Assembly (NCBI GenBank): GCA_014925825.1
Contig: JACGCK010000091.1
Location: 1 to 64,000 of the forward strand
Length of the DNA stretch: 64,000 nucleotides
DNA from: Pholiota molesta
Lineage: Eukaryota; Basidiomycota; Agaricomycetes; Agaricales; Strophariaceae
Direction: 5' to 3'
The translations under genes were made by a program, and so were the position numbers. A model generated the notes under the pieces. That model searched no databases. It was given only the letters and a program-made list of their open reading frames with translations, and was not told the origin of the DNA. This document shows positions 1 through 64,000 of the stretch, in pieces; positions within the stretch are counted from its first letter, which is position 1, and each line of letters opens with the position of its first letter.

Positions 1-497
1 CTCTTGCAGTCGTGGTCGCTGTACATAACTGATATCGTGCCCGTATATCTTGTATTAACTATTATTCCGACCTTTTGAAATATCCGCAGTACATATAATT
101 TCATGTAATTTCGAGCTCTGTTGCCTTCCTTACCCATGTATTGTCTATCTTGGTCGACTTAGCGGGAACTTGTTATATCATGTACTTGCATCACAATCCC
201 TAGCGCGTTTTGAACGCCAAATTTTGACCGCGCATGTCGCTCAATTTCTTTGCATGTATAAAATTTGTCCAGGGATGAGATGACAGCTACCAGACCAAGG
301 AGAATACCATACAAATATTGCTCGCCAATGAAGTAAGGTTTGAAGGTCTGTCTGAAGCCATCGAAATTAAATTTTGGAGGGGGAATATCGCAGTTGAGAA
401 TGCGGCCCGGTTGCAAATAGGCGCTTGGGTTCCGTAACACATACCACAAACACAGGTCACAGAATTTACGTCAAATCTCCATTGTGACTAGTTGACT
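1..497. other. left edge, no recognised gene
   Basis: No gene is recognised here. A 96-codon open frame on the minus strand (159-449) has no motif I can name and no clear partner exons, so it is not called. The sequence is moderately AT-rich and ends at the conserved leader of the first F-box gene. Confidence 0.4.
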
Positions 498-522
498 TGT
501 CTCCGCTCACCACCATTCCGAA
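498..522 (+). promoter_or_regulatory. conserved leader of the F-box family
   Basis: The 25-nt stretch beginning TGTCTCCGCTCACC is repeated essentially unchanged at 63852-63876, upstream of the last F-box copy. A looser version precedes the third copy near 60680-60710. In the first and last copies it lies about 30-40 nt before the ATG, so it is either core promoter/initiator or 5' UTR duplicated with the gene. Function is inferred only from conservation of position. Confidence 0.45.
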
Positions 523-558
523 TCCTTGAGTGTTAGCTGGCAAGTTCAAAGTCTTGCC

Positions 559-3500
559 ATGAGCACACGAACTGCCGCTGCCCTCGCGGCTACCAAGTTA
601 CAACTAATGCCCGCTGGTACTGATGATTCTGAGTCGGAGACGTCGACGAGCTCGGAAAACTCAGAGTCAGAGAACGCGTCGTCGTCAGAAGAAAGCGACG
701 ATGAATCTAGTGAGTACATATTCTATGTTTCTTGCATTTCCATTACCCGTACACTTATGCTTGAAAACGTTCCCTTGCTTTCTAGGACCGAATACGGAGA
801 AAGGAGAGCCGTCGTCATCAGAAGAAAGCGAAGATGAATCTAGTAAGTATTCTACATTTCTTGCATTTCTATTACCCGTACCATTATGCTTGATAATGTT
901 CTGTTGCTATTTAGAACCAAATACTACCGAGAAAGGAGAGCCGCCGAATAAAAGAGTAAGACGTTTGGTTGCATCACCACGCAAGCAAGCAGCGGCACCA
1001 AAGAAAAGACGAAAGAAGAGCCTCAGCCTTCTGCCAACTATGCCTCTTGACATATTATTTGAGGTACTGTCCTTTCATCGCTGAACATATTTTCCCTGGC
1101 CAACGGACTGGTTGTTGACTGTTGTACTCTCTCACAGATTCTCGGTCAGCTTGCTCCTAAGGACCTCTTGGACGTGTCGCGTATCAACAAACTATTCCGC
1201 GAAACACTCTTAGCAAGTAGCGCAAAGACGGTTTGGATATGCGCTTTAGAAGGCGCCGGAGCACCAGAGTGTCCGAGCGACTTTACGGAACCACGATGGG
1301 TAGGATTGTTGTTTGGAACCTGCTGCGAGGTAAGTATTCCTTCAATGCTAAGGAGAACCTATGTTAAATTTGTCTCCTTGTTTAAGAGCTGTGGGGCGAA
1401 AAATATCCAGAAAGTGGACTTCTTCTTGAGGCGTCGTGTCTGCACGGTTTGTAAGAAGAAGAAGTAAGTCTATTCTGTTCTGATGTTCGACATTCTCATT
1501 CGTTATACTGCACAGTCTGGTGGCCAAATCAAAGGTGGAAGCGGTCTTTCCTGATTGTGATGACTTGGTGTTCAGTCTCATACCCAGTACGAGCGGTACG
1601 ATAACCTTTTTCTTCATTTTTCTTCGTGTCATCTTAAAACGATTATCGATTATAGGTGGTGGATGGGCTCACGGTCGTACCGGCTCTAGCAAATTCTATT
1701 GGAGATCCGACATTGAGGAAATGATTCGTTCAATAGCCACTCACAAGCAAAAGAAACACCTACGTGTACCCGACGCTCAATCTGAATTTGCTACTTTCAT
1801 TGCCCAGAGGATGGTTCTTGTGGACGAAATGCATTCAGTGAGCCCTCGTTCTCCTAAACATGTATGATTTGGCTCATAGCCTACGTTAAGACTGGGGTTG
1901 AATGCAACACTTGGTCATCCGACATTGCGCAAGATCGATACAACGAAACCCTACAATCTATGAAAAATCGACAGAATGCGTAGGGCTTTCTTCAATTGCA
2001 TGATAACATTTCACGTCTGAAATTACGTATAGAATCCGCGCGAAATTCCTTGAGCTTGGGTACGAAGAAGCGGACCTCGCGGATTTCTACCGTGAAAAAG
2101 CATATAACCAAAAGGCCAATCTAAGTGCTAGCAGTAAGTCTTGCTCCTCCTTGTCTTGTTCTACAACATTCAAAAAAATTCATCGTACTTAGTCTGGAAA
2201 CGAATCCGTCCAATACTCGAACCCAGCGCTAAAACGCGGAAAGATGCACGTCTTGAGCTTCAGCGGCGCGAGATAACGATCATTCGTCGAGAACTCCTCG
2301 AACAATTCTGCATCAACTATAAAAAGACCATCTCACCTCTTCTATGGAAGTACCTTCCTCATGCCGTAGAAATGAGCAAAAAAGAACCTTTCAAAGGTCT
2401 CATAGATGCTCAACTCGATGTGTCTATTACCATCGATGACTTCACCCCGCTTATGTCAAAGGTTCCCGAAGTAACCACAGAGATCCAGGACGAGTTGAAG
2501 GCACTACTTGTCGAGCGCCTCACTCAGTCTCTTTCTCTGAAGGATGGTAAAACCTTACCCTCTAACAGCCTTGAGCTCGCCACGTCCATATTTCGCTGCG
2601 CAGGACCAGCCTGCAAACTTTCTAATATATACATCGTGGGCACCGACGGTATTGTGTCCCACAACTGCGGCTCAGAAACCTGTCATTATGGTTCCGGTTA
2701 TTATATCGACCGGACATTATATTGGTCTCGGGACTTTGTCGTGGATTCCTCTGTTGTAGAAACTGCGAGGTCCCTCGTCCTTTGCGCAGGTCTTGATCCA
2801 GAGAAGGCACTCGCATCTGAAATGGACAACAAAGACCTGCGCTTCGCTTGCAACCACTGTGGAAGTCGCAAGCCTTTTGGATATTCGTGGCGTACTGCCG
2901 TGAGTTTTCTTCGTTTTTCTTCCTGCATGGATTCGATGAACAAGTCTTTAATCTTTTGTAGTTAATGCATGCGCGGATACATCCAGATATAGCCCTAGCG
3001 ACCCTAATAACTGGCGGGTGCTTTCACCAGCTGAAGCCGCCTTCCTCAAAAAGAACGAGCAAAAAGATCCAAAATGGGCATTGGCTAAATGGAGTTGTTC
3101 CCACTGTCCCATCGCTCTGCCGTCTCTGCGTGATGGAGGCATGCACCGCGAGGCTGTTCTTCAGCATGTCCAACTATGTATGTCAAGCCTTTCTGTTCTA
3201 CCATCTGTTAATCCATTTTTGTTTCTTCAGACACAAGATCATCTTACCCGCTGTTCCCACTGACCTATTTTTCTTCGAGAAGGTAGAACGCCTCTCTTCA
3301 ATGGGATAGACACTTTATGCTTTGCCTACAATGCCACCTAAGGCACTGTCTAATCTTCCGCTAATCCCCGGATAAAACCAAGAAGTTCAACTGCTTGATG
3401 TGTGCATCCGGCGCCCAGAGGCTCGAAACCGTCAGTTCGTTCAAGCGGGAGTAATTGCGCACTTGAAGGCAAAGTAAGTCTGCGTATCTCATCATAGCAC

Positions 3501-3697
3501 GTTCACTTATTAATTCAATCTCCAGACATTCTAACGCACATCCTGAGTGGGAATCCACTGGGCTCTCCGCGAGGGTTGAACGTCTTAACTTGGTAGCGAC
3601 TCCTCAAGTCGTCTCGAGTCTTGTTCAATGCTTTGTTGTATTTAGCGCTCATCCTCTTGCAATTCCTTATGACTTACATAACTATAATGAAAACTAA
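559..3697 (+). CDS. F-box-like protein with C-terminal zinc-finger motifs
   Basis: Likely substrate adaptor of an SCF ubiquitin ligase. The protein starts MSTRTAAALAATK, has an acidic Ser/Asp/Glu segment, then a basic patch and an F-box-like stretch (LLPTMPLDILFE, intron, ILGQLAPKDLLDVSR). It continues with the FRETLLASSAKTVW helix and a PECPSDF segment typical of mushroom F-box proteins. The C-terminal half holds paired cysteines (CNHCG, WSCSHCP) and a final CLMC...HLKAKH element resembling a C2H2 finger. About ten short introns interrupt it. The start is the ATG shared with the copies at 60747 and 63905. The last exons (about 3380-3697) need one frame change near 3420-3430, so the C-terminus is tentative. 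It belongs to a four-member local family. Confidence 0.72.
678..944 (+). repeat. tandem exon-intron duplication inside the F-box gene
   Basis: Two adjacent units of about 133 nt (678-811 and 812-944) are clearly homologous. Each holds an acidic coding piece (SSEESDDESS / SSEESEDESS), an intron of about 75-85 nt with GT-AG ends, and the start of the next exon (EKGEP). The paralogues at 4138 and 60747 have one such unit, so this copy gained an exon and an intron by tandem duplication. Reading frame is kept. Confidence 0.8.
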
Positions 3698-4137
3698 TCT
3701 CTTTCTTGGCCTTTCATACATCCTTAACGTATATAGTTCTATACTTTTATATCGGTATATATGTATTCTACTACTTTTTGAACAATGTTTTACAATGGTG
3801 GCAACAGTTTTACCAGTCACATTGATGTTGCGGTACAAAAAGGTCGCCGAGAACAGGAAATATTTGAGCTGAGCACAAATTAGCATTATTCCGGAGTGTA
3901 AAATATATCACCTATCTGGAACAAGAACTAGGTCGAAAGCAAGTCAAAGGAACGGTTATCAACTCCATTTTCAAGTTTCAATGTGCAACGTTCGGAGTCG
4001 ATTGAGCGGCCGGCATCCATTTAAATAACCGTGTCAGCCACAATACCAGTCTCAGAACCAAATCAGAACCTAGATTATGTCTCATTTGGGGCGCTTGGTC
4101 TCCCTGTTCTCTTCACTCGCCATCGCGAACCTTTGTT
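3698..4137. other. intergenic, between F-box copies
   Basis: No gene is recognised. The segment is AT-rich and includes an ATTTAAAT box near 4018-4025, about 115 nt before the ATG of the next copy, which could be a TATA-like element. Confidence 0.4.
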
Positions 4138-5276
4138 ATGGGTAAACGAAGCGCCGCTGCGGTTGCGACCGCAAAAGTACGACAAATAATAGTTACCGCC
4201 ATCGATGATTCTGGATCGGAGAACTCAGACGATTCAGATGCAGAAAGCGCGTTCTCAGTGGAAGACAGCGACAATGAACCTAGTGAGCATTCTACGTTTT
4301 CTCATACTATCTTACACGTAGCCTTATGTCTGAAATGTTCTTTGGAAATTCTAGCACGCAGGACTAACAAGAAAGAAGAGCCGCCCGCCAAAAAAGCAAG
4401 ACGTTCGGTGATATTGCCCCAGAAGCAAGCAGCGGCTCCAGTGAAAAAGAAGAAGAAGAGCCTTAGCCTGCTGCCCTCCATGCCTCTCGACGTCATATTT
4501 GAGGTGAATATCCCATGTCTCCGACTATAAATTGGTGCTGCTAGCAACATCAACTGATCCACTTCTCGCAGATTTCGGATGGCTTTCTCTCAAAGACCTG
4601 GTGAAGTATCATGTTCAAGCAAACTCTTCCACGAAACGCTCTCATCAAGTGGGGCGAAGTCCGTTTGGAAACGTGCTCTTAGAAACGCGGAGCAAAAAAA
4701 TGTCCGAGCGACTTGAAAGAAATACGGTGGGCGCAGTTATTATTTGGGAGATCTTGCGAGGTAAGTATCCTTCATTACTGGAAGGGCTATGTTCATACCT
4801 ACTCGTTACTCAAGAACTGTGGGCGGGAGAGCAGCTGCACCATAAAGTGGATTTTTTCTGAGACGCCGTATCTGCACAAGATGCAAGAAAGACAAGTAAG
4901 TTTTTCCTTCAGGTTTATATAGTCTCCTTTTCTCACTCGTCGTACTACAGTCTGTATGTCAAATCGAAGGTGGCAGCAGCCTTTCCAGATTGTGACGACC
5001 TTGTGCTGAGCCTCATACCATACACGAATAGTACGATATCCACTTACTCATCTTGCCTACGGGACGTCACCTTAACATCTTATGAATTGTAGTTGGCGCA
5101 TGGGCTCGCGGTACCGCAGCTCCAGCAAATTCTATTGGAGCGCCGATATCGTAGAGATGACACGCACGGTGGCCAGGTACAAACGAAAGCAACATAAGCG
5201 TGTACCTGGTGCTCAACAGGAACTGGCTGCGTTCATCGCGCAGAGGAGAGCGCTCGTGGAGAAATTCATTCAGTGA
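4138..5276 (+). pseudogene. truncated F-box paralogue
   Basis: This is a second copy of the F-box gene. It starts MGKRSAAAVATAK and has the acidic segment, the basic KKKKKSLSLLP stretch and the MPLDVIFE start of the F-box. The exon after the F-box intron no longer reads cleanly: the region equivalent to LAPKDLL...FRETLL is interrupted by stops around 4595-4680. Recognisable later exons follow (CPSDLKEIRWAQLLFG; FPDCDDLVLSLIP; SSKFYWSADIVEMTR). The copy then ends at a stop after ALVEKFIQ. The C-terminal half with the cysteine motifs is missing. I read it as a decayed, 3'-truncated duplicate. Confidence 0.7.
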
Positions 5277-6204
5277 GCGCAACGCTTTGTTCAATTTTGT
5301 ATCACTTCATACTCATGACCTCCTCAAGACTGGGCAAAAATTCAATTCTTGGTTTAATTCAATTTTTAACTATGCCGGTCACTGCTGCTGATGTCATCTC
5401 GATGAATTTCTCCTCTTCCTTCCCGTCCAAGGTCTTTTTGTGGCTCTTTCTCTTTTCTCTCTCTCTCTTTTCCTACTCGGAAACGTACTGCTCGACTGTC
5501 ATTGTGTCTGTCTACCTTTGCTTCCTTTTTTGTCTCATCTATCTCTGTATCATCTCCTATCTCTGTATCCAATTATCTGTACTATATATTCGTTCTGGCC
5601 ACTCGCAAAGTCGACGTTGTAGTCAAATTTCTGTACTTTTACAATCTACGCTGAACATAAATACAAGGACTTGAAACTGACCATGGCAATTCAGGCGGAA
5701 TGAATGTATCCAGGTACGAATCATGAGTATACAATGCAAGGAACCCAACAAGACAAAAGCGATCCACAACTAACTCCCACACTGGGGCTGATCAAGTCAC
5801 TGGAAACTGTGAACAGACTACGCACACTGATCGCTGAAAGGGACACCATCGGCCTGCTCGCAAAATTCACATATGAAGTATTAGCCATATATGATGCAAG
5901 TCCAGTGCTCATTCCATCACTCCCACTTGACTGGGTAATAGCCCGCTACGAAGAATGTACCAGTGGTAACAGGATAGTCTCTTAATACCTTGGGAGGAGG
6001 GCCACATTGACGTCCAGGCGAAAGCTGGGGGGACAGCTTGGTGTGGTTGCAATACTTGAGGTCCGGAAGCGAAGGTACTTAATTAGCTCACTTGTACTGG
6101 GATAACTTTCGGGACACGGCGCTCTGGGAGGGGGCAATGTCGTGTATAATACTATCACTATCACTATCACTAAACAAGTACAATATTCAACTATTCAACC
6201 ATTA
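5277..6204. other. intergenic with T/C-rich tract and an orphan open frame
   Basis: It contains a pyrimidine-rich tract (about 5405-5580) with CTCTTT-type simple sequence. A 93-codon plus-strand open frame (5704-5985, MYPGTNHEYTMQG...) has no domain I recognise; it might be an exon of a small gene or a repeat remnant. The segment lies between the decayed F-box copy and the 3' end of the vacuolar protease gene. Confidence 0.35.
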
Positions 6205-9200
6205 TCACACGACGAAAGGCATCCATGCCTCCACCAACCCATCCGACGCCTTGCTCACTACAGCCCACTCCGGCAGATACGCCAGCACCTCCTCGAACGC
6301 GGGGATCTTCGCCCCTTGCCCTGCGCTCGCATTCCGCCCCCGCCGACGGCGGCACCTGCATCACCACCGCCCACGCCCACGCCCAGCACGCCGCCGGTGT
6401 CCACCATCCCGCTCTCGTACTCGGCCCACTCGCACGCCATGCGGCCCTCCATGACCGTGGTGCTGTTGCCTCTGGCGTTGGTTTGAGTGTGGTTGTCCGC
6501 CGCCCACGAGAATGCAACGCCCAGCGCCTGGTCCCACGTCCGCGTCCACAGCCGGAGCTCCTGTATCCCTACTGCCCCAGCAGCCTCCGACGCGCGCCAC
6601 GAGACAGGCGGCGGCGCGACAGAGAAAGGCGCGTCCGAATCGAGGTGGCGCACGGCGTACGCCTCCACCGGCAGGCTGTCGAAATACACCCTGCACGCGC
6701 GCGTGTTCCGCCCCCGCACGCGGAGCCACGCGGACCGCGGCCCCGTCGGCGTCACCTGCGCCTCCAGGAACCGGCGTGCGTCCAGCGGCCCCGAACCCGA
6801 GGATGCATATGAGGACGAGGACGCATAGGAGGACGAGGACGCATAGGAGGACGAGGACGCATAGGAGGACGAGGACGCATGGGAGGTCGACGACGACCCC
6901 GGCACAGGCGGGAGCGCGGACGAATCCCACTGACACGTCGCGAGGTGCGGGCGCCCAGGCGCGGGCGCGCACGACACGCGCTGCCCGCGCGCGGACGGCA
7001 GCCGCGGGAGGAGGTGCGTGCGCAGGTAGCGCTCCGCGCCCGTCAGCGACGTCACCACCGTCGGCCCCGCGGCGGACGCATCTACTCCATGTGCATGTGC
7101 ATGTGCACCACCACCACCGCGCGGGAAGGACACGGTCTGCTGGAAGAACACCTTCAGCGGCGCGCGGGCGGCGAACGGGAACGCGAGCGCCGCGTAGAGC
7201 GTCGTGCCCGCGAAGACCGCGAGCACAGCGAGGGACAGCGCGCGGCTCCTCTGCAGCTTCCGCGCGAACGGCGCTATGGGGAGGACGAGCAGGAGCGCTG
7301 AGAGCGCTGCGAGCGCGTACACTAAAAAACCAAACACAAACACAACCCAAAACAAGCCAAAAAGACACTGTCAGCACGGGAGGGAGCACAGGAAGGAAGG
7401 AGGATGGACGCACCGAGGGCCGGCGCGCCGCCGTCCGCGAGCGTCTGCGGCACCGCGTCCAGCAGGAGCGCCGCGACCTGCGCGAACAGCGCCACGGGCA
7501 CCGGCACGGACACCGCGAACTGCGCGAGCCACCATGCGCTCGCCAGCCCCTCGTCCTCGCGCTCCGTGGTCCTTGTCGTCCCACGCGCATCCGTCTGCTC
7601 GTCGACCCCACGCCGCGTAGCCTGGATGAGAGGCGTGCGCTCGTCCTCCGGGGCCGCCGCCGCCCGTTCCTCCGCCTTCCCTCGCGGGCGGACCAGCCCC
7701 TCCACGACGCAGAGCACACACGCCGCGAATACACACGCGTTCCACGCGCTGAGCAGGTACCCGCCGCCCACGCCCGGGTGGACGCGCGTGATGCCCAGGG
7801 TGCCGAGGACCAGCAGCAGCCAGGTCAAGCCGTACAGGTGCAGGAACACCGTCTGTTTCTGCTGCTGCGCGGTGCGGGCGGTGCGGCGCGCTGGGCGTGA
7901 TTTGGCGCGGATGCACGGCAGCGAGGACGGGAGGGTCAGCACTGTGATGAGCACGAGGTACGCTAAGGACGCGAAGGACGCGAGCACGACGTACGGCGAC
8001 GCGTACACCGCCTACGCTCGCGAGCCACATCTTTAATATATGTTATTCATGCATAGGAAGCGGAAGGACTCACGAACGGGTTGACCACGACGTACCCCCA
8101 CCCGAGCACCCCCAGCGCCGCCGCGGACGCGCCGAGCGCCGCCCAGAACGCCGCGTGCCGCCACACGCGCGCCCCCGCGTCTCACCCCACGCTTGACCCT
8201 CCGTCGCGCTGCGCCGCGCGGCACCCGTCTCATCCTCGTCGTCCGCGTGGAAGCCAGGGATTGGCGTCGCGGGCCTGTTCCGCGTGTCGCGGCTCGAGAG
8301 GTCATCGCGGAGTAGCGGACGCGTCGCGCCGTCGTCGTCGTCGTCGTCGTCGTCGTTGTTGTTGTTGTCGGCGCCACGGAGGAAGCGCTCGCAGAGCGAG
8401 AGGAGCACGAGGACCGCCGGGCCCGCGAGGAGCGCGACGACGTTGAACGTCAGCAGGGTCCGCAGGCGGAAAATCACCATCGTCGATTTAAACACTAACC
8501 AAAACCCCCCCAAAAAAAGGAGCACTATGAGCACACACCCTTCTCCCTTCATACACGAACGAACGAAGAAGAAGACCCACAGTCGAAATACACCGCACCC
8601 TCCTCCCCCTCCCCCTCCTTTCCACCCGCCCCCTCCGCCCCGGCGCCGTAAGGAGCCCCACCCCAATCCCCCTGGCCGCCTCCATCATCGCCCACAGGCT
8701 CCGCGCGCCGCCCACGGTGTGCGGCACCGCATCGTACTTGGTGTGGTACATGCTGCGCCCCTTGTAGAACGCGAGGTCCAGGCCCGCCATGCCTTTCCTC
8801 CCCTCCTTTCCCTCCTTACCCCCAGGATTACCACCAGGACCCGCGTACACGCTAAAGTCCGTCCCGGACCTGATGAGCCCGCGCGCGAACGCGTCCGAGG
8901 AGAGCACGTTCGCGTGCGGGTGCGGCAGGAGCCCCCGTTGTTCGTCTTGGCGAGGGCGCGCACGGGCGCGGTGGACGTGGCGCGGAACAGGACGGGGCGG
9001 CCGCCCGCGGCGGCGCCCTCGAGGTTCAGGAACGTGGATGTGAGCTGTGCCCAGGGGTGCTCCAGGAATCTACACGGTGCATACGCATCCCGTCAGCGGC
9101 ATGCAGGAAACGCGAGAGAGAGAGAGCGAGAGGGATGGATGGAGGGAGGCATGGGTGGATGGAGGGGACGTACGCGTGGGCCCCGTGCAGGCCGTCCTCC

Positions 9201-9887
9201 TCGCCGTTGTTGATGTTGAACACCGCGGTGCGCGGCGCGCGCACTGCGGCGACGGCCTGCACGAGCTGGAGGAGCGCCGCGACGCCCATCCCGTCGTCCG
9301 TCGCGCCGCGCGCCGTCGCCACCGAGTCGTAGTGCGCCGAGAACAGCACCCCGCCCGTGCCCTCTCCCGTGCCCTCCTCCGTGCCTGTGCCTGCGCCCGT
9401 GTCTGTGCCATCGACCTTGACAAGAAGGTTCGTGCCCTCGAAGTACACCGCATGCCCACCGCGGCCGGCGGGCAGGTCCGCGGAGACCCAGGTCGCGTTG
9501 CTGGTGCGGTCGTCGGCGACGTGGACGTGCGGGTACGCCTCGGCGAGCGCGGTGAGGCGCGCGAGGAGGTACGCGCGGACGTGGTCGTTCGCGTGCGAGT
9601 TGTACGGGTGCGGGTTGGCTGTGATCTACGCGTACGTGTGGTGCCTGCTGTCAGTACCTCTCCGATATGGTATGGAGCACGCGCGAAGGCGGGGAACGCA
9701 CATGCAGCAGATCCTCGTATGCGGTGTCCAGACTCAGCCCGCCCTGCTTCTCGGGTGGCGGCACGGCGGGGAGGACGTCCGTGACCACGATGGCGGCGAT
9801 GATGGCGAGATAGGTGATGGATGTGAGCAGCGCGGTGGGGAGGACGCGGTATCCGAAAATCGCGGCAGCCTTGGCTGCGAACGTCAT
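6205..9887 (-). CDS. PFF1: vacuolar membrane M28-family zinc metalloprotease
   Basis: This is the large vacuolar membrane protease (yeast Pff1/YBR074W family), a zinc aminopeptidase-like enzyme anchored in the vacuole. A first membrane segment (VLPTALLTSITYLAIIAAIV) is followed by the M28 domain. The zinc motifs are visible in order: HYDSVATARGATDDGMG (His, Asp), NNGEEDG (Glu pair), LNLEGAAAGG and YHTKYDAVPHT (last His). Multi-span membrane segments follow (for example YVVLASFASLAYLVLI and ALSALLLVLPIAPF), then a luminal domain ending in KASDGLVEAWMPFVV and a TGA at 6205. The start is the ATG before TFAAKAAAIFGYR. There are several introns. Frame breaks occur near 8175 (in a run of five G) and near 6330-6400, where the conserved C-terminus is in another frame. 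The gene is GC-rich. Confidence 0.92.
6811..6882 (-). repeat. 18-bp tandem repeat encoding SSSYAS units in PFF1
   Basis: Four near-perfect copies of an 18-nt unit (GAGGACGAGGACGCATAG on the plus strand) lie in frame in the protease gene. They encode a repeating Ser-Ser-Ser-Tyr-Ala-Ser stretch in the presumed luminal domain. Such repeats are prone to copy-number change. Confidence 0.85.
8328..8370 (-). repeat. trinucleotide repeat encoding Asn/Asp run in PFF1
   Basis: A CGT/GTT triplet run (minus strand AAC then GAC) encodes four Asn followed by eight Asp in a loop between membrane segments of the protease. It is an in-frame low-complexity microsatellite. Confidence 0.85.
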
Positions 9888-10326
9888 GATGTGGTCTGTG
9901 GAGAGATGGCACGAGCGGAGAAGGGTTTATAAGGGCCCAGTCGTGACCAGCCGGCCGTCCGCGTTGCGGTTTTCATAAACAAGATCAGCGTGGATGCCGT
10001 ACGTGATTCTGTCGAGAAACGGGGCGAGTAACGTTGTTCGTAACCGCAGTGCGGGAATGAGGGCAATGTCTATCACGTCCTCCATCAAAAAAGGGAATTT
10101 TGAATCGGAGCACCAAGTACATCTGGTGGCATGCGGGCGACACCTCTCCCTCTCGACGCTACCAGCATAAAATAAGGTACGTCATTCGTTTCCAGCATTC
10201 CACCCCATAGATCACAGGTACAGTAATTCGTCTTCATGTACATACGCATGTCGCATTTCATACACCATACTTCTCACACATCTTTCTTCTCATTCTGTCC
10301 CAATTCTTCTGTGCCTCCAGCCATGA
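9888..10326. other. promoter side of PFF1 and 3' flank of ADI1
   Basis: No gene is recognised. Both neighbours are on the minus strand, so this interval holds the PFF1 upstream region and the ADI1 3' flank. Confidence 0.5.
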
Positions 10327-11175
10327 TCACGCTCCAACGCCAATGCTCTTGAGGTATTCACGGCGATGCGGATTCGCTTCCGTAGCCTCGCTGCGGTTGT
10401 ACGCAGCCCACTTCGGCTCGTCCTAAGTCGAAAAATTTTAAAAAAATAAATGAGATCAAAGACCAACATGCAACCCAAGGCGCACGCACCTGGAAGAGCC
10501 GCAGCGCACTGATCCTGTTCGCCTCGTCGAGCGTGAACCGGTGGTAGATCCCCGCAGGGATCACGAGCAGATCGCCCGGCTCCATCGCCACACGGATCCA
10601 CTCGTCTGTCGGCGTCTCTGTCCCCGCGAAGCATAGAATCAGCACAAGAAACCAGATAGACAGACAGATAGATAGACAAGCGAGGGATGGACCTCCTCTG
10701 AGCAGCACGTACCTCGCACGTCGAAAAAGCCGCTGCCGGAGAGGATGTACCGGATCTCCTCGTCCTCGTGCATATGCCTACACACCACAAAGCCAACGAA
10801 ACCAGATCAGCCCACAGCATTCACCCAATGAGCAAAAGACGGAAGGCACGCGCACTCTTCAAAGAACGTCTTGATCTTCGCCTCGTAGATCTACACACCC
10901 AACCCAACACCGTCAGTCGTCCTCGATCCATCCAACACCCCAATCAGCACACGCACCTCGCCCAAACCCTCCTTCGACACCTCAATCGTGTCCCGGTTCT
11001 TGTACCCGCGCTCCCGCGCGAGCGCGTCCACCGCCGCCTCGTGCCCCGCCACCGGGATCGTCCAGACCTTCACGCTCAGCTTGTCGAGCGTCTCCGGGGC
11101 GACGGGGCGCGAGGGGACGCAGTCGTGCGGGAGCCGCTGGTCGCCCGGGAGGTTGTCGAAGTAGTACGCGCGCAT
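10327..11175 (-). CDS. ADI1: acireductone dioxygenase (methionine salvage)
   Basis: This cupin-fold metal enzyme converts acireductone to 2-oxo-4-methylthiobutanoate (Fe form) in the methionine salvage pathway, in the cytosol or nucleus. The protein starts [18 protein letters not shown]. The metal-binding set is complete: [12 protein letters not shown] gives His, His and Glu, and [10 protein letters not shown] gives the last His. The C-terminus is [13 protein letters not shown]. There are five exons. The first intron follows KEGLGE, a tiny second exon encodes [12 protein letters not shown], and the GT-AG junctions restore frame at E-HMHEDEE. Length (about 180 residues) fits the family. It looks intact. 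Confidence 0.96.
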
Positions 11176-12315
11176 GGTGGTGGTGGTGGTGGTGATGTAG
11201 TGGTGGAAAGGGCAAGTTTTGGTGAAAGCGAGAGGATTGATTACGGATCAGCTGTGGGGCATGGTAGGATTTTTGCGCTGCGCTATTTATGGTATGTGCT
11301 TCCGCTGGGGTTCCGCCGCGCGGACGGTCATGCGTGCTGCGTGCTGCTAGGTGCTGCTGCGAGCACCATACGAATAGTCTCGGCGCTTGCCCAACGTACT
11401 GCAGCAGACGCCGACATCATATCCATGTTGATGATAAGGATCAACTACATATCATGCATACTCTATGTGTGGAGCCGGTATGAACGACTCCGGAACGAGG
11501 GTGCGGGTGCCACTGATGATGTATGCCAGCGGCGCGCAACGATTTCAAAGCCACGGTTGCTCGCGACCCGCATTTTGCTCCGCAGTTTTTTTTATTCTCA
11601 AATGTGGTCAAAGTATTGCGGAAAGTCGAACGAGTAGGAGAATTAGATCGCACCAACAGGAATATTACAAATATATTGCGTTTTAATTTTTATACAGAAC
11701 GAACGCCATATGTGATATTGTACAAAATGAACGCCATAATGATGTATTGATGCGCTCACATTGCGCTCACACCGCCGTTGGCCCATGTTGTCTTTGAATG
11801 CTGACGGAAGGACATACAGTATAGAAGTCGAACGGTGCTTTGATGTCATGTAACGCTGAACGCGCTGCCGCTGGGAGCGTGTAGTCACTGAACCATTCCT
11901 TGCGAGAGCGCGCGGTCGTGCTGAATCGATGTTACCTCGGGCGTTGCTGGAAAAGAATGGCCCAACTGGTTTAGTCGTCGACTATGTAGAACGGAAGGAA
12001 TTGCCATAGTAAAAATGTGAGTTTAGCCATATGCATGATTTTGCTTTGCAAATCGAAGATGTGGGCTATCTACCGGGATCGTCAAATCAAGTCATAAATC
12101 ATAGGTTTCGCGAAACGCAAGAAAAACAGATCTTTTCAGACCCTCTCAGAGTCAGGTCAAGCATAAGCATAAACATATGAATTACGGATCGAAAAAATAA
12201 ATCAGTTCTGGCCACAAGCGTCCATCTCCGTTCTTTGATATCAATTACATACAAACTTATCTTCCTCTCCAAACCCCCTCTCAGTTCCCACCATCTGCGC
12301 CGATCGGATACACGT
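11176..12315. other. intergenic, ADI1 upstream region and PEF1 3' flank
   Basis: No gene is recognised. The first 200 nt are the ADI1 promoter region, with a run of CAC/GTG repeats next to the ATG (11177-11200). The rest is AT-rich without long open frames of coding character. Confidence 0.5.
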
Positions 12316-13525
12316 TCAAGGAAGGCTGAGCACAGTGTTCATGAACTGATCATAGTTGATCTGGATCCACCCATCGCGATCCGTGTCGAGGCGCCCAAAC
12401 GCCTCGCTGAGCTGCTTGACCACCACACACGCGCGCACGAAGCGGTCGAACGAGATCCCAGCCGGGGGCGCGTAGCGGCCTGTAGCTTGGGAGGCTTTAG
12501 GATCTACCCCAAGGGGTAGAGATGATTAGATGTCGTAGTAGGCAGAGCAGGGACGAGGATATCACCATATTTCCTTTGCACGAGCTCGAGCAGGGGCGGG
12601 GAGAGGTTGTATCCGAATTGGCCGAGCGCGTCGCGGAGCTCGCCGCCGTCGATGGATCCTGAGCGGTCGCGGTCGAAGTGCTTGAAGACGTTTTGCCAGT
12701 CCTGGACGGCATCGGGGTGTGAGATTGATCAGGGAGAGGGCAAGGAGTGCTTACCTTGATGTACTTCCAAAGACCAGAGAACTAGATCACAATATGAATA
12801 CTATTCCTCCTTCGATTGATACGGAGGATGATTACCTCGGTGAAGCCGATCGTGCCACTGCGGTCAGTGTCGAAGAGGGTCATCAAAAGCTTGACGGTGT
12901 CAAGATCGAAAGCTACAGTAACATGAGCGCTCATGCACAAAATCAACAAGCATGTACGATACTTACGAGTCCAATCTCCATTGATCAAAGCTCGCTCTGC
13001 AGCACACCTCCCGTTAGTCTCCAAGCCACAGCACGGCCCACAATCGCACACCACGCACCGAGCTCAGGGGCAGTGATTGCGTTAGATCTGTCAGTATCGA
13101 CCGTCTGGAACCAGTTCCACAACCTGACAACGAACAAATCGCCCGTGTCAGAACACTGCTCCCCATCCCACACGCAACGTATCAAACACATACTGGGGAT
13201 CAGCGCCGGGCGGTGGTCCGCGATTCCTCCAGCAGCAGCGAAGCCGCCAGCATACGCCTGGAGGAGTCAGAGGAGGGTCAGCCAGCGTGGGCGGGAGAAG
13301 GCTGCCATGGACGCACCGGGGCCGCTGCGCCATATGCGCCTGCGGGAGGGCCGCCGTATCCGCCGCCGCCACCTGGGGGCCCACCGTAGCCACCGCCAGG
13401 GGGTGGTGGGCCAGGGGCAGAACCATATCCGCCGCCGCCGCCGTAGTTCTGCAAGTGTTGAGAACGTCAATGATCTCGCCACGGATTGCTAGAGCGAAAT
13501 TATGTCGACGTACACCGTAGGACAT
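12316..13525 (-). CDS. PEF1: penta-EF-hand calcium-binding protein (peflin/ALG-2 group)
   Basis: This is a cytosolic Ca2+ sensor of the penta-EF-hand family (yeast Pef1, animal peflin/ALG-2). The short first exon encodes MSYG. A Gly/Tyr/Pro-rich N-terminus (GGGYGGPPGG) leads to PPPGADPQ. EF-hands follow in order: VDTDRSNAITAPEL; FDTDRSGTIGFTE, intron, FSGLWKYIKDWQ; FDRDRSGSIDGGEL; and LDTDRDGWIQINYDQF. The protein ends NTVLSLP. Loop positions Asp, Asp/Asn, Ser and Glu are kept in most hands. At least seven short introns are present, some between EF-hand halves. The junction between the Gly-rich exon and PPPGADPQ is uncertain by one base. Confidence 0.92.
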
Positions 13526-13983
13526 GATGGTGGTAGTGGTTGTAGATAAAGAAGCTGGTGTTGTAGCTTGTTAGTCCTTGTAATCCTTCGAGGGCCAAAC
13601 CCGTTATTTAAAGCCTCCTCGGAGCAGTAATGATTAGAAACTCTAACCACACTGCCTAGATAATTACAAATCCTAATCTAGGAGCATCATCGGCTAAATG
13701 CCGCTGCGCACTGCCTCCTGCCAGTGCGACTTCTGAAATTCGCTGGGCAAGGATCTGGCAAGGATGTACATTTATGCTGAGCGTGCTGTCAAACAAAGGT
13801 TCCTGACAGACAATGCTAAATGAAAATGCAATCCATATACAAAGAGATGGTGCAAGCAGCACAACTAAGAACAGCCGACTAAAATAAGAATACAATTGCA
13901 CGGCCTCATCTCCAAAGTTCCCACCGAAATAATACAACATACGATATCCCAAGTACGGTCCATCCCAGTAGCTGTCTTCCCAA
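13526..13983. other. intergenic, PEF1 promoter and SPT7 3' flank
   Basis: No gene is recognised. An open frame continuing from SPT7 in a second reading frame extends to 13656, but its sequence is not conserved in style. I treat it as read-through of a frame break. Confidence 0.45.
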
Positions 13984-16900
13984 TTACGCACTCGCGAACA
14001 CGACAGGAGGCATAACAGCGCCGCCCTGCGCAGGCGGATAGCCACCCGCCGACCCATCGGCTTCTTCTTCTTCCCATTCCCCGAGCCCACGCCCGCATTG
14101 CCCTTCTTCTTCTTGGGCGACCCGCCCGCGGGCGCTGTGCCCGCTTCCGGCGTCCCCGCAGCACCTGCGACGGGCGGGAAAGCAGCACCCGCTGGCGCGG
14201 GCGGCGCCGCTCCGTCCGGGCCTGCGACTTTCGCCTTCTTCTTCGTCGCGCCGACGTCGCGCTGGACTTGACGATCTGGCCGATAGGGCCCATCTTGACC
14301 TGGGCGGGGTGGGGCATCGTCTGGGAGACGAGGTCTGGATTGGGTGGAGGTAGTGCGTTGGGAGGTGCAGTGGGTGGGATCTGCGATGGCGGCATGGCGG
14401 CGCCGGCAGGCACTGGTGGAGGAGCCATAATTGCTGGAGGAGGTGGCAGAGGAGGAAGAGTGGACCAGATAGTGATGGCATATTGTTGGTGGAGTGCTGG
14501 TCGAGGCCGCAAGCAAGGCGAATCGGTTCTGGTAGTATGGCTTGAGTAAACCGATTTGGTCGTCCACTTTGGCCGCTGTAAGGGGCACAAATGGAGGTGG
14601 TGGTGGGTAAGGTGGTGGGGGTTCGGTAGGTTTGAGACTGTCAAACGAACATCGTCAACCACTTGCAATTTAATAAAACAATAAAAAACACATACGCAGT
14701 AGGTTTGTTCTGTCCTTTCTTCCCTTTGAGCAACCGCTTCGGTATAGTGAGATTCGACATTCCGAATTCCGCAGCGATACCCAGCTCGCGCAGGCCCAAG
14801 TAATCTTCGCCGAGAAGATCCGCGAATTCACCACTGGAAAGATATCAGCTTTTGACTGCGAAATAAATGACAGAAAGACATACATGGCCAATGCTCCAGT
14901 TTCTTCTTCGTCCTCTTCCTCGAAAAGGCCACCATCCTCCAAAAGTTCGCCAGCAGTCTGAGATAGATGTTGAGTCTCTGAATAAAGGTTACAGAATTGT
15001 GGACATACAGTCTCCCGATAGGCTCCAACGAGCTTCTTCTCTAACTCGCCTAGACGAGTACCGTAACGTTCGATGTCGTCCGAAATATACCGCTCGATGT
15101 CCTGGACCTTCGATGAACCACTCTCAAATAAGGTATGTAGAATAATTTCCTAAAGGTTGTGGGCTCAGTAAGAAGTTCAAGCGAACGATATTTCAAGTGC
15201 ATGCTAACCTCGGGCGTCATCGTCTTTCCAAATTTGTCAGTTAGGAACTTTATTGTTCGACCAACGTTCATGAGGTATTGCGAAGTAACGTCTGCCAGAA
15301 CATCTAGAGCGACCTTCGAAGTGCCTAAACGCAAGTGGAGTCAAGATTGGAGCATAACAAAGCGTTCAAAGGAAACACACCTTGGAAACCAGCGTGCTCC
15401 AAAATCTTATTTGTCGACCAATGCATGCAATCCATCGCATTCTCCTCCCCAAGTTCAATTCCACTGACTTTCGACTTTCCCTTGCCTTTCCCCGCCGTCC
15501 AAGGCTCCTCGTCGATCTTCTCATCCAACACGTCATCATCAACCATCCCAAAGCCCAGCGACGGAATAGTCGCCGTACCCAAGGCCGTTGCGCCGTCCCA
15601 GGACCCGTCGCTGTGAACAAGCCACTCTCTGCGCCCTGCTCCTCGTCTTCCGGTGGTGCTGTAGCCGCATTCAGCGCAGCGAATTTCGCGTGCGTGTGTC
15701 GTAGCCTTCGCATGGTCTTGATGTTAGTGTTCATCATCGTTAGGAGTGACTTTGGGTTCGGTGGAGGTGGTTGTTCTGTCCTCTTCGCGCGTTTGGGTTT
15801 GGGAGTCGTTCGGACTTTCTTCTGCTTCGACGATGAAGGGCCGAATGGGATTCCAGGGAGGCCATTGCCTAGTAGTGCGTCGGACTGCACAGCGCCCCAC
15901 CACAACTGCGAGACGTCGTCGCTCTCCTCGAGTGGCGTCGGATACTGTGCAATGAATCTGGCCTTCTTCCGAGGTCTGCGATCTGAAGCGCCACTCTTCC
16001 GCTTCTCTCCCAATGACGCGCCGCCAACCGCCGTATCCTCCTCGCCCTCACTGCCATATTCCATAGGTGGCGCCAGCTCTCTCAACGTGTGGGCAAGGGC
16101 GCTCTTCGGAAACACCGCGCCGACCTCGCGGTCGAGGTCCGTAAACATTGCCATGCCCTCAGGTGTGCGCACGATCGCGGGGGTATCAGAGAAGGGTATA
16201 TCGCGACGGGACTTGGCGGAGACCGCCTTGTACATGGGCGAGTAGCCCATGCCGAGGACGGGGAGCGGGTGTGGGATGTGGCACGGCCGTTGCGGTAGCC
16301 GTTGGCGCCGTTGGTGCGCGGTCGGGCGACGCCTGTGGAGGGGAGGTCGGATGGAATGGGTGGGTCTGTCCTTTCCTTGCGATCGGTGATGTGCTTTAAC
16401 AGCCGTTCTGCTTTGACCTGCAGGCGCTTTACGCATGGCCTTAGCGGGTGGTTCTGCATTTTTGGTGAGCAAGACAATTATGATGTGAGAAGAATCAAGC
16501 TCACCTCTGCAGCGTTATACGTCAGGCAGTTGGACCAGATGAGATCAAGGTCGTCTTGAACTCTCGCTTGGACTTGTATTGTTTCTGTTTGACCTTTTGA
16601 GCATAGTTTGAAAGTCCATCGGGTTTTGGATAACTGTAAGATGTAGCACACGAGCAGTAAATATCTAACGAAACGAACCATCTAGTAATCCGGTACCTCC
16701 GCTTGGAGACTGGTTTGAGGAAAGCCTCCGCATCGCGGTTGTCCTATATTGAAATACCCCTTAGACGCGTCCCCACAATCAAAGAAGCGTGACACACAAT
16801 GGTGATAGTCTTCAAATCCATTAAGAGACCTTCCAACGAGTCATAGAACGGATCTGTAAGCTTCGAGTCGTAGCTCTGCCGCTGCAATACGCAATGGTGC

Positions 16901-17080
16901 TGGTTAGGAGCCGTTCCGGATGAAAGCAATTCCACTAACCCGGCCCTCCTTGACTGTCGTCAAAAGGAGCCTGAGGTCCCCTGCTGGCTTTACATGGCTC
17001 TGTGTTAGAGTCCTAAGTAGATTCTAAAAGAAATGAGATAGGTTGTAGGATGGATTCGTGTGCTGGGCGCTTACATTCAT
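13984..17080 (-). CDS. SPT7: SAGA complex subunit Spt7 (bromodomain plus histone fold)
   Basis: Spt7 is a scaffold of the SAGA transcription coactivator in the nucleus. The protein starts MN-NLLRTLTQSHVKPAGD. A bromodomain follows, split by introns (KPVSKR; then KQKQYKSKREF and DLDLIWSNCLTYNA). After HPLRP...AERLLKHITDR comes an Arg/Lys-rich acidic linker, then SLLTMMNTNIKTMRRLRHTH. A histone-fold region (SKVALDVLADVTSQYLMN; VGRTIKFLTDKFG) leads to a Pro-rich C-terminus ending PPVVFASA. Fold order and spacing match Spt7. The start is the ATG at 17080, whose exon is six bases long before a GT-AG intron. At least three frame changes without plausible introns occur between 14070 and 14500. Conserved pieces such as MGPIGQIVK and ATKKKAKV lie in different frames, so the 3' end is either mis-sequenced or decaying. 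Confidence 0.87.
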
Positions 17081-17464
17081 CGTCACCGACGACGATGGTG
17101 ATGGTGGAGTGCTGGAGAAGGTAAGATGAAACTCCGCTTCATTTTCCGATACCACCAAATGGAAGCATAGACAAACAATGAATGACCGGCTTGCAACCGG
17201 CTGGCCCGGCTAAATGGGCGTCTAATCAATAGGTGCGTCCGTCGGTGCCGGTGCAAGTCTTTCGTGTGTATACAATGTACGCCTCGAAGCGTGATATCAT
17301 CCCGTCACATCGGAAGCTCCTCGAGAGGCTCCAAGCCATTACGCGATCGTCTTCACAAGATCATGATCTCAGTTAGAAAACAAGAGTCTGGATGTGAGTC
17401 ATGTCATTTCTCTTTCTGTAACTTGCACTGACCAACGTACATGCATCTCCAAACTTCTAAGACC
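17081..17464. promoter_or_regulatory. divergent promoter, SPT7 and dynamin
   Basis: This 384-nt interval separates the SPT7 start (minus) from the dynamin start (plus). It is a bidirectional promoter by position. An ATG at 17441, in frame with the dynamin start, is an alternative initiation site. Confidence 0.5.
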
Positions 17465-18390
17465 ATGTCGCCCTCGTCCTTTTCAGATTCGGAGTCGGAA
17501 ACTAGCCAACAGATCCGTCTCGCGACTCCGAACAACCCGTCGGAGAATGCCATTGGGCTCTCGAATCCCAAGTTGAGTCAAGGGCGACGAAGGATGTTGG
17601 ATCTTGTCAATAGATTGCTTAGCACTGGGTACGCCGTTTCTGTCACGCTTATTATCTTATTTCTCCTAATCATAAGCATGTTATAGGGTGCAGGTAGATA
17701 TTGACCTACCCCAGATTGCTGTCATCGGGTCTCAAAGCTCCGGCAAATCATCGCTCATCGAGTCAATTTCCGGTATCAAATTTCCCAGAGCCTCAGGAAC
17801 CTGTACGCGGTACGTTGCTGCTCATCTCGCCTTTGGCGAAAGGATCATCATCTCATCAGCATTCACGTCCTCGATAGATGCCCTTTGGAATGTCGCCTGG
17901 CTCGAAGTGACGCCCCTTGGCAATGCATCGTTTCGCTCCGTTTTATCACTGACCCAGACGGTCGGCCCCTCGGACAAGCGCGTAACGAGCAATTTGGCGG
18001 CATCATATACGACAAGAACGAAATAGAGGACCGCATTCGTCGTGCCCAGACCGCAATCTTAAACCCGAAGACTCCCGCGACGTGGTTCTTGACTGATAGC
18101 ACGGAAACGGGCATGTCAGAACTGAGCTTTTCGCTCAATGCGGTCACTTTGCAGATTAGTGGTCCTGATGTAGCCGATCTTTCATTTTGTGATCTTCCTG
18201 GTGCGCTTGCTTTACCTTTGCTTTGAGGCTCTGATATTGACGTTGGCCTTTTTCATATCAAAAGGATTGATTGCGAGTGTGAGTAGCAATGGCAGAAGCC
18301 ACAAAGACGATATAGCCCTCGTTGAGAATTTGGTCGCTACCTACATCAAGAAACAAAGCTGCATCATTTTATTGACTGTTGCTTGCGAAA
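17465..18390 (+). pseudogene. dynamin-family GTPase, 5' half (split by Helitron)
   Basis: This is the N-terminal GTPase half of a dynamin/Mx-like large GTPase of the mushroom-expanded group. It starts MSPSSFSDSESE (an in-frame ATG also exists at 17441). The G1 P-loop is [15 protein letters not shown]; the switch region with the G2 threonine is SGTCTR; G3 is DLPG. The exon LVENLVATYIKKQ...ILLTVACE ends at a consensus donor (A|GTAAAT at 18391). The next exon lies 33 kb away at 51477 and reads TDFEN, as expected for the family. This half is intact, but the gene cannot give a normal product because the intron now holds a Helitron and the 3' half has a stop and a frameshift. It could still express a truncated GTPase domain. 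Confidence 0.88.
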
Positions 18391-18418
18391 GTAAATATTC
18401 ATCACTTGTGCCCTTACA

Positions 18419-18475
18419 TCAGGAAGTTCACGATTTGCTTGTCTACTTTTTCCTGCTTTTTTGCTTGTGGCAAGC
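18419..18475 (+). other. Helitron 5' terminus
   Basis: It begins TCAGGAAGTTCACGATTTGC. The reverse complement of the right end begins TCAGAAGTTTCCCCATTTGC, so the two ends form an imperfect inverted repeat that also shares CTACTT. A small hairpin (GCTTG-TGG-CAAGC) lies at 18463-18475. Confidence 0.8.
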
Positions 18476-18663
18476 TGGACAAAAAAATTTCGACAAATAT
18501 GTTTAATATTTCTGCACTATTTTAACTCAGAATGTGTTTTACTGCTCTCAGAGAGACGTAGGTAAACACACTTCGAAGGAGTGCTCACTGTGCTGGTGCT
18601 TTTGCAACCGATTCTTACCCCTTTTGGGAGAGGAGAAGACGTAAATACGGCTGCTTTTTGGCC

Positions 18664-18765
18664 GTGGGTACCTGGCTTTTTTTAGGACCTACTTTTGCGC
18701 TTATTGGGGAGCTTGCGGCAGCTGCGCCACTCCCAGGGAGGTCCCGGCCCGACCAATTCCGGCCA
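18664..18765 (+). repeat. left subterminal inverted repeat of the three-gene unit
   Basis: It carries GTGGGTACCTGG, GGGGAGC (18706-18712), CCACTCCCAGGGAGGTCC (18727-18744) and AATTCCGGCCA (18755-18765). Each has an inverted counterpart at 28628-28756 with similar spacing. Confidence 0.65.
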
Positions 18766-19171
18766 CAGGACCGAACACGACCGAGGCGACCAATTTTGAC
18801 CGAATTGCACCGAATGAACAAGCACGTGCGGCGCTGTGGCTGTCCGAGATGACGCAAGCCCAAGCCGTCCAGCGCCCAACGCCCTCGCCACTTTGAGTGA
18901 TTGGCGCCCACTTACCCCTTATCCCACATCACACACCCGAGACCACACGTCGAGAACTCGCCATCGTGCCACCCCTTCCTGCGCTGACCATCATAGACAA
19001 CGACGACGAGAGCCAGCGCAGAGGTTCAACATCCTCCTAATGGGCTCAGGCTCCATGCGATCGTCGATCGACGGCTCAACATGAGCCAACCTAAGTGCAA
19101 GAGGAACGAAGAAAAGATCCACTGCATCACCAACACCACCACCACCGACATCAAGAGCTCTATCTACCACG

Positions 19172-21806
19172 ATGGGAATTAAATCATTCTGGCAGGTAAG
19201 TAGATTATATTTCCTATCCAAACCTACCTAACTCTTTAGGCAGCTACTCGACGATATCAAAGAGAGCAAATCCTTGCTCGCCATGGCAGTAGACCATCGT
19301 TTGCGAGCGCAATCTACTGGGATATCAGGCAGAGATGCCACGCTGAGATTGGGGGTTGACATGGGGTGAGTTTTCCGTACATTTTTACTGATTACTTTGC
19401 TAAATTCCCCCTTTTGCGCGTGCAGGACTTGTGTCACCGAATGCAATGCTGCGGCATCAAAACCTGGGGTGCGCAACCCACAAGCCGGCGGTGGCTTGTA
19501 TATTTTCTTCAAAAAGCTAGCCGAATTTACCAAGGCCCCCGTCAATCTCGTATTCGTACTCGATGGCCCGGAGCGACCGCCTGTTAAACGCGGTCACGAA
19601 GTGCGAGATCGGCCAGTTTGGTGGATTGAACCTGCTGTGCAGCTTATCGACATGTTCGGCCATCACATCCATCGGGTAAGCCCCTCTCTCAACGAATGTA
19701 TGTAGTACCGTTCGCATATTAACTCCAAGTTCCATCCATGCAGGCGCCTGGGGAAGCCGAAGCTGAGCTCGCTAGACTCAATTCAGAGGGATATGTACAT
19801 GCTATCATCACATGTGATAGCGATGCTTTTCTTTTCGGGGCACAGTTACTCTTGCGAAGGTCGGTAACGTCATTATACCTCTATTCAAGCATTTTTTAAC
19901 TTGACTATTTCTTGTGCAGTATTTCAAAGTGCGACAAAAGCTTCCCCGATGAGTACTCGCTGTATTCAGCAAATAGACCAGACTTCCCACTGACGCAGGG
20001 AGGAATGCTGCTGTATGCGCTCCTCTGTGGCAGCGACTATGACCATGGACTTGCAGGATGTAAGGCTGAGCACGAGTGCACTCGCGAGTTACTCGCACTC
20101 GCAGCTGCGAGTATTTTGGATGACAAAATCGATACTCGCACTCGCACGAGTATTTGCCTGCGAGTACTTGTACTTGCGAGTCAAGTACTTGCATGCTCAC
20201 AAGTACTTGCGAGTATTAGGGTTTTAGGGTTAGGGTTCTGCCATACACGAGTATTTACGAGTACTTGTAAGTATACTTACAAGTACTCATGATTACTTAC
20301 ATTTTTCTGCATTCAGAGAGACTGGGAATGTCAGTAAAATAAGAAACCACTGATTTAATTATAACTTAATCAGATCTTGTTCAATTGATAAGATAAAAAA
20401 TGTGTTTTGTAGATATGTATGTCATCTAATTATGCGCAAATTTGCAAAAGGTACGAATGCATAACGGCTGAAATATGGGCAAAAGCGTTTTTAAGCACTC
20501 AATACAATGAGCTGATACTAAAGTATAAATATCTCCATCATTTCCCATGCTAAAAATATGATTTTGTTATTGTTCAAAAGGGGTTTTAGTGCCCTACAAT
20601 GCTAAAAATATTTTTATTAAATATTTATGGGGACACAAGTACTTGTGGCAAGTACTTGTGTCCTCCCAATGCCAGACTCGCACTCACAAATACTCGCAGG
20701 CCCAAGTAACTCGCACTCGCGAGTATATTACTCACGAGTATTCTCACGAGTTTACTTGCAAGTACTCATCTGGGACTCGCACTCGCGCTCAGCCTTAGCA
20801 GGATGTGGTCCAACGACATCGGTCGCTCTGGCGTGCTGTGGATTTGGAGATCAACTCCTGGATGCCTACCGTAGCCACCAGAGCGCCGACTTCGAACGCT
20901 TTCTTCGCAAATGGCGACCTGCCGTCCAATCAGAACTACTGACAAACTCTCAGCAGTTCCTTTCCAGGCGCCAGTTTGACATCGCGGGAGAAATCTCGCA
21001 TGAATTCCCGGATCGTCGGACCCTCCAATACTATACAAACCCCATTACATCATGGTCTCCAGGACGGATCCCGCCTGATCCCAGTCAATGGGAGTTCACG
21101 CAGCCCTCAATTTTGTTGATTACTCATTTTTGTGAACAGTATTTTCACTGGACACCGCAAGTTATGAAGAAGAAATTCGAGGACCAGCTTTGGGAGGGCA
21201 TCTTCCTACAGATGCTATATTCAGTAAGATTCTGAATCTTTTTGCTCGCCGTTCCTTTAATTGATGGAATTAGCCCTCTGTAGCTTTTGACTCCGAGCAG
21301 GGTCGTCTTCAACTTCCAGTTCCATGCTTAAGATACGCAGATGTGTTGAGCCTATCGCACCGGGAACGCCTCGGCCAATATAGGCGGATGTTTGGAGCGG
21401 AGAAGCAGCCAAAGCTGGTGATTTCCACCGCTAACTTCATCGACTCTATGGGGCGTCGTTTTAGGGATAATGCAGGCAACACAGTAACCGTTTGGCCGCC
21501 GGCTTCTCTTCTTCCGCGGTCGCTGAATGAATGGACAAAAATCTCTCGTAAAACAAATAAGAAGGTGAATATCTCTCCATTTCTACTATTCTAGGCTGTA
21601 AGTGCTGTTGATATTAATCGAGTCTTAATTCTCAGGCTAGGCAAACACGTCAAGCGAAAAATCAAAATCACACCACAGCCCTGCTTGCACCATTTCCTGG
21701 ACCAAGCCAGGCACCCACTTCCAATTCTGCCAATGTTGGAGCTGACTATCCATGTGTTCAAATTGGAGAAAGGCATTGGTTTATTGACTTTACACTAGAT
21801 GACTGA
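19172..21806 (+). CDS. XPG/FEN/GEN1-like structure-specific nuclease (PIN-domain)
   Basis: This PIN-like nuclease of the Rad2/XPG/GEN1 superfamily cleaves branched DNA in known members. The first exon is MGIKSFWQ. N-region: LRLGVDMG (acidic residue), then FVLDGPERPPVKRG. I-region: APGEAEAELARLNSEG and IITCDSDAFLFGA, followed by ALLCGSDYDHGLAG and the helix-hairpin-helix GCGP. All the usual acidic residues are present, so activity is plausible. The C-terminal exons (AFDSEQGRLQLPVPCLRYAD; RRMFGAEKQPKLVISTANF) end DFTLDD at 21806. About eight introns are present. A 737-bp hAT-like element sits within the helix-hairpin-helix codons and appears to be spliced out (separate entry). Related single-domain proteins are widespread in Agaricomycetes. 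It lies convergent with the dioxygenase gene, 54 nt apart. Confidence 0.88.
20061..20797. mobile_element. hAT-like non-autonomous element acting as an intron
   Basis: 737 bp, bounded by an 8-bp duplication GCAGGATG (20053-20060 and 20798-20805). Terminal inverted repeats read TAAGGCTGAGCACGAGTGC (left) and TAAGGCTGAGCGCGAGTGC (right, reversed). The interior is full of ACTCGCGAGT and CAAGTACTTG palindromes and has a short TTAGGG-like patch (20218-20238); it has no coding capacity. The last G of the left duplication plus TAAGG makes the donor GTAAGG. CCTTA plus the first G of the right duplication makes the acceptor TTAG. Splicing 20060-20798 keeps frame and adds two residues (Ser-Gly) to the nuclease. 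Confidence 0.85.
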
Positions 21807-21860
21807 TCTTCACAAAATGTACTATGTATGCTGAAATCTGTACAAAATTTGAAACTACCT

Positions 21861-23339
21861 TTATTGAAAACCTGAAACATATGGAATCTTTCCCATGTCT
21901 AAATCTTTGAATTTGGAAAGTAAGCCTAAGGCTCGACTCCATCTGCCTGCTCTCATTGCCTGGGCCTTCTCAAAACGTAATCTATCTTCTTGTCTTAGTA
22001 ATTTGTCTGTTCGGAATCCGTTCTCAGCATAACGGAAGATACTTCCTGCGCAATATTGTGTAATTGATACGCGTACATCGCCGTCGACAACCGGAGTGTT
22101 TGAATGCGTAATTGTCGCAGACGGAATTAAGATCGTGTAGGCATGAGGAAACTCTACGATTAGCTTCAGCTCCCAAAGGATGAGATGTCCTCCTCGCGTG
22201 TGGTCAAATTCTCCAAGGGCTGTGATCGCACACCAACCATACGGACAATTTTTAACATCCCGGTGTTGCTCACAGCAAACGTTGCGGAAATTACATGCTG
22301 TCGTGGGGAATATTGTCTTCTCAGTGGTGCGTTTCAGCTCCGGGTAACGCGCTAAGAGCTGTTCAATATAAGATTTCTGGTGTCTATACACCCCTGGATT
22401 CCAGAATGCAAAAGACGCTAAGAAACAAGCCGTGTGTGAGCTGAGCTTTTGATGCCTGGGCAGCAAGACTAGAACACACCATTTTGAAAGCCGGATATCC
22501 TGGCAAAGCCTCGAGACTTGGTAATCCGGCGTATTGTTTTCTCATGGTGGCGACTATCGAGGTTGATTGGATGCTTGAAGCCATGAGGAAGTGTGAAGCC
22601 AAAATTAACGGCTGGAAAGTCGCCTCGTTTGTGGCCCAGCTCTTCCTTGGTAAATCTTTTTGAACTGGATTCAGCGATGATTATTTTGAAAAGTTCGTGG
22701 GTGTGTTCATCATATGTAAGATCCTGGGGAGGGGCGCCAGCAATAACCGCTATGACGCGCCTTTCACTATCGAGTATAGGCTGCGGGAGCCTCGAAGGAA
22801 TACTGCGCAATCAATTTAGACGAAATATAAAACATCAATACAGGGAAACATACCCGTTCTCGCCACAAGAAATGTATTGGAAGCCGTCATCGATTAGACG
22901 CTGAATGTCTGGTGCTTTGGTGGGATTCTGTGGGACTGGCTTTCTCAGGGCAGCGTATGCTCCGCTTTCAACTGGTAGACTTGCGGTTTCGAGTGCTGAA
23001 TTGACGCTTTTCGCACTGTCCAGGTATTTTCCCGCTGCACTTGGGTATCCGTGAATGAGAATGGCCTTTTCCCTTGCAGCACGTCGTTTCTTGTGCTGCC
23101 GTGATGAGGTTGCACCCAATGTTGGCTTTCCAAAGACTTGCATAGGCGCTTTAACACTTGGAGCCCGGGGTGTAGCTTCTAGAATTCAGATATTAGACCA
23201 AATCAAAGTATTATTACCAATGTTACTTACCAGGATCCTGTTTGTCGTCGTCTTCATCCTCCAGATCAATGGCATTGCGAAGAAGAGCAGAAAAGTCAGC
23301 CTCTGGGGATGCCAACACAGGAAATATTGCCAGCGACAT
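21861..23339 (-). CDS. TET/JBP-like 2-oxoglutarate/Fe(II) dioxygenase
   Basis: This resembles the fungal TET/JBP family, whose studied members oxidise 5-methylcytosine in DNA. It starts MSLAIFPVLASPEADFSALL. The catalytic double-stranded beta-helix lies in the last exon. The HxD motif is EQHRDVKN, followed by PYGWCAITALGEFDHTRGGHL. The second iron histidine lies in PSATITHSNTPV, and the 2-oxoglutarate arginine in GDVRVSITQY with the family-typical FRYAENGFRT after it. The upstream exons carry a GFQYISCGENG segment and FPAVNFGFTLPHGFKHP, seen in this mushroom group. Four exons; GT-AG junctions restore frame; the gene looks intact. It ends SGFQ. TET/JBP genes are known to travel with KDZ transposons in basidiomycetes; here the partner transposase looks different. 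Confidence 0.82.
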
Positions 23340-24304
23340 TATCTAAACGATGTATAGTATAATTTAGTAAATGTCCTAGTAATATATGGCAGAAACAGAT
23401 CGAGAGCCCGGGGACGAGCTCGATCGACCTGTGCAAGAAGACATACCGGCTACTATTTTGTTGGTGTTACGCGTACAACGTATAGTTACTAATGAAGTCT
23501 TCTAGGTGATCAGAATTGCGCACTGCTTCAGTGCTTGTTGACGTCTACATAGCATATAGTACAATTCAGTAAATGTGCTAACATTACGTGGCGGAAACAG
23601 GCTGAGAGCCCGGGAACGAGCTCGATCAGCCTGTGCAAAAAGACATACCGGCTATTTTGATGGTGTTGCACGTACTACTCTGTATAGTGGCGAGGTTTTC
23701 TAGGCAATGAAAGGCGCGCTGCTTTAGCGCTTGCTGGCGTTGGAAGTTTCAAGGCGATGGAGTTGGAAAAGTACGAAGTCAAACGTTGAAGTTGATTGTT
23801 TATTGTGACCCTAGTGTGGGGTTGATTAATGACTTCAGCGCCGGCGTAAGTAAGTATGTACGTTCAGACTTCACTCTCTGCTTCCTCTCGTAAGTCGTCA
23901 ACTCTCGCGTTATCAAAATATAGCAAGCTAATTCAAGTTATATAGCTATGCCAGTATGCATGGCCCAAGTCGAACGCCGCGAGATTGCCCAATCGGAGCC
24001 GACAACATCCCTGGACTCTCCTGTAAACCTATTTCACGGTGCTAAATCACAACAGTAAGTGTTAATCTCATTTGTGCAGATCTTGCTAATCTGAGCTGTA
24101 TAGATCTTAATGCTGTCCCTGACAGCCAAGCGAGAACTCGACGCTCAGGGCAGCGTTTAAAGTACAGTGACGCCATACGGATTAAGATAATTCCTCAGCA
24201 TTTCAGAAATTAGGGGCCGCCATTAATATAGGTCCGCTCATCGTCTTGCTGGAAGAAATTTTCCCTTTCTTAACACCTTCAATACTCTCTAGAGAATCAC
24301 TGCT
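23340..24304. promoter_or_regulatory. divergent control region, dioxygenase and transposase
   Basis: 965 nt between the dioxygenase start (minus) and the transposase-like start (plus). It holds a two-copy tandem repeat with hairpins (separate entry). The remainder (23750-24304) has no long open frame. Confidence 0.5.
23351..23745. repeat. two-copy ~202-bp tandem repeat with covarying hairpin
   Basis: The copies are offset by 202 nt and share AGTAAATGT, GAGAGCCCGGG-ACGAGCTCGATC, AAGACATACCGGCTA and a TTCTAGG block. In each, a stem encloses the CCCGGG core: arms 23396-23403/23424-23431 and 23598-23605/23626-23633. Between copies two stem base pairs change on both sides (T-A to C-G and C-G to T-A), and a mismatch is repaired. 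This suggests the hairpin itself matters. Confidence 0.7.
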
Positions 24305-27300
24305 ATGTCGCTGCAATCAGATGTCTTCGAGCCGAGCGTTATACTTGGCATTCTCAAAGGGTTAGAAAATTCGGCTTCTGCTAAAGAAACCTTTGAAAAA
24401 AATTGGAAGGCTTCCGTACGTTTATTATTTATCAGTCAAGGTTTCAGCTTTGCTTAATATTATATCAACTAGGTAAAGAAACGTATAGAGTCTTGGAAAA
24501 AGCACAAAGACAACAAGTCTGTGCCGGCATTTCAGCTGGACTGGGAGGCCCATATCGTTGAATACGTCGATTATCTGCATTCAAGACTTGCTGTTCACGG
24601 AAATTCCAGCACCAGCGCTAAGAAGATACCGCGGATTCTCCACAAGAGCATTCCGCTCCTTGGGCCTCGCTTTTCCCCGCCAACCTTCCTGCACTACATG
24701 CGCCGAGACATAACTCCTGCGATACACCCGGAATATGCATACATGAAGCCCCTCACTGTTGTACACCCGGTTTTTTTCCCGATACTTGCTCAATGTCCGC
24801 AATGCGAGTCGTCATCCGAGATCCGATGGGATGGGTGGAATGGGACCGGCGGACGCAGCGTCCATGGCGTTCGTTTCAATGAAAGGACAATTGGCTATCA
24901 GTTACGATGCAAGAATTGCAAGACGGCAGCTGAGAATGCGACCAGAACTTCCAGTGATTCCCCTGACATTGGGTATTGCTTTGCTACGACGAATTATGAA
25001 TTTTGGGAAAAATGGGAGCATTGGAGGATTCCGAGTAAGTTTACCTTTCCATGTCAAACTGGTCACTTACTCTGAGCTTCTTTCAAGGGAATATTCCGAT
25101 CTTCCGTCAGCGCACCGCTGTTACCCATGAGCTATTCGATTTGATAATAGAACTGCGCCTATCTTCGACTGCTGGAGGCCTGGAAGAACATCTCAAACGT
25201 GCGGACTCAATTCTAGCTAATCTACGCATATATTGATGTACTTATTTTCTATTCTAATAGAGCTACATTTACTCGAGCATAAGCAACGCATGCTCGAGTA
25301 TCTTTCATACTTTGAATCCGCACGCCCAAATCCGTTTATGAGGAACAACCTTCAGCACTTTTCCCCACCAATAAATGAGGAAGGCTACGGCGATTCTTTT
25401 ATTTCAAATGATCTTATAAAACATCTATACTTGGATTTTATCGCGAAGGTCAGACAAACTGAATCTATTGAGTACTGCAAGACCAGAACAGGTAAGGGTT
25501 GAGAAATTACTACGTCGTCCTTTACTCACATCATTCAAAGCAAAATCTCTGTCTTTAGACAATACATTCAAATCAGGAGGAAAGGCAACGCTCGTCGGAA
25601 AGGATGGGCAGCGTTCAAATCCACTGAAAGGCGGTATTCTGAGTGCAATAAATGAAGAAGGGGAGGGAGTTGCATGGGTAAGCCGATGATTACATCGTTA
25701 TATCTTTTCTAATTCTTATTTCAATCTCTACAGCGATTTTGCAGCAGCAATTCACCCGCTGAAACACGCGAGCTATTGCAAGGCCTCGGAAAGCGACATG
25801 AGTATCTGGGACTTCCTAAACCATCCGCTGTCATCGTCGACAACTGTTGTCAAGTGCAGCGATACGTCCGCGAGGGCCTTGGCCCAGATACTGCTGTGGT
25901 TTTGGATGTCTACCATTTCATGATGCGGTTAGTCACAGTCTTCCAAACATTCTTAAAATGCTTATTTATTTCTGAATACTAATGTACTACAACTTTTTAG
26001 ATATAGCACTGTAATATTCAATGGCACAAAAAATCCTCACCGCGCAGAGGTCCTGGTTGATATTCGTGATGCAATTATCAAAACGCCAGCTATAAAGAAT
26101 GTTCCCGCAACGTACTGGACGCAGCCTGAGCAAGAAGCCAACATCATTAAAGCCTACGATAAATGGCTTAAGCACGGCGGCATATGGACGGCTGCTTCTG
26201 GAAAGGTATAACCTTTTAATCGAGCAGCTTTATTGACGTTGACTTACTTTATAATCTAGGTCCACTCTGATCAGCTGGAGCACGTTCGAAGAGGGTGCTT
26301 ATCAAGGCCCCGCGAAGATATTGCCATGGACGGCAGCCGCATAGAGGGTTCTCACAAGGCGTGGAATTCACTTCAACGCGCGCAACCTAGCGGTATTGAG
26401 GTGTATGCAGGCCTCGCGCATGACTTTTTTCTTCGACGAAACATTCGTGTTGGTTCATCGCGCATCAAGAACAAGCGCCAGATCAATTCCAGCGATTTTG
26501 TTGCATCTACCCATTCATCCCACCACGTACAGCTCGTGAACCATATCGCCAAATTATTCAATTCGCTGTATGAAAAGGAGCCGACCACATCGAAAAACAA
26601 ACTCCACAAATACCCAACCCTGCCGTCAGTTCCAGTCGATGAAATGATTGGATTAGTGAGGTCCGAGCACACCTTGACCTTCGGAGGCCTTATCAGTATT
26701 AAGGAGGAGGTACCTGAATCGGAAACTAATATCCTGCTCGACGACCTTGATTCACAGATTGCGGAGATAGACCAAGCACGATTTAACAAAATGCTGGGTA
26801 TAGATGAGCGCCTCCTCTCTATCCAACTTGGAAAGCCCGAGGTTTCTATTACCACAACCTCGTCTGTTTCTGTGAGTGCGGTGAAAACTTTGTCTAGTGC
26901 GACGAACCCGCCGACGATGGCATTAGCATCCGCTTCCACATTGACACCCAAACCTGCCAGTTCACTTGTTGCGCCATCGAGTCTGAAAAGGAAGGAATGC
27001 GCCCCTCACATTGCGACTAACTCGTGGGCATCCGATATCCGAAGCACCGATAATCTTCCAAATTCGAAGCGTAGGCGGCATATGGCCTTACCAGGATCGT
27101 CTGGAGTCCTCGAGCTTGATTCAGATGACTCTACACCAGAGCCTGATATCGTGAGTACTACGGCTGTTATTTTCAACATTTTTGGACTGTATTCTAATAT
27201 ATTTACTCAAGGCGTCCTCAAACAGTATGGATGCGATTGATTGCGAACCATTGCACACAGTTAAAGCCAGTGACGCATGCATATCCCTTCCAAATAATCC

Positions 27301-28461
27301 ATCGACAAATACTCCAACGTTGAACACATTCTTCAAGATCCAGAGTCAGAAACCAAGCAATACTCCACCGGTGCAACCAGCTGCTCAGGCGTCGTCATCT
27401 AAGACTACGCTGTCGCTAGAGATGCTTCAGCGCCCACTTCCGAAGCCTACCAAGTTCCTAACACGATCTCAGGTGCTATTCTCCATTGGAACTTCTGTCG
27501 ACCCTCAAGAACTCCGAATCGCCGAAGGTGATGAGTTCTTTCTCTTTATGGATATGCGCGCCGAATTCCAGTGGATATCGTATGCAATGACTGGGTCAAA
27601 GTGGGCTGCTGCTACCAACGTCTACAACAAGCGTCTAGATGATTTGGGGAAGAAAAAGAATCTCCGGTTCATCAAGAAGAATCCACGCGCATTAGTTGAC
27701 AAGCTCAACGAGGTTGAGGCGCAGATTAACAACAGGATTATCAAAGAAAACTACCGCTGTACGTGCACTCTATATTTCCTTCTTGAGTCTTTATACTAAT
27801 AAATCTCATTTTATATTGCAGCTCAAAATGGAAGTGAATCTTTCTGGCTAAAGCATTGCCATTCTGTCGCTGGATTTTCCAAGACAGAGAGCGCCGATGA
27901 GCTTTCTCAGAAAAAGGTATATATTTTCCAAACATCCTCGATTTAAGAGCTAACATTGATATACTATAGCGCAAACCTGCCGTTTGTAAACGATGCAAGG
28001 TAATCATGTACCTGAAAGATGGCAAGCCCGAGGACAACCACAAGAGGGGTGTCTGCGCCGATGGCGTTGCTTCAGTACCCAAGCCTTGCGAAATACCCGA
28101 GTGGGCCAAATACGGCGACCATGCTGACTTTATACATCCTGCATGGCCGCAGCCCGAGGATTTGTTCAGCAAAGGCAAGTACTTTCATGCCGCCAAATTC
28201 CTATTTGCTGTGCGCAATCTCTACGAGAAGGTCTTGGAAACTACGGAACGGAGCAGCGGTGCTCCAGATCAAGCTGGAGCTGATTATCTGTCAGTAGAAG
28301 ATCGAGCATTTGCGCGTATGCTCAAAGCTCGAACAAGGTTAATGGATGGGCATGCTTATTTTCTTCTGTACGACCTTGAGCTCATTGGTGGGTCGTATGA
28401 ATCACTGCTCTCAGATTCAGAGACCGAGGGCCTCCGTTATCTTAGAATAGATTGTCTATAA
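24305..28461 (+). CDS. transposase-like protein with zinc-binding N-region
   Basis: A large multi-exon gene, start MSLQSDVFEPSVILG. Early Cys pairs (CPQCESSSEIRWDGW; YQLRCKNCKTA) form a likely zinc domain. This is followed by blocks resembling an RNase-H-type DDE core: SLDNTFKSGGKATLV (first Asp), KPSAVIVDNCCQVQRYV and VVLDVYHFMMRY (second Asp region). An acidic residue lies near DGSRIEGSHKAWNSLQRAQPS. The second half has a Ser/Thr-rich linker, LTRSQVLFSIGTSVDPQEL, and a Cys pair (CKRCK). It ends LRYLRIDCL. About nine introns; exons look intact. Similar proteins are common in Agaricomycetes; I do not know an experimentally defined superfamily for it. It is not KDZ by motif. The transposase role is inferred from motifs and from its place in an inverted-repeat-bounded unit. 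Confidence 0.7.
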
Positions 28462-29486
28462 TGCACTTTAATATTCTATTTTCACTGTTATTCAAGTCTT
28501 TAATATACATTACTTTATTTAAAATATACTTTTCCCCGAGGTACACCGCAGAGAACTGCTCGTGATGCTTTCACTGTGCTCGAACCAACCGAAATCCCTG
28601 GGCAACCCTCGGCGCTATTTTTGGGAATGGCCGGAATCTCCCTGGGCCAAACAACGCACCACAGGGCCTCCGGACCCCCCTGGGAATGACCAATTTTTCG
28701 AGCTTGCTCCCCTTTGAATAGCGACCCCGAATTTCCTTAAACCACGTGACCCACTGAGTTTGTTTCTGCTTGCTTCAAATGCTTTTGTCACCCCGTGAGA
28801 ATAATCCCATGGCTGTGCGCGCTGTGCTGCGGGTTCGTCAAACCCGGACACGGCTGTTTTGACCAGTGTCACATGCACTTTTTCCCACCTTCCAAAATGA
28901 GCCTCCTGCCTCTGATTTCGCAGCCTCTCGCAATCTTGGTTCAAACCAACTTCAAACTGTGTTCTCCTGCCTCAAACAAAATTCTGCAAGCCTTACAAAC
29001 TGTCAATATTGTGTAAATAATTTGTTTTGTTCTTTTTTTACCTACTCAATGCTATGATTTGTAGTGATTAATCAGCTTGACTTTACATTGAATCTGATCA
29101 AATCACTGCCTTGATCTCTTGATCTGCAGCAATCAGAAGTCTTAAGGTGTTCTGAAAATTTGGAGATTTTATCTTATCAATCTCTAATGCAAAACTTAGC
29201 TTTGAAAACCTGTCTCAAACCATCTGGCTTTTTCTCTTCTTACATACCTTTCACATTTAGCCTATTCTTTGTACCCTTGACCAGGCCGCAATCTTAAGTT
29301 GCCCGCCAGTTGAGGAAGACACTGCACGTCATTAGGGCTAGTGTGCTTGGGACAACCGCTTGGATCCTGGGCTAGATAGACTTCTTTTGTAGTCAATTTC
29401 AAACCGAACTAGTATACAATATACCAAACTAGTGTAGTAACCTATTTGGCAAGACTTGCGGTACAGGGCCAAATCCTTCCTACCGT
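28462..29486. other. right end of three-gene unit and Helitron backbone
   Basis: No gene. 28628-28756 is the right subterminal inverted repeat. From about 28870 to 29486 the AT-rich sequence is best read as Helitron backbone upstream of RepHel, because it resumes at 45845 once the LTR element is removed. Confidence 0.5.
28628..28756 (-). repeat. right subterminal inverted repeat of the three-gene unit
   Basis: Read on the minus strand it shows, in order, GTGGGTCACGTGG, AAGGGGAGC, TCATTCCCAGGGGGGTCC and GATTCCGGCCA, matching 18664-18765 with a few gaps. Confidence 0.65.
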
Positions 29487-30540
29487 TGATGTGCCAAGTG
29501 TTGTGTAAGGTGCGGAATGTAGCGAATAAAATCAAAAACCACAAAACCAAAAGCCACGACGTGAGGGGCTATGAGGGTGCGAGTACGGGGTTCAAGGGCG
29601 TCCCAATCAAGGTCTATCAGTGGCGAAAGGTGCGACAAGGTGTGCGACGTGGTGAGACGGTGTTTACGGTGTATATTGAGTTGCGAGAGCGATGGGATGA
29701 AGGAGTGACAGAATTTAGCTGGAACTGAGCGATGAGAGTGAAATAAAATAATAGAGAGACGCAGCGCGGTGTGGAACGATGGGGAACGCAGGGGAGACGA
29801 AGACGCGACGAGAGACGAACTGAAACTGAGCTGAAAACCGAGGGGGAAAGTGTATTATTTTGTTTTACTGAGTTACAGGGATTTAAATAGTACGGAAGTA
29901 ATAGCTTGTATTTAATTTATCTAAAATGGTGGAAAGATGCGACTTGAGCTGTCCGAAAGGCTCGATATGAAATTCGTGTGGAAAAGGATGATAGGGGAGC
30001 GCAGCGCGTGCACGCGACGGCGAGCTAGAGAATCAGATACTAAAAATAGAGCGCTTAAACGTGCACTCGAGCGCATGTGCGCGCGGACGGAATTCCGACG
30101 TGATAAGTTGTCCAATAATATTCGGAACGAGTTCCGTACGTATTCGAGATGTTCTAGACCATGTAGCGACGTCCTGAGAGTGCTGTGCTAGCCCGTATAC
30201 GGCGGCGCGCGACTTGCGTCCAAGTTCGTCGGGTCACGTGACTACCCGCGGCTCCTGTTCTGAGTGCGTACGCGGCGCGGCGCAGTGGCTCTGTGCGCGT
30301 TTGAGCGCGTGCGTTGCGCATGCGTCGTAAATTGTTCTGCTGTGTATGGAGGTGCTATGGGTACGTTTCGCATGCTTGAGCGACTTCGAGTGCGGCGGTG
30401 CGAGGCGAGGCGTCCTAATGCGTCGTGTATGACCTAGTGCGTTCGAGCGCGTGCGTGCGCGTTCTGTTCGTGTGCGTTGCGCGTGCGTCTGGGCGTATTC
30501 TGGCGCGTTTTCAGAGCGTATACGGATGCGGTGCGCATCA
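29487..30540 (-). repeat. 3' LTR
   Basis: 1,054 bp, matching 44791-45844. I see only four substitutions by eye (around 29501, 29521, 29924 and 30404), so insertion was recent. It contains several short open frames that are identical in both LTRs and probably not genes. Confidence 0.95.
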
Positions 30541-30550
30541 TCTCCTCCCT
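30541..30550 (-). other. polypurine tract before 3' LTR
   Basis: On the minus strand AGGGAGGAGA directly precedes the LTR start TGATGCGC, the usual position of the plus-strand primer. Confidence 0.8.
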
Positions 30551-30699
30551 AACGAACTTCTGACTGTCCGCAGTCAGCCGGAATCGCGGCGAAATGGTTT
30601 GCAATGGAAGCGACGAGCAGCGGCGCCGAGGGAACGAGAGTTGCGTGTGTGTCGACGGCGTAAATCCAAATATAGAACGGGCGCTTAACGCGCGTTGCG

Positions 30700-31405
30700 C
30701 TGAGCGAGTGAGCGGCGAGCGCGGCGGCGTGAATTTACAGCGCGGCGGTGTAATTTGGGCTCGGGGAATCGATTCGGAGCACGGCTAGACGAGTTAGAGC
30801 GCGGCGAGACAAGCTGGAGTGCTGGGAGACAAATTGTGAATTGGATACGGCTCGGCGCGGCGAGACGACAGCGGGCGCGGCGAGACGAACTGGAGCACGG
30901 CGAGACGAACTGGAGCACGGCAAGACGACTGCAGGTGCGGCGCGGCGATCTGGGGTGTGGCCAGTTGAATGTACGTGCGGCGAGACAACCTGAACTTCTG
31001 AGAGACGTCCTAAAGCACGGCGAGACGACAGCGGGTGCGGCGAGACGAACTGCGGCGCGACGAGACGAACCAGAGCCTGGGAAATTAAATGCGCGCGCGG
31101 CGAGACGTCCTGGAACGCGGCGAGATGACCTAGAGCGCGACGAGACAACCTGTGGTCTGGCGAGTTGAATCCACGTGCGGCGAGACGACTGCGGGCGCGA
31201 AGAGACGAATAGGGCACGGGGAATTAAATGCAGCCGCGGCGAGACATCCTGAGCGCGGCGAGACGACTTGGAACGCGGTGTGACGACTTGGAGCTTGACG
31301 AGACGACTTGGGGCGCGACGAGACGAAGTACCGTGTGGCGAGACGAACTACGGTGCAACGAGATGAACCAGAGCTTGTGGAACTAAGATTTGAGCGCGGC
31401 GAGAC
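30700..31405 (-). repeat. GCGGCGAGACGAAC-type minisatellite, part 1
   Basis: Dozens of degenerate ~21-bp units around GCGCGGCGAGACGAACTGGA fill this stretch. It is interrupted at 31410 by the Plavaka element and resumes at 40430. Its long open frames are by-products of the 21-nt period, not genes. Confidence 0.85.
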
Positions 31406-31671
31406 GTCCATCAGGAAAAACCTCATTTTTGGATAAGCAAGAATAATCTTCAGATCAGCTCGATAAGCGGAGGCGTACCTTATTGAACACCAATATGTAC
31501 TTGATTAGTTTGATTTAGTCATTAGTTAGTTTGCAATTAGTAAACGCACTCCTTATTTGCAATCAATAAGTACAACCTTGACTTATTTCCAACTAATCAT
31601 ATCAAATAAGGCGCAATGGAATTTTTGTTCAACTAATTGATAGCTAATATAGGACTCACAGATGAAAAGAT

Positions 31672-32807
31672 CTATGTGTCCGGTATAATTGAAGTCAAGC
31701 GTGTTACCAATTGTTCATACTTCGTATTCATCACCGTAAGCTCCCTCTCGACTTCTGCCAGCTTTGCTTTGCTTGCCTCTAGCTCGTAACTTAAGCTTCC
31801 AATCCTCCCTTTCATCGTAGTGTTCACACTCTTCACTTTCCAGTTGCGCCGGCGTTCCTTGTTAAGGTTCCTTTTCGCCCGTTCGTAGTTTGAGCGGACC
31901 CTTGCGTGTGATTGGACCAGCTCCTGAAGCACAGTCTGCACTTTGTCGATAGCCTGTGTGGTCGTCTCAGGCTCAGTTTCAGACTCTGTCTCAGAGGCAG
32001 ACACAGAGTCCTCATCTGCACCCTTGGAACCCCCCAGTGCACCTTCCGCTGTGACATGATCAGCAACTGTGCCGATGGGATCTGCAGGAGGCAGCTCCTC
32101 ATGAGGGACATCCGGTGTAGCATAAACATTGCCGACATCACCATGAGGAGTCCATCCGCGCTCGATAGCCGTAGTCCAAGTGTCAATAGAGCCTCCAATA
32201 ATATTATCGGCCTCATCGATGATTTGAGATTCTATTAGTAATGAAAATCAATTTTAGCAAAGCTAACTCGAATAGATTTGCGAAGGCCTCGATACACACC
32301 TTCCGGTAACTGCGACTCTTCCAGATAAGTGTCCTCGGTTTCGAGTGCCTGGAGCATAGGCTTGGCATCTAAATTGGTCGCTCTGATTGTCAGTCAAGTT
32401 TTATACCTGGCACAATCACGATTTACGCACCAATTGCCACTTTTCGTGGACTTGGACTTTTCCATGGCGTTTGTGAATCCATTTGCGAATCACATGCACC
32501 TCCCGGACCAAACTGGCTGCAGAGTAAACAAGATTTAGAAATTGGCTTAAGGCTCAAGACTAAGACAAAACAGTACTTACACTGCAAGCTTCCTTGAAGC
32601 CTCTACACTCGATGGTCGTGGATGTTGACGACCGTTACGGTGGCCAAGGTAGCTTGGACTACTGAGTGTCTTCTCATTCTTGACCTTCTGCTTTTTCTTC
32701 TTGGGAGGCGAACCCTTGAATGGCGATGGTCGGCCATGTGTGAGTGGTGTCTTGGGATCCGAGTCCCCAGTTGGTGTCAACCGCCTGCTGCCCTTACTGA
32801 GCGCCAT
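31672..32807 (-). CDS. Plavaka-associated basic/coiled-coil protein
   Basis: It starts MALSKGSRRLTPTGDSD, with a basic PPKKKKQKVKNEK patch (possible nuclear signal). It then has EVHVIRKWIHKRHGKVQVH, an acidic/Ser-Thr segment (SVSASETESETEPETT) and a C-terminal coiled coil (NYERAKRNLNKERRRN; LSYELEASKAKLAEVERE). About four exons. Similar accessory proteins accompany Plavaka transposases in mushroom genomes; a role in DNA binding or complex formation is inference. Confidence 0.65.
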
Positions 32808-34025
32808 TGAGCTAAAAACATACTGAGTAATGATACAGAAGAATAATATAGAACACATACTGTATACCAAAGCAAAGGTGGTAGAGCGAGAGAAAGCCAG
32901 AGTCCACCCTCGTTGTCGGGGTTTGCGTGATGGCGGACAGTTCGGATGGTTCCGGGTGGGCTCAGTGTCGCGCGGGCCGAGCCGACAGTGTCGACTCCCT
33001 TGCGTCTCCGTGCCGCAAAGCACTGTATATGCAGGGCTTATTGTACATGGAGACGGTCTGGTATTCTTGGCCTTCTTGTTGCACACCATATCTGGGATGT
33101 GAGGGCTCCGCCATGCGACTGATTGACAATGCCTGATGATGAGCACAGCGGCATGCAACGACAAACATAGTGCATGGCGACGCCGACGAGAATGGAGCCG
33201 GTTCCTTCTCTCATATGCGTCTGCTCTTTGCCACATTGTCTTTGGATGGGTGTCGTTACAATTTGACACTATTGAAAGGTTCAAAACATAAGTGAAGCAC
33301 GGAGATTGACAATGACATCTACACACCTGTTTGATCTCCCAATCAACGGTTCCTTCCTTTGGCATCTCTCCACCCCCAATAACCTTTGTTGTCCAACTTG
33401 CAATGTTGTGCATGTGTGAGGCGATGAGCATAACAAAGGGGTGTGGTGGTTGAACGTTGACATGTTGTATGTACTGTTCAATGTTCAACCCTCGACATTG
33501 AAGTGGCGCTGAGGTGTCATGTGACCCAAGTCACTGGAAGTGGACATCCTAATTCATGTCATATCACCTCCCACAGCAACCAAATTTCTTCAAAAATACT
33601 TGGAGTATGTTCTATGTGCTGTAGACTAGCTCTGTACAAAAATTTGGCTCTTCCTGACATGTATGAGTGACTGAGTTATTTGTACAACATATCTAGTGCG
33701 ATGACATGTGACTGTCATGTCACAGAAATCAGATGCACCTATAATTCATGTCATAGCATCATATATATGAACCAACTTTCTTCAAAAACACTCAAAGTAT
33801 TATCTATTGACTCTAAACTGCATATCTACAAAAATTTGGTTCTTCCTGAGGTGTAAGCATCATGTCACCTTGAGCCACTGCCAGCCACCATCACACCCAC
33901 CGTCACGGCCACCGTCACAGGCCACCATCAAGCTCGAGTTGACGTTTTCAGTTCATAGCTACTTACCACCATACAGTGCTGTCTTAGATAGAAAATCCAA
34001 TTAGAATTCATCATCATAGCAAAAA
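32808..34025. other. Plavaka intergenic region with two degenerate direct repeats
   Basis: No convincing gene. Two repeats about 190 nt apart (33551-33665 and 33742-33855) share ATTCATGTCATA, TTTCTTCAAAAA and TACAAAAATTTGG-TCTTCCTGA. They lie between the 3' end of the transposase gene and the promoter of the coiled-coil gene. Confidence 0.5.
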
Positions 34026-37000
34026 TTAGTATATTGTTGAATACTGAAAACGGTCTGAGAAGGGGTTGACATAAAAAATACTGGCCATGTCTAATACGTT
34101 ACTAGACTTCCAATCGGCAGGGGCAACTGGCCCAAACTTGGGATATAACTGGATGCTTTGGCGGATTAACGAGATAGGGATGATGCTGGTCTCGCGAGTG
34201 TGTTGAGTTGGAGACATAAGTGGTGATATGCGGTATAGTTTACTATTCAGTTCCAAAGATGCGTTCGAAAACGGGGTAAACCATTCGACATAGGCCAGGT
34301 GTTTGTGTGGAAATCCTTGAGGAAACCAGCGTTCAAGGGCAGACTTTGGTAAAGAGAAAATGCAGCGTACTTGAGCTGCGCAGTAGCCTTTGACTCCTGA
34401 AGCGCCACCGTTTTTGAAGTTGACAAGCGCGACATCAAATCGGCCTGGTACGACTTTATTGTACTTATCGAAATGGGCAGGTTCGACGTGGAGTGAATCA
34501 ACAATATTTTGGGCCAGAGGGTCCAGAGCATAGACGTCATTGCTCCAGAATTTCAGTCGATGGAAGACCGGTATTTGATAGAAAGGAATATGAAACGAAG
34601 CTGCCGACGCAGCTACCTGTGCCTTCGAATACGTGGGATGCTGATACTGTACAACGAAGCGGGCCAAGGCAGATTCGAAATGGGAGGCACCATATTTCTC
34701 GCGAATGTCGTCCAAGCTGACAGCCGCCACTGTAGGATGCTTTGTCATGAGCTGATGTCGAAGTGGGATTAACGAGGGAAGGGGCTTGATAATCTGCGGG
34801 GCATGCATAGCGCTCATACGTCGCTGAGTGTACTTTTCATGCTGGAGAATCTTTTCACGGCGTTCAAGCCACAGAGTCATTTGCGCGTACTCGTCCTTGC
34901 GGTTGGTGGCAGCATAGGCATCCTTCGCCATATCAATGTGGAGGCGTTCCGTATATTCAGTATTGAAGTTGTCGGTCGTTCCATACAGCTCCACAAAGGG
35001 TCGGAAATGCCCCGTGAAGTGGAATTTGGGGATATCGAAGTGTTCACGAATGCCGAGGTCGACAAAGATGTCCAGATTATCATGGAAATTTTGCAGGGCT
35101 TGATCCATATTGTCGAGCGTCTGGGAACTATGGATTGGGTACTTTGCAAGGTAGATGAAGTCCAAGAGGCTGCGAACAGCCCGAACCAGACGCGCATTTG
35201 ACAGGCCGTCTGGAAGACGAATATCTACAATAAGGCCAAGAATGAATCGGCAGATTTGGTCGTGCTCGGTACCGGTAACGCGTGAAAGTTGGGTAATTCC
35301 TTTCATAAATAGACGGATGTTGTGATTGGGAGGTAGACGTCGACAGCGGGCATCGATTTCAGACTCGCCACAAGCAGAATAAATCCAGGTAAGAACATGT
35401 TTGAAAACCCCTTGATAGACTTGATGTAGGATATCGGGTGTGATCGATTTGTAGATGTTGAGATACGGAAGATGGAGCCAAAATGGATCTTGGACTGGTT
35501 TGATTCCAACCGCAGCACATGCTTTGGTGAAAGCAGTAGGCCCATCCTTGGCTTTCATCAATGCGTTTCGAATCGGTCCGATTTCTCTGGGTTTGCATAT
35601 GCTGTCCAAGTTTCCGATGCCTTCTCGAGCAGCAGGGCACACTGGACATTTCCCAGTCTTTACCAACGTTACTAACACCTGCTCAGGATAATCACCAACG
35701 AACACCGCATAGATGGGGTAACACCGGCGTGCTACACCATCTCCGCCAACCAAAACGACACCAGTGCGGCCTGCAACCTCTAATGGTTCCAATATATGCT
35801 TCATACATCGATGGAATAGATTGGCAAGAGAGCGGCGACGAGATGCCTGGTTTTTGACATGCTCAAGACGGGATGTTGGCAGGTAGGCAAGAAGGACTTG
35901 GCCCTGGCGAGATGGCTTGCGGCGGATATGTTTGGGAAGGTTGCCGATGGTCATGTAGACGGGGTATGCACTCTTATTTCGGAACTGTGTGAGTTGGGTT
36001 TTGTCGGATGAAATGATGATAGGGACAATGGTACATTTCTTCTGACCCGTCGTGGATTCGACCTTTTTCTGTCAGAAATATTAGTATATATATAGTCGGT
36101 GTCAATGAATAATAGCGGACCTGGATGCGCCACCACCACTTTCCAGTTTCCATCCCATGATAGAGGCGGATACGTTCATCGTCATCTGCGTAGTGGCATT
36201 CGGGCTCAAATATCATTTCACCGACAAAGTCTGGGTCACCCCACAATGCGCGCAGGCACTCCATGACATCACGGGCATAGAATTCCATGGCCTCGCCGTG
36301 CATAACAACCTCATGGCGATGAAATTGTGGCCGCCCTGGAAGCTTTGTATCAATCACTCGATTGAGCTCCTCCGAAGTTTTATATGACAAGTTGAGTGCC
36401 TCTCGGACCTAAACCCTCAATCAGAATGCTAGCATTGCCAAGGTGTTTGTAAGAACTCACGCCGTCGATAGCCAATAGATTGCTGAATGCGGTGGAACCA
36501 GGGCCTCGAAGCTTTGCCCAGCGCGCAATCTCCCAGTCCATCTTGGAGTTGAATGGTGCCCAATCGCCACTGCCCAAGGCAGCTGAATACCGAGCATCAG
36601 TAGCTTCTTGCTGACTCAAAGGCTGCCCCGCTTGTGATGAGGGATAGGCATCCGAGTACCGAATAGTGACCTTGGGCTTGATACCATGACCCTCCCCAAT
36701 GAGAACCGTCTCAGCCTGGCGAGCTTCCAATACAGCTTCAGCCTCCAGTTCATCTCGTTCAGTGTGTATCGCTGGATTTTCATGATCAGGGTGTTGAGGT
36801 CCATCCCTCGGTGCATCCTGCCTCTCTGCCTCCCAGCTGTCTTCTAACTGCGCCACCATTTCTGCTTCTTGATCAGAATTAGCGGCTTCGTCACCACCAT
36901 GGTCTGAAGGAGATTCATCTGGTACATCCAGGTGTTCGGTGTCTTCATGCTGCCCAAAGTGGTCGTTCATGTATTCTGGAGCAGAGCCAAACAGGTCACC

Positions 37001-37216
37001 CTGAAATACCGGTGTCGCAAGTGTGGCCGATGAATCTTCATCTGAAGAAGTACCCTCCTGCCGGTTGGAGCGTTGACGGCGTCGAGGGCGCCGCCGGCGT
37101 CGAATGGTGTCACGGATTTGTTGGCAGAGAACATCGCGTGTTTGATCGAGATGGGAAAGATAACCTCGGACTGTGGTGAAGAATTTATCGCATCCTTCGC
37201 AGGTATGACCAGCCAT
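34026..37216 (-). CDS. Plavaka transposase
   Basis: The transposase catalyses excision and insertion of the element. It starts MAGHTCEGCDKFFTTVRGYL with a C2H2-like finger (C..C...H), then a basic RRRRRPRRRQR patch and an acidic linker. The core has the Plavaka hallmark segment IISSDKTQLTQF followed by YPVYMTIGNLPKHIRRKPS, then CPVC, LPYLNIYKSITPDILHQ and a C-terminal domain ending RFQYSTIY. Two introns precede the long last exon (35954-34026). No stops or frameshifts are seen, so the element may be autonomous. Confidence 0.93.
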
Positions 37217-37471
37217 GTTTGGAACAGAAAAGATGTGTATTGTGATAAAGAGGATAAGTACAGAATGGCAGGAGGAACTACCATACAACTGGAAATGTCC
37301 ATCGGAGTCACAGGCGCATGTGGCTGAGCAGAACCTGATAACGCTGGCCATGAAAAAACATGCAAATAATAGACAACATCAACACACCAAGCGTTTTCCC
37401 CCGTCCTCATCCCTTCCGACAGTTCCCGCATCTGACATTTCGTGGTCTAGGCCGTGTTTCAACGCTGCAGC

Positions 37472-40080
37472 ATGGATGGCTCTGCCAGTGACTCTGATGG
37501 GGATGCCCCAGCCGATAAGGCAAGGGCAGCCCAATCAGAAGCGCTTCTCAAACAAGAGAAAGCCGTCAAGCAAGCGAAAAAACGGTTGCGTGAGGAGCAA
37601 GAGGCAACAAGATTGATAGAAGCTGGTAAAGGTATGTGGTCAGCCCCAATGCAAGATGAAGTGGCGATATACTCACCATATATGTCTAGGGACGCGGTCT
37701 GCGAAACAAAAAGGCCTAGAGGAAAAAGGTGAGTTGCAATACACTTTACCTGAGGGTGGCTAATCGGACCACATGCCTCAGTATGGTTAAAGGCGGAGGG
37801 GAAGAGACAGTCTCCCCGGTCTAAAGGCAAACCTAGTTAGTATCAAGCCATGCCTATGACAACATCAATAGGACCTTTTACTTACCCTGAGTATTCAATA
37901 GGCTTGAAGAAACAGAAGGTCGACGAGCCCAAGAACGAAGGCAAGAAAAGACACAGGAAAGGTGAGACGTTCCTGAGAACTTGAAGTGAAAGTGTACGCA
38001 AGGTCGCTGATGAACTTCTTTGTACTTATTTACTGGGGCACCTGATCAGACAAGGTCGCATCAGTCAAAATAAGCCGCAAGTCTCAGTCTTCGAGTTTAG
38101 AAGAGCCAATCACTCCTCCCCCAGCACGCAAAAAATGTAAGTAATAGACGATTACACAGATTTGGTTCTACTGATGTGTAAATTATATAGCTGGCAAGAG
38201 TCGCTCTCGCTCCAAGACAAGTTCCCGCCAATTGAAACGAAAGCGCTCAAAGCATTCTGACTCTGAGTCTAGTGCTTCCGAGTCGGCGTCAAGTGCGTCA
38301 GAATCTGAGCTGACTGGGCTGACAACTACCACAGACGATGGAACGGACTCCGAGGGACCTGAGTTCGATGAGGAGCTCTCAGATGCCGGATTGACAAATC
38401 TTCTGGAGTCAGAGGTATGTCTTTCATCTTCTGGCTGGTTCTTCTTTTAACGTGAACATGATTTGAAACAGCAACCAACCGTTATAGCAGCAAAATCTAC
38501 TACGTCTTCAGCACGCCAGGCATCCGATTTGTTTGAGTTACCTGATGAGGATGTATTGGTAGTTGCTCATCGTGGATCTGATTCCTCATCAAGGTCTGAA
38601 CACCATGGCCCACCAACATCTGACTCCGAAGAACCTCCAAGGAGTATCCGTGATGGATGGACCGAACTGGAATCGGACTTGAAGCAGGCTCCCCATTCAA
38701 AGCCTAAGCCAGGGAAGAAAGGAAAGGTATGTTTTGAACCCTGCTTGCGATACAAACCAAAGACTGATCAGCCAACTAATAGGCATCAGAGACACGCGAG
38801 ACAAAATTCCGAGAAGAGGTATCTCTATATATTGACGAGAGATTCTTGAGCTCATAGATGCCTATATAGCGCCCCACTGTTGTTTCTGCCCCACCAAAGC
38901 CGAAGAAATACACGTCCGCTGCTAGCCTCCATAAGACCCAAATCGAGCCTGCCAGACAATCCGACAGTGAATCTGAACGCGAGGAGGAGTGGCCCGCACA
39001 CACGAAACTTCAGGGGAATGGACTGACCCAACAGAATGTTTATGTTCGCGCTGTCTGTCACAAGGCCATCAAAATCGTCGAGAAGGTATTGGTCTTCGAG
39101 CAAGCATGGCCAGAGCTTCACAGGGCAGCGGAATATCGTGTCGAGATACTAACACAGGCAGCAAAGGAGTTAGAAAAGTCGGGGACACAGTACCGCGATA
39201 TTCGCAAACGCGTGAAGAAAGATGATGACTATGCGAAGACGGTTGGAAAATGGGTATGTGATTTTATTGAGTAGTTTTCTATGTTAACCAATGTATTAGG
39301 TTATTGACCGCCTCCCACAACACCGTGGCCCCATACGATTGACGGCTCTCGACCAGATCCAAGCAGTCTTCCAGCTGGGAGTGGATGATGTATGTGCCAA
39401 GCGCGTTAACGCGTTGTTGGCAACTGACACATACGTGTATCCTGGAAACTGGGGGTTGGATAACCGTGGAAATGTGGGTCTCACTTTATGCTCGACCTAT
39501 GTTACTAACATTTTCTTATCAGCCAAAGTGGATCGTCCGAGGGAATCAAATCTACCTCAATAGCACCATCATCTATATCCTGCGCTCTACGTTTTTCTCA
39601 TCAACGGGCGCACTGGGATTCCGATACAAAGATCTTTATAAATCTTCTCACCCGGACCGACCCGAAAGCGAACTCCCGATTCCTCTGGTCGCACTGGCAG
39701 CTACAGGGGTGAGTATCTCATATCACCAGATAGCATGACCTGCTAACAAAGTGCTGTATAGATTCATGCCGCCCTTGACACGTGGAAGGATGGCAACTAT
39801 GTCAAAAAGAAAACTGACAAGTTCGATGGCGAAACCTACAAGACGATTTTCAACCGCCACGTCAGCTATCTACAAGGCCTCAAGACGAAGAACATCAATG
39901 CATACCACTCAATCATGGCCGAACTCCACGAGAAGGTCGTGTAAGGGTCTATGTTTTATTCTATCAAGTTGTATTGAAACTGATCATATTGATAGCGGAA
40001 ATGCGGGGCAAGGCGAGCAAGTGGAACAGGCTCCTGGCGAGGGCGCATTGTCAGTGCTCGATCTATCTGGATTTGACTAA
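37472..40080 (+). CDS. Plavaka-associated DUF6532-like protein
   Basis: It is divergent from the transposase gene (255 nt between starts). It starts MDGSASDSDGDAPADK, followed by charged helices (KQAKKRLREEQEATRL), a Ser-rich low-complexity region (SESSASESASSASESE) and basic stretches. The folded C-terminal part includes VYVRAVCHKAIKIVEKVL, FQLGVDDVCAKRVNALL, TYVYPGNWGLD, IYLNSTIIYILRSTFF and FNRHVSYLQGLKTK, and it ends LDLSGFD. The second half resembles DUF6532 proteins of mushrooms. About ten short introns; intact by eye. Function unknown. Confidence 0.68.
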
Positions 40081-40429
40081 GTAAAGCGTAGTATATTCAT
40101 AGGCGTCAGTGTACATTGTTAGTATGCTTGTGAATGGTCAAGATATGCTGCGTATATGTTCTGATTCTCTTTGAGACATTGGTTTTTGAGTGCGGAAAAG
40201 GAACTTATAGAGAACTTATTGTGTTAGCATTAGTGCTTGCGTCTACAGATGGCATTGAGATATGCAACTATAAGGTCTTGATAAGTATAGGATTAATGGG
40301 GTACCAAAATTATTGAGCTAGACCGGCTTATATAAGTTATTTGCGACTTTTTTGCCCTTTTCCTTGCATTTTTAAGCTCATTCTAGCTGATCCAAAAAGG
40401 AGGTTTTCCGCGATGTCCTGGGGCGCAAC

Positions 40430-41640
40430 GAATTGAATATACGTTCTGCTCTACGAATGCAAGCGCGGCGAGACGACATCGGCGCGGCGCGGCGATGTGG
40501 AGCGCGGCGACTTGAATATTCATACTACTGTACGGATGCGGGTGCAGCGGACCAAAGCTAGCGCGGCGAGACGAATTGGAGCGCAGTAAATTGAATACGG
40601 GTGCGGCGAGTTGTCCTGAAGCGCGGCGAGTTGAATATACATGCGGCGAGACGACTTGAAACGCGGTGTGGCGACTTGGATCTTGACGAGAGGACTTGAG
40701 GCGCGACGAGACGAAGTACCATGCGGCGAGACGAACTACGGTGCGACGAGATGAACCAGAGCATGGTGGAATACATTAAGGCGCGGCGAGACGCATGGGA
40801 CGCGGTGAGACAACCTGAAGCGCGGCGAGACGACTTGAAGCGCGGCGAGACGACAGCGGACGCAGTGAGACGAACTTGGGCTTTGTAAATTAATTACGGC
40901 ACGGCGAGACAACCTAGAGCGCGACGAAATGACAGCGGGCGCGGCGAGACGAACTGCGGCGCGACGAGACGAACCAGAGCCTGGGGAATCAAATACGGGC
41001 GCGGCGAGACGTCCTGGAGGGTGGCGAGGTGAATACGGCTCGGCAAGATTACTTGGGGCGCAATGAGCTGCCTTGGGGCGCGACAAGACGACCTGGGGCA
41101 TGGCAAGGCGGATTGGAGTGCGGCTGTACGGACCCGAGCGCGGCGAGACGCCCTAGAGCGCGGCGAGACGACGTGGGGTCAGGCGAGGCAAACTGACGTG
41201 CGGCGAGACCATCTGGAGCACGATAAATTGAATCCAGGCACGGCGAGACGACTTGGGGCGCGACGAGACGAAGTACTGTGCGATGAGACGGACTACAACG
41301 TGACGAGACGAATAGAGCGCGGGCAATTAACTGCGGGCCCGGCGCAACAAAACTGAGCGCGGCGAGACGAACTACAGCATGGCGAGACAAACTGGAGCAC
41401 GGTAAATTAAATCTGGACGCGACGAGACGACCTGGGGCGCGACGAGACGAGCTAGAGTGCGCCGAGACGAATTGGAGCGTGGCGAGACGAGTGGAGCGCG
41501 GTAAATTGAATTCAAGCGCGGCGGAATGGGTACGAGCATGGGAAAATGCGGCGGAATGCATACGAGCACTGGGAAAATGCGGCGGAATGCCTACGAGCAC
41601 TGAAAAAAAAGGCGAGTGGCAGCGGGATAAAAACGAGCGC
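40430..41640 (-). repeat. GCGGCGAGACGAAC-type minisatellite, part 2
   Basis: Continuation of the ~21-bp minisatellite after the Plavaka insertion. Near 41520-41610 it changes to a GCGGAATGC(A/C)TACGAGCA variant. The two parts total about 1.9 kb. Confidence 0.85.
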
Positions 41641-41735
41641 GACGGAAACAAAATGAATATATCAAGCTAAAAAAAATAAGTCCAGGTGGAAAAATTGAGA
41701 GTGTTGAGGCGAAATAAATATGTGAACCGGGGTAG

Positions 41736-41745
41736 ACTCCTCCCT
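41736..41745 (-). other. second polypurine-like tract
   Basis: On the minus strand AGGGAGGAGT. About 35 nt here, TCCTCCCTAACGAA plus ACTGT-CG-AGTCA, match the sequence beside the 3' LTR at 30541-30576. It sits between gag and the minisatellite and may be a central polypurine tract or a duplication scar. Confidence 0.55.
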
Positions 41746-41768
41746 AACGAAATCTTGACTGTACGGAG

Positions 41769-43445
41769 TCAATTCGCAAGGTTACGACGCGGCGAGACGT
41801 TGCGTGAGCACGTCGACGGCTGCTGAGCACTAAGCGGTATATCCGGGGGGCGCAAGCGAGGTCTACGGCGTCCTGGATTTAATATTCGAGGCCTATGCAC
41901 GTCTACTCGTCGTCTCGGGTGCTGGTAACGAGCTTGCTTGGTGCGGCGACGGGGCTTTTGAATAATATTTGGCGTAATGCGGCACGAGCTAGAGTACGAG
42001 ATGAAGGGATAAAAAGACGAAGTGACGAGGCGAGAACGCGGGTTGACGAGGCGAGTGCGTGGGGTGACGATGCGGATATATGGAGCGATGAGGCGAGACG
42101 ACGACGTGATATTACGAGTGCGCGGGATGACGGAGCGAGGTCGAGATGGGTTAAAGAGGGTCGGAATGGGTCGGAACGCGTCCGCGTGCGGTCTGACGGA
42201 CTGAGGGCGCGAGTCGACGGGTTGTGGATGCAAGACGACAGTACAAGGGTGCGGATCGACGGGTGGGGGGCGCAAATTGATGGCAGATGGCTGCAAGTCG
42301 ACGGGTGGAGTTCGCGAGTCGATAGGAGTACTGTGAGACATAAAAAATAAAGGCTGTGGGGCTGAGGTATGAAAGTTCGTCGCAGCGACGGGGTGCTCTG
42401 GGATTGGATCTGGGTCGCAGAAAGGAGTGGTCGCTTCGCAATAGCGCGCCGCGATTGAAGGTGCCAAGCATAATAATTCGCGCAGTGTAATAGTGACGCT
42501 TGAAGCAGAGGAGGGTGGATCACTGGGTGCAAAAATCGTAGAGTCCTCGGAAATTGGAGGCGAGCTCGGAGTCGACGATAACTTGCGCGGAATGTACTTC
42601 TTGTCTGGTAGTGCCGCAAAATTGCGCTCGGCTGGTGGTGCGTAGGCAACGTGGTCCTGGAGCTTGAATATCTCTGGGTTTGATGGGCGACTTGGTACTG
42701 GAATTTTAGGCGATGCGACGGGAGTGATAGGAGCAGTGATGCGAGGCGCAGTGGGAGCGACGGGTGCGATGGAAGCAGTGTAAGCGACGGGTGCGATGGG
42801 AGCAATGGAGGCGATGGGTGCAGGGAGAGAAGGCGTCGAAATTGAAGGAAGGTGGACCATGGTAGATCTTGCTTCAAAAATCCAAGTCGCAGCTTTGTAA
42901 ACCTGATCAATACTGTAACTCGGTGCTAGAATAACTGTCGGATCGATGGTGTGCAGTCGGAAGATGATGTCGGACAGTAACTCGCGTCGAAAACCTTGAA
43001 TATAAATATTCTGTGCATCTAGGTGGCTCGAGAGCTCGCATTTGATGAGAATCGACGCGATACCACGGAAGGAGCGGGTATATTCTGCGAGATCGAATAC
43101 AGAAGATATTCCGCGACGCTGACTGGCTATAGCTAGTGCAATGAGGTCGTTTCGGCTGTAGCGGTAGAGATTGTTCGCTTCGGGATAGCTTCTGAATATT
43201 GCAGTCTTGAACTCGTCAAAGGTCGCTGTGTCGCTATCGAATTCTGGAACTGAAACCCAAATCTCTTCGTCGTCGATTGACATATACCGAACAGTGTGGT
43301 CCTTCTTGATGTGATCGGAGGTAATTCGGCATGTCGCAAAGAGATACTCGAGGTCGGCAAAAAATCTGGCAAGTTCACAGGCATGCGATGAGCTAAAGCG
43401 CGGAGCAGTGCACTCTCTCGGATATGGCATATGTGGCGTTGTCAT
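41769..43445 (-). CDS. gag-like protein of the LTR element
   Basis: Structural capsid-type protein. The chosen start is MTTPHMPYPRE (an in-frame ATG lies at 43478). The N-terminal part is gag-like: FFADLEYLFATCRI, VRYMSIDDEEIWVSVPEF, FDEFKTAIFRSYPEANNL, then an LAEYTRSFRGIA helix and FRRELLSDIIFRL. The C-terminal 300 residues are Pro/Ser/Arg-rich, low in complexity and basic, which may bind nucleic acid. No CCHC zinc knuckle is seen and no pol follows. A single open frame, so it is likely expressed from the 5' LTR at 44791-45844. Confidence 0.75.
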   Translation of the reverse strand: MTTPHMPYPRECTAPRFSSSHACELARFFADLEYLFATCRITSDHIKKDHTVRYMSIDDEEIWVSVPEFDSDTATFDEFKTAIFRSYPEANNLYRYSRNDLIALAIASQRRGISSVFDLAEYTRSFRGIASILIKCELSSHLDAQNIYIQGFRRELLSDIIFRLHTIDPTVILAPSYSIDQVYKAATWIFEARSTMVHLPSISTPSLPAPIASIAPIAPVAYTASIAPVAPTAPRITAPITPVASPKIPVPSRPSNPEIFKLQDHVAYAPPAERNFAALPDKKYIPRKLSSTPSSPPISEDSTIFAPSDPPSSASSVTITLRELLCLAPSIAARYCEATTPFCDPDPIPEHPVAATNFHTSAPQPLFFMSHSTPIDSRTPPVDLQPSAINLRPPPVDPHPCTVVLHPQPVDSRPQSVRPHADAFRPIPTLFNPSRPRSVIPRTRNITSSSRLIAPYIRIVTPRTRLVNPRSRLVTSSFYPFISYSSSCRITPNIIQKPRRRTKQARYQHPRRRVDVHRPRILNPGRRRPRLRPPDIPLSAQQPSTCSRNVSPRRNLAN

Positions 43446-43670
43446 GATAGCGAGTCGGAGAATGATAAATAAAATCACGAGTCAATGGATTGCATGTGCA
43501 AGGCGACGGAGAAATGATGGCGCGAGGCGACAGATAATGATTGCTTGGCGACGGCACAATACGCGAGTTGCCGGAATAAGAGCGTGAGGTGACTACGAGG
43601 CGACGGGTGGAGATGCGAACGGGGTGATGACAATTGGAAGGCAAAAAAATGATAAACCCCTCGCGGTGGG

Positions 43671-44773
43671 TAGGCAAATGCACGGGTAGGCCATACCCGT
43701 GCGGGTCACGGGTACGGGTACTGCCGGGTACGGGTACGGGTCACGATTTGCCGACCCGTGACCCGGCCATACCCGTGACCCAAAAAGGGAAATATGTTGA
43801 AGCGGAGCTTCAAAACGAAATCAACCTGACTTCATTCCTCTCGGTTGCCATCTATTCACTCCACACAACACCCTCTCCTCTACCACCACGCCCTCTCCCA
43901 CACCACCGCGCCGTGTGCCCCTCCCCCATCAAGAGATGTGGGCCGGCACCGAGGATAATTCGCGCGAGCGCCCCGTTGACGTCGGACACGACGGCGGCCA
44001 CGTCATCACAGGAAACGGCGAGCGCCCCAGAAGAGGGAGGCGGCGGAAGGCGAGGAGCGCGAGGAGGCCGCAGAGGGCGAGGACGCACCGCGGAGCGCAA
44101 GGATCGCCCCCCACGACCAGGTGCGGGCGCCGCCGCTCCCCGTCAATCGCACTAACCTACCACAGCGCCACGTCACCACCAGTCAGCCGTACGCGCTGTC
44201 AGACGGGAAAGCCGCCCACGCACCGTCACGTCAGCACGCCGCCGCGGTCCACGCAGGTCCAGCCCGACGCCACGTCGACACGCACCCGCGGTGCGCGAAG
44301 GCCCAGTCCGTCGCCGCCGCACTGCCCGCCGCAGCCAGTGCTCGCCACCGCATGCCCGCCGCAATTCGGCCGAGCCGCGACCCGATCTCCGCGTACGCTG
44401 CGCCCGGCGCGTTCAGCCGCGACCCGCACCCAACGACAGTGCATGTTAGACCTCGGATGACGCGACAGTCGGTGCCTGCGCGAGCACGGCGCCGCTCCCG
44501 CGGCGCCGTCGTTAGCACCTGCCCTCGCTCACCACACATCCGCGGCACCACACCGCATACCGTCTCCGCGTACGACGAACACTGCACTGGCAGTGTTCAA
44601 GGTCACGGAGACGCAGCGCGGTCGTGGTACTGCAAACCCGCCGGATACCCTTACCCGTACCCATACCCGTCGACCCGCGCGACATCAACCCGTGGGTCCA
44701 CGGGTATGGGTATGCGCGGGTATGGGTACGGGTAGCCCCCGAGATACCCGGGGGTTACCCGTGCAGTTGCCTA
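43671..44773. mobile_element. hAT-like non-autonomous element in the LTR primer site
   Basis: 1,103 bp with perfect 8-bp duplication GCGGTGGG (43663-43670; 44774-44781). Terminal inverted repeats read TAGGCAAATGCACGGGTA and, reversed at the right end, TAGGCAACTGCACGGGTA. Arrays of ACCCGTACCC/GGGTACGGGT lie inside both ends. The central ~800 bp is GC-rich. A minus-strand frame (GALAVSCDDVAAVVSDVNGA) could be a captured gene fragment, but this is weak. Confidence 0.88.
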
Positions 44774-44786
44774 GCGGTGGGCTCCA
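44774..44786 (-). other. primer-binding site of the LTR element, split by insertion
   Basis: Four bases after the 5' LTR the minus strand reads TGGAGCCCACCGC and then, across the hAT-like element, GAGGGG (43662-43657). TGG at this position is typical of a site matching a tRNA 3' end. The tRNA is not identified. Confidence 0.6.
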
Positions 44787-44790
44787 GAAA

Positions 44791-45844
44791 TGATGTGCCA
44801 AGTGTCGTGTAAGGTGCGGAATGTGGCGAATAAAATCAAAAACCACAAAACCAAAAGCCACGACGTGAGGGGCTATGAGGGTGCGAGTACGGGGTTCAAG
44901 GGCGTCCCAATCAAGGTCTATCAGTGGCGAAAGGTGCGACAAGGTGTGCGACGTGGTGAGACGGTGTTTACGGTGTATATTGAGTTGCGAGAGCGATGGG
45001 ATGAAGGAGTGACAGAATTTAGCTGGAACTGAGCGATGAGAGTGAAATAAAATAATAGAGAGACGCAGCGCGGTGTGGAACGATGGGGAACGCAGGGGAG
45101 ACGAAGACGCGACGAGAGACGAACTGAAACTGAGCTGAAAACCGAGGGGGAAAGTGTATTATTTTGTTTTACTGAGTTACAGGGATTTAAATAGTACGGA
45201 AGTAATAGCTTGTATTTAATTTACCTAAAATGGTGGAAAGATGCGACTTGAGCTGTCCGAAAGGCTCGATATGAAATTCGTGTGGAAAAGGATGATAGGG
45301 GAGCGCAGCGCGTGCACGCGACGGCGAGCTAGAGAATCAGATACTAAAAATAGAGCGCTTAAACGTGCACTCGAGCGCATGTGCGCGCGGACGGAATTCC
45401 GACGTGATAAGTTGTCCAATAATATTCGGAACGAGTTCCGTACGTATTCGAGATGTTCTAGACCATGTAGCGACGTCCTGAGAGTGCTGTGCTAGCCCGT
45501 ATACGGCGGCGCGCGACTTGCGTCCAAGTTCGTCGGGTCACGTGACTACCCGCGGCTCCTGTTCTGAGTGCGTACGCGGCGCGGCGCAGTGGCTCTGTGC
45601 GCGTTTGAGCGCGTGCGTTGCGCATGCGTCGTAAATTGTTCTGCTGTGTATGGAGGTGCTATGGGTACGTTTCGCATGCTTGAGCGACTTCGAGTGCGGC
45701 GGTGCAAGGCGAGGCGTCCTAATGCGTCGTGTATGACCTAGTGCGTTCGAGCGCGTGCGTGCGCGTTCTGTTCGTGTGCGTTGCGCGTGCGTCTGGGCGT
45801 ATTCTGGCGCGTTTTCAGAGCGTATACGGATGCGGTGCGCATCA
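44791..45844 (-). repeat. 5' LTR
   Basis: 1,054 bp, same length as the other LTR and nearly identical. Its outer edge is 57 nt upstream of the RepHel ATG, so it has displaced the Helitron promoter. Confidence 0.95.
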
Positions 45845-45901
45845 CCGTCGTATCGGGTGAACAGGCCAAGACCTCCCTTCACCTATTTCTGTTTGGCTAG
45901 A

Positions 45902-48900
45902 ATGCCCAGGGATCCTTCTCTTTCTCAGGCCAAGTCTGCACGCCGAAATGCCCAGAACCAATCTCAGCGATCACAAAATAATCAACAGCCTGAAAATCAA
46001 GCTGGCCCATCTCATATCCAACTTCCAACTTCTACAAATCCACAAACTCTTTCCCAAATTCTTGAGACTCCTACAGCTGCTATACAAAGTATGTTTAGAT
46101 ATTGTCTTTTTAAATACTATATTAATCAAGCTTTAGCACCACGAACTCCTCAATCTGGAAATCGTAGGTCTCGTCTGCCTGTGACACCTGCAACTCGTGA
46201 ATTGAGAAGTAAACGAACAGATCGACGTATCACTCCACCATCTCTACAGCTGGCAGAAAATGTCATGGATGAGGAAGTTGATGCCGTTCAACCACAACGG
46301 CGTCTTTTTCAAGCTGAAATTGCTGGATTACAGCATGAACAGATTCAGGATGTTTTCAATATGCCTGAACCTATGATCTTTCCTGTCATTGAGGTTCCTC
46401 AGTCCGAGTCTCAACCACCTCAACCTGCATCTCAACCACCTTTACCTACATCCCAACCACATTTACCTGCACCTGCACGTATTATCCACAATGTGCGCCA
46501 TCCCAATCCTCGCAGACTTGCTTGGTCTGTTAATCCTAGAAATCCAAATCAGATATGGTGCACAACGGGTAGCCACTATGTTTCCATCGTAAATTTTGGT
46601 ACTATGCAGACATGTGAAGGCTGTAGACAGCAACACCGTGCAATGGCTGCTCGTGCTCGTGCAGCCCAACACCAGGCAACTGCTGTAGAACAGATTCAGC
46701 AGCAAATTGCCATGCCAAATGTCTTGGAAAATCCCCCTGTTGCTGTGGCCCAGAACAATCCACCTTTGGATCCTCCACAAAATCAGCCTAACATCAATCC
46801 TCTAGATGAATGTGCTGTTTCAGCAGAGGAAAAGGCTAGATTAGACACAGTCAGGCGTAAATTAATGGAAATTGAGATGGAAACATGCTCCAAATGTCAT
46901 GAGCGGTGGTTCGATCTAAATGTTAAACGGGACAGTGTTTGTGCAAATTGCAAGAAGAACGATAAATTCCAGGAGACAAATGCAATGGATCCTCTTCCTA
47001 TGCCACTAGAAAATTTACCTGCACTTACTCAGATGGAAGAGATGCTTATTGCCCCCGTTCATGCATTAATACAGCTTTGGCAAGTAAGAGGTGGCCAATA
47101 TAAATACACAGGACATACTTGCAATTTTCCTAGAGAAAATGCAATCGCACATGCCAAAGTACCTCTTCTGCCTGAAGAGTGTGACATTATTATCATGAGA
47201 CGTGCAGGCCAGGACCCAGTTACAAATGAGGATATATATCAGGATTTCCGTGTACGAAGAAATATTGTCCAGCGGTGGCTTGAATTTCTAGAAGCAAATC
47301 ATCCAACGTTTATCGCACGAGGTGTCACCATTGATCATAATGCTCTTCAGCAACTTCCTCTCGATAGTTCCGTTCATGACAGAATCAGAACAATTTCTAC
47401 AGAGGAAATGGATGATCTACCAGCTGAGGATGTGGGTCCTCAGCAGGATAATGTTCCAGAAAATCCAGAAGTACCTAATCCTCCAATGTTTTCACGAGGT
47501 TTTGTTCCAAATCTTCACATGGGTATAACAGAATTGGATCAACTACGGGCTGCAGCTGCAATTGGTGATCAACCAATAATTCTAACAATGCCTCAAGTTA
47601 GAGGAACACCGATTAATGAAAATAGTGGGCGTGCTATTGCGATTGATGCTTTTCCTTCTCTTTTTCCTACTGGAAAAGCAGATTTTACAGCACCAAGAGG
47701 AAAGGCTGTGACAATGGAGGAATGGGCTGGACATCTTATGCGCTATAAGGATGGAAGATTTGCAAGACATCCCAGATTCCGATACTGGGTCTTAAATACA
47801 ATAATGCGTAGATCTGCAAAAAAGGTGTCTTCATGGTACTTAACAACACACAAAGAAGACCGACAACTCACAGTGGAGGATATTCGAAACATGATTAATA
47901 ATGGAGAAGCAGAAAGACTGGCTCAGCGTGTCTCTCATGCTGGTGATAAATTGCCAGGATCAAAACCTTTTTGGCAAAAGCACAGAAAGACCTCATTGCT
48001 CAAATTCGATCCCCCCAATGCCAATCTCCACATGTGTTTTTTACAGCCTCATCTGCAGATATTCAATGGCCAGATATGCATCAACACATGCCCAGCAATG
48101 TTCCAGGAGCACCTGAAGATGCTCATTCATATCGAGTTCGTATGAAAGACTTGAATGAAAATCCTGCCATCGCTGCATACTATTTTCAGAAAAGATGGAA
48201 TATATTCTTTGAGCATTACATCAAACCCACATTCAATGTAACTGATTGGTGGTGGAGGTATGAATGGCAGCATCGAGGCAGTAGTCATATTCATGGTTTT
48301 CTGTGGTTTCGTGATGCCCCACAAATTGACAACCTTGACACAAATAATCCTGCTGATGTGCAAAGATTTGTTACATTCTGGGATCAACATGTCTGCACCT
48401 GGCATCCTGACAAAGATGCCCCTCCTGCTGCTATTCATCCATCAGCTCAGTTGTTTTCTACTTTGGAGGACACAAAAAAGGAGCTTGCTGAAATGTTGAA
48501 CCGTTTTCAAAGGCACCGTACATGCCAACCAGGCTACTGTGAGAGGCAGAAAAAGGAAACCGGAGAGAAGTTTTGCAGATTTGGATTTCCCAAACAATGT
48601 CGAGAATTTTCTGAATATGCTAGAGGTCAAAATCGAGATTTTGCAGAGTTTCATTCTAGAAGAAATGATGAAATCCTCAACTCATTCAACACTGGATTTA
48701 TCCTAGGCTGGAGAGCAAACATTGACTTTAGGCCGGTAATCAATAAAGAGGCTGTAATCGCATATGTTGCTAAATATGCCAGCAAAGGCGAAACATCATC
48801 TTCAAGTTTTGATAAAACACTTCAGACTGCTATCTCACGACTCAAGGATGAAGATGCAGCTGGTATTGCATATCAAAAAATGCTTTCAACTTTTAGTGCA

Positions 48901-51285
48901 GAACGAGATATTTCCAGTCAGGAAACATGTCATATTCTTTTTGGATGCCCACTTGTCCAAAGTTCAAGAAGGGTTAGAAATTTGAATGTTTCTCCAGATG
49001 TTGCAGCAGAGCTTAATTTTGAAAATTCAACTGTGGAAAGAATTGGGTTACTTGAGCGTTATAAAAAACGGCCGGCAGGGTTGGAAGACATCACACTCTT
49101 AGAGTTTGCTACTTGGTATGACTGGAAGGGAACTATATATACTCGCAGAGGGAGACGTGGAGGTTTGCCATATGTGGTAAATGTTTGGCCAAGATATAGA
49201 CCAGATCCTGATGATGAAGATCAATTTGAAAACTGGTGTTATGCCAAACTTCTTCTGCATCACCCATTTCGGGACCCCGAAAAGTTTTTGGATGGATTCG
49301 ATGACTTCAAATCTGCCTACAATTCTATATGTGTCAATCATCACTGTCTCCATGTCAATGATACTTTACCAAATGAAGTCATAGAAAAAGAATCTGATCC
49401 CGATGAATCTGATTCTGAATCAGTGGCTGATGAAAGAGAAAATGAGGACTTTGTGGCGGACTGGATGAGAGAGGCAGGAAGACGGCCTGAGCAGGAGGTC
49501 GAATCTATGATTGACAATCTTGGAAAGAGAGATATGGATTTAGAATATGACTGGCATGCAAATCCTCCAACTCTGCAAGATCTAAAATCTGCATCGACTT
49601 GGCTTACAGAGAAAGTCAAAGAGTCTCCCAATGATGAAATGCAAATTCTTCCTGATGCAAACTATGCTCATTTAAAAGGAGAACAGCAATTGGTATTTCT
49701 CCAGGTTATGGCATACTTCAAAAAGTTAAAATTATCAGATGGACAAAAACCTCCAACTCTTAGAATCAATGTTGATGGTACAGCAGGAACTGGAAAATCA
49801 TTTCTTATTTGGGCAATATCACATGCACTACGTGCACTCTTTGAGAATGACCTGAATGGAAAGGACCCTGTCGTAAGACTAGCACCAATGGGTGTTGCTG
49901 CATTTGGGATCCGAGGTTGGACAGTGAATTTTGGTCTTGGAATTCCTGTTAAAGAAGGCAAAGAATTTTTACAAATGACTGGAAACCGTCTACAACGTCA
50001 TCAAACCCGTTGGAAGCCTATCAAACTACTGATCTTGGATGAGAAGTCAATGGTTGGCAGAACCCAGATGGGTCGATGTGACCGACGACTTCGTCAAGCA
50101 TTTCCTAATAATGTAGACCAAATATTAGCAGATATTCCAACTATATTCTTTGGAGATTTTGCTCAACTTCCCCCTATTGGCGATACTCCACTTTACTCAA
50201 CAAACTTTTCACATCGGAGACATGCACTCAATGTTGAAGGCTGGCGTGTTTTTGAATCCTTTACACAATCAATTACATTAAAACATATATTTCGACAACA
50301 AGGAGAAGACCCTGACCAAATCAAGTTTCGAGATGCTCTGCTCAGACTTCGAACATATGAAACCACAGAAGAAGACTATGAGCTCTTAAAGACTCGCTTC
50401 TGGGAAAATATCACTCCTGAGGAAAGGGAACGTGCCAAGGATTTCCTTCATATTCTTCCTACTCGAGCTGCAGTGGCTGCTACAAATGTAAAGCGTCTCA
50501 GTGAATTAGCCAAACCCGTGGTCAGATGCAAAGCCAAACACAATTGTAGTGAAGCAAAGAAAGGTTCTGATGAAGATGCAGATGGCCTTGAGGTTGAGAT
50601 TCTACTTGCTGAAGGTGCAAGGGTAATGATAACAAGAAATCTCTGGACTGCTAAAGGTAAATAAATAACAACAACCTTAGCAAATATTCACATTGCTTAC
50701 TGAATTTTGATAGGATTAGTAAATGGTGCACAAGGAATAGTAAAAAAGATTTGGTATGCTCCTGGATCAGATCCAAGAACAGACCTTCCTGCAGTTGTCT
50801 TTGTTCAATGTCCTGGATATTCAGGTGAGCTAACAAATTTGAAACAATCTACTTTCTAATAACAAAAAAATTTAGGACCTAACAATCCTGGATGGGAGAA
50901 TATAGATCCTTCCTGGATTCCAATTACTCCTGTTACTGCACGCTGGGAGAATAAATCAGACAAAAGCTTATCACAAACTCAACTCCCACTGGCACTAGCT
51001 TGGGCTATTACTATCCACAAAAGCCAAGGACTTACTCTAACAGAAACAGTCATTGAACTGGGTCTTAAAGAATTTTCCTCGGGTTTATCATATGTTGCTA
51101 TTTCTCGGGTGAAGACATTGAAGGGTTTGGTTTTCCGAGATCACTTTCCAATTTCAAGATTACAGCGTCCAGAAGAAACTCCTTCAATGAAAATGTTGAG
51201 AGAAGACAACTTACGTAGACAAGAGCTTGGTTTTACTCTAGACACTTATGGCATTGACTTGAGCGAATATATATTTAACATCTAG
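45902..51285 (+). CDS. Helitron Rep/helicase (RepHel)
   Basis: This replication-initiator nuclease fused to a Pif1-type helicase drives rolling-circle transposition. It starts MPRDPSLSQAKSARR. Order: a disordered N-terminus; a zinc motif (CSKCHERWF...VCANC); the Helitron N-domain (AIDAFPSLFPTGK); the HUH nuclease motif in HRGSSHIHGFLW; tyrosines in VIAYVAKYASKGE; then the helicase with Walker A DGTAGTGKSFLI, Walker B LLILDEKSMVG, LPPIGD, and late motifs WAITIHKSQGLTL and YVAISRVKTLKG. It ends LSEYIFNI. Introns are likely at 46089-46136 (in frame), 50657-50714 and 50825-50875. One base is missing near 47970 (after KPFW), shifting the frame, so it is either a sequencing error or an inactive copy. 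Confidence 0.94.
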
Positions 51286-51400
51286 TACTTAGACACCACT
51301 AGGCAGTAGTTTGTGTATGTGAATTTAAACTCAGATGTAGCAAGCTCCCCACTAGAGCAGGCCAGTTCACTGGCATAGCAAGACGTTCTTTCTACTTGAA

Positions 51401-51443
51401 TCTACTTGTACAAGTAGAAAAAAGCAAATGGGGAAACTTCTGA
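51401..51443 (+). other. Helitron 3' terminus with palindrome
   Basis: The perfect 18-nt palindrome TCTACTTGTACAAGTAGA (51401-51418) is followed 25 nt later by the terminal CTGA. A second hairpin, GCCAGT-TC-ACTGGC, lies at 51361-51374. Helitrons need a hairpin near the 3' end as a terminator; the distance here is somewhat longer than usual. Confidence 0.75.
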
Positions 51444-51476
51444 TGTAAACGACATTGAGTTTACTCCTCTTCATAG

Positions 51477-53561
51477 CCGACTTCGAAAATTAAGGAGCCC
51501 ATAGCCTAGCCAAGAAATACGATCCAGAAGGGACACAACAATTGGTACCCAACTGTTGCAAATGTTTAAATTAACTCAATCGCTGATACGACCGTCTGTT
51601 ATAGGTGTTTTGACCAAACCAGATCGGATCCCAGCGGGCGAAGAACCTAACTGGATGCCGTTCATCCGCAACGAAAAAGAGCGCCTGAAACACAACTGGT
51701 TCTGCGTAAAGCAACCCTCCTCAAGTGATCTCAAATTGAATTAACCTGGGCTGGAGCGCGTAAGATGGAGACTGCCTTCTTCGCGGACACGTCGCCTTGG
51801 TGCGATCTGGACAGCGAGTTTCAGCAATATCTATGCACCAGCAACCTCGTCGACAGGCTCAGCAGTGTTCTATCAGACTTGATTTCACAAAGGTCTGTTC
51901 GTTCGAAGGTATCTCGATATTTGGGCTAAATACATATTTATATAGATTACCGCCAATTCAGGTCGAACTCGAAAGATCCATACGCGCCACTCGTACTCTT
52001 TTGGCAAGGCTCCCTCGCCCACCGTCGGCAGATCCTCGTAGTGAAATCATCACGTTGTTGCACGCTTTTACCAGCGACCTCTCGCGCCATGTGGAAGGCG
52101 TCCCGGATGATAAGAGCTCGACCTTTGGGAAAGGTATCGGCTTAATTCAAGCCATTCGGCCCGCGCAGGAGCGCTTCAAAATGATGATTCGAGCTACTGA
52201 ACCGAATTTCAAGCCTTTCAAGAGGTCTGAGGCGGGAAAGAAACGCCTCGGTCCTGCGACATTCTTGGAGAATGAGGAGAGCGATGAGGAGGCAAGTGAC
52301 GTCGATATTGACGGGGAAGGAGTTCAAACGCAAAAAGGAGATAAGGAGATGGGAGACAACAGAGAAGAATGCAACGACGACGACGGCGATCGTACAGGTA
52401 AAGATGAAGATGAAGAGATGAAGCTGAAGACGACAAGAAGCTCCGCCAAGAACGGAGTCCTCGCGCCCGGAGCCATCTGCGGGGACGCAGCTGATAGGTA
52501 AAAACGCAAGGAGCCACTGGATGATGCTATCTATATCGACGACGTCCTTAAGATCGCGAATCGGTGAGATTTCAACTCTACTAGTAAGCGGCCTCCACTG
52601 ATAATCCATTCCTCTTCACTAGAGCTCGTACACGCCAACTACCCGGGAGTTACCCATACGCTGTCCAAAAGACTTTCATCACTAAAATTGTCGAAGAATG
52701 GAAGGACCCGTCAGACACGCTATGCGAGACGGCACATGCTACTGTACTGGAGCAGATCAAAAGCCTCGTTCGCAAGCACTTCTCTCAGTTCGGCCAAGGT
52801 AGCCTCGAGCGGAAAATCAGGTAAGAATAATTTTCTTCGTCCTTAGCGCGTTTGGTTAATGGTTGTCTCATTATCACAGATCCATTATGGAACATCATTT
52901 GAAACACTGCCAAGAGCTGGCTAAAGAAAGGGTTACATGGCACCTGGTGAACGAAGAGATGCCATTTACTTTAAACACGCATTATCTCGCAGACTACAAG
53001 GACAAATTCCTTGCCTATTACAAGGCCGCACGCGACCAGGACTATTGCGCTGACTTAAAGAACGCCATCCAAAGTATGAAGATAAGTCCGATGTCCGCTA
53101 AAAAGGCCAAGGTAGAGGCTACCGGAATTACAAAGATCTTAAGTGGCTTCGCCGAGATAGGGATGTCCGTCAAGCCTGAAGACCTAGGGAAACTGCTCCC
53201 GCCTGACCCAATGGAGCCAGCCCTTGTCATCATGGCAGAGGTGCGAGCCTACTTCCGAGGTGAGTCTCGCATGATCCAAGTGATCTTACATTCCTTGTTG
53301 ATCATTTTAAATCCAGTCGCGTACAAACGAATTGCAGACAACGTTCCTACTGCGATTGACCGCGAACTCGTTCGCGGTGCTGCGAAAGATACGCTGCAAA
53401 TTCTCTATGAGAATCTCGGTATCGATGGCGTAGACGGAGAGCGTATTTGTAGGGACTACGCTAGTGAAAGTTCTGAGGTGGCGGCGAGAAGAGCGGATTT
53501 GCAGAAAAAATTGGAACGTTTGCAGACTGCGAGTGAGGAATTGCTCGCCATTAGAATTTGA
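51477..53561 (+). pseudogene. dynamin-family GTPase, 3' half (split by Helitron)
   Basis: It resumes after the acceptor TCATAG (51476) with TDFEN and continues with GAHSLAKKYDPEGT, GVLTKPDRIPAGEEPNW (G4 motif TKPD), and WCDLDSEFQQYL. Then follow the middle domain (LERSIRATRTLLARLP; SSTFGKGIGLIQAIRPAQERF), an acidic linker, and the GTPase effector domain ending ERLQTASEELLAIRI. TAA replaces the expected CAA codon six codons into the first exon. One base is missing before the intron at 51545. Both break this half; the downstream exons are well kept, which suggests recent decay. Confidence 0.85.
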
Positions 53562-54129
53562 AGCCGGGCTAGTAGTCTATTTCAAGGCTCATGATGTAAA
53601 CGAGGTATTTACTGTACGCAGCGATTGGTGTGGTCGCCGATAGGTGTCAAATAGACGCTGTCAATGTAGTTTGCAGTGGTAGATCTATTAATAGAACGTC
53701 TCCGTGGCCTCGACTGAGGCGCTCGAAAACGAAACACGGAAATGAGAACTTAGAATCAAAAGTTATTGAGACTGAATGGGGCGAATTCAATGCGTATATT
53801 CCGAAATTTTTGTTAGACGCGCGTGGTGATACGCCGTCGCTAGACTTGCTTTATCAGACGCCCGTCCAATTGCGTGGCCTGCGCAATTCAGTTCGTGCAT
53901 GAGTGGCTCTCTTCATAATTACACGACAATGCGCACTCTTTGAGTGTGAACTGCTGTGTAAATTTGAGATATACTTCATTGACAATTCCTCCAACTCGTA
54001 CCATCATGGAACCATTACATCCCTGCAGGGTCCCTGGTCGAAACACACGAGTGTGACAGTCTGTAAGCTGTACATATGATTTCTCTTTTGTCACCTGCAC
54101 TTGTCAATACGCAAGCATTTCCGGAAGTC
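53562..54129. other. intergenic between dynamin copies
   Basis: It contains a 90-codon open frame (53630-53902) whose second half (ETEWGEFNAYIPKFLLDARG) looks peptide-like but has no family I recognise. Otherwise nothing. Confidence 0.35.
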
Positions 54130-56720
54130 CCAGAAAGCTATCTTCGAATGTCGCTCCCCTCCCACTCCGAGTCGAAACCAGCAAACAAGGCAGGCGCGTA
54201 TCTTCAAGCGACCCACCTGAGAGCGGGCTCGGTCTCTCGAATCCCCAACTGAGCCATGGACGACGAAAGATGTTGGATATTGTCAACAAACTGCATAGCA
54301 CTGGGTACCCTATCTACTGCGCTTCGTATCTTACTGCAACTAATCATGGGGAATTTATAGGGTACAGGTAGATATTGACCTGCCCCAAATTGCTGTCATT
54401 GGGTCTCAAAGCTCCGGAAATCTTCGCTCATTGAATCCATTTCGGGTATCCAATTGAACTTCCTAGGGCCTCGGGTACATGTACGCAGTACGTTGCTCAT
54501 CTGTTCTTCGAAAAAGAGTCATTAGTTCATCCCATTCACATTCTCGACAGATGCCCTTTGGAATGTCGCCTGTCTCGAAGCGACGACCCATGGTAATGCA
54601 TCGTCTCGCTTCGCTTCGTCACAGATTGACGGCCAGCCCCTCGGGCAAGCGCGTAACGAGCAATTCGGCGACATCATATACGACAAGCGCGAAATCGAGG
54701 ACCGCATTCGTCGTGCCCAGTTCGCAATTCTAAGTCCGAAGACCTCTGCGAAGAAATTCTTAGCTGGTGACGCGAACAAGCGCCCAGCTCAACTGAGTTT
54801 CTCACTCAATGCCGTTACTTTGCAGATTAGCGGCCCTGACGTAGCGGACCTGTCATTTTGTGATCTTCCTGGTGCGCTTCCATGGGTATTCACGTGAACC
54901 GTTCTCATTTTTCTTATCTTTGACTGGTCCGGGGCACGTAAGATGGAGAATAACTTCTTCGCATCTAAGGCCCCTTGGTGCGAACTAGACAGCGAGTACC
55001 AACATTATTTGCGCACCGGCAAGTTCTGTCAGAATTGATTTCTAAAAGGTTTGTTCGTTCGAAGATATTTTGATAATCGCTCCAATTACTTCCTTTACAC
55101 AGACTGCCACCAATCCGGGACGAACTCAAGAAATCCATACGCGCCACCCGTAAACTTCTTGCTAAATTCCCTTGTCCACCCTCAGCAGATCCGCGTAGCG
55201 AAATCGCCACTCTGTTACATACATTCACCGCCGACCTCTCACGCCATGTGGAAGGCGTCCAGGACGACAGAAGCTCGACATTTGGGGAAGGTATCGGCTT
55301 GATCCAGGCCATCAGACCCACGCAGGAACGCTTTCGAATGATGATTCGAGCTGCCGAGCCCAATTTCCAACCATTTGTAAGATCTGCGGGCAAAACACTC
55401 CTCGGTCCTGCGACATTTTTGTGGAATGAGGAAGGTGACAAGGACAAGGACCAAGCGCAGGAGGATGACAAGGAGATAGAACAAAGCGAGGAAGAAGAAG
55501 AAGACGACTCCGACTCCGATTCTGACTCTGATGTTGACGACGATGGCGATGACGATGGCAGCGATGATGATGAGGACGAAAACGAAGAGGAGGAAGCTGA
55601 AGGTAAAAAGAAAACTCTGCAGCAAAAGGAGTCCTCGCGCTCGAGACCGGTTGCCGAGACGCGAGTTATAGGCAAAAAACGCAAGGAGCCACCTAGTGAT
55701 GCCATCTACATCGACGAAGTCCTTGAAAGGGCAAATCAGTGAGATTTTACCTTCAACCATCGATATTCATTGATATTGGTCCTTTCCTAGAGCTCGTACT
55801 CGTGAATTGCCTGGGAGTTTCCCATTCGCTGTCCTGAAAACCTTTATCAACAACATTACCAAGGAATGGGCCGATCCGGCATACATGCTATGCCAGACAG
55901 CACATGCTACTGGAGCAAATAAAAAGCCTTGTTCGCAAGCACTTTTCTGAGTTCGGCCAGGGAGCCTCGAGCGAAACGTCAAGTAAGAATAGTGTTCTGT
56001 GTCCTTGATGCGTTCGATAAATAATTCGGTCTTCAACATAGGTCCGTCATGGAACGTCATATGAAGCATTGCCGAGAAAGGGCTGGATAGAGGATCAAAT
56101 GGCTCTTGGAGCTCGAGGACAGCCCATTCTCTTTGAACACGCACTATCTCGCAGACTACAAGGACAGGTTTCTCGCCCATTACAAAGGCGCACGCGACCA
56201 GGACTATTGCGCTGACTTGATGAATGCCATCCAAAAGTAAAAAAATAAGCCCAAGGTCGCTGATAAGTCCAAGGCTACCACCGAGGCTACCGGAATCACA
56301 AAGATCTTAACTGACTTCGCCGAGATAAAGATGACCGTCAAGCCTGAAGACCTGGCAAACCTGCTCCCAGCTGATCAGATGGGGCCGGCTCTTGTCGTTA
56401 TGGCAGATGTGCGCGCCTATTTCCAAGGTCAGTCTTTCAACAGTTCAGGTGGTCTTACATTTTTTGGATGAACCCAGTCGCCTATAAACGATTTGTTGAC
56501 GTTGTCCCTCTTGCGATCGATCATGAACTCGTTCGCGGTGCTGCGAAAGATACTCTACATTCCTCTACGAGAGCCTCGCTGTCAACGGGGTAGACGGAGA
56601 GCGTATTTGTAGGGACTTTGCAGGTGGAAGTCCTGAGGTGGAAACGAAAAGAGCAGATCTGCAGAAGAAATTGGAGCGTTTGGAGACTGCGAGTGAGGAA
56701 CTGTGCGACAATAGAATTTG
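54130..56720 (+). pseudogene. decayed tandem copy of the dynamin gene
   Basis: It aligns piecewise with the first copy: [57 protein letters not shown], then directly the middle domain (IRPTQERFRMMIRAAEP) and a GED remnant (GITKILTDFAEIKMTVKPED). Damage includes a one-base deletion in the P-loop (54419), stops in the N-terminal exon, and loss of the block from LIASV to TKPD between 54895 and 54920. Later exons have further stops (around 56235). The acidic linker exon (55248-55742) remains open. Confidence 0.85.
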
Positions 56721-57166
56721 ATACCGAGTTACTAGCCCGTTTGAGCGTATTCAGAGCTTACCTTTCGATATTTACATACATAGATATGCTATGTAGATAA
56801 CCTACAGCCCTAGCATGATTCCCAAGTTCCCAATGAGATGTTGTCGGACTGAGCGCTGAGCGCTGAGCGTTGACTGAACTTTGAATAATGTTGGATCTTG
56901 TGCTTGGGGCTTTAGATTCTTGAAGCCGACATTCATTCTCGTTCTACCAGTGTTTTCGCATGAATCAAGAAGCCATCGTCGAAAGTTTGACATCGCAAGT
57001 GGAGAGACAAGATGAGAGGAGCTCCCCTAAAAGTTTACCGAACAAGTCAGACCTAATTTGAAAAGAATTCACACGTGCGCTGAAACCCTTCTCCACCGCC
57101 CTCGTTCACAACTCACTTACTAACCTACGTTCACCACTTTTACATGCCCAGTCAATCATAATCGTA
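56721..57166. other. intergenic, no gene seen
   Basis: It holds short GCTGAGC repeats (56850-56868) and presumably the promoter of the next gene. Nothing else is recognised. Confidence 0.45.
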
Positions 57167-58087
57167 ATGAGCGCAGCCGATGGGATATTCATGAGTATAG
57201 CTGAGGCTCTCGGGCCCGCCAGCAAGAGCTTCGAGGTGTGTCAACGTGCGCTTTTCCATCCTGACAATGTTTTTCCAAGATCCAATCCACCCGCAGGAGG
57301 TCCGCATAGAAGACTACATCAAGGCATACCAACGACCGGCCGACCGCCCGTGCCTGTCCCACAGGAACCTGCGGACGAGCTGACGCGCAAGGCGCTCAAC
57401 CTGCCACCTTTGTTCAAACCCTATTCGGCCCCATCAACATCGACAGCGTCTCTGTCGCTGGTCACGACCGCACAGCGCATCACCCTCCCAGCGCAGTTGC
57501 CGCCAGCGCAGGAGTTCCGCATGCGATCGAATGAGTCAGAGAAGTATCACGATATATGTTGTATGACGGAGTACGAGTTTTTCAGTCATGAGGTGCGTTT
57601 GCCGTGGTTTTGGACTGCAACAGGAGAGCCGGAGCTCATGTTCGTTCTAGGAATTGAGATATTATGCGTATATGGCTGGGAATATTAAGCCACCTCTTCC
57701 AATCAAGATGGATCCCTTCGTCCAACCCGTAAAAGACACGCCGGCTGTGACATTAGCGCCGGGTGAAGACAAGCTGCAGAGTATCTGCGCTCAGCCTGGA
57801 TACGAGAAACACAGTCCTGAAGTGCGTGTATCATCCAATACACACCCAATCATCCATTAACAATACTTCAATATAGGAGTTCCGTATAGCATATCTCCTC
57901 CACCGACGGGAGCTGACATCTGAAGAATTACTTCAGGCACAAAATCCTTCAGCTTCGTCCTCGCTCCTACCACCGCCTCCTGCAACACCCATTGCTATCA
58001 GCCCTCTATCTATGACACCACTTCCCCAGCCTGTCTTTGCGTCGACAGCGCCATCTATACCCAAGTTCAGTTTTGGGTTCAAGTAAC
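57167..58087 (+). CDS. three-repeat protein, possibly nucleoporin-like
   Basis: A small protein starting MSAADGIFMSIAEALG and ending PKFSFGFK. Three related units of the form SI-x-Y-x-(S/H)xE-E(L/V/F)R-x-Y are seen: FMSIAEALGPASKSFE-EVRIEDY; YHDICCMTEYEFFSHE-ELRYYAY; LQSICAQPGYEKHSPE-EFRIAYL. Each is split by a phase-0 intron between the two Glu codons. Linkers are Pro/Ser/Thr-rich, and the C-terminus has an FGF motif. The units recall short repeats in some fungal nucleoporins, but I cannot name the protein. One frame change is needed after IKAYQ (about 57333). Confidence 0.5.
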
Positions 58088-58336
58088 CCATCGAGCCGAC
58101 CCCCCATCGCTGCTATATTTGCTTCCTATATCTATTCCGGTTATCAGATGTTACTTGTGCCCATAGCTTTTCTGCTTCTTATCTCTGTGTGCTTGACCTC
58201 TTGTAGTTGCTTTTTCTAGGTTTCTGTCTTGTAGCAATAGCGCCAATTTATCAATGTTCTACTTCCTACGACACTTTGATTTACCCACATCTTGAATCCA
58301 TTGAAACACAAATCATGAATTCGGTTTTGAAGAGCC

Positions 58337-59960
58337 TCACTCTTTGAGCCCTGCGTACAGCGCCGTTTCAGCTGCTCCCATAGCCTTGCTACCTCCCGAT
58401 CGTTGGAAGGCACCACCTGCGTGCCGTACACCACCGCAAGCCCGTCGTAGGGTCCATGAAATAATAGGTTCCGGCCCATCCGTACCCTGATGTTTCATCA
58501 TGCGTCAGCTCGGCGTGCAAGACAGAGACAGCATGCAATCACAGCACTTACAGAACCCAGAGCCCTGCTTCCTTCGTCCAGGCCAATCGCTGTTCGCGAG
58601 GCACAGCCCATACCCGAATTGACAGTCCTTCCAACCGGTGAAGCTCTCGATTTTTTCGGTGCAGTGCTCTGGGAGGGAAGGTCGGAAGAGGCTGGTTACG
58701 GAGCCCACGCTGAGGATGGGGTTCGTGGCTCGTCCCGCTATTTTTGAGCACGATTAACGCTCGGACAGAGACTCACACGACGGAGGAGAAGGAATGTAGG
58801 AATACCTTGAGCGAGAAGTAAATGCCGGAGGAAGGATAAGTAATCATTCAACTTCGTGTATATCCCGATTCCACCGAGCAGAACGCCCACTGAGTGGCCA
58901 AGATTAAAAAAGTATTTAAACATCTGTTTTTAGACTACGAACCTTTCTGCGGATCGCGCTCGATGATACCCAATTGGCCTTCCCAGGTTTCCAATACGCC
59001 ATCTTTGCGCCGATAAGTCAAGTCGACGAGATTCTTTTCCAGTTCAGGAGTCAAATAGAAGCTCGTAGATTTCATGCCGATTGGGCCGAAAATCTTTTCT
59101 TTGCTGATAACAAAAAAAGAATAAACACTAGGTAATGATGTCCGAATAAGAGAAATGCGTACCAGTACTCTTCGATGGATTTCGAGGTAACTCTTTCCAC
59201 AATCAAGGCTATAATGTCGCAACTCCAACCGTATGCCCCTTCGAGCTCTCATGAGCATATTGCAATTAAGTATTTTTAGACGGCCTTGCTTACAGCTGGT
59301 ACCGGGCTCGAATGCAAGTGGCACCGAGGGAAGGCCATTCTATCCCCAAACAAAAGATTAACAGGATGATTTCGACAAACGCAATGCACACAAAAAGCAT
59401 CATTCATAAACATACCCGGATAATCTCAAAGAACTTCTTCCACGAATAATCGCCCCCATACGCAACCGCTGTATAAGCAGGCGACAAGTCGGCCGGGCTG
59501 GCCTTCCTATGTTCCGGGCAGTAGTGCAGTCCGCTTGAATGGTTCAGCAGGTGCTTGATCAGCATCTTCCTCTGCGCGGGCTTGTAGGTGTATACAAGCG
59601 CGTTGGGGTCATCGAGGACTACGGGATTGGCGAGCTCGGGCACGATGCTTTCGACAGGGGTGTCGAAGGTGATTGCGCCGGTTTCGATGAGTTGGATGAT
59701 TGCGACCTGGAAAAGGAGAAAGATGGGTTGATAGAGGGTTTGAATATACGAAGCAAGTCGATTACTTACGGTGACTACTAGTTTGTCATGCTGCAGATCC
59801 AGAACGTACTGTTCTCGTCGACCTTCCGACGAAGGGTTCTGGAAGGATTTGATCCCAGCGCTGCCCGAGTAGAGCTCAGCGTCTCCCGTAGCGGCGGCAA
59901 ATAAGCTCCTGGAATGCGGCCGTCTGCTATTGCTTGACTCTAATTGGAAGAGATATGGGT
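58337..59960 (-). pseudogene. beta-lactamase-related serine hydrolase, broken
   Basis: Class C beta-lactamase/esterase-like serine hydrolase family, of unknown substrate in fungi. Recognisable parts: AIADGRIPG, ELYSGSAG, STFWICSMT (the SxxK active-site segment), LLNHSSGLHYC, EKIFGPIGMKST, GGIGIYTKLNDYLSFL, GYGWAGTYYFMDP and VVYGTQVVPSND. The SxxK lysine is lost to a one-base deletion (AAC then stops; the Lys-Leu-Val continuation is in another frame). Similar one-base breaks occur near 59910, 59825, 58440 and 58365. Five or more breaks in one gene favour a pseudogene, though all could be sequencing errors. The upstream start is uncertain. Confidence 0.78.
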
Positions 59961-60746
59961 CTGCCAGGGTGAGAAGTTAGGGAGAGGAGCGACGTACAAG
60001 GAGGCTGTCCAGCGCGATTTGCCTTCTTCACTTAGGAAACCATGTCGGTAAGCTTGAGAAGGTGGGCTTGGGAGAACGATGTCGGTGGGATGATCCCATG
60101 AGCACATAATCTGCTATTTATGGGCTCTAGATATAGATATCAAATGAGCGTATTAGCAATCATGTTAACATTGGACATCTCACGAGCAGATGAATTTGGA
60201 AAGTTTGGAGATCGCTCGTTTTGGTGAAATTGTCAGATGACAGACGCTGGCCGCGATGGTCGCTAAAGCCATTTCATGCAACTTGAGTATAAGGGTGTCG
60301 AGGGATGAGTCAAGGCCCAGGCTGAGTACTGAGTGCTGAGTACTGAGTACTTGATTAGCTGTTAAATTCTTGAAAAGCTTGTGAACGTCACCGACACTGC
60401 GGTTCCTTCACGATGTACAAATATGACTGACAATGACTGACCAACGTAATACTGCAGTAAGGGTTGAACTTGACCTGGCCTTGTGCTTTAGACTTTGCGG
60501 CCTTGAGACTTGAGGTCTTGCTGAAGCCGTCTGAATTGTGTTCGAAGATAGTTGGAATGTCGAAACTCAAGAATCGAATTGGAGTCGAAACTTGGTCGAA
60601 ATTCGGGTTATTAAATCGTGGCGGCCCGGCGGCAATCAAATAAGAAGGCGCGTCACTTTCAACCACGTCTTCATGTTGTCTCCGAGTCCGCTCACCGCAA
60701 TGCCGAATTACTGAGTTCAGAGCTTCCAACTTTTCAAAGTACTGCA
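59961..60746. other. intergenic, no gene seen
   Basis: It contains a short tandem GAGTACTGAGT-type repeat (60323-60352). The promoter/leader of the next F-box copy starts near 60670. Confidence 0.45.
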
Positions 60747-63438
60747 ATGAGCACGAAACCCGCCGCCGCCGTCGCGGCTGCGAAGTTACCACACCCGTCT
60801 GCTGCTGTCAATTATGGGATTCCGTACCGGAGGTGTCATTAACAATGAACTTGGACAACTCAGAGGACGCGAATTGTCAGAAGAAGAAAGCGATTATGAA
60901 CCTGGTGAGTATTCTACATCTATTTCGTCTTACACGTATATTACGCTTTGAAATGTTCCTTTGGATCTCTAGAACCCAACACTAGCACGAAAAGAGAGCC
61001 ACCAACTAAAAGGGCAAGGCGTTCGGGGCGCGCCACATAAGCAAACGGCAGCTCCAACGAATAGAAGAAAGAATAGTCTCAGCCTGCTGCCAACGATGCC
61101 ACTCGACGTGTTATTGAGGTATTATCCTTTCGTTCCTAAACCGCTAGTGCCTGGGGTAATGATATTCACTGGTTTTGACTTGCATTCTTTCACAGATTCT
61201 CAGTCAACTCGCTCCCAAGGACCTCCTGAGCGTGTCCCACAGCAACAAATTATTCCGAGAAACGTTGTTAGCAAGTAGCGCCAGGACAGTCTGGAAACGC
61301 GCTTTGGAAGGTGTGGGTGCGCCAGAGTGTCCGAGCGACTTTCTGGAGTCACGATGGGCAAGGTTATTATTTGGAACCTCCTGCGAGGTAGGTATTTTTT
61401 ATTGCCCAAGGTGTTAACTGATTTTTTTCTCCTTATTCAAGGGCTGTGGGGCGAAAACATCCAGGAAGTGGACTTCTTTATAAGGCGTCGTGCTGTACGG
61501 CTTGCAGAAGGGGAAGTAAGCTTGTTCTCTTCTTAAATCCTTTTCTCTTCTCATCCATCGTCTTTCATAGCCTGATAATCAGATCGAAGGCGGCAGTGGT
61601 ATTCCCAGATTGTGATGATCTGGTATTGAGGCTAGTACCGAGCACGAATGGTGCGATACCTGGTTACCTCATCTTCAATAATTCCATCCTAACATCTCAT
61701 GCATTGTAGTTGGAGCATATGCATGCTCCTGGAAGTCCGATATTACAGATATGATTTGTGCCATGGATACCTACAAGCAAAAGACGCATATGCGCACACC
61801 AGGCGCTCAGAATGACTTAGCTACATTCATAGCACAGAGGACGGTGCTCATTGACAAAATCCAGTCGGTGAGTTCAACACCTTCATAATTCGTTTGATCT
61901 TACTCATAATCACTCTCAAGACTGAGACAGAATTCAGGACTTGGTTATCTAAATTTATGCTAAGTCGACAGTACGAATCCCAAGATTCCGTATATAGACG
62001 ACGGGACGCGTAAGGCTTTCTTCAAATTTATCATTACGTTTCCAGTCTGAAACTCAACACAGGATTCGCAAGAAATTCCTTGAGCTTGGATACGAACCAC
62101 GGGACCTATCGAACCTCTCGTATGAAAAAGCATTCAATCAGGAGACTGCTCTGACCGATAGCGGTAAGTGATGCCTCTCGATTTTCCTTCATATCATTTT
62201 AAAACTTTTTCTTTGATAGTCTGGAAACGGATACGCCCAATACTAGAACCTTGCGTTCAGAAGCGGAAGAACGAACTTCTCGCGAATCAAGTCGCGATTC
62301 AATTACGCGATACAATGCTGACTCGTCGAAATATTGTCGAACAACTCTATTCCAGCTATAAAAGCACCATCCCTCCGCTTCAATGGAAGTACCTTCCGGC
62401 AGTCGGGGAAATAATCAGAAAAGAACCTTTCAAGGCTCTCATATACGCGGAACTTGATGTGTCTGTTACCGTCGACAACATCAAGCCACTGATGCTCAAG
62501 CTCCCCGAAGTAGTGACAGAGATTCAAGACGAGTTGAAAGCATTACTCGTTCATCAATTGACTCTTGCTTCGAGGGCCAACAAAATCCTACCCTCCAACT
62601 GCCTTGATCTTGCTACGTCCGTATTTCACTGCAAAGGATCAGCCTGCAACTCTTCTATCTACGTAGTAGGCACCAATGATATTTTGTCTCACAACTGCGA
62701 TATCGAGACTCGGAGCCATGGTGGCTATGTGGACCCGATATTGGGCGGTTCCGGGACTTCGTGGTGGATTTTCCTGCTGGGGAAACCGCGAGAGCGCTCG
62801 TCCGTTGCGCAGGCCTCGACCCAAAGACAGCTCTTGCGTCTGAGATGTACGACAAAGACCTGCGTTTCGCTTGTGATGCTGCGTAAATGGCAGGTCTAAT
62901 AATGGTATTCATGGCGTATGCCGTGAGTTTTCTCTGTTTGCTTCCTGCATGGATTTGCTGAACGAACGTTGATCTTTCTCTCGTAGTTATATCATTCATC
63001 AGCGCATAAGATTCTCTCCTTTGGCGTCGTTGAAAGATTGAATAACTGGCGCATTCTTTCGCGAGCTGAAACCGACTTCCTCAGAGAGAACGAGCTGGAA
63101 AGAAAATGGTTAGCGGCCAATTGGAGTTGTTCCCACTGCCCCATCGCTCTAGGTGAAAAAAAAATGAACCGCAAGGTTGTCGTTAAGCACGTCCAAACTG
63201 TGTACGTCGAGCCTTTTGATCATAGTAATTGTTAATCCATGTTTTCTTTAGGCATAAGATCAGTTCACCCACCGTTCCCACTGACCTATTTTTCTTCGAG
63301 AAGGTAGTGAAGCCATTTCGCATTTGAAGGTAAAGTAAGCCTTCGAATTCTATGGAATGTCAACTTATTTAATTGAATCTCAGACACTTAGACTCTATCG
63401 AAGATCCTGTGTGGGGCGCCCACTGGGGACCTTCGTAA
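60747..63438 (+). pseudogene. F-box paralogue with frame breaks
   Basis: Third family member. It begins MSTKPAAAVAAAK and includes LSLLPTMPLDVLL, ILSQLAPKDLLSVSHSNKLFRETLLASSARTVW, ECPSDFLESRWARLLFGTSCE, and WKRIRPILEPCVQKRKNELL. It also includes SNWSCSHCPIAL-like sequence and the C-terminal ISHLKVKHLDSIEDP, ending at a TAA. Stops follow the acidic N-terminus and lie near 61040. The exon equivalent to VVETARSLVLCAGLDPEKAL is shifted by a deletion near 62730, and the Cys pair before HLKVKH is deleted. It is a longer and younger-looking relic than the 4138 copy. Confidence 0.7.
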
Positions 63439-63904
63439 AGTGGTTGAACGTCTTAATTGGTGTTGGACCAGCAACAATATATGATTCCTTAAAGATATAA
63501 AAACGGTACTCACCAAAAGCCCTGATCTAAGTTTGAAGCCTTTCTAAGGTCGTTTGTATATCAAATCTCAGGCCAAAACCAAGCCAAAACGAAAGAGTTG
63601 TCAATGTGCAATGTTCGGAGAAAAGGTCGATAGTACAGATAATTGTGTTCATTCCTGCCATTTCCATAATCCAGTTTTTTTTTACTAACTCGACTTCAAA
63701 GCCTTTCAAAGCCAAAGGTACATAAATCGACTCGATTTCTTGTCGATTTCGACTTTTGGCGGGAATGTGGCGGAACTTCGAGGTGGACCGGGCCGGAGTA
63801 ATGGCCTGCTCAGTAACGCTTTCTTTATGTAAGATTTATGTACTTACATGTTGTCTCCGCTCACCACCATTCCGAAATCAGAGCTCTGAATCCGAAGGCT
63901 TGCC
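63439..63904. other. intergenic and conserved F-box leader
   Basis: No gene. The last 53 nt (from 63852) carry the TGTCTCCGCTCACC leader shared with the first copy. Confidence 0.5.
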
Positions 63905-64000
63905 ATGAGCAAAGAACCGCCGCCGCCGCCGCAGCTACGAGGTTGCAGCAAATATCTGCTGCTGCCGATGATTCCGATTCAGAGATGGGCTTTGACGACT
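63905..64000 (+). CDS. F-box paralogue, 5' fragment cut by window end
   Basis: Fourth copy, beginning ATGAGCAAAGAACCGCC. The family N-terminus (TAAAAAATRLQQ, then DDSDSE) is visible one frame off the ATG, so a base may be missing near 63912. Only 96 nt are in the window. Confidence 0.55.
   Translation, partial: MSKEPPPPPQLRGCSKYLLLPMIPIQRWALTT

What the first reader, a model, noticed from the sequence alone, without database searches (positions are those of the whole stretch)
18590..28868. Mobile unit combining XPG-like nuclease, TET/JBP-like dioxygenase and a non-KDZ transposase
Seen: three intact-looking multi-exon genes between degenerate inverted repeats. The nuclease keeps all acidic positions, the dioxygenase keeps HxD...H...R, and the transposase-like protein has Cys pairs and Asp blocks. 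Known: basidiomycete TET/JBP genes expanded with KDZ transposons. Inference: here a different transposase travels with a 5mC oxidase and a flap/junction nuclease. The unit could remove methylation from its own DNA and process strand ends during transposition. This is my best candidate for an undescribed system.
Basis: partly seen in the sequence, partly recalled or inferred. Interest (0 to 1): 0.88.

Follow-up and report, generated by a model that had tools for sequence, protein, structure and literature searches.

The report
Mushroom transposon with demethylase and nuclease
A ten-kilobase jumping gene in the mushroom Pholiota molesta carries its own transposase, a junction-cutting type of nuclease and a DNA-demethylation type of enzyme, and tandem copies of its relatives suggest it may move by a route best known from bacteria.

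The parts
18709..18716 (.). left 8-bp target-site duplication GAGCTTGC
   Evidence: Identical to 28700-28707; 7 of 7 copies with both ends have 8/8 matching TSDs
18717..28699 (+). the complete transposon, 9,983 bp
   Evidence: Homology with other copies ends sharply at both termini
18717..18738 (+). left terminus (GGCAGCTGCGCCACTCCCAGGG)
   Evidence: Same start in the 8 copies where a left end was located
19172..21806 (+). GEN1/XPG-type nuclease, 8 exons, 512 aa
   Evidence: Gene model; XPG_I E 1.3e-16; best solved matches 6grb and 5cnq, E 3.1e-31 and 3.7e-31
20061..20797 (+). 737-bp TIR element (MITE-like) in the nuclease gene, TSD GCAGGATG (20053-20060 and 20798-20805); the TSD/TIR borders supply GTAAG and TTAG splice sites
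   Evidence: Gene model; 11 other near-full-length copies listed in the genome, 85-99% identical, with the same ends within 2 bp (40 of 193 candidates scored, so a lower bound)
21861..23339 (-). TET/JBP-type 2OG-Fe(II) dioxygenase, 4 exons, 437 aa
24305..28461 (+). IS256/MULE-type DDE transposase, 11 exons, 1185 aa; D339, D414, D436xxH439, E540; Cys pairs at 145, 183 and 1028
   Evidence: Gene model; model of homologue P0043 matches ISCth4
28606..28699 (+). right terminus with repeated CCCAGGGA-like motifs, ending GGGAATGACCAATTTTTC
   Evidence: The 98-bp right end of copy C26 has 35 matches in the genome, this one among them; same end base in 8 of 8 copies
28700..28707 (.). right 8-bp target-site duplication GAGCTTGC

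Best explanation
It is an autonomous-looking DNA transposon of the IS256/MULE clan in an agaric mushroom that has added a GEN1/XPG-type nuclease and a TET/JBP dioxygenase to its transposase. Shown by sequence: the unit is bounded, has moved with 8-bp TSDs, and its three genes are under purifying selection. Inferred: the dioxygenase oxidises 5mC (or 6mA) on the element's own DNA so that its genes are expressed and its ends are usable. The transposase then joins the 3' end of the right terminus to the strand 6 nt outside the left terminus, giving a branched figure-eight. The nuclease trims or resolves that branch and helps release a circle carrying a 6-bp spacer. The circle inserts elsewhere with an 8-bp TSD, or recombines with its donor copy to make head-to-tail arrays.
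Confidence: 0.5

Rival explanations
1. Ordinary cut-and-paste MULE-like transposon carrying the same three genes; the head-to-tail arrays arose later by unequal exchange or replication slippage, and the nuclease helps repair excision sites or hairpin ends.
For: Eukaryotic MULEs are generally described as cut-and-paste (recalled; a 2017 paper by Liu & Wessler to that effect is in the reference list of PMC7780238). 8-bp TSDs fit MULEs as well as IS256.
Against: Exchange between TSDs would leave 8-bp spacers; all 8 junctions have 6 bp. At C223 the spacer straddles the TSD and 3 extra bases, so it is set by distance from the element end and not by the TSD.
Confidence: 0.3
2. The nuclease and TET genes are passengers picked up by the transposon with no role in its life cycle.
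For: C29 (no TET) and C130 (interrupted nuclease) still have both ends; TET relatives also sit near KDZ transposases in this genome, so capture is common.
Against: Fixed order and orientation in 6 loci and low pN/pS in all three genes near synonymous saturation.
Confidence: 0.12
3. A new branch of Academ (AcademX type), the known superfamily that pairs a DDE transposase with a nuclease, that later gained TET.
For: Same pairing in kind: the two Academ lineages differ by an encoded helicase or nuclease (PMC10045372, passage); that the nuclease is of XPG type is recalled.
Against: AcademX makes 3-4 bp and AcademH 9-10 bp TSDs (same passage); here 8 bp in 7 of 7. Transposase homology could not be tested: no Academ sequence was at hand.
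Confidence: 0.06
4. Not mobile: a host cluster of three genes duplicated by segmental events, with chance inverted repeats.
For: The terminal-repeat match alone is close to chance within single copies.
Against: Conserved termini and perfect 8-bp TSDs, all different, at 7 of 7 sites; non-autonomous copies sharing the ends.
Confidence: 0.01

Closest known systems
TET+ DNA transposons of fungi (Kojima 2025, PMC12730594): 11 lineages including Kyakuja, Zisupton, Dileera, Plavaka, hAT7, IS3EU, EnSpm, ESTA and Helitron
   Same: A complete DNA transposon with TSDs encodes a TET/JBP dioxygenase; some carry a third protein
   Different: No MULE/IS256-type or Academ lineage among them; XPG, FEN1, PIN domain, MULE, Academ and Pholiota have 0 occurrences in the main text and MuDR only for other genes (supplements not seen). 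TET here has HxD, not the PE-type HxE, and by offset lacks the Asp337 of AG type
IS256 family / ISCth4 (PMC7780238)
   Same: Predicted fold of the transposase core, DDE plus C/DxxH, 8-bp TSD, 6-bp end-to-end spacer
   Different: Eukaryotic, 11 exons, long extensions, accessory nuclease and TET, ends dissimilar in the outer 10 bp; spacer length and direction uniform here, variable there
Eukaryotic MULE/MuDR transposons (PF10551)
   Same: Weak profile match in 14 of 34 homologues, TSD length
   Different: No match in the window's own protein; short imperfect TIRs; nuclease and TET cargo
Academ (AcademX)
   Same: DDE transposase with an encoded nuclease
   Different: TSD 3-4 bp (PMC10045372 passage) against 8 bp; transposase relation untested
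GEN1/Yen1 junction resolvases
   Same: Best solved match over residues 16-352, XPG_I domain, acidic residues
   Different: GEN1_C domain not detected; encoded by a transposon

Membership tests
TET/JBP dioxygenase | HxD...H...R metal and 2OG ligands | tested here: met
   HRD, HSN and VRVS in the gene model; HxD kept in 6 of 7 TET copies of the trio family as printed, C26 not printed
TET/JBP dioxygenase | TET fold rather than AlkB/FTO or prolyl hydroxylase | tested here: met
TET/JBP dioxygenase | Oxidises 5mC in DNA | not testable with these tools
   No assay
AG-type TET (CcTET group) | Asp337 equivalent | tested here: inconclusive
   By ungapped offset from HxD the residue is Cys, and Gly331 is Asn (sequence, positions); no residue-level structural alignment was read; a TET profile found no PDB chain at E<=1
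IS256/MULE clan transposase | RNase H-like DDE core with C/DxxH | tested here: met
IS256/MULE clan transposase | 8-bp TSD (MULE 8-10 bp, recalled) | tested here: met
   7 of 7 copies 8/8; C57 and the C68 array also 8/8, C619 and C367 7/8
MULE (Pfam PF10551) | Profile match | tested here: inconclusive
   No family for the window protein P0001; 14 of 34 homologues weakly, best E 2.1e-4
KDZ (Kyakuja/Dileera/Zisupton) | KDZ transposase domain PF18758 | tested here: not met
   0 of 34 homologues at E<=1; the model works in this genome, 128 matches
AcademX | 3-4 bp TSD | tested here: not met
   8 bp in 7 of 7; definition from PMC10045372 passage
AcademX | Academ transposase homology | not testable with these tools
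   Kojima 2020 is not held and no Academ sequence was available
GEN1/Yen1 resolvase | XPG-type catalytic acidic residues and XPG_I | tested here: met
GEN1/Yen1 resolvase | GEN1_C domain | tested here: not met
   Absent at E<=0.1 in the window protein, P0165 and P0164; found in host-type control P0183
Copy-out/paste-in element | End-to-end junctions with a short spacer taken from the donor flank | tested here: met
   Genomic trace only, in non-autonomous relatives: 8 of 8 junctions 6 bp, 3 of 3 arrays match the left flank
Copy-out/paste-in element | Transposase makes figure-eights and circles | not testable with these tools
   Needs biochemistry

The most novel reading that the evidence does not exclude
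A eukaryotic DDE transposon lineage that transposes by IS256-style asymmetric copy-out/paste-in through circles with a 6-bp spacer, and that carries its own GEN1-type nuclease to process the figure-eight and its own TET enzyme to escape methylation: a three-enzyme mobile system with no described equivalent in the searches I made.
Probability: 0.38. Interest if true: 0.92.

Novelty: new variant of a known kind. Interest (0 to 1): 0.78.

Why it matters
It adds a transposon lineage outside KDZ to the small set that carries TET enzymes, and it pairs that enzyme with a junction-type nuclease under long-term selection. If the 6-bp junctions mean circles, then copy-out/paste-in, described in PMC7780238 as a major bacterial pathway, would have a eukaryotic representative. 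The role of a transposon-borne structure-specific nuclease would then become directly testable.

Tried and rejected
Single-copy inverted repeats gave many short pairs; the real ends came only from comparing copies. A KDZ assignment was rejected. Academ was considered because of the nuclease and set aside on TSD length. Pfam and PDB sequence searches placed neither the transposase nor the TET alignment firmly; folds were needed. The viral fold library gave one match at E<=0.001, an uncharacterised bracovirus protein, of no use. Two XPG+TET loci of another arrangement (C54, C224) showed no relative of this transposase within the 10 kb fetched at each. My first end pattern was badly chosen: 536 matches against 621 in the control, although exact GGGGAGCTTCCTCATTCC sites in it led to the non-autonomous copies. 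The right outer end of the C42 array was not found (L076). Literature: no paper in the library holds XPG+TET+transposon+basidiomyc or PIN domain-like+transpos+Agaricomycetes. No eukaryotic copy-out DDE element showed in the listings, which I saw only as titles and abstract starts, except PMC7780238 (abstract and passages). Absence from print is claimed only for those searches; most subscription journals, supplements and Repbase are not covered.

Full report
WHAT IS THERE. Between 18717 and 28699 lies a complete transposon of 9,983 bp. Three multi-exon genes fill it: a nuclease (19172-21806, +), a dioxygenase (21861-23339, -) and a transposase (24305-28461, +). In my spliced models all three read open through GT-AG introns to 512, 437 and 1185 aa. 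The host is Pholiota molesta: the database holds the transposase at 100% identity from that species (P0001). The genome held is 65.6 Mb in 625 contigs.

OTHER COPIES. Searching the same genome with each protein (counts are lower bounds) gives eight loci with the transposase. Six of them (window, C26, C130, C179, C378, C614) have all three genes, always nuclease forward, dioxygenase reverse, transposase forward. C29 has nuclease and transposase without TET. C609 has only the transposase, without its N-terminal part. A ninth locus, C12, has nuclease and TET and runs off the contig end. C26 and C130 are about 15.2 kb long; in C130 about 6 kb of extra DNA interrupts the nuclease gene, in C26 it lies between nuclease and TET. 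Open frames were modelled only for the window copy.

ENDS. Homology at the right side stops at the same base in all 8 copies compared (GGGAATGACCAATTTTTC or a close variant). The left side starts at GGCAGCT, GGCAACT or GGGAGCT in 8 copies. The 7 copies with both ends are flanked by seven different, perfect 8-bp duplications. The two ends share an inner CAT-CCCAGGG-like block but differ in the outermost 10 bp. The right end repeats CCCAGGGA-like motifs further in. As pure inverted repeats they are weak: in 3 of 7 copies the best local match did not exceed 200 shuffles.

AGE AND SELECTION. Against the window copy, pN/pS is 0.26-0.33 for TET (6 comparisons), 0.32-0.40 for the transposase (7) and 0.37-0.47 for the nuclease (7), with pS 0.66-0.83, near saturation (simple Nei-Gojobori on tblastn segments, stops and gaps dropped). 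The trio has therefore been kept as coding sequence over long divergence. C614 and C609 share 3,947 bp at 99.0%, ending at the right terminus, so some movement is recent.

THE NUCLEASE. It has XPG_I (E 1.3e-16) but no detectable GEN1_C, unlike the host-type control P0183. Its best solved matches, 6grb and 5cnq, are labelled nuclease-like protein (E 3.1e-31 and 3.7e-31); that these are Chaetomium GEN1 is recalled. Next come RAD2 (1.2e-11), human XPG, human GEN1 (1.4e-8) and FEN1 (1.1e-7). GEN1 of that fungus is described as highly selective for four-way junctions (PMC4270448, start of abstract in the listing).

HEAD-TO-TAIL ARRAYS. The 98-bp right end of C26 has 35 matches in the genome and its 149-bp left end 9, so non-autonomous relatives exist. 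TSDs were checked at C57 (8/8), C619 and C367 (7/8 each). Three loci carry tandem copies: C68 (4 copies of about 2.67 kb), C223 (3 copies spaced 2.71 kb) and C42 (4 left ends, spaced 6.6 kb). None of these places matched the three proteins. A genome-wide pattern of right end, free bases and left end gave 9 matches, against 0 for the reversed control. Eight are the array junctions, every one with a 6-bp spacer; the ninth, at C195, has a long gap and is taken as chance. In each array the spacer equals the 6 bp next to the left end of the whole array: GTGCTG (C68, outer TSD CTGTGCTG on both sides), GCGGGC (C223) and ACAACG (C42). At C223 three extra bases lie between the 8-bp TSD and the left end, and the spacer is still the 6 bp next to the element. 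The distance is thus measured from the element end, not from the TSD. The arrays are three independent cases only.

MECHANISM. In ISCth4 a 3' end of one terminus attacks flanking DNA a few nucleotides outside the other; replication turns the resulting figure-eight into a circle; a 6-bp spacer integrates best and TSDs are 8 bp (PMC7780238, abstract and passages). A title in its reference list says that IS256 can form tandem dimers and circles. The same two numbers, 6 and 8, appear here, with the right end joined to the left flank in 3 of 3 arrays. A difference: IS256 and ISCth4 spacers vary in length and either end can be the donor. I infer the same asymmetric step. A figure-eight is a branched junction, the kind of structure GEN1-type nucleases cut, which would give the nuclease a job. 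TET would counter methylation of the element, as Kojima proposes for other TET+ transposons (PMC12730594: abstract, parts 1-4 of 7, legends and word finds seen). None of these activities is shown.

OTHER SPECIES. One search compared a hand-typed part of the rows; reading the other rows by eye gave no further pair. Only the longest contig of each protein cluster is listed, so this is a weak test. No trio outside Pholiota could be shown, because other fungal assemblies were not searchable here.

NOVELTY. TET+ transposons are known in 11 lineages; none is MULE/IS256-type or Academ, and XPG, FEN1 and PIN domain have no occurrence in the main text of PMC12730594. I rate this a new variant of a known kind. 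The circle reading, if confirmed, would be the larger result.

Noticed in passing
20053-20805: A 737-bp TIR element sits inside a nuclease exon with TSD GCAGGATG; the TSD/TIR borders create GTAAG and TTAG, so splicing would remove it and leave the frame open with two extra residues. It looks like an intron made by a transposon insertion (introner-like); 11 near-full-length relatives are listed at 85-99% identity. Splicing is not shown; the NCBI model (P0163) reads partly into it.
   Followed up: partly
L062 (C54:16500-26499) and L063 (C224:109500-119499): A second association of an XPG-type nuclease and a TET gene, both in the same direction and without this transposase; same-contig pairs also at C90, C613 and C279 by coordinates.
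   Followed up: partly
L062:5-493 (minus): ORF next to that second pair that by eye resembles a tyrosine recombinase; no Pfam match at E<=0.1.
   Followed up: partly
23353-23668: Two 114-bp direct repeats, 81% identical, starts 202 bp apart, between the dioxygenase start and the transposase; possibly regulatory.
   Followed up: no
17432-18226: ORFs just left of the element that by eye look like a dynamin-type GTPase gene.
   Followed up: no
G000: C42, about 82-102 kb: 6.6-kb tandem copies that share this transposon's ends but gave no match to its three proteins; their content was not read.
   Followed up: no
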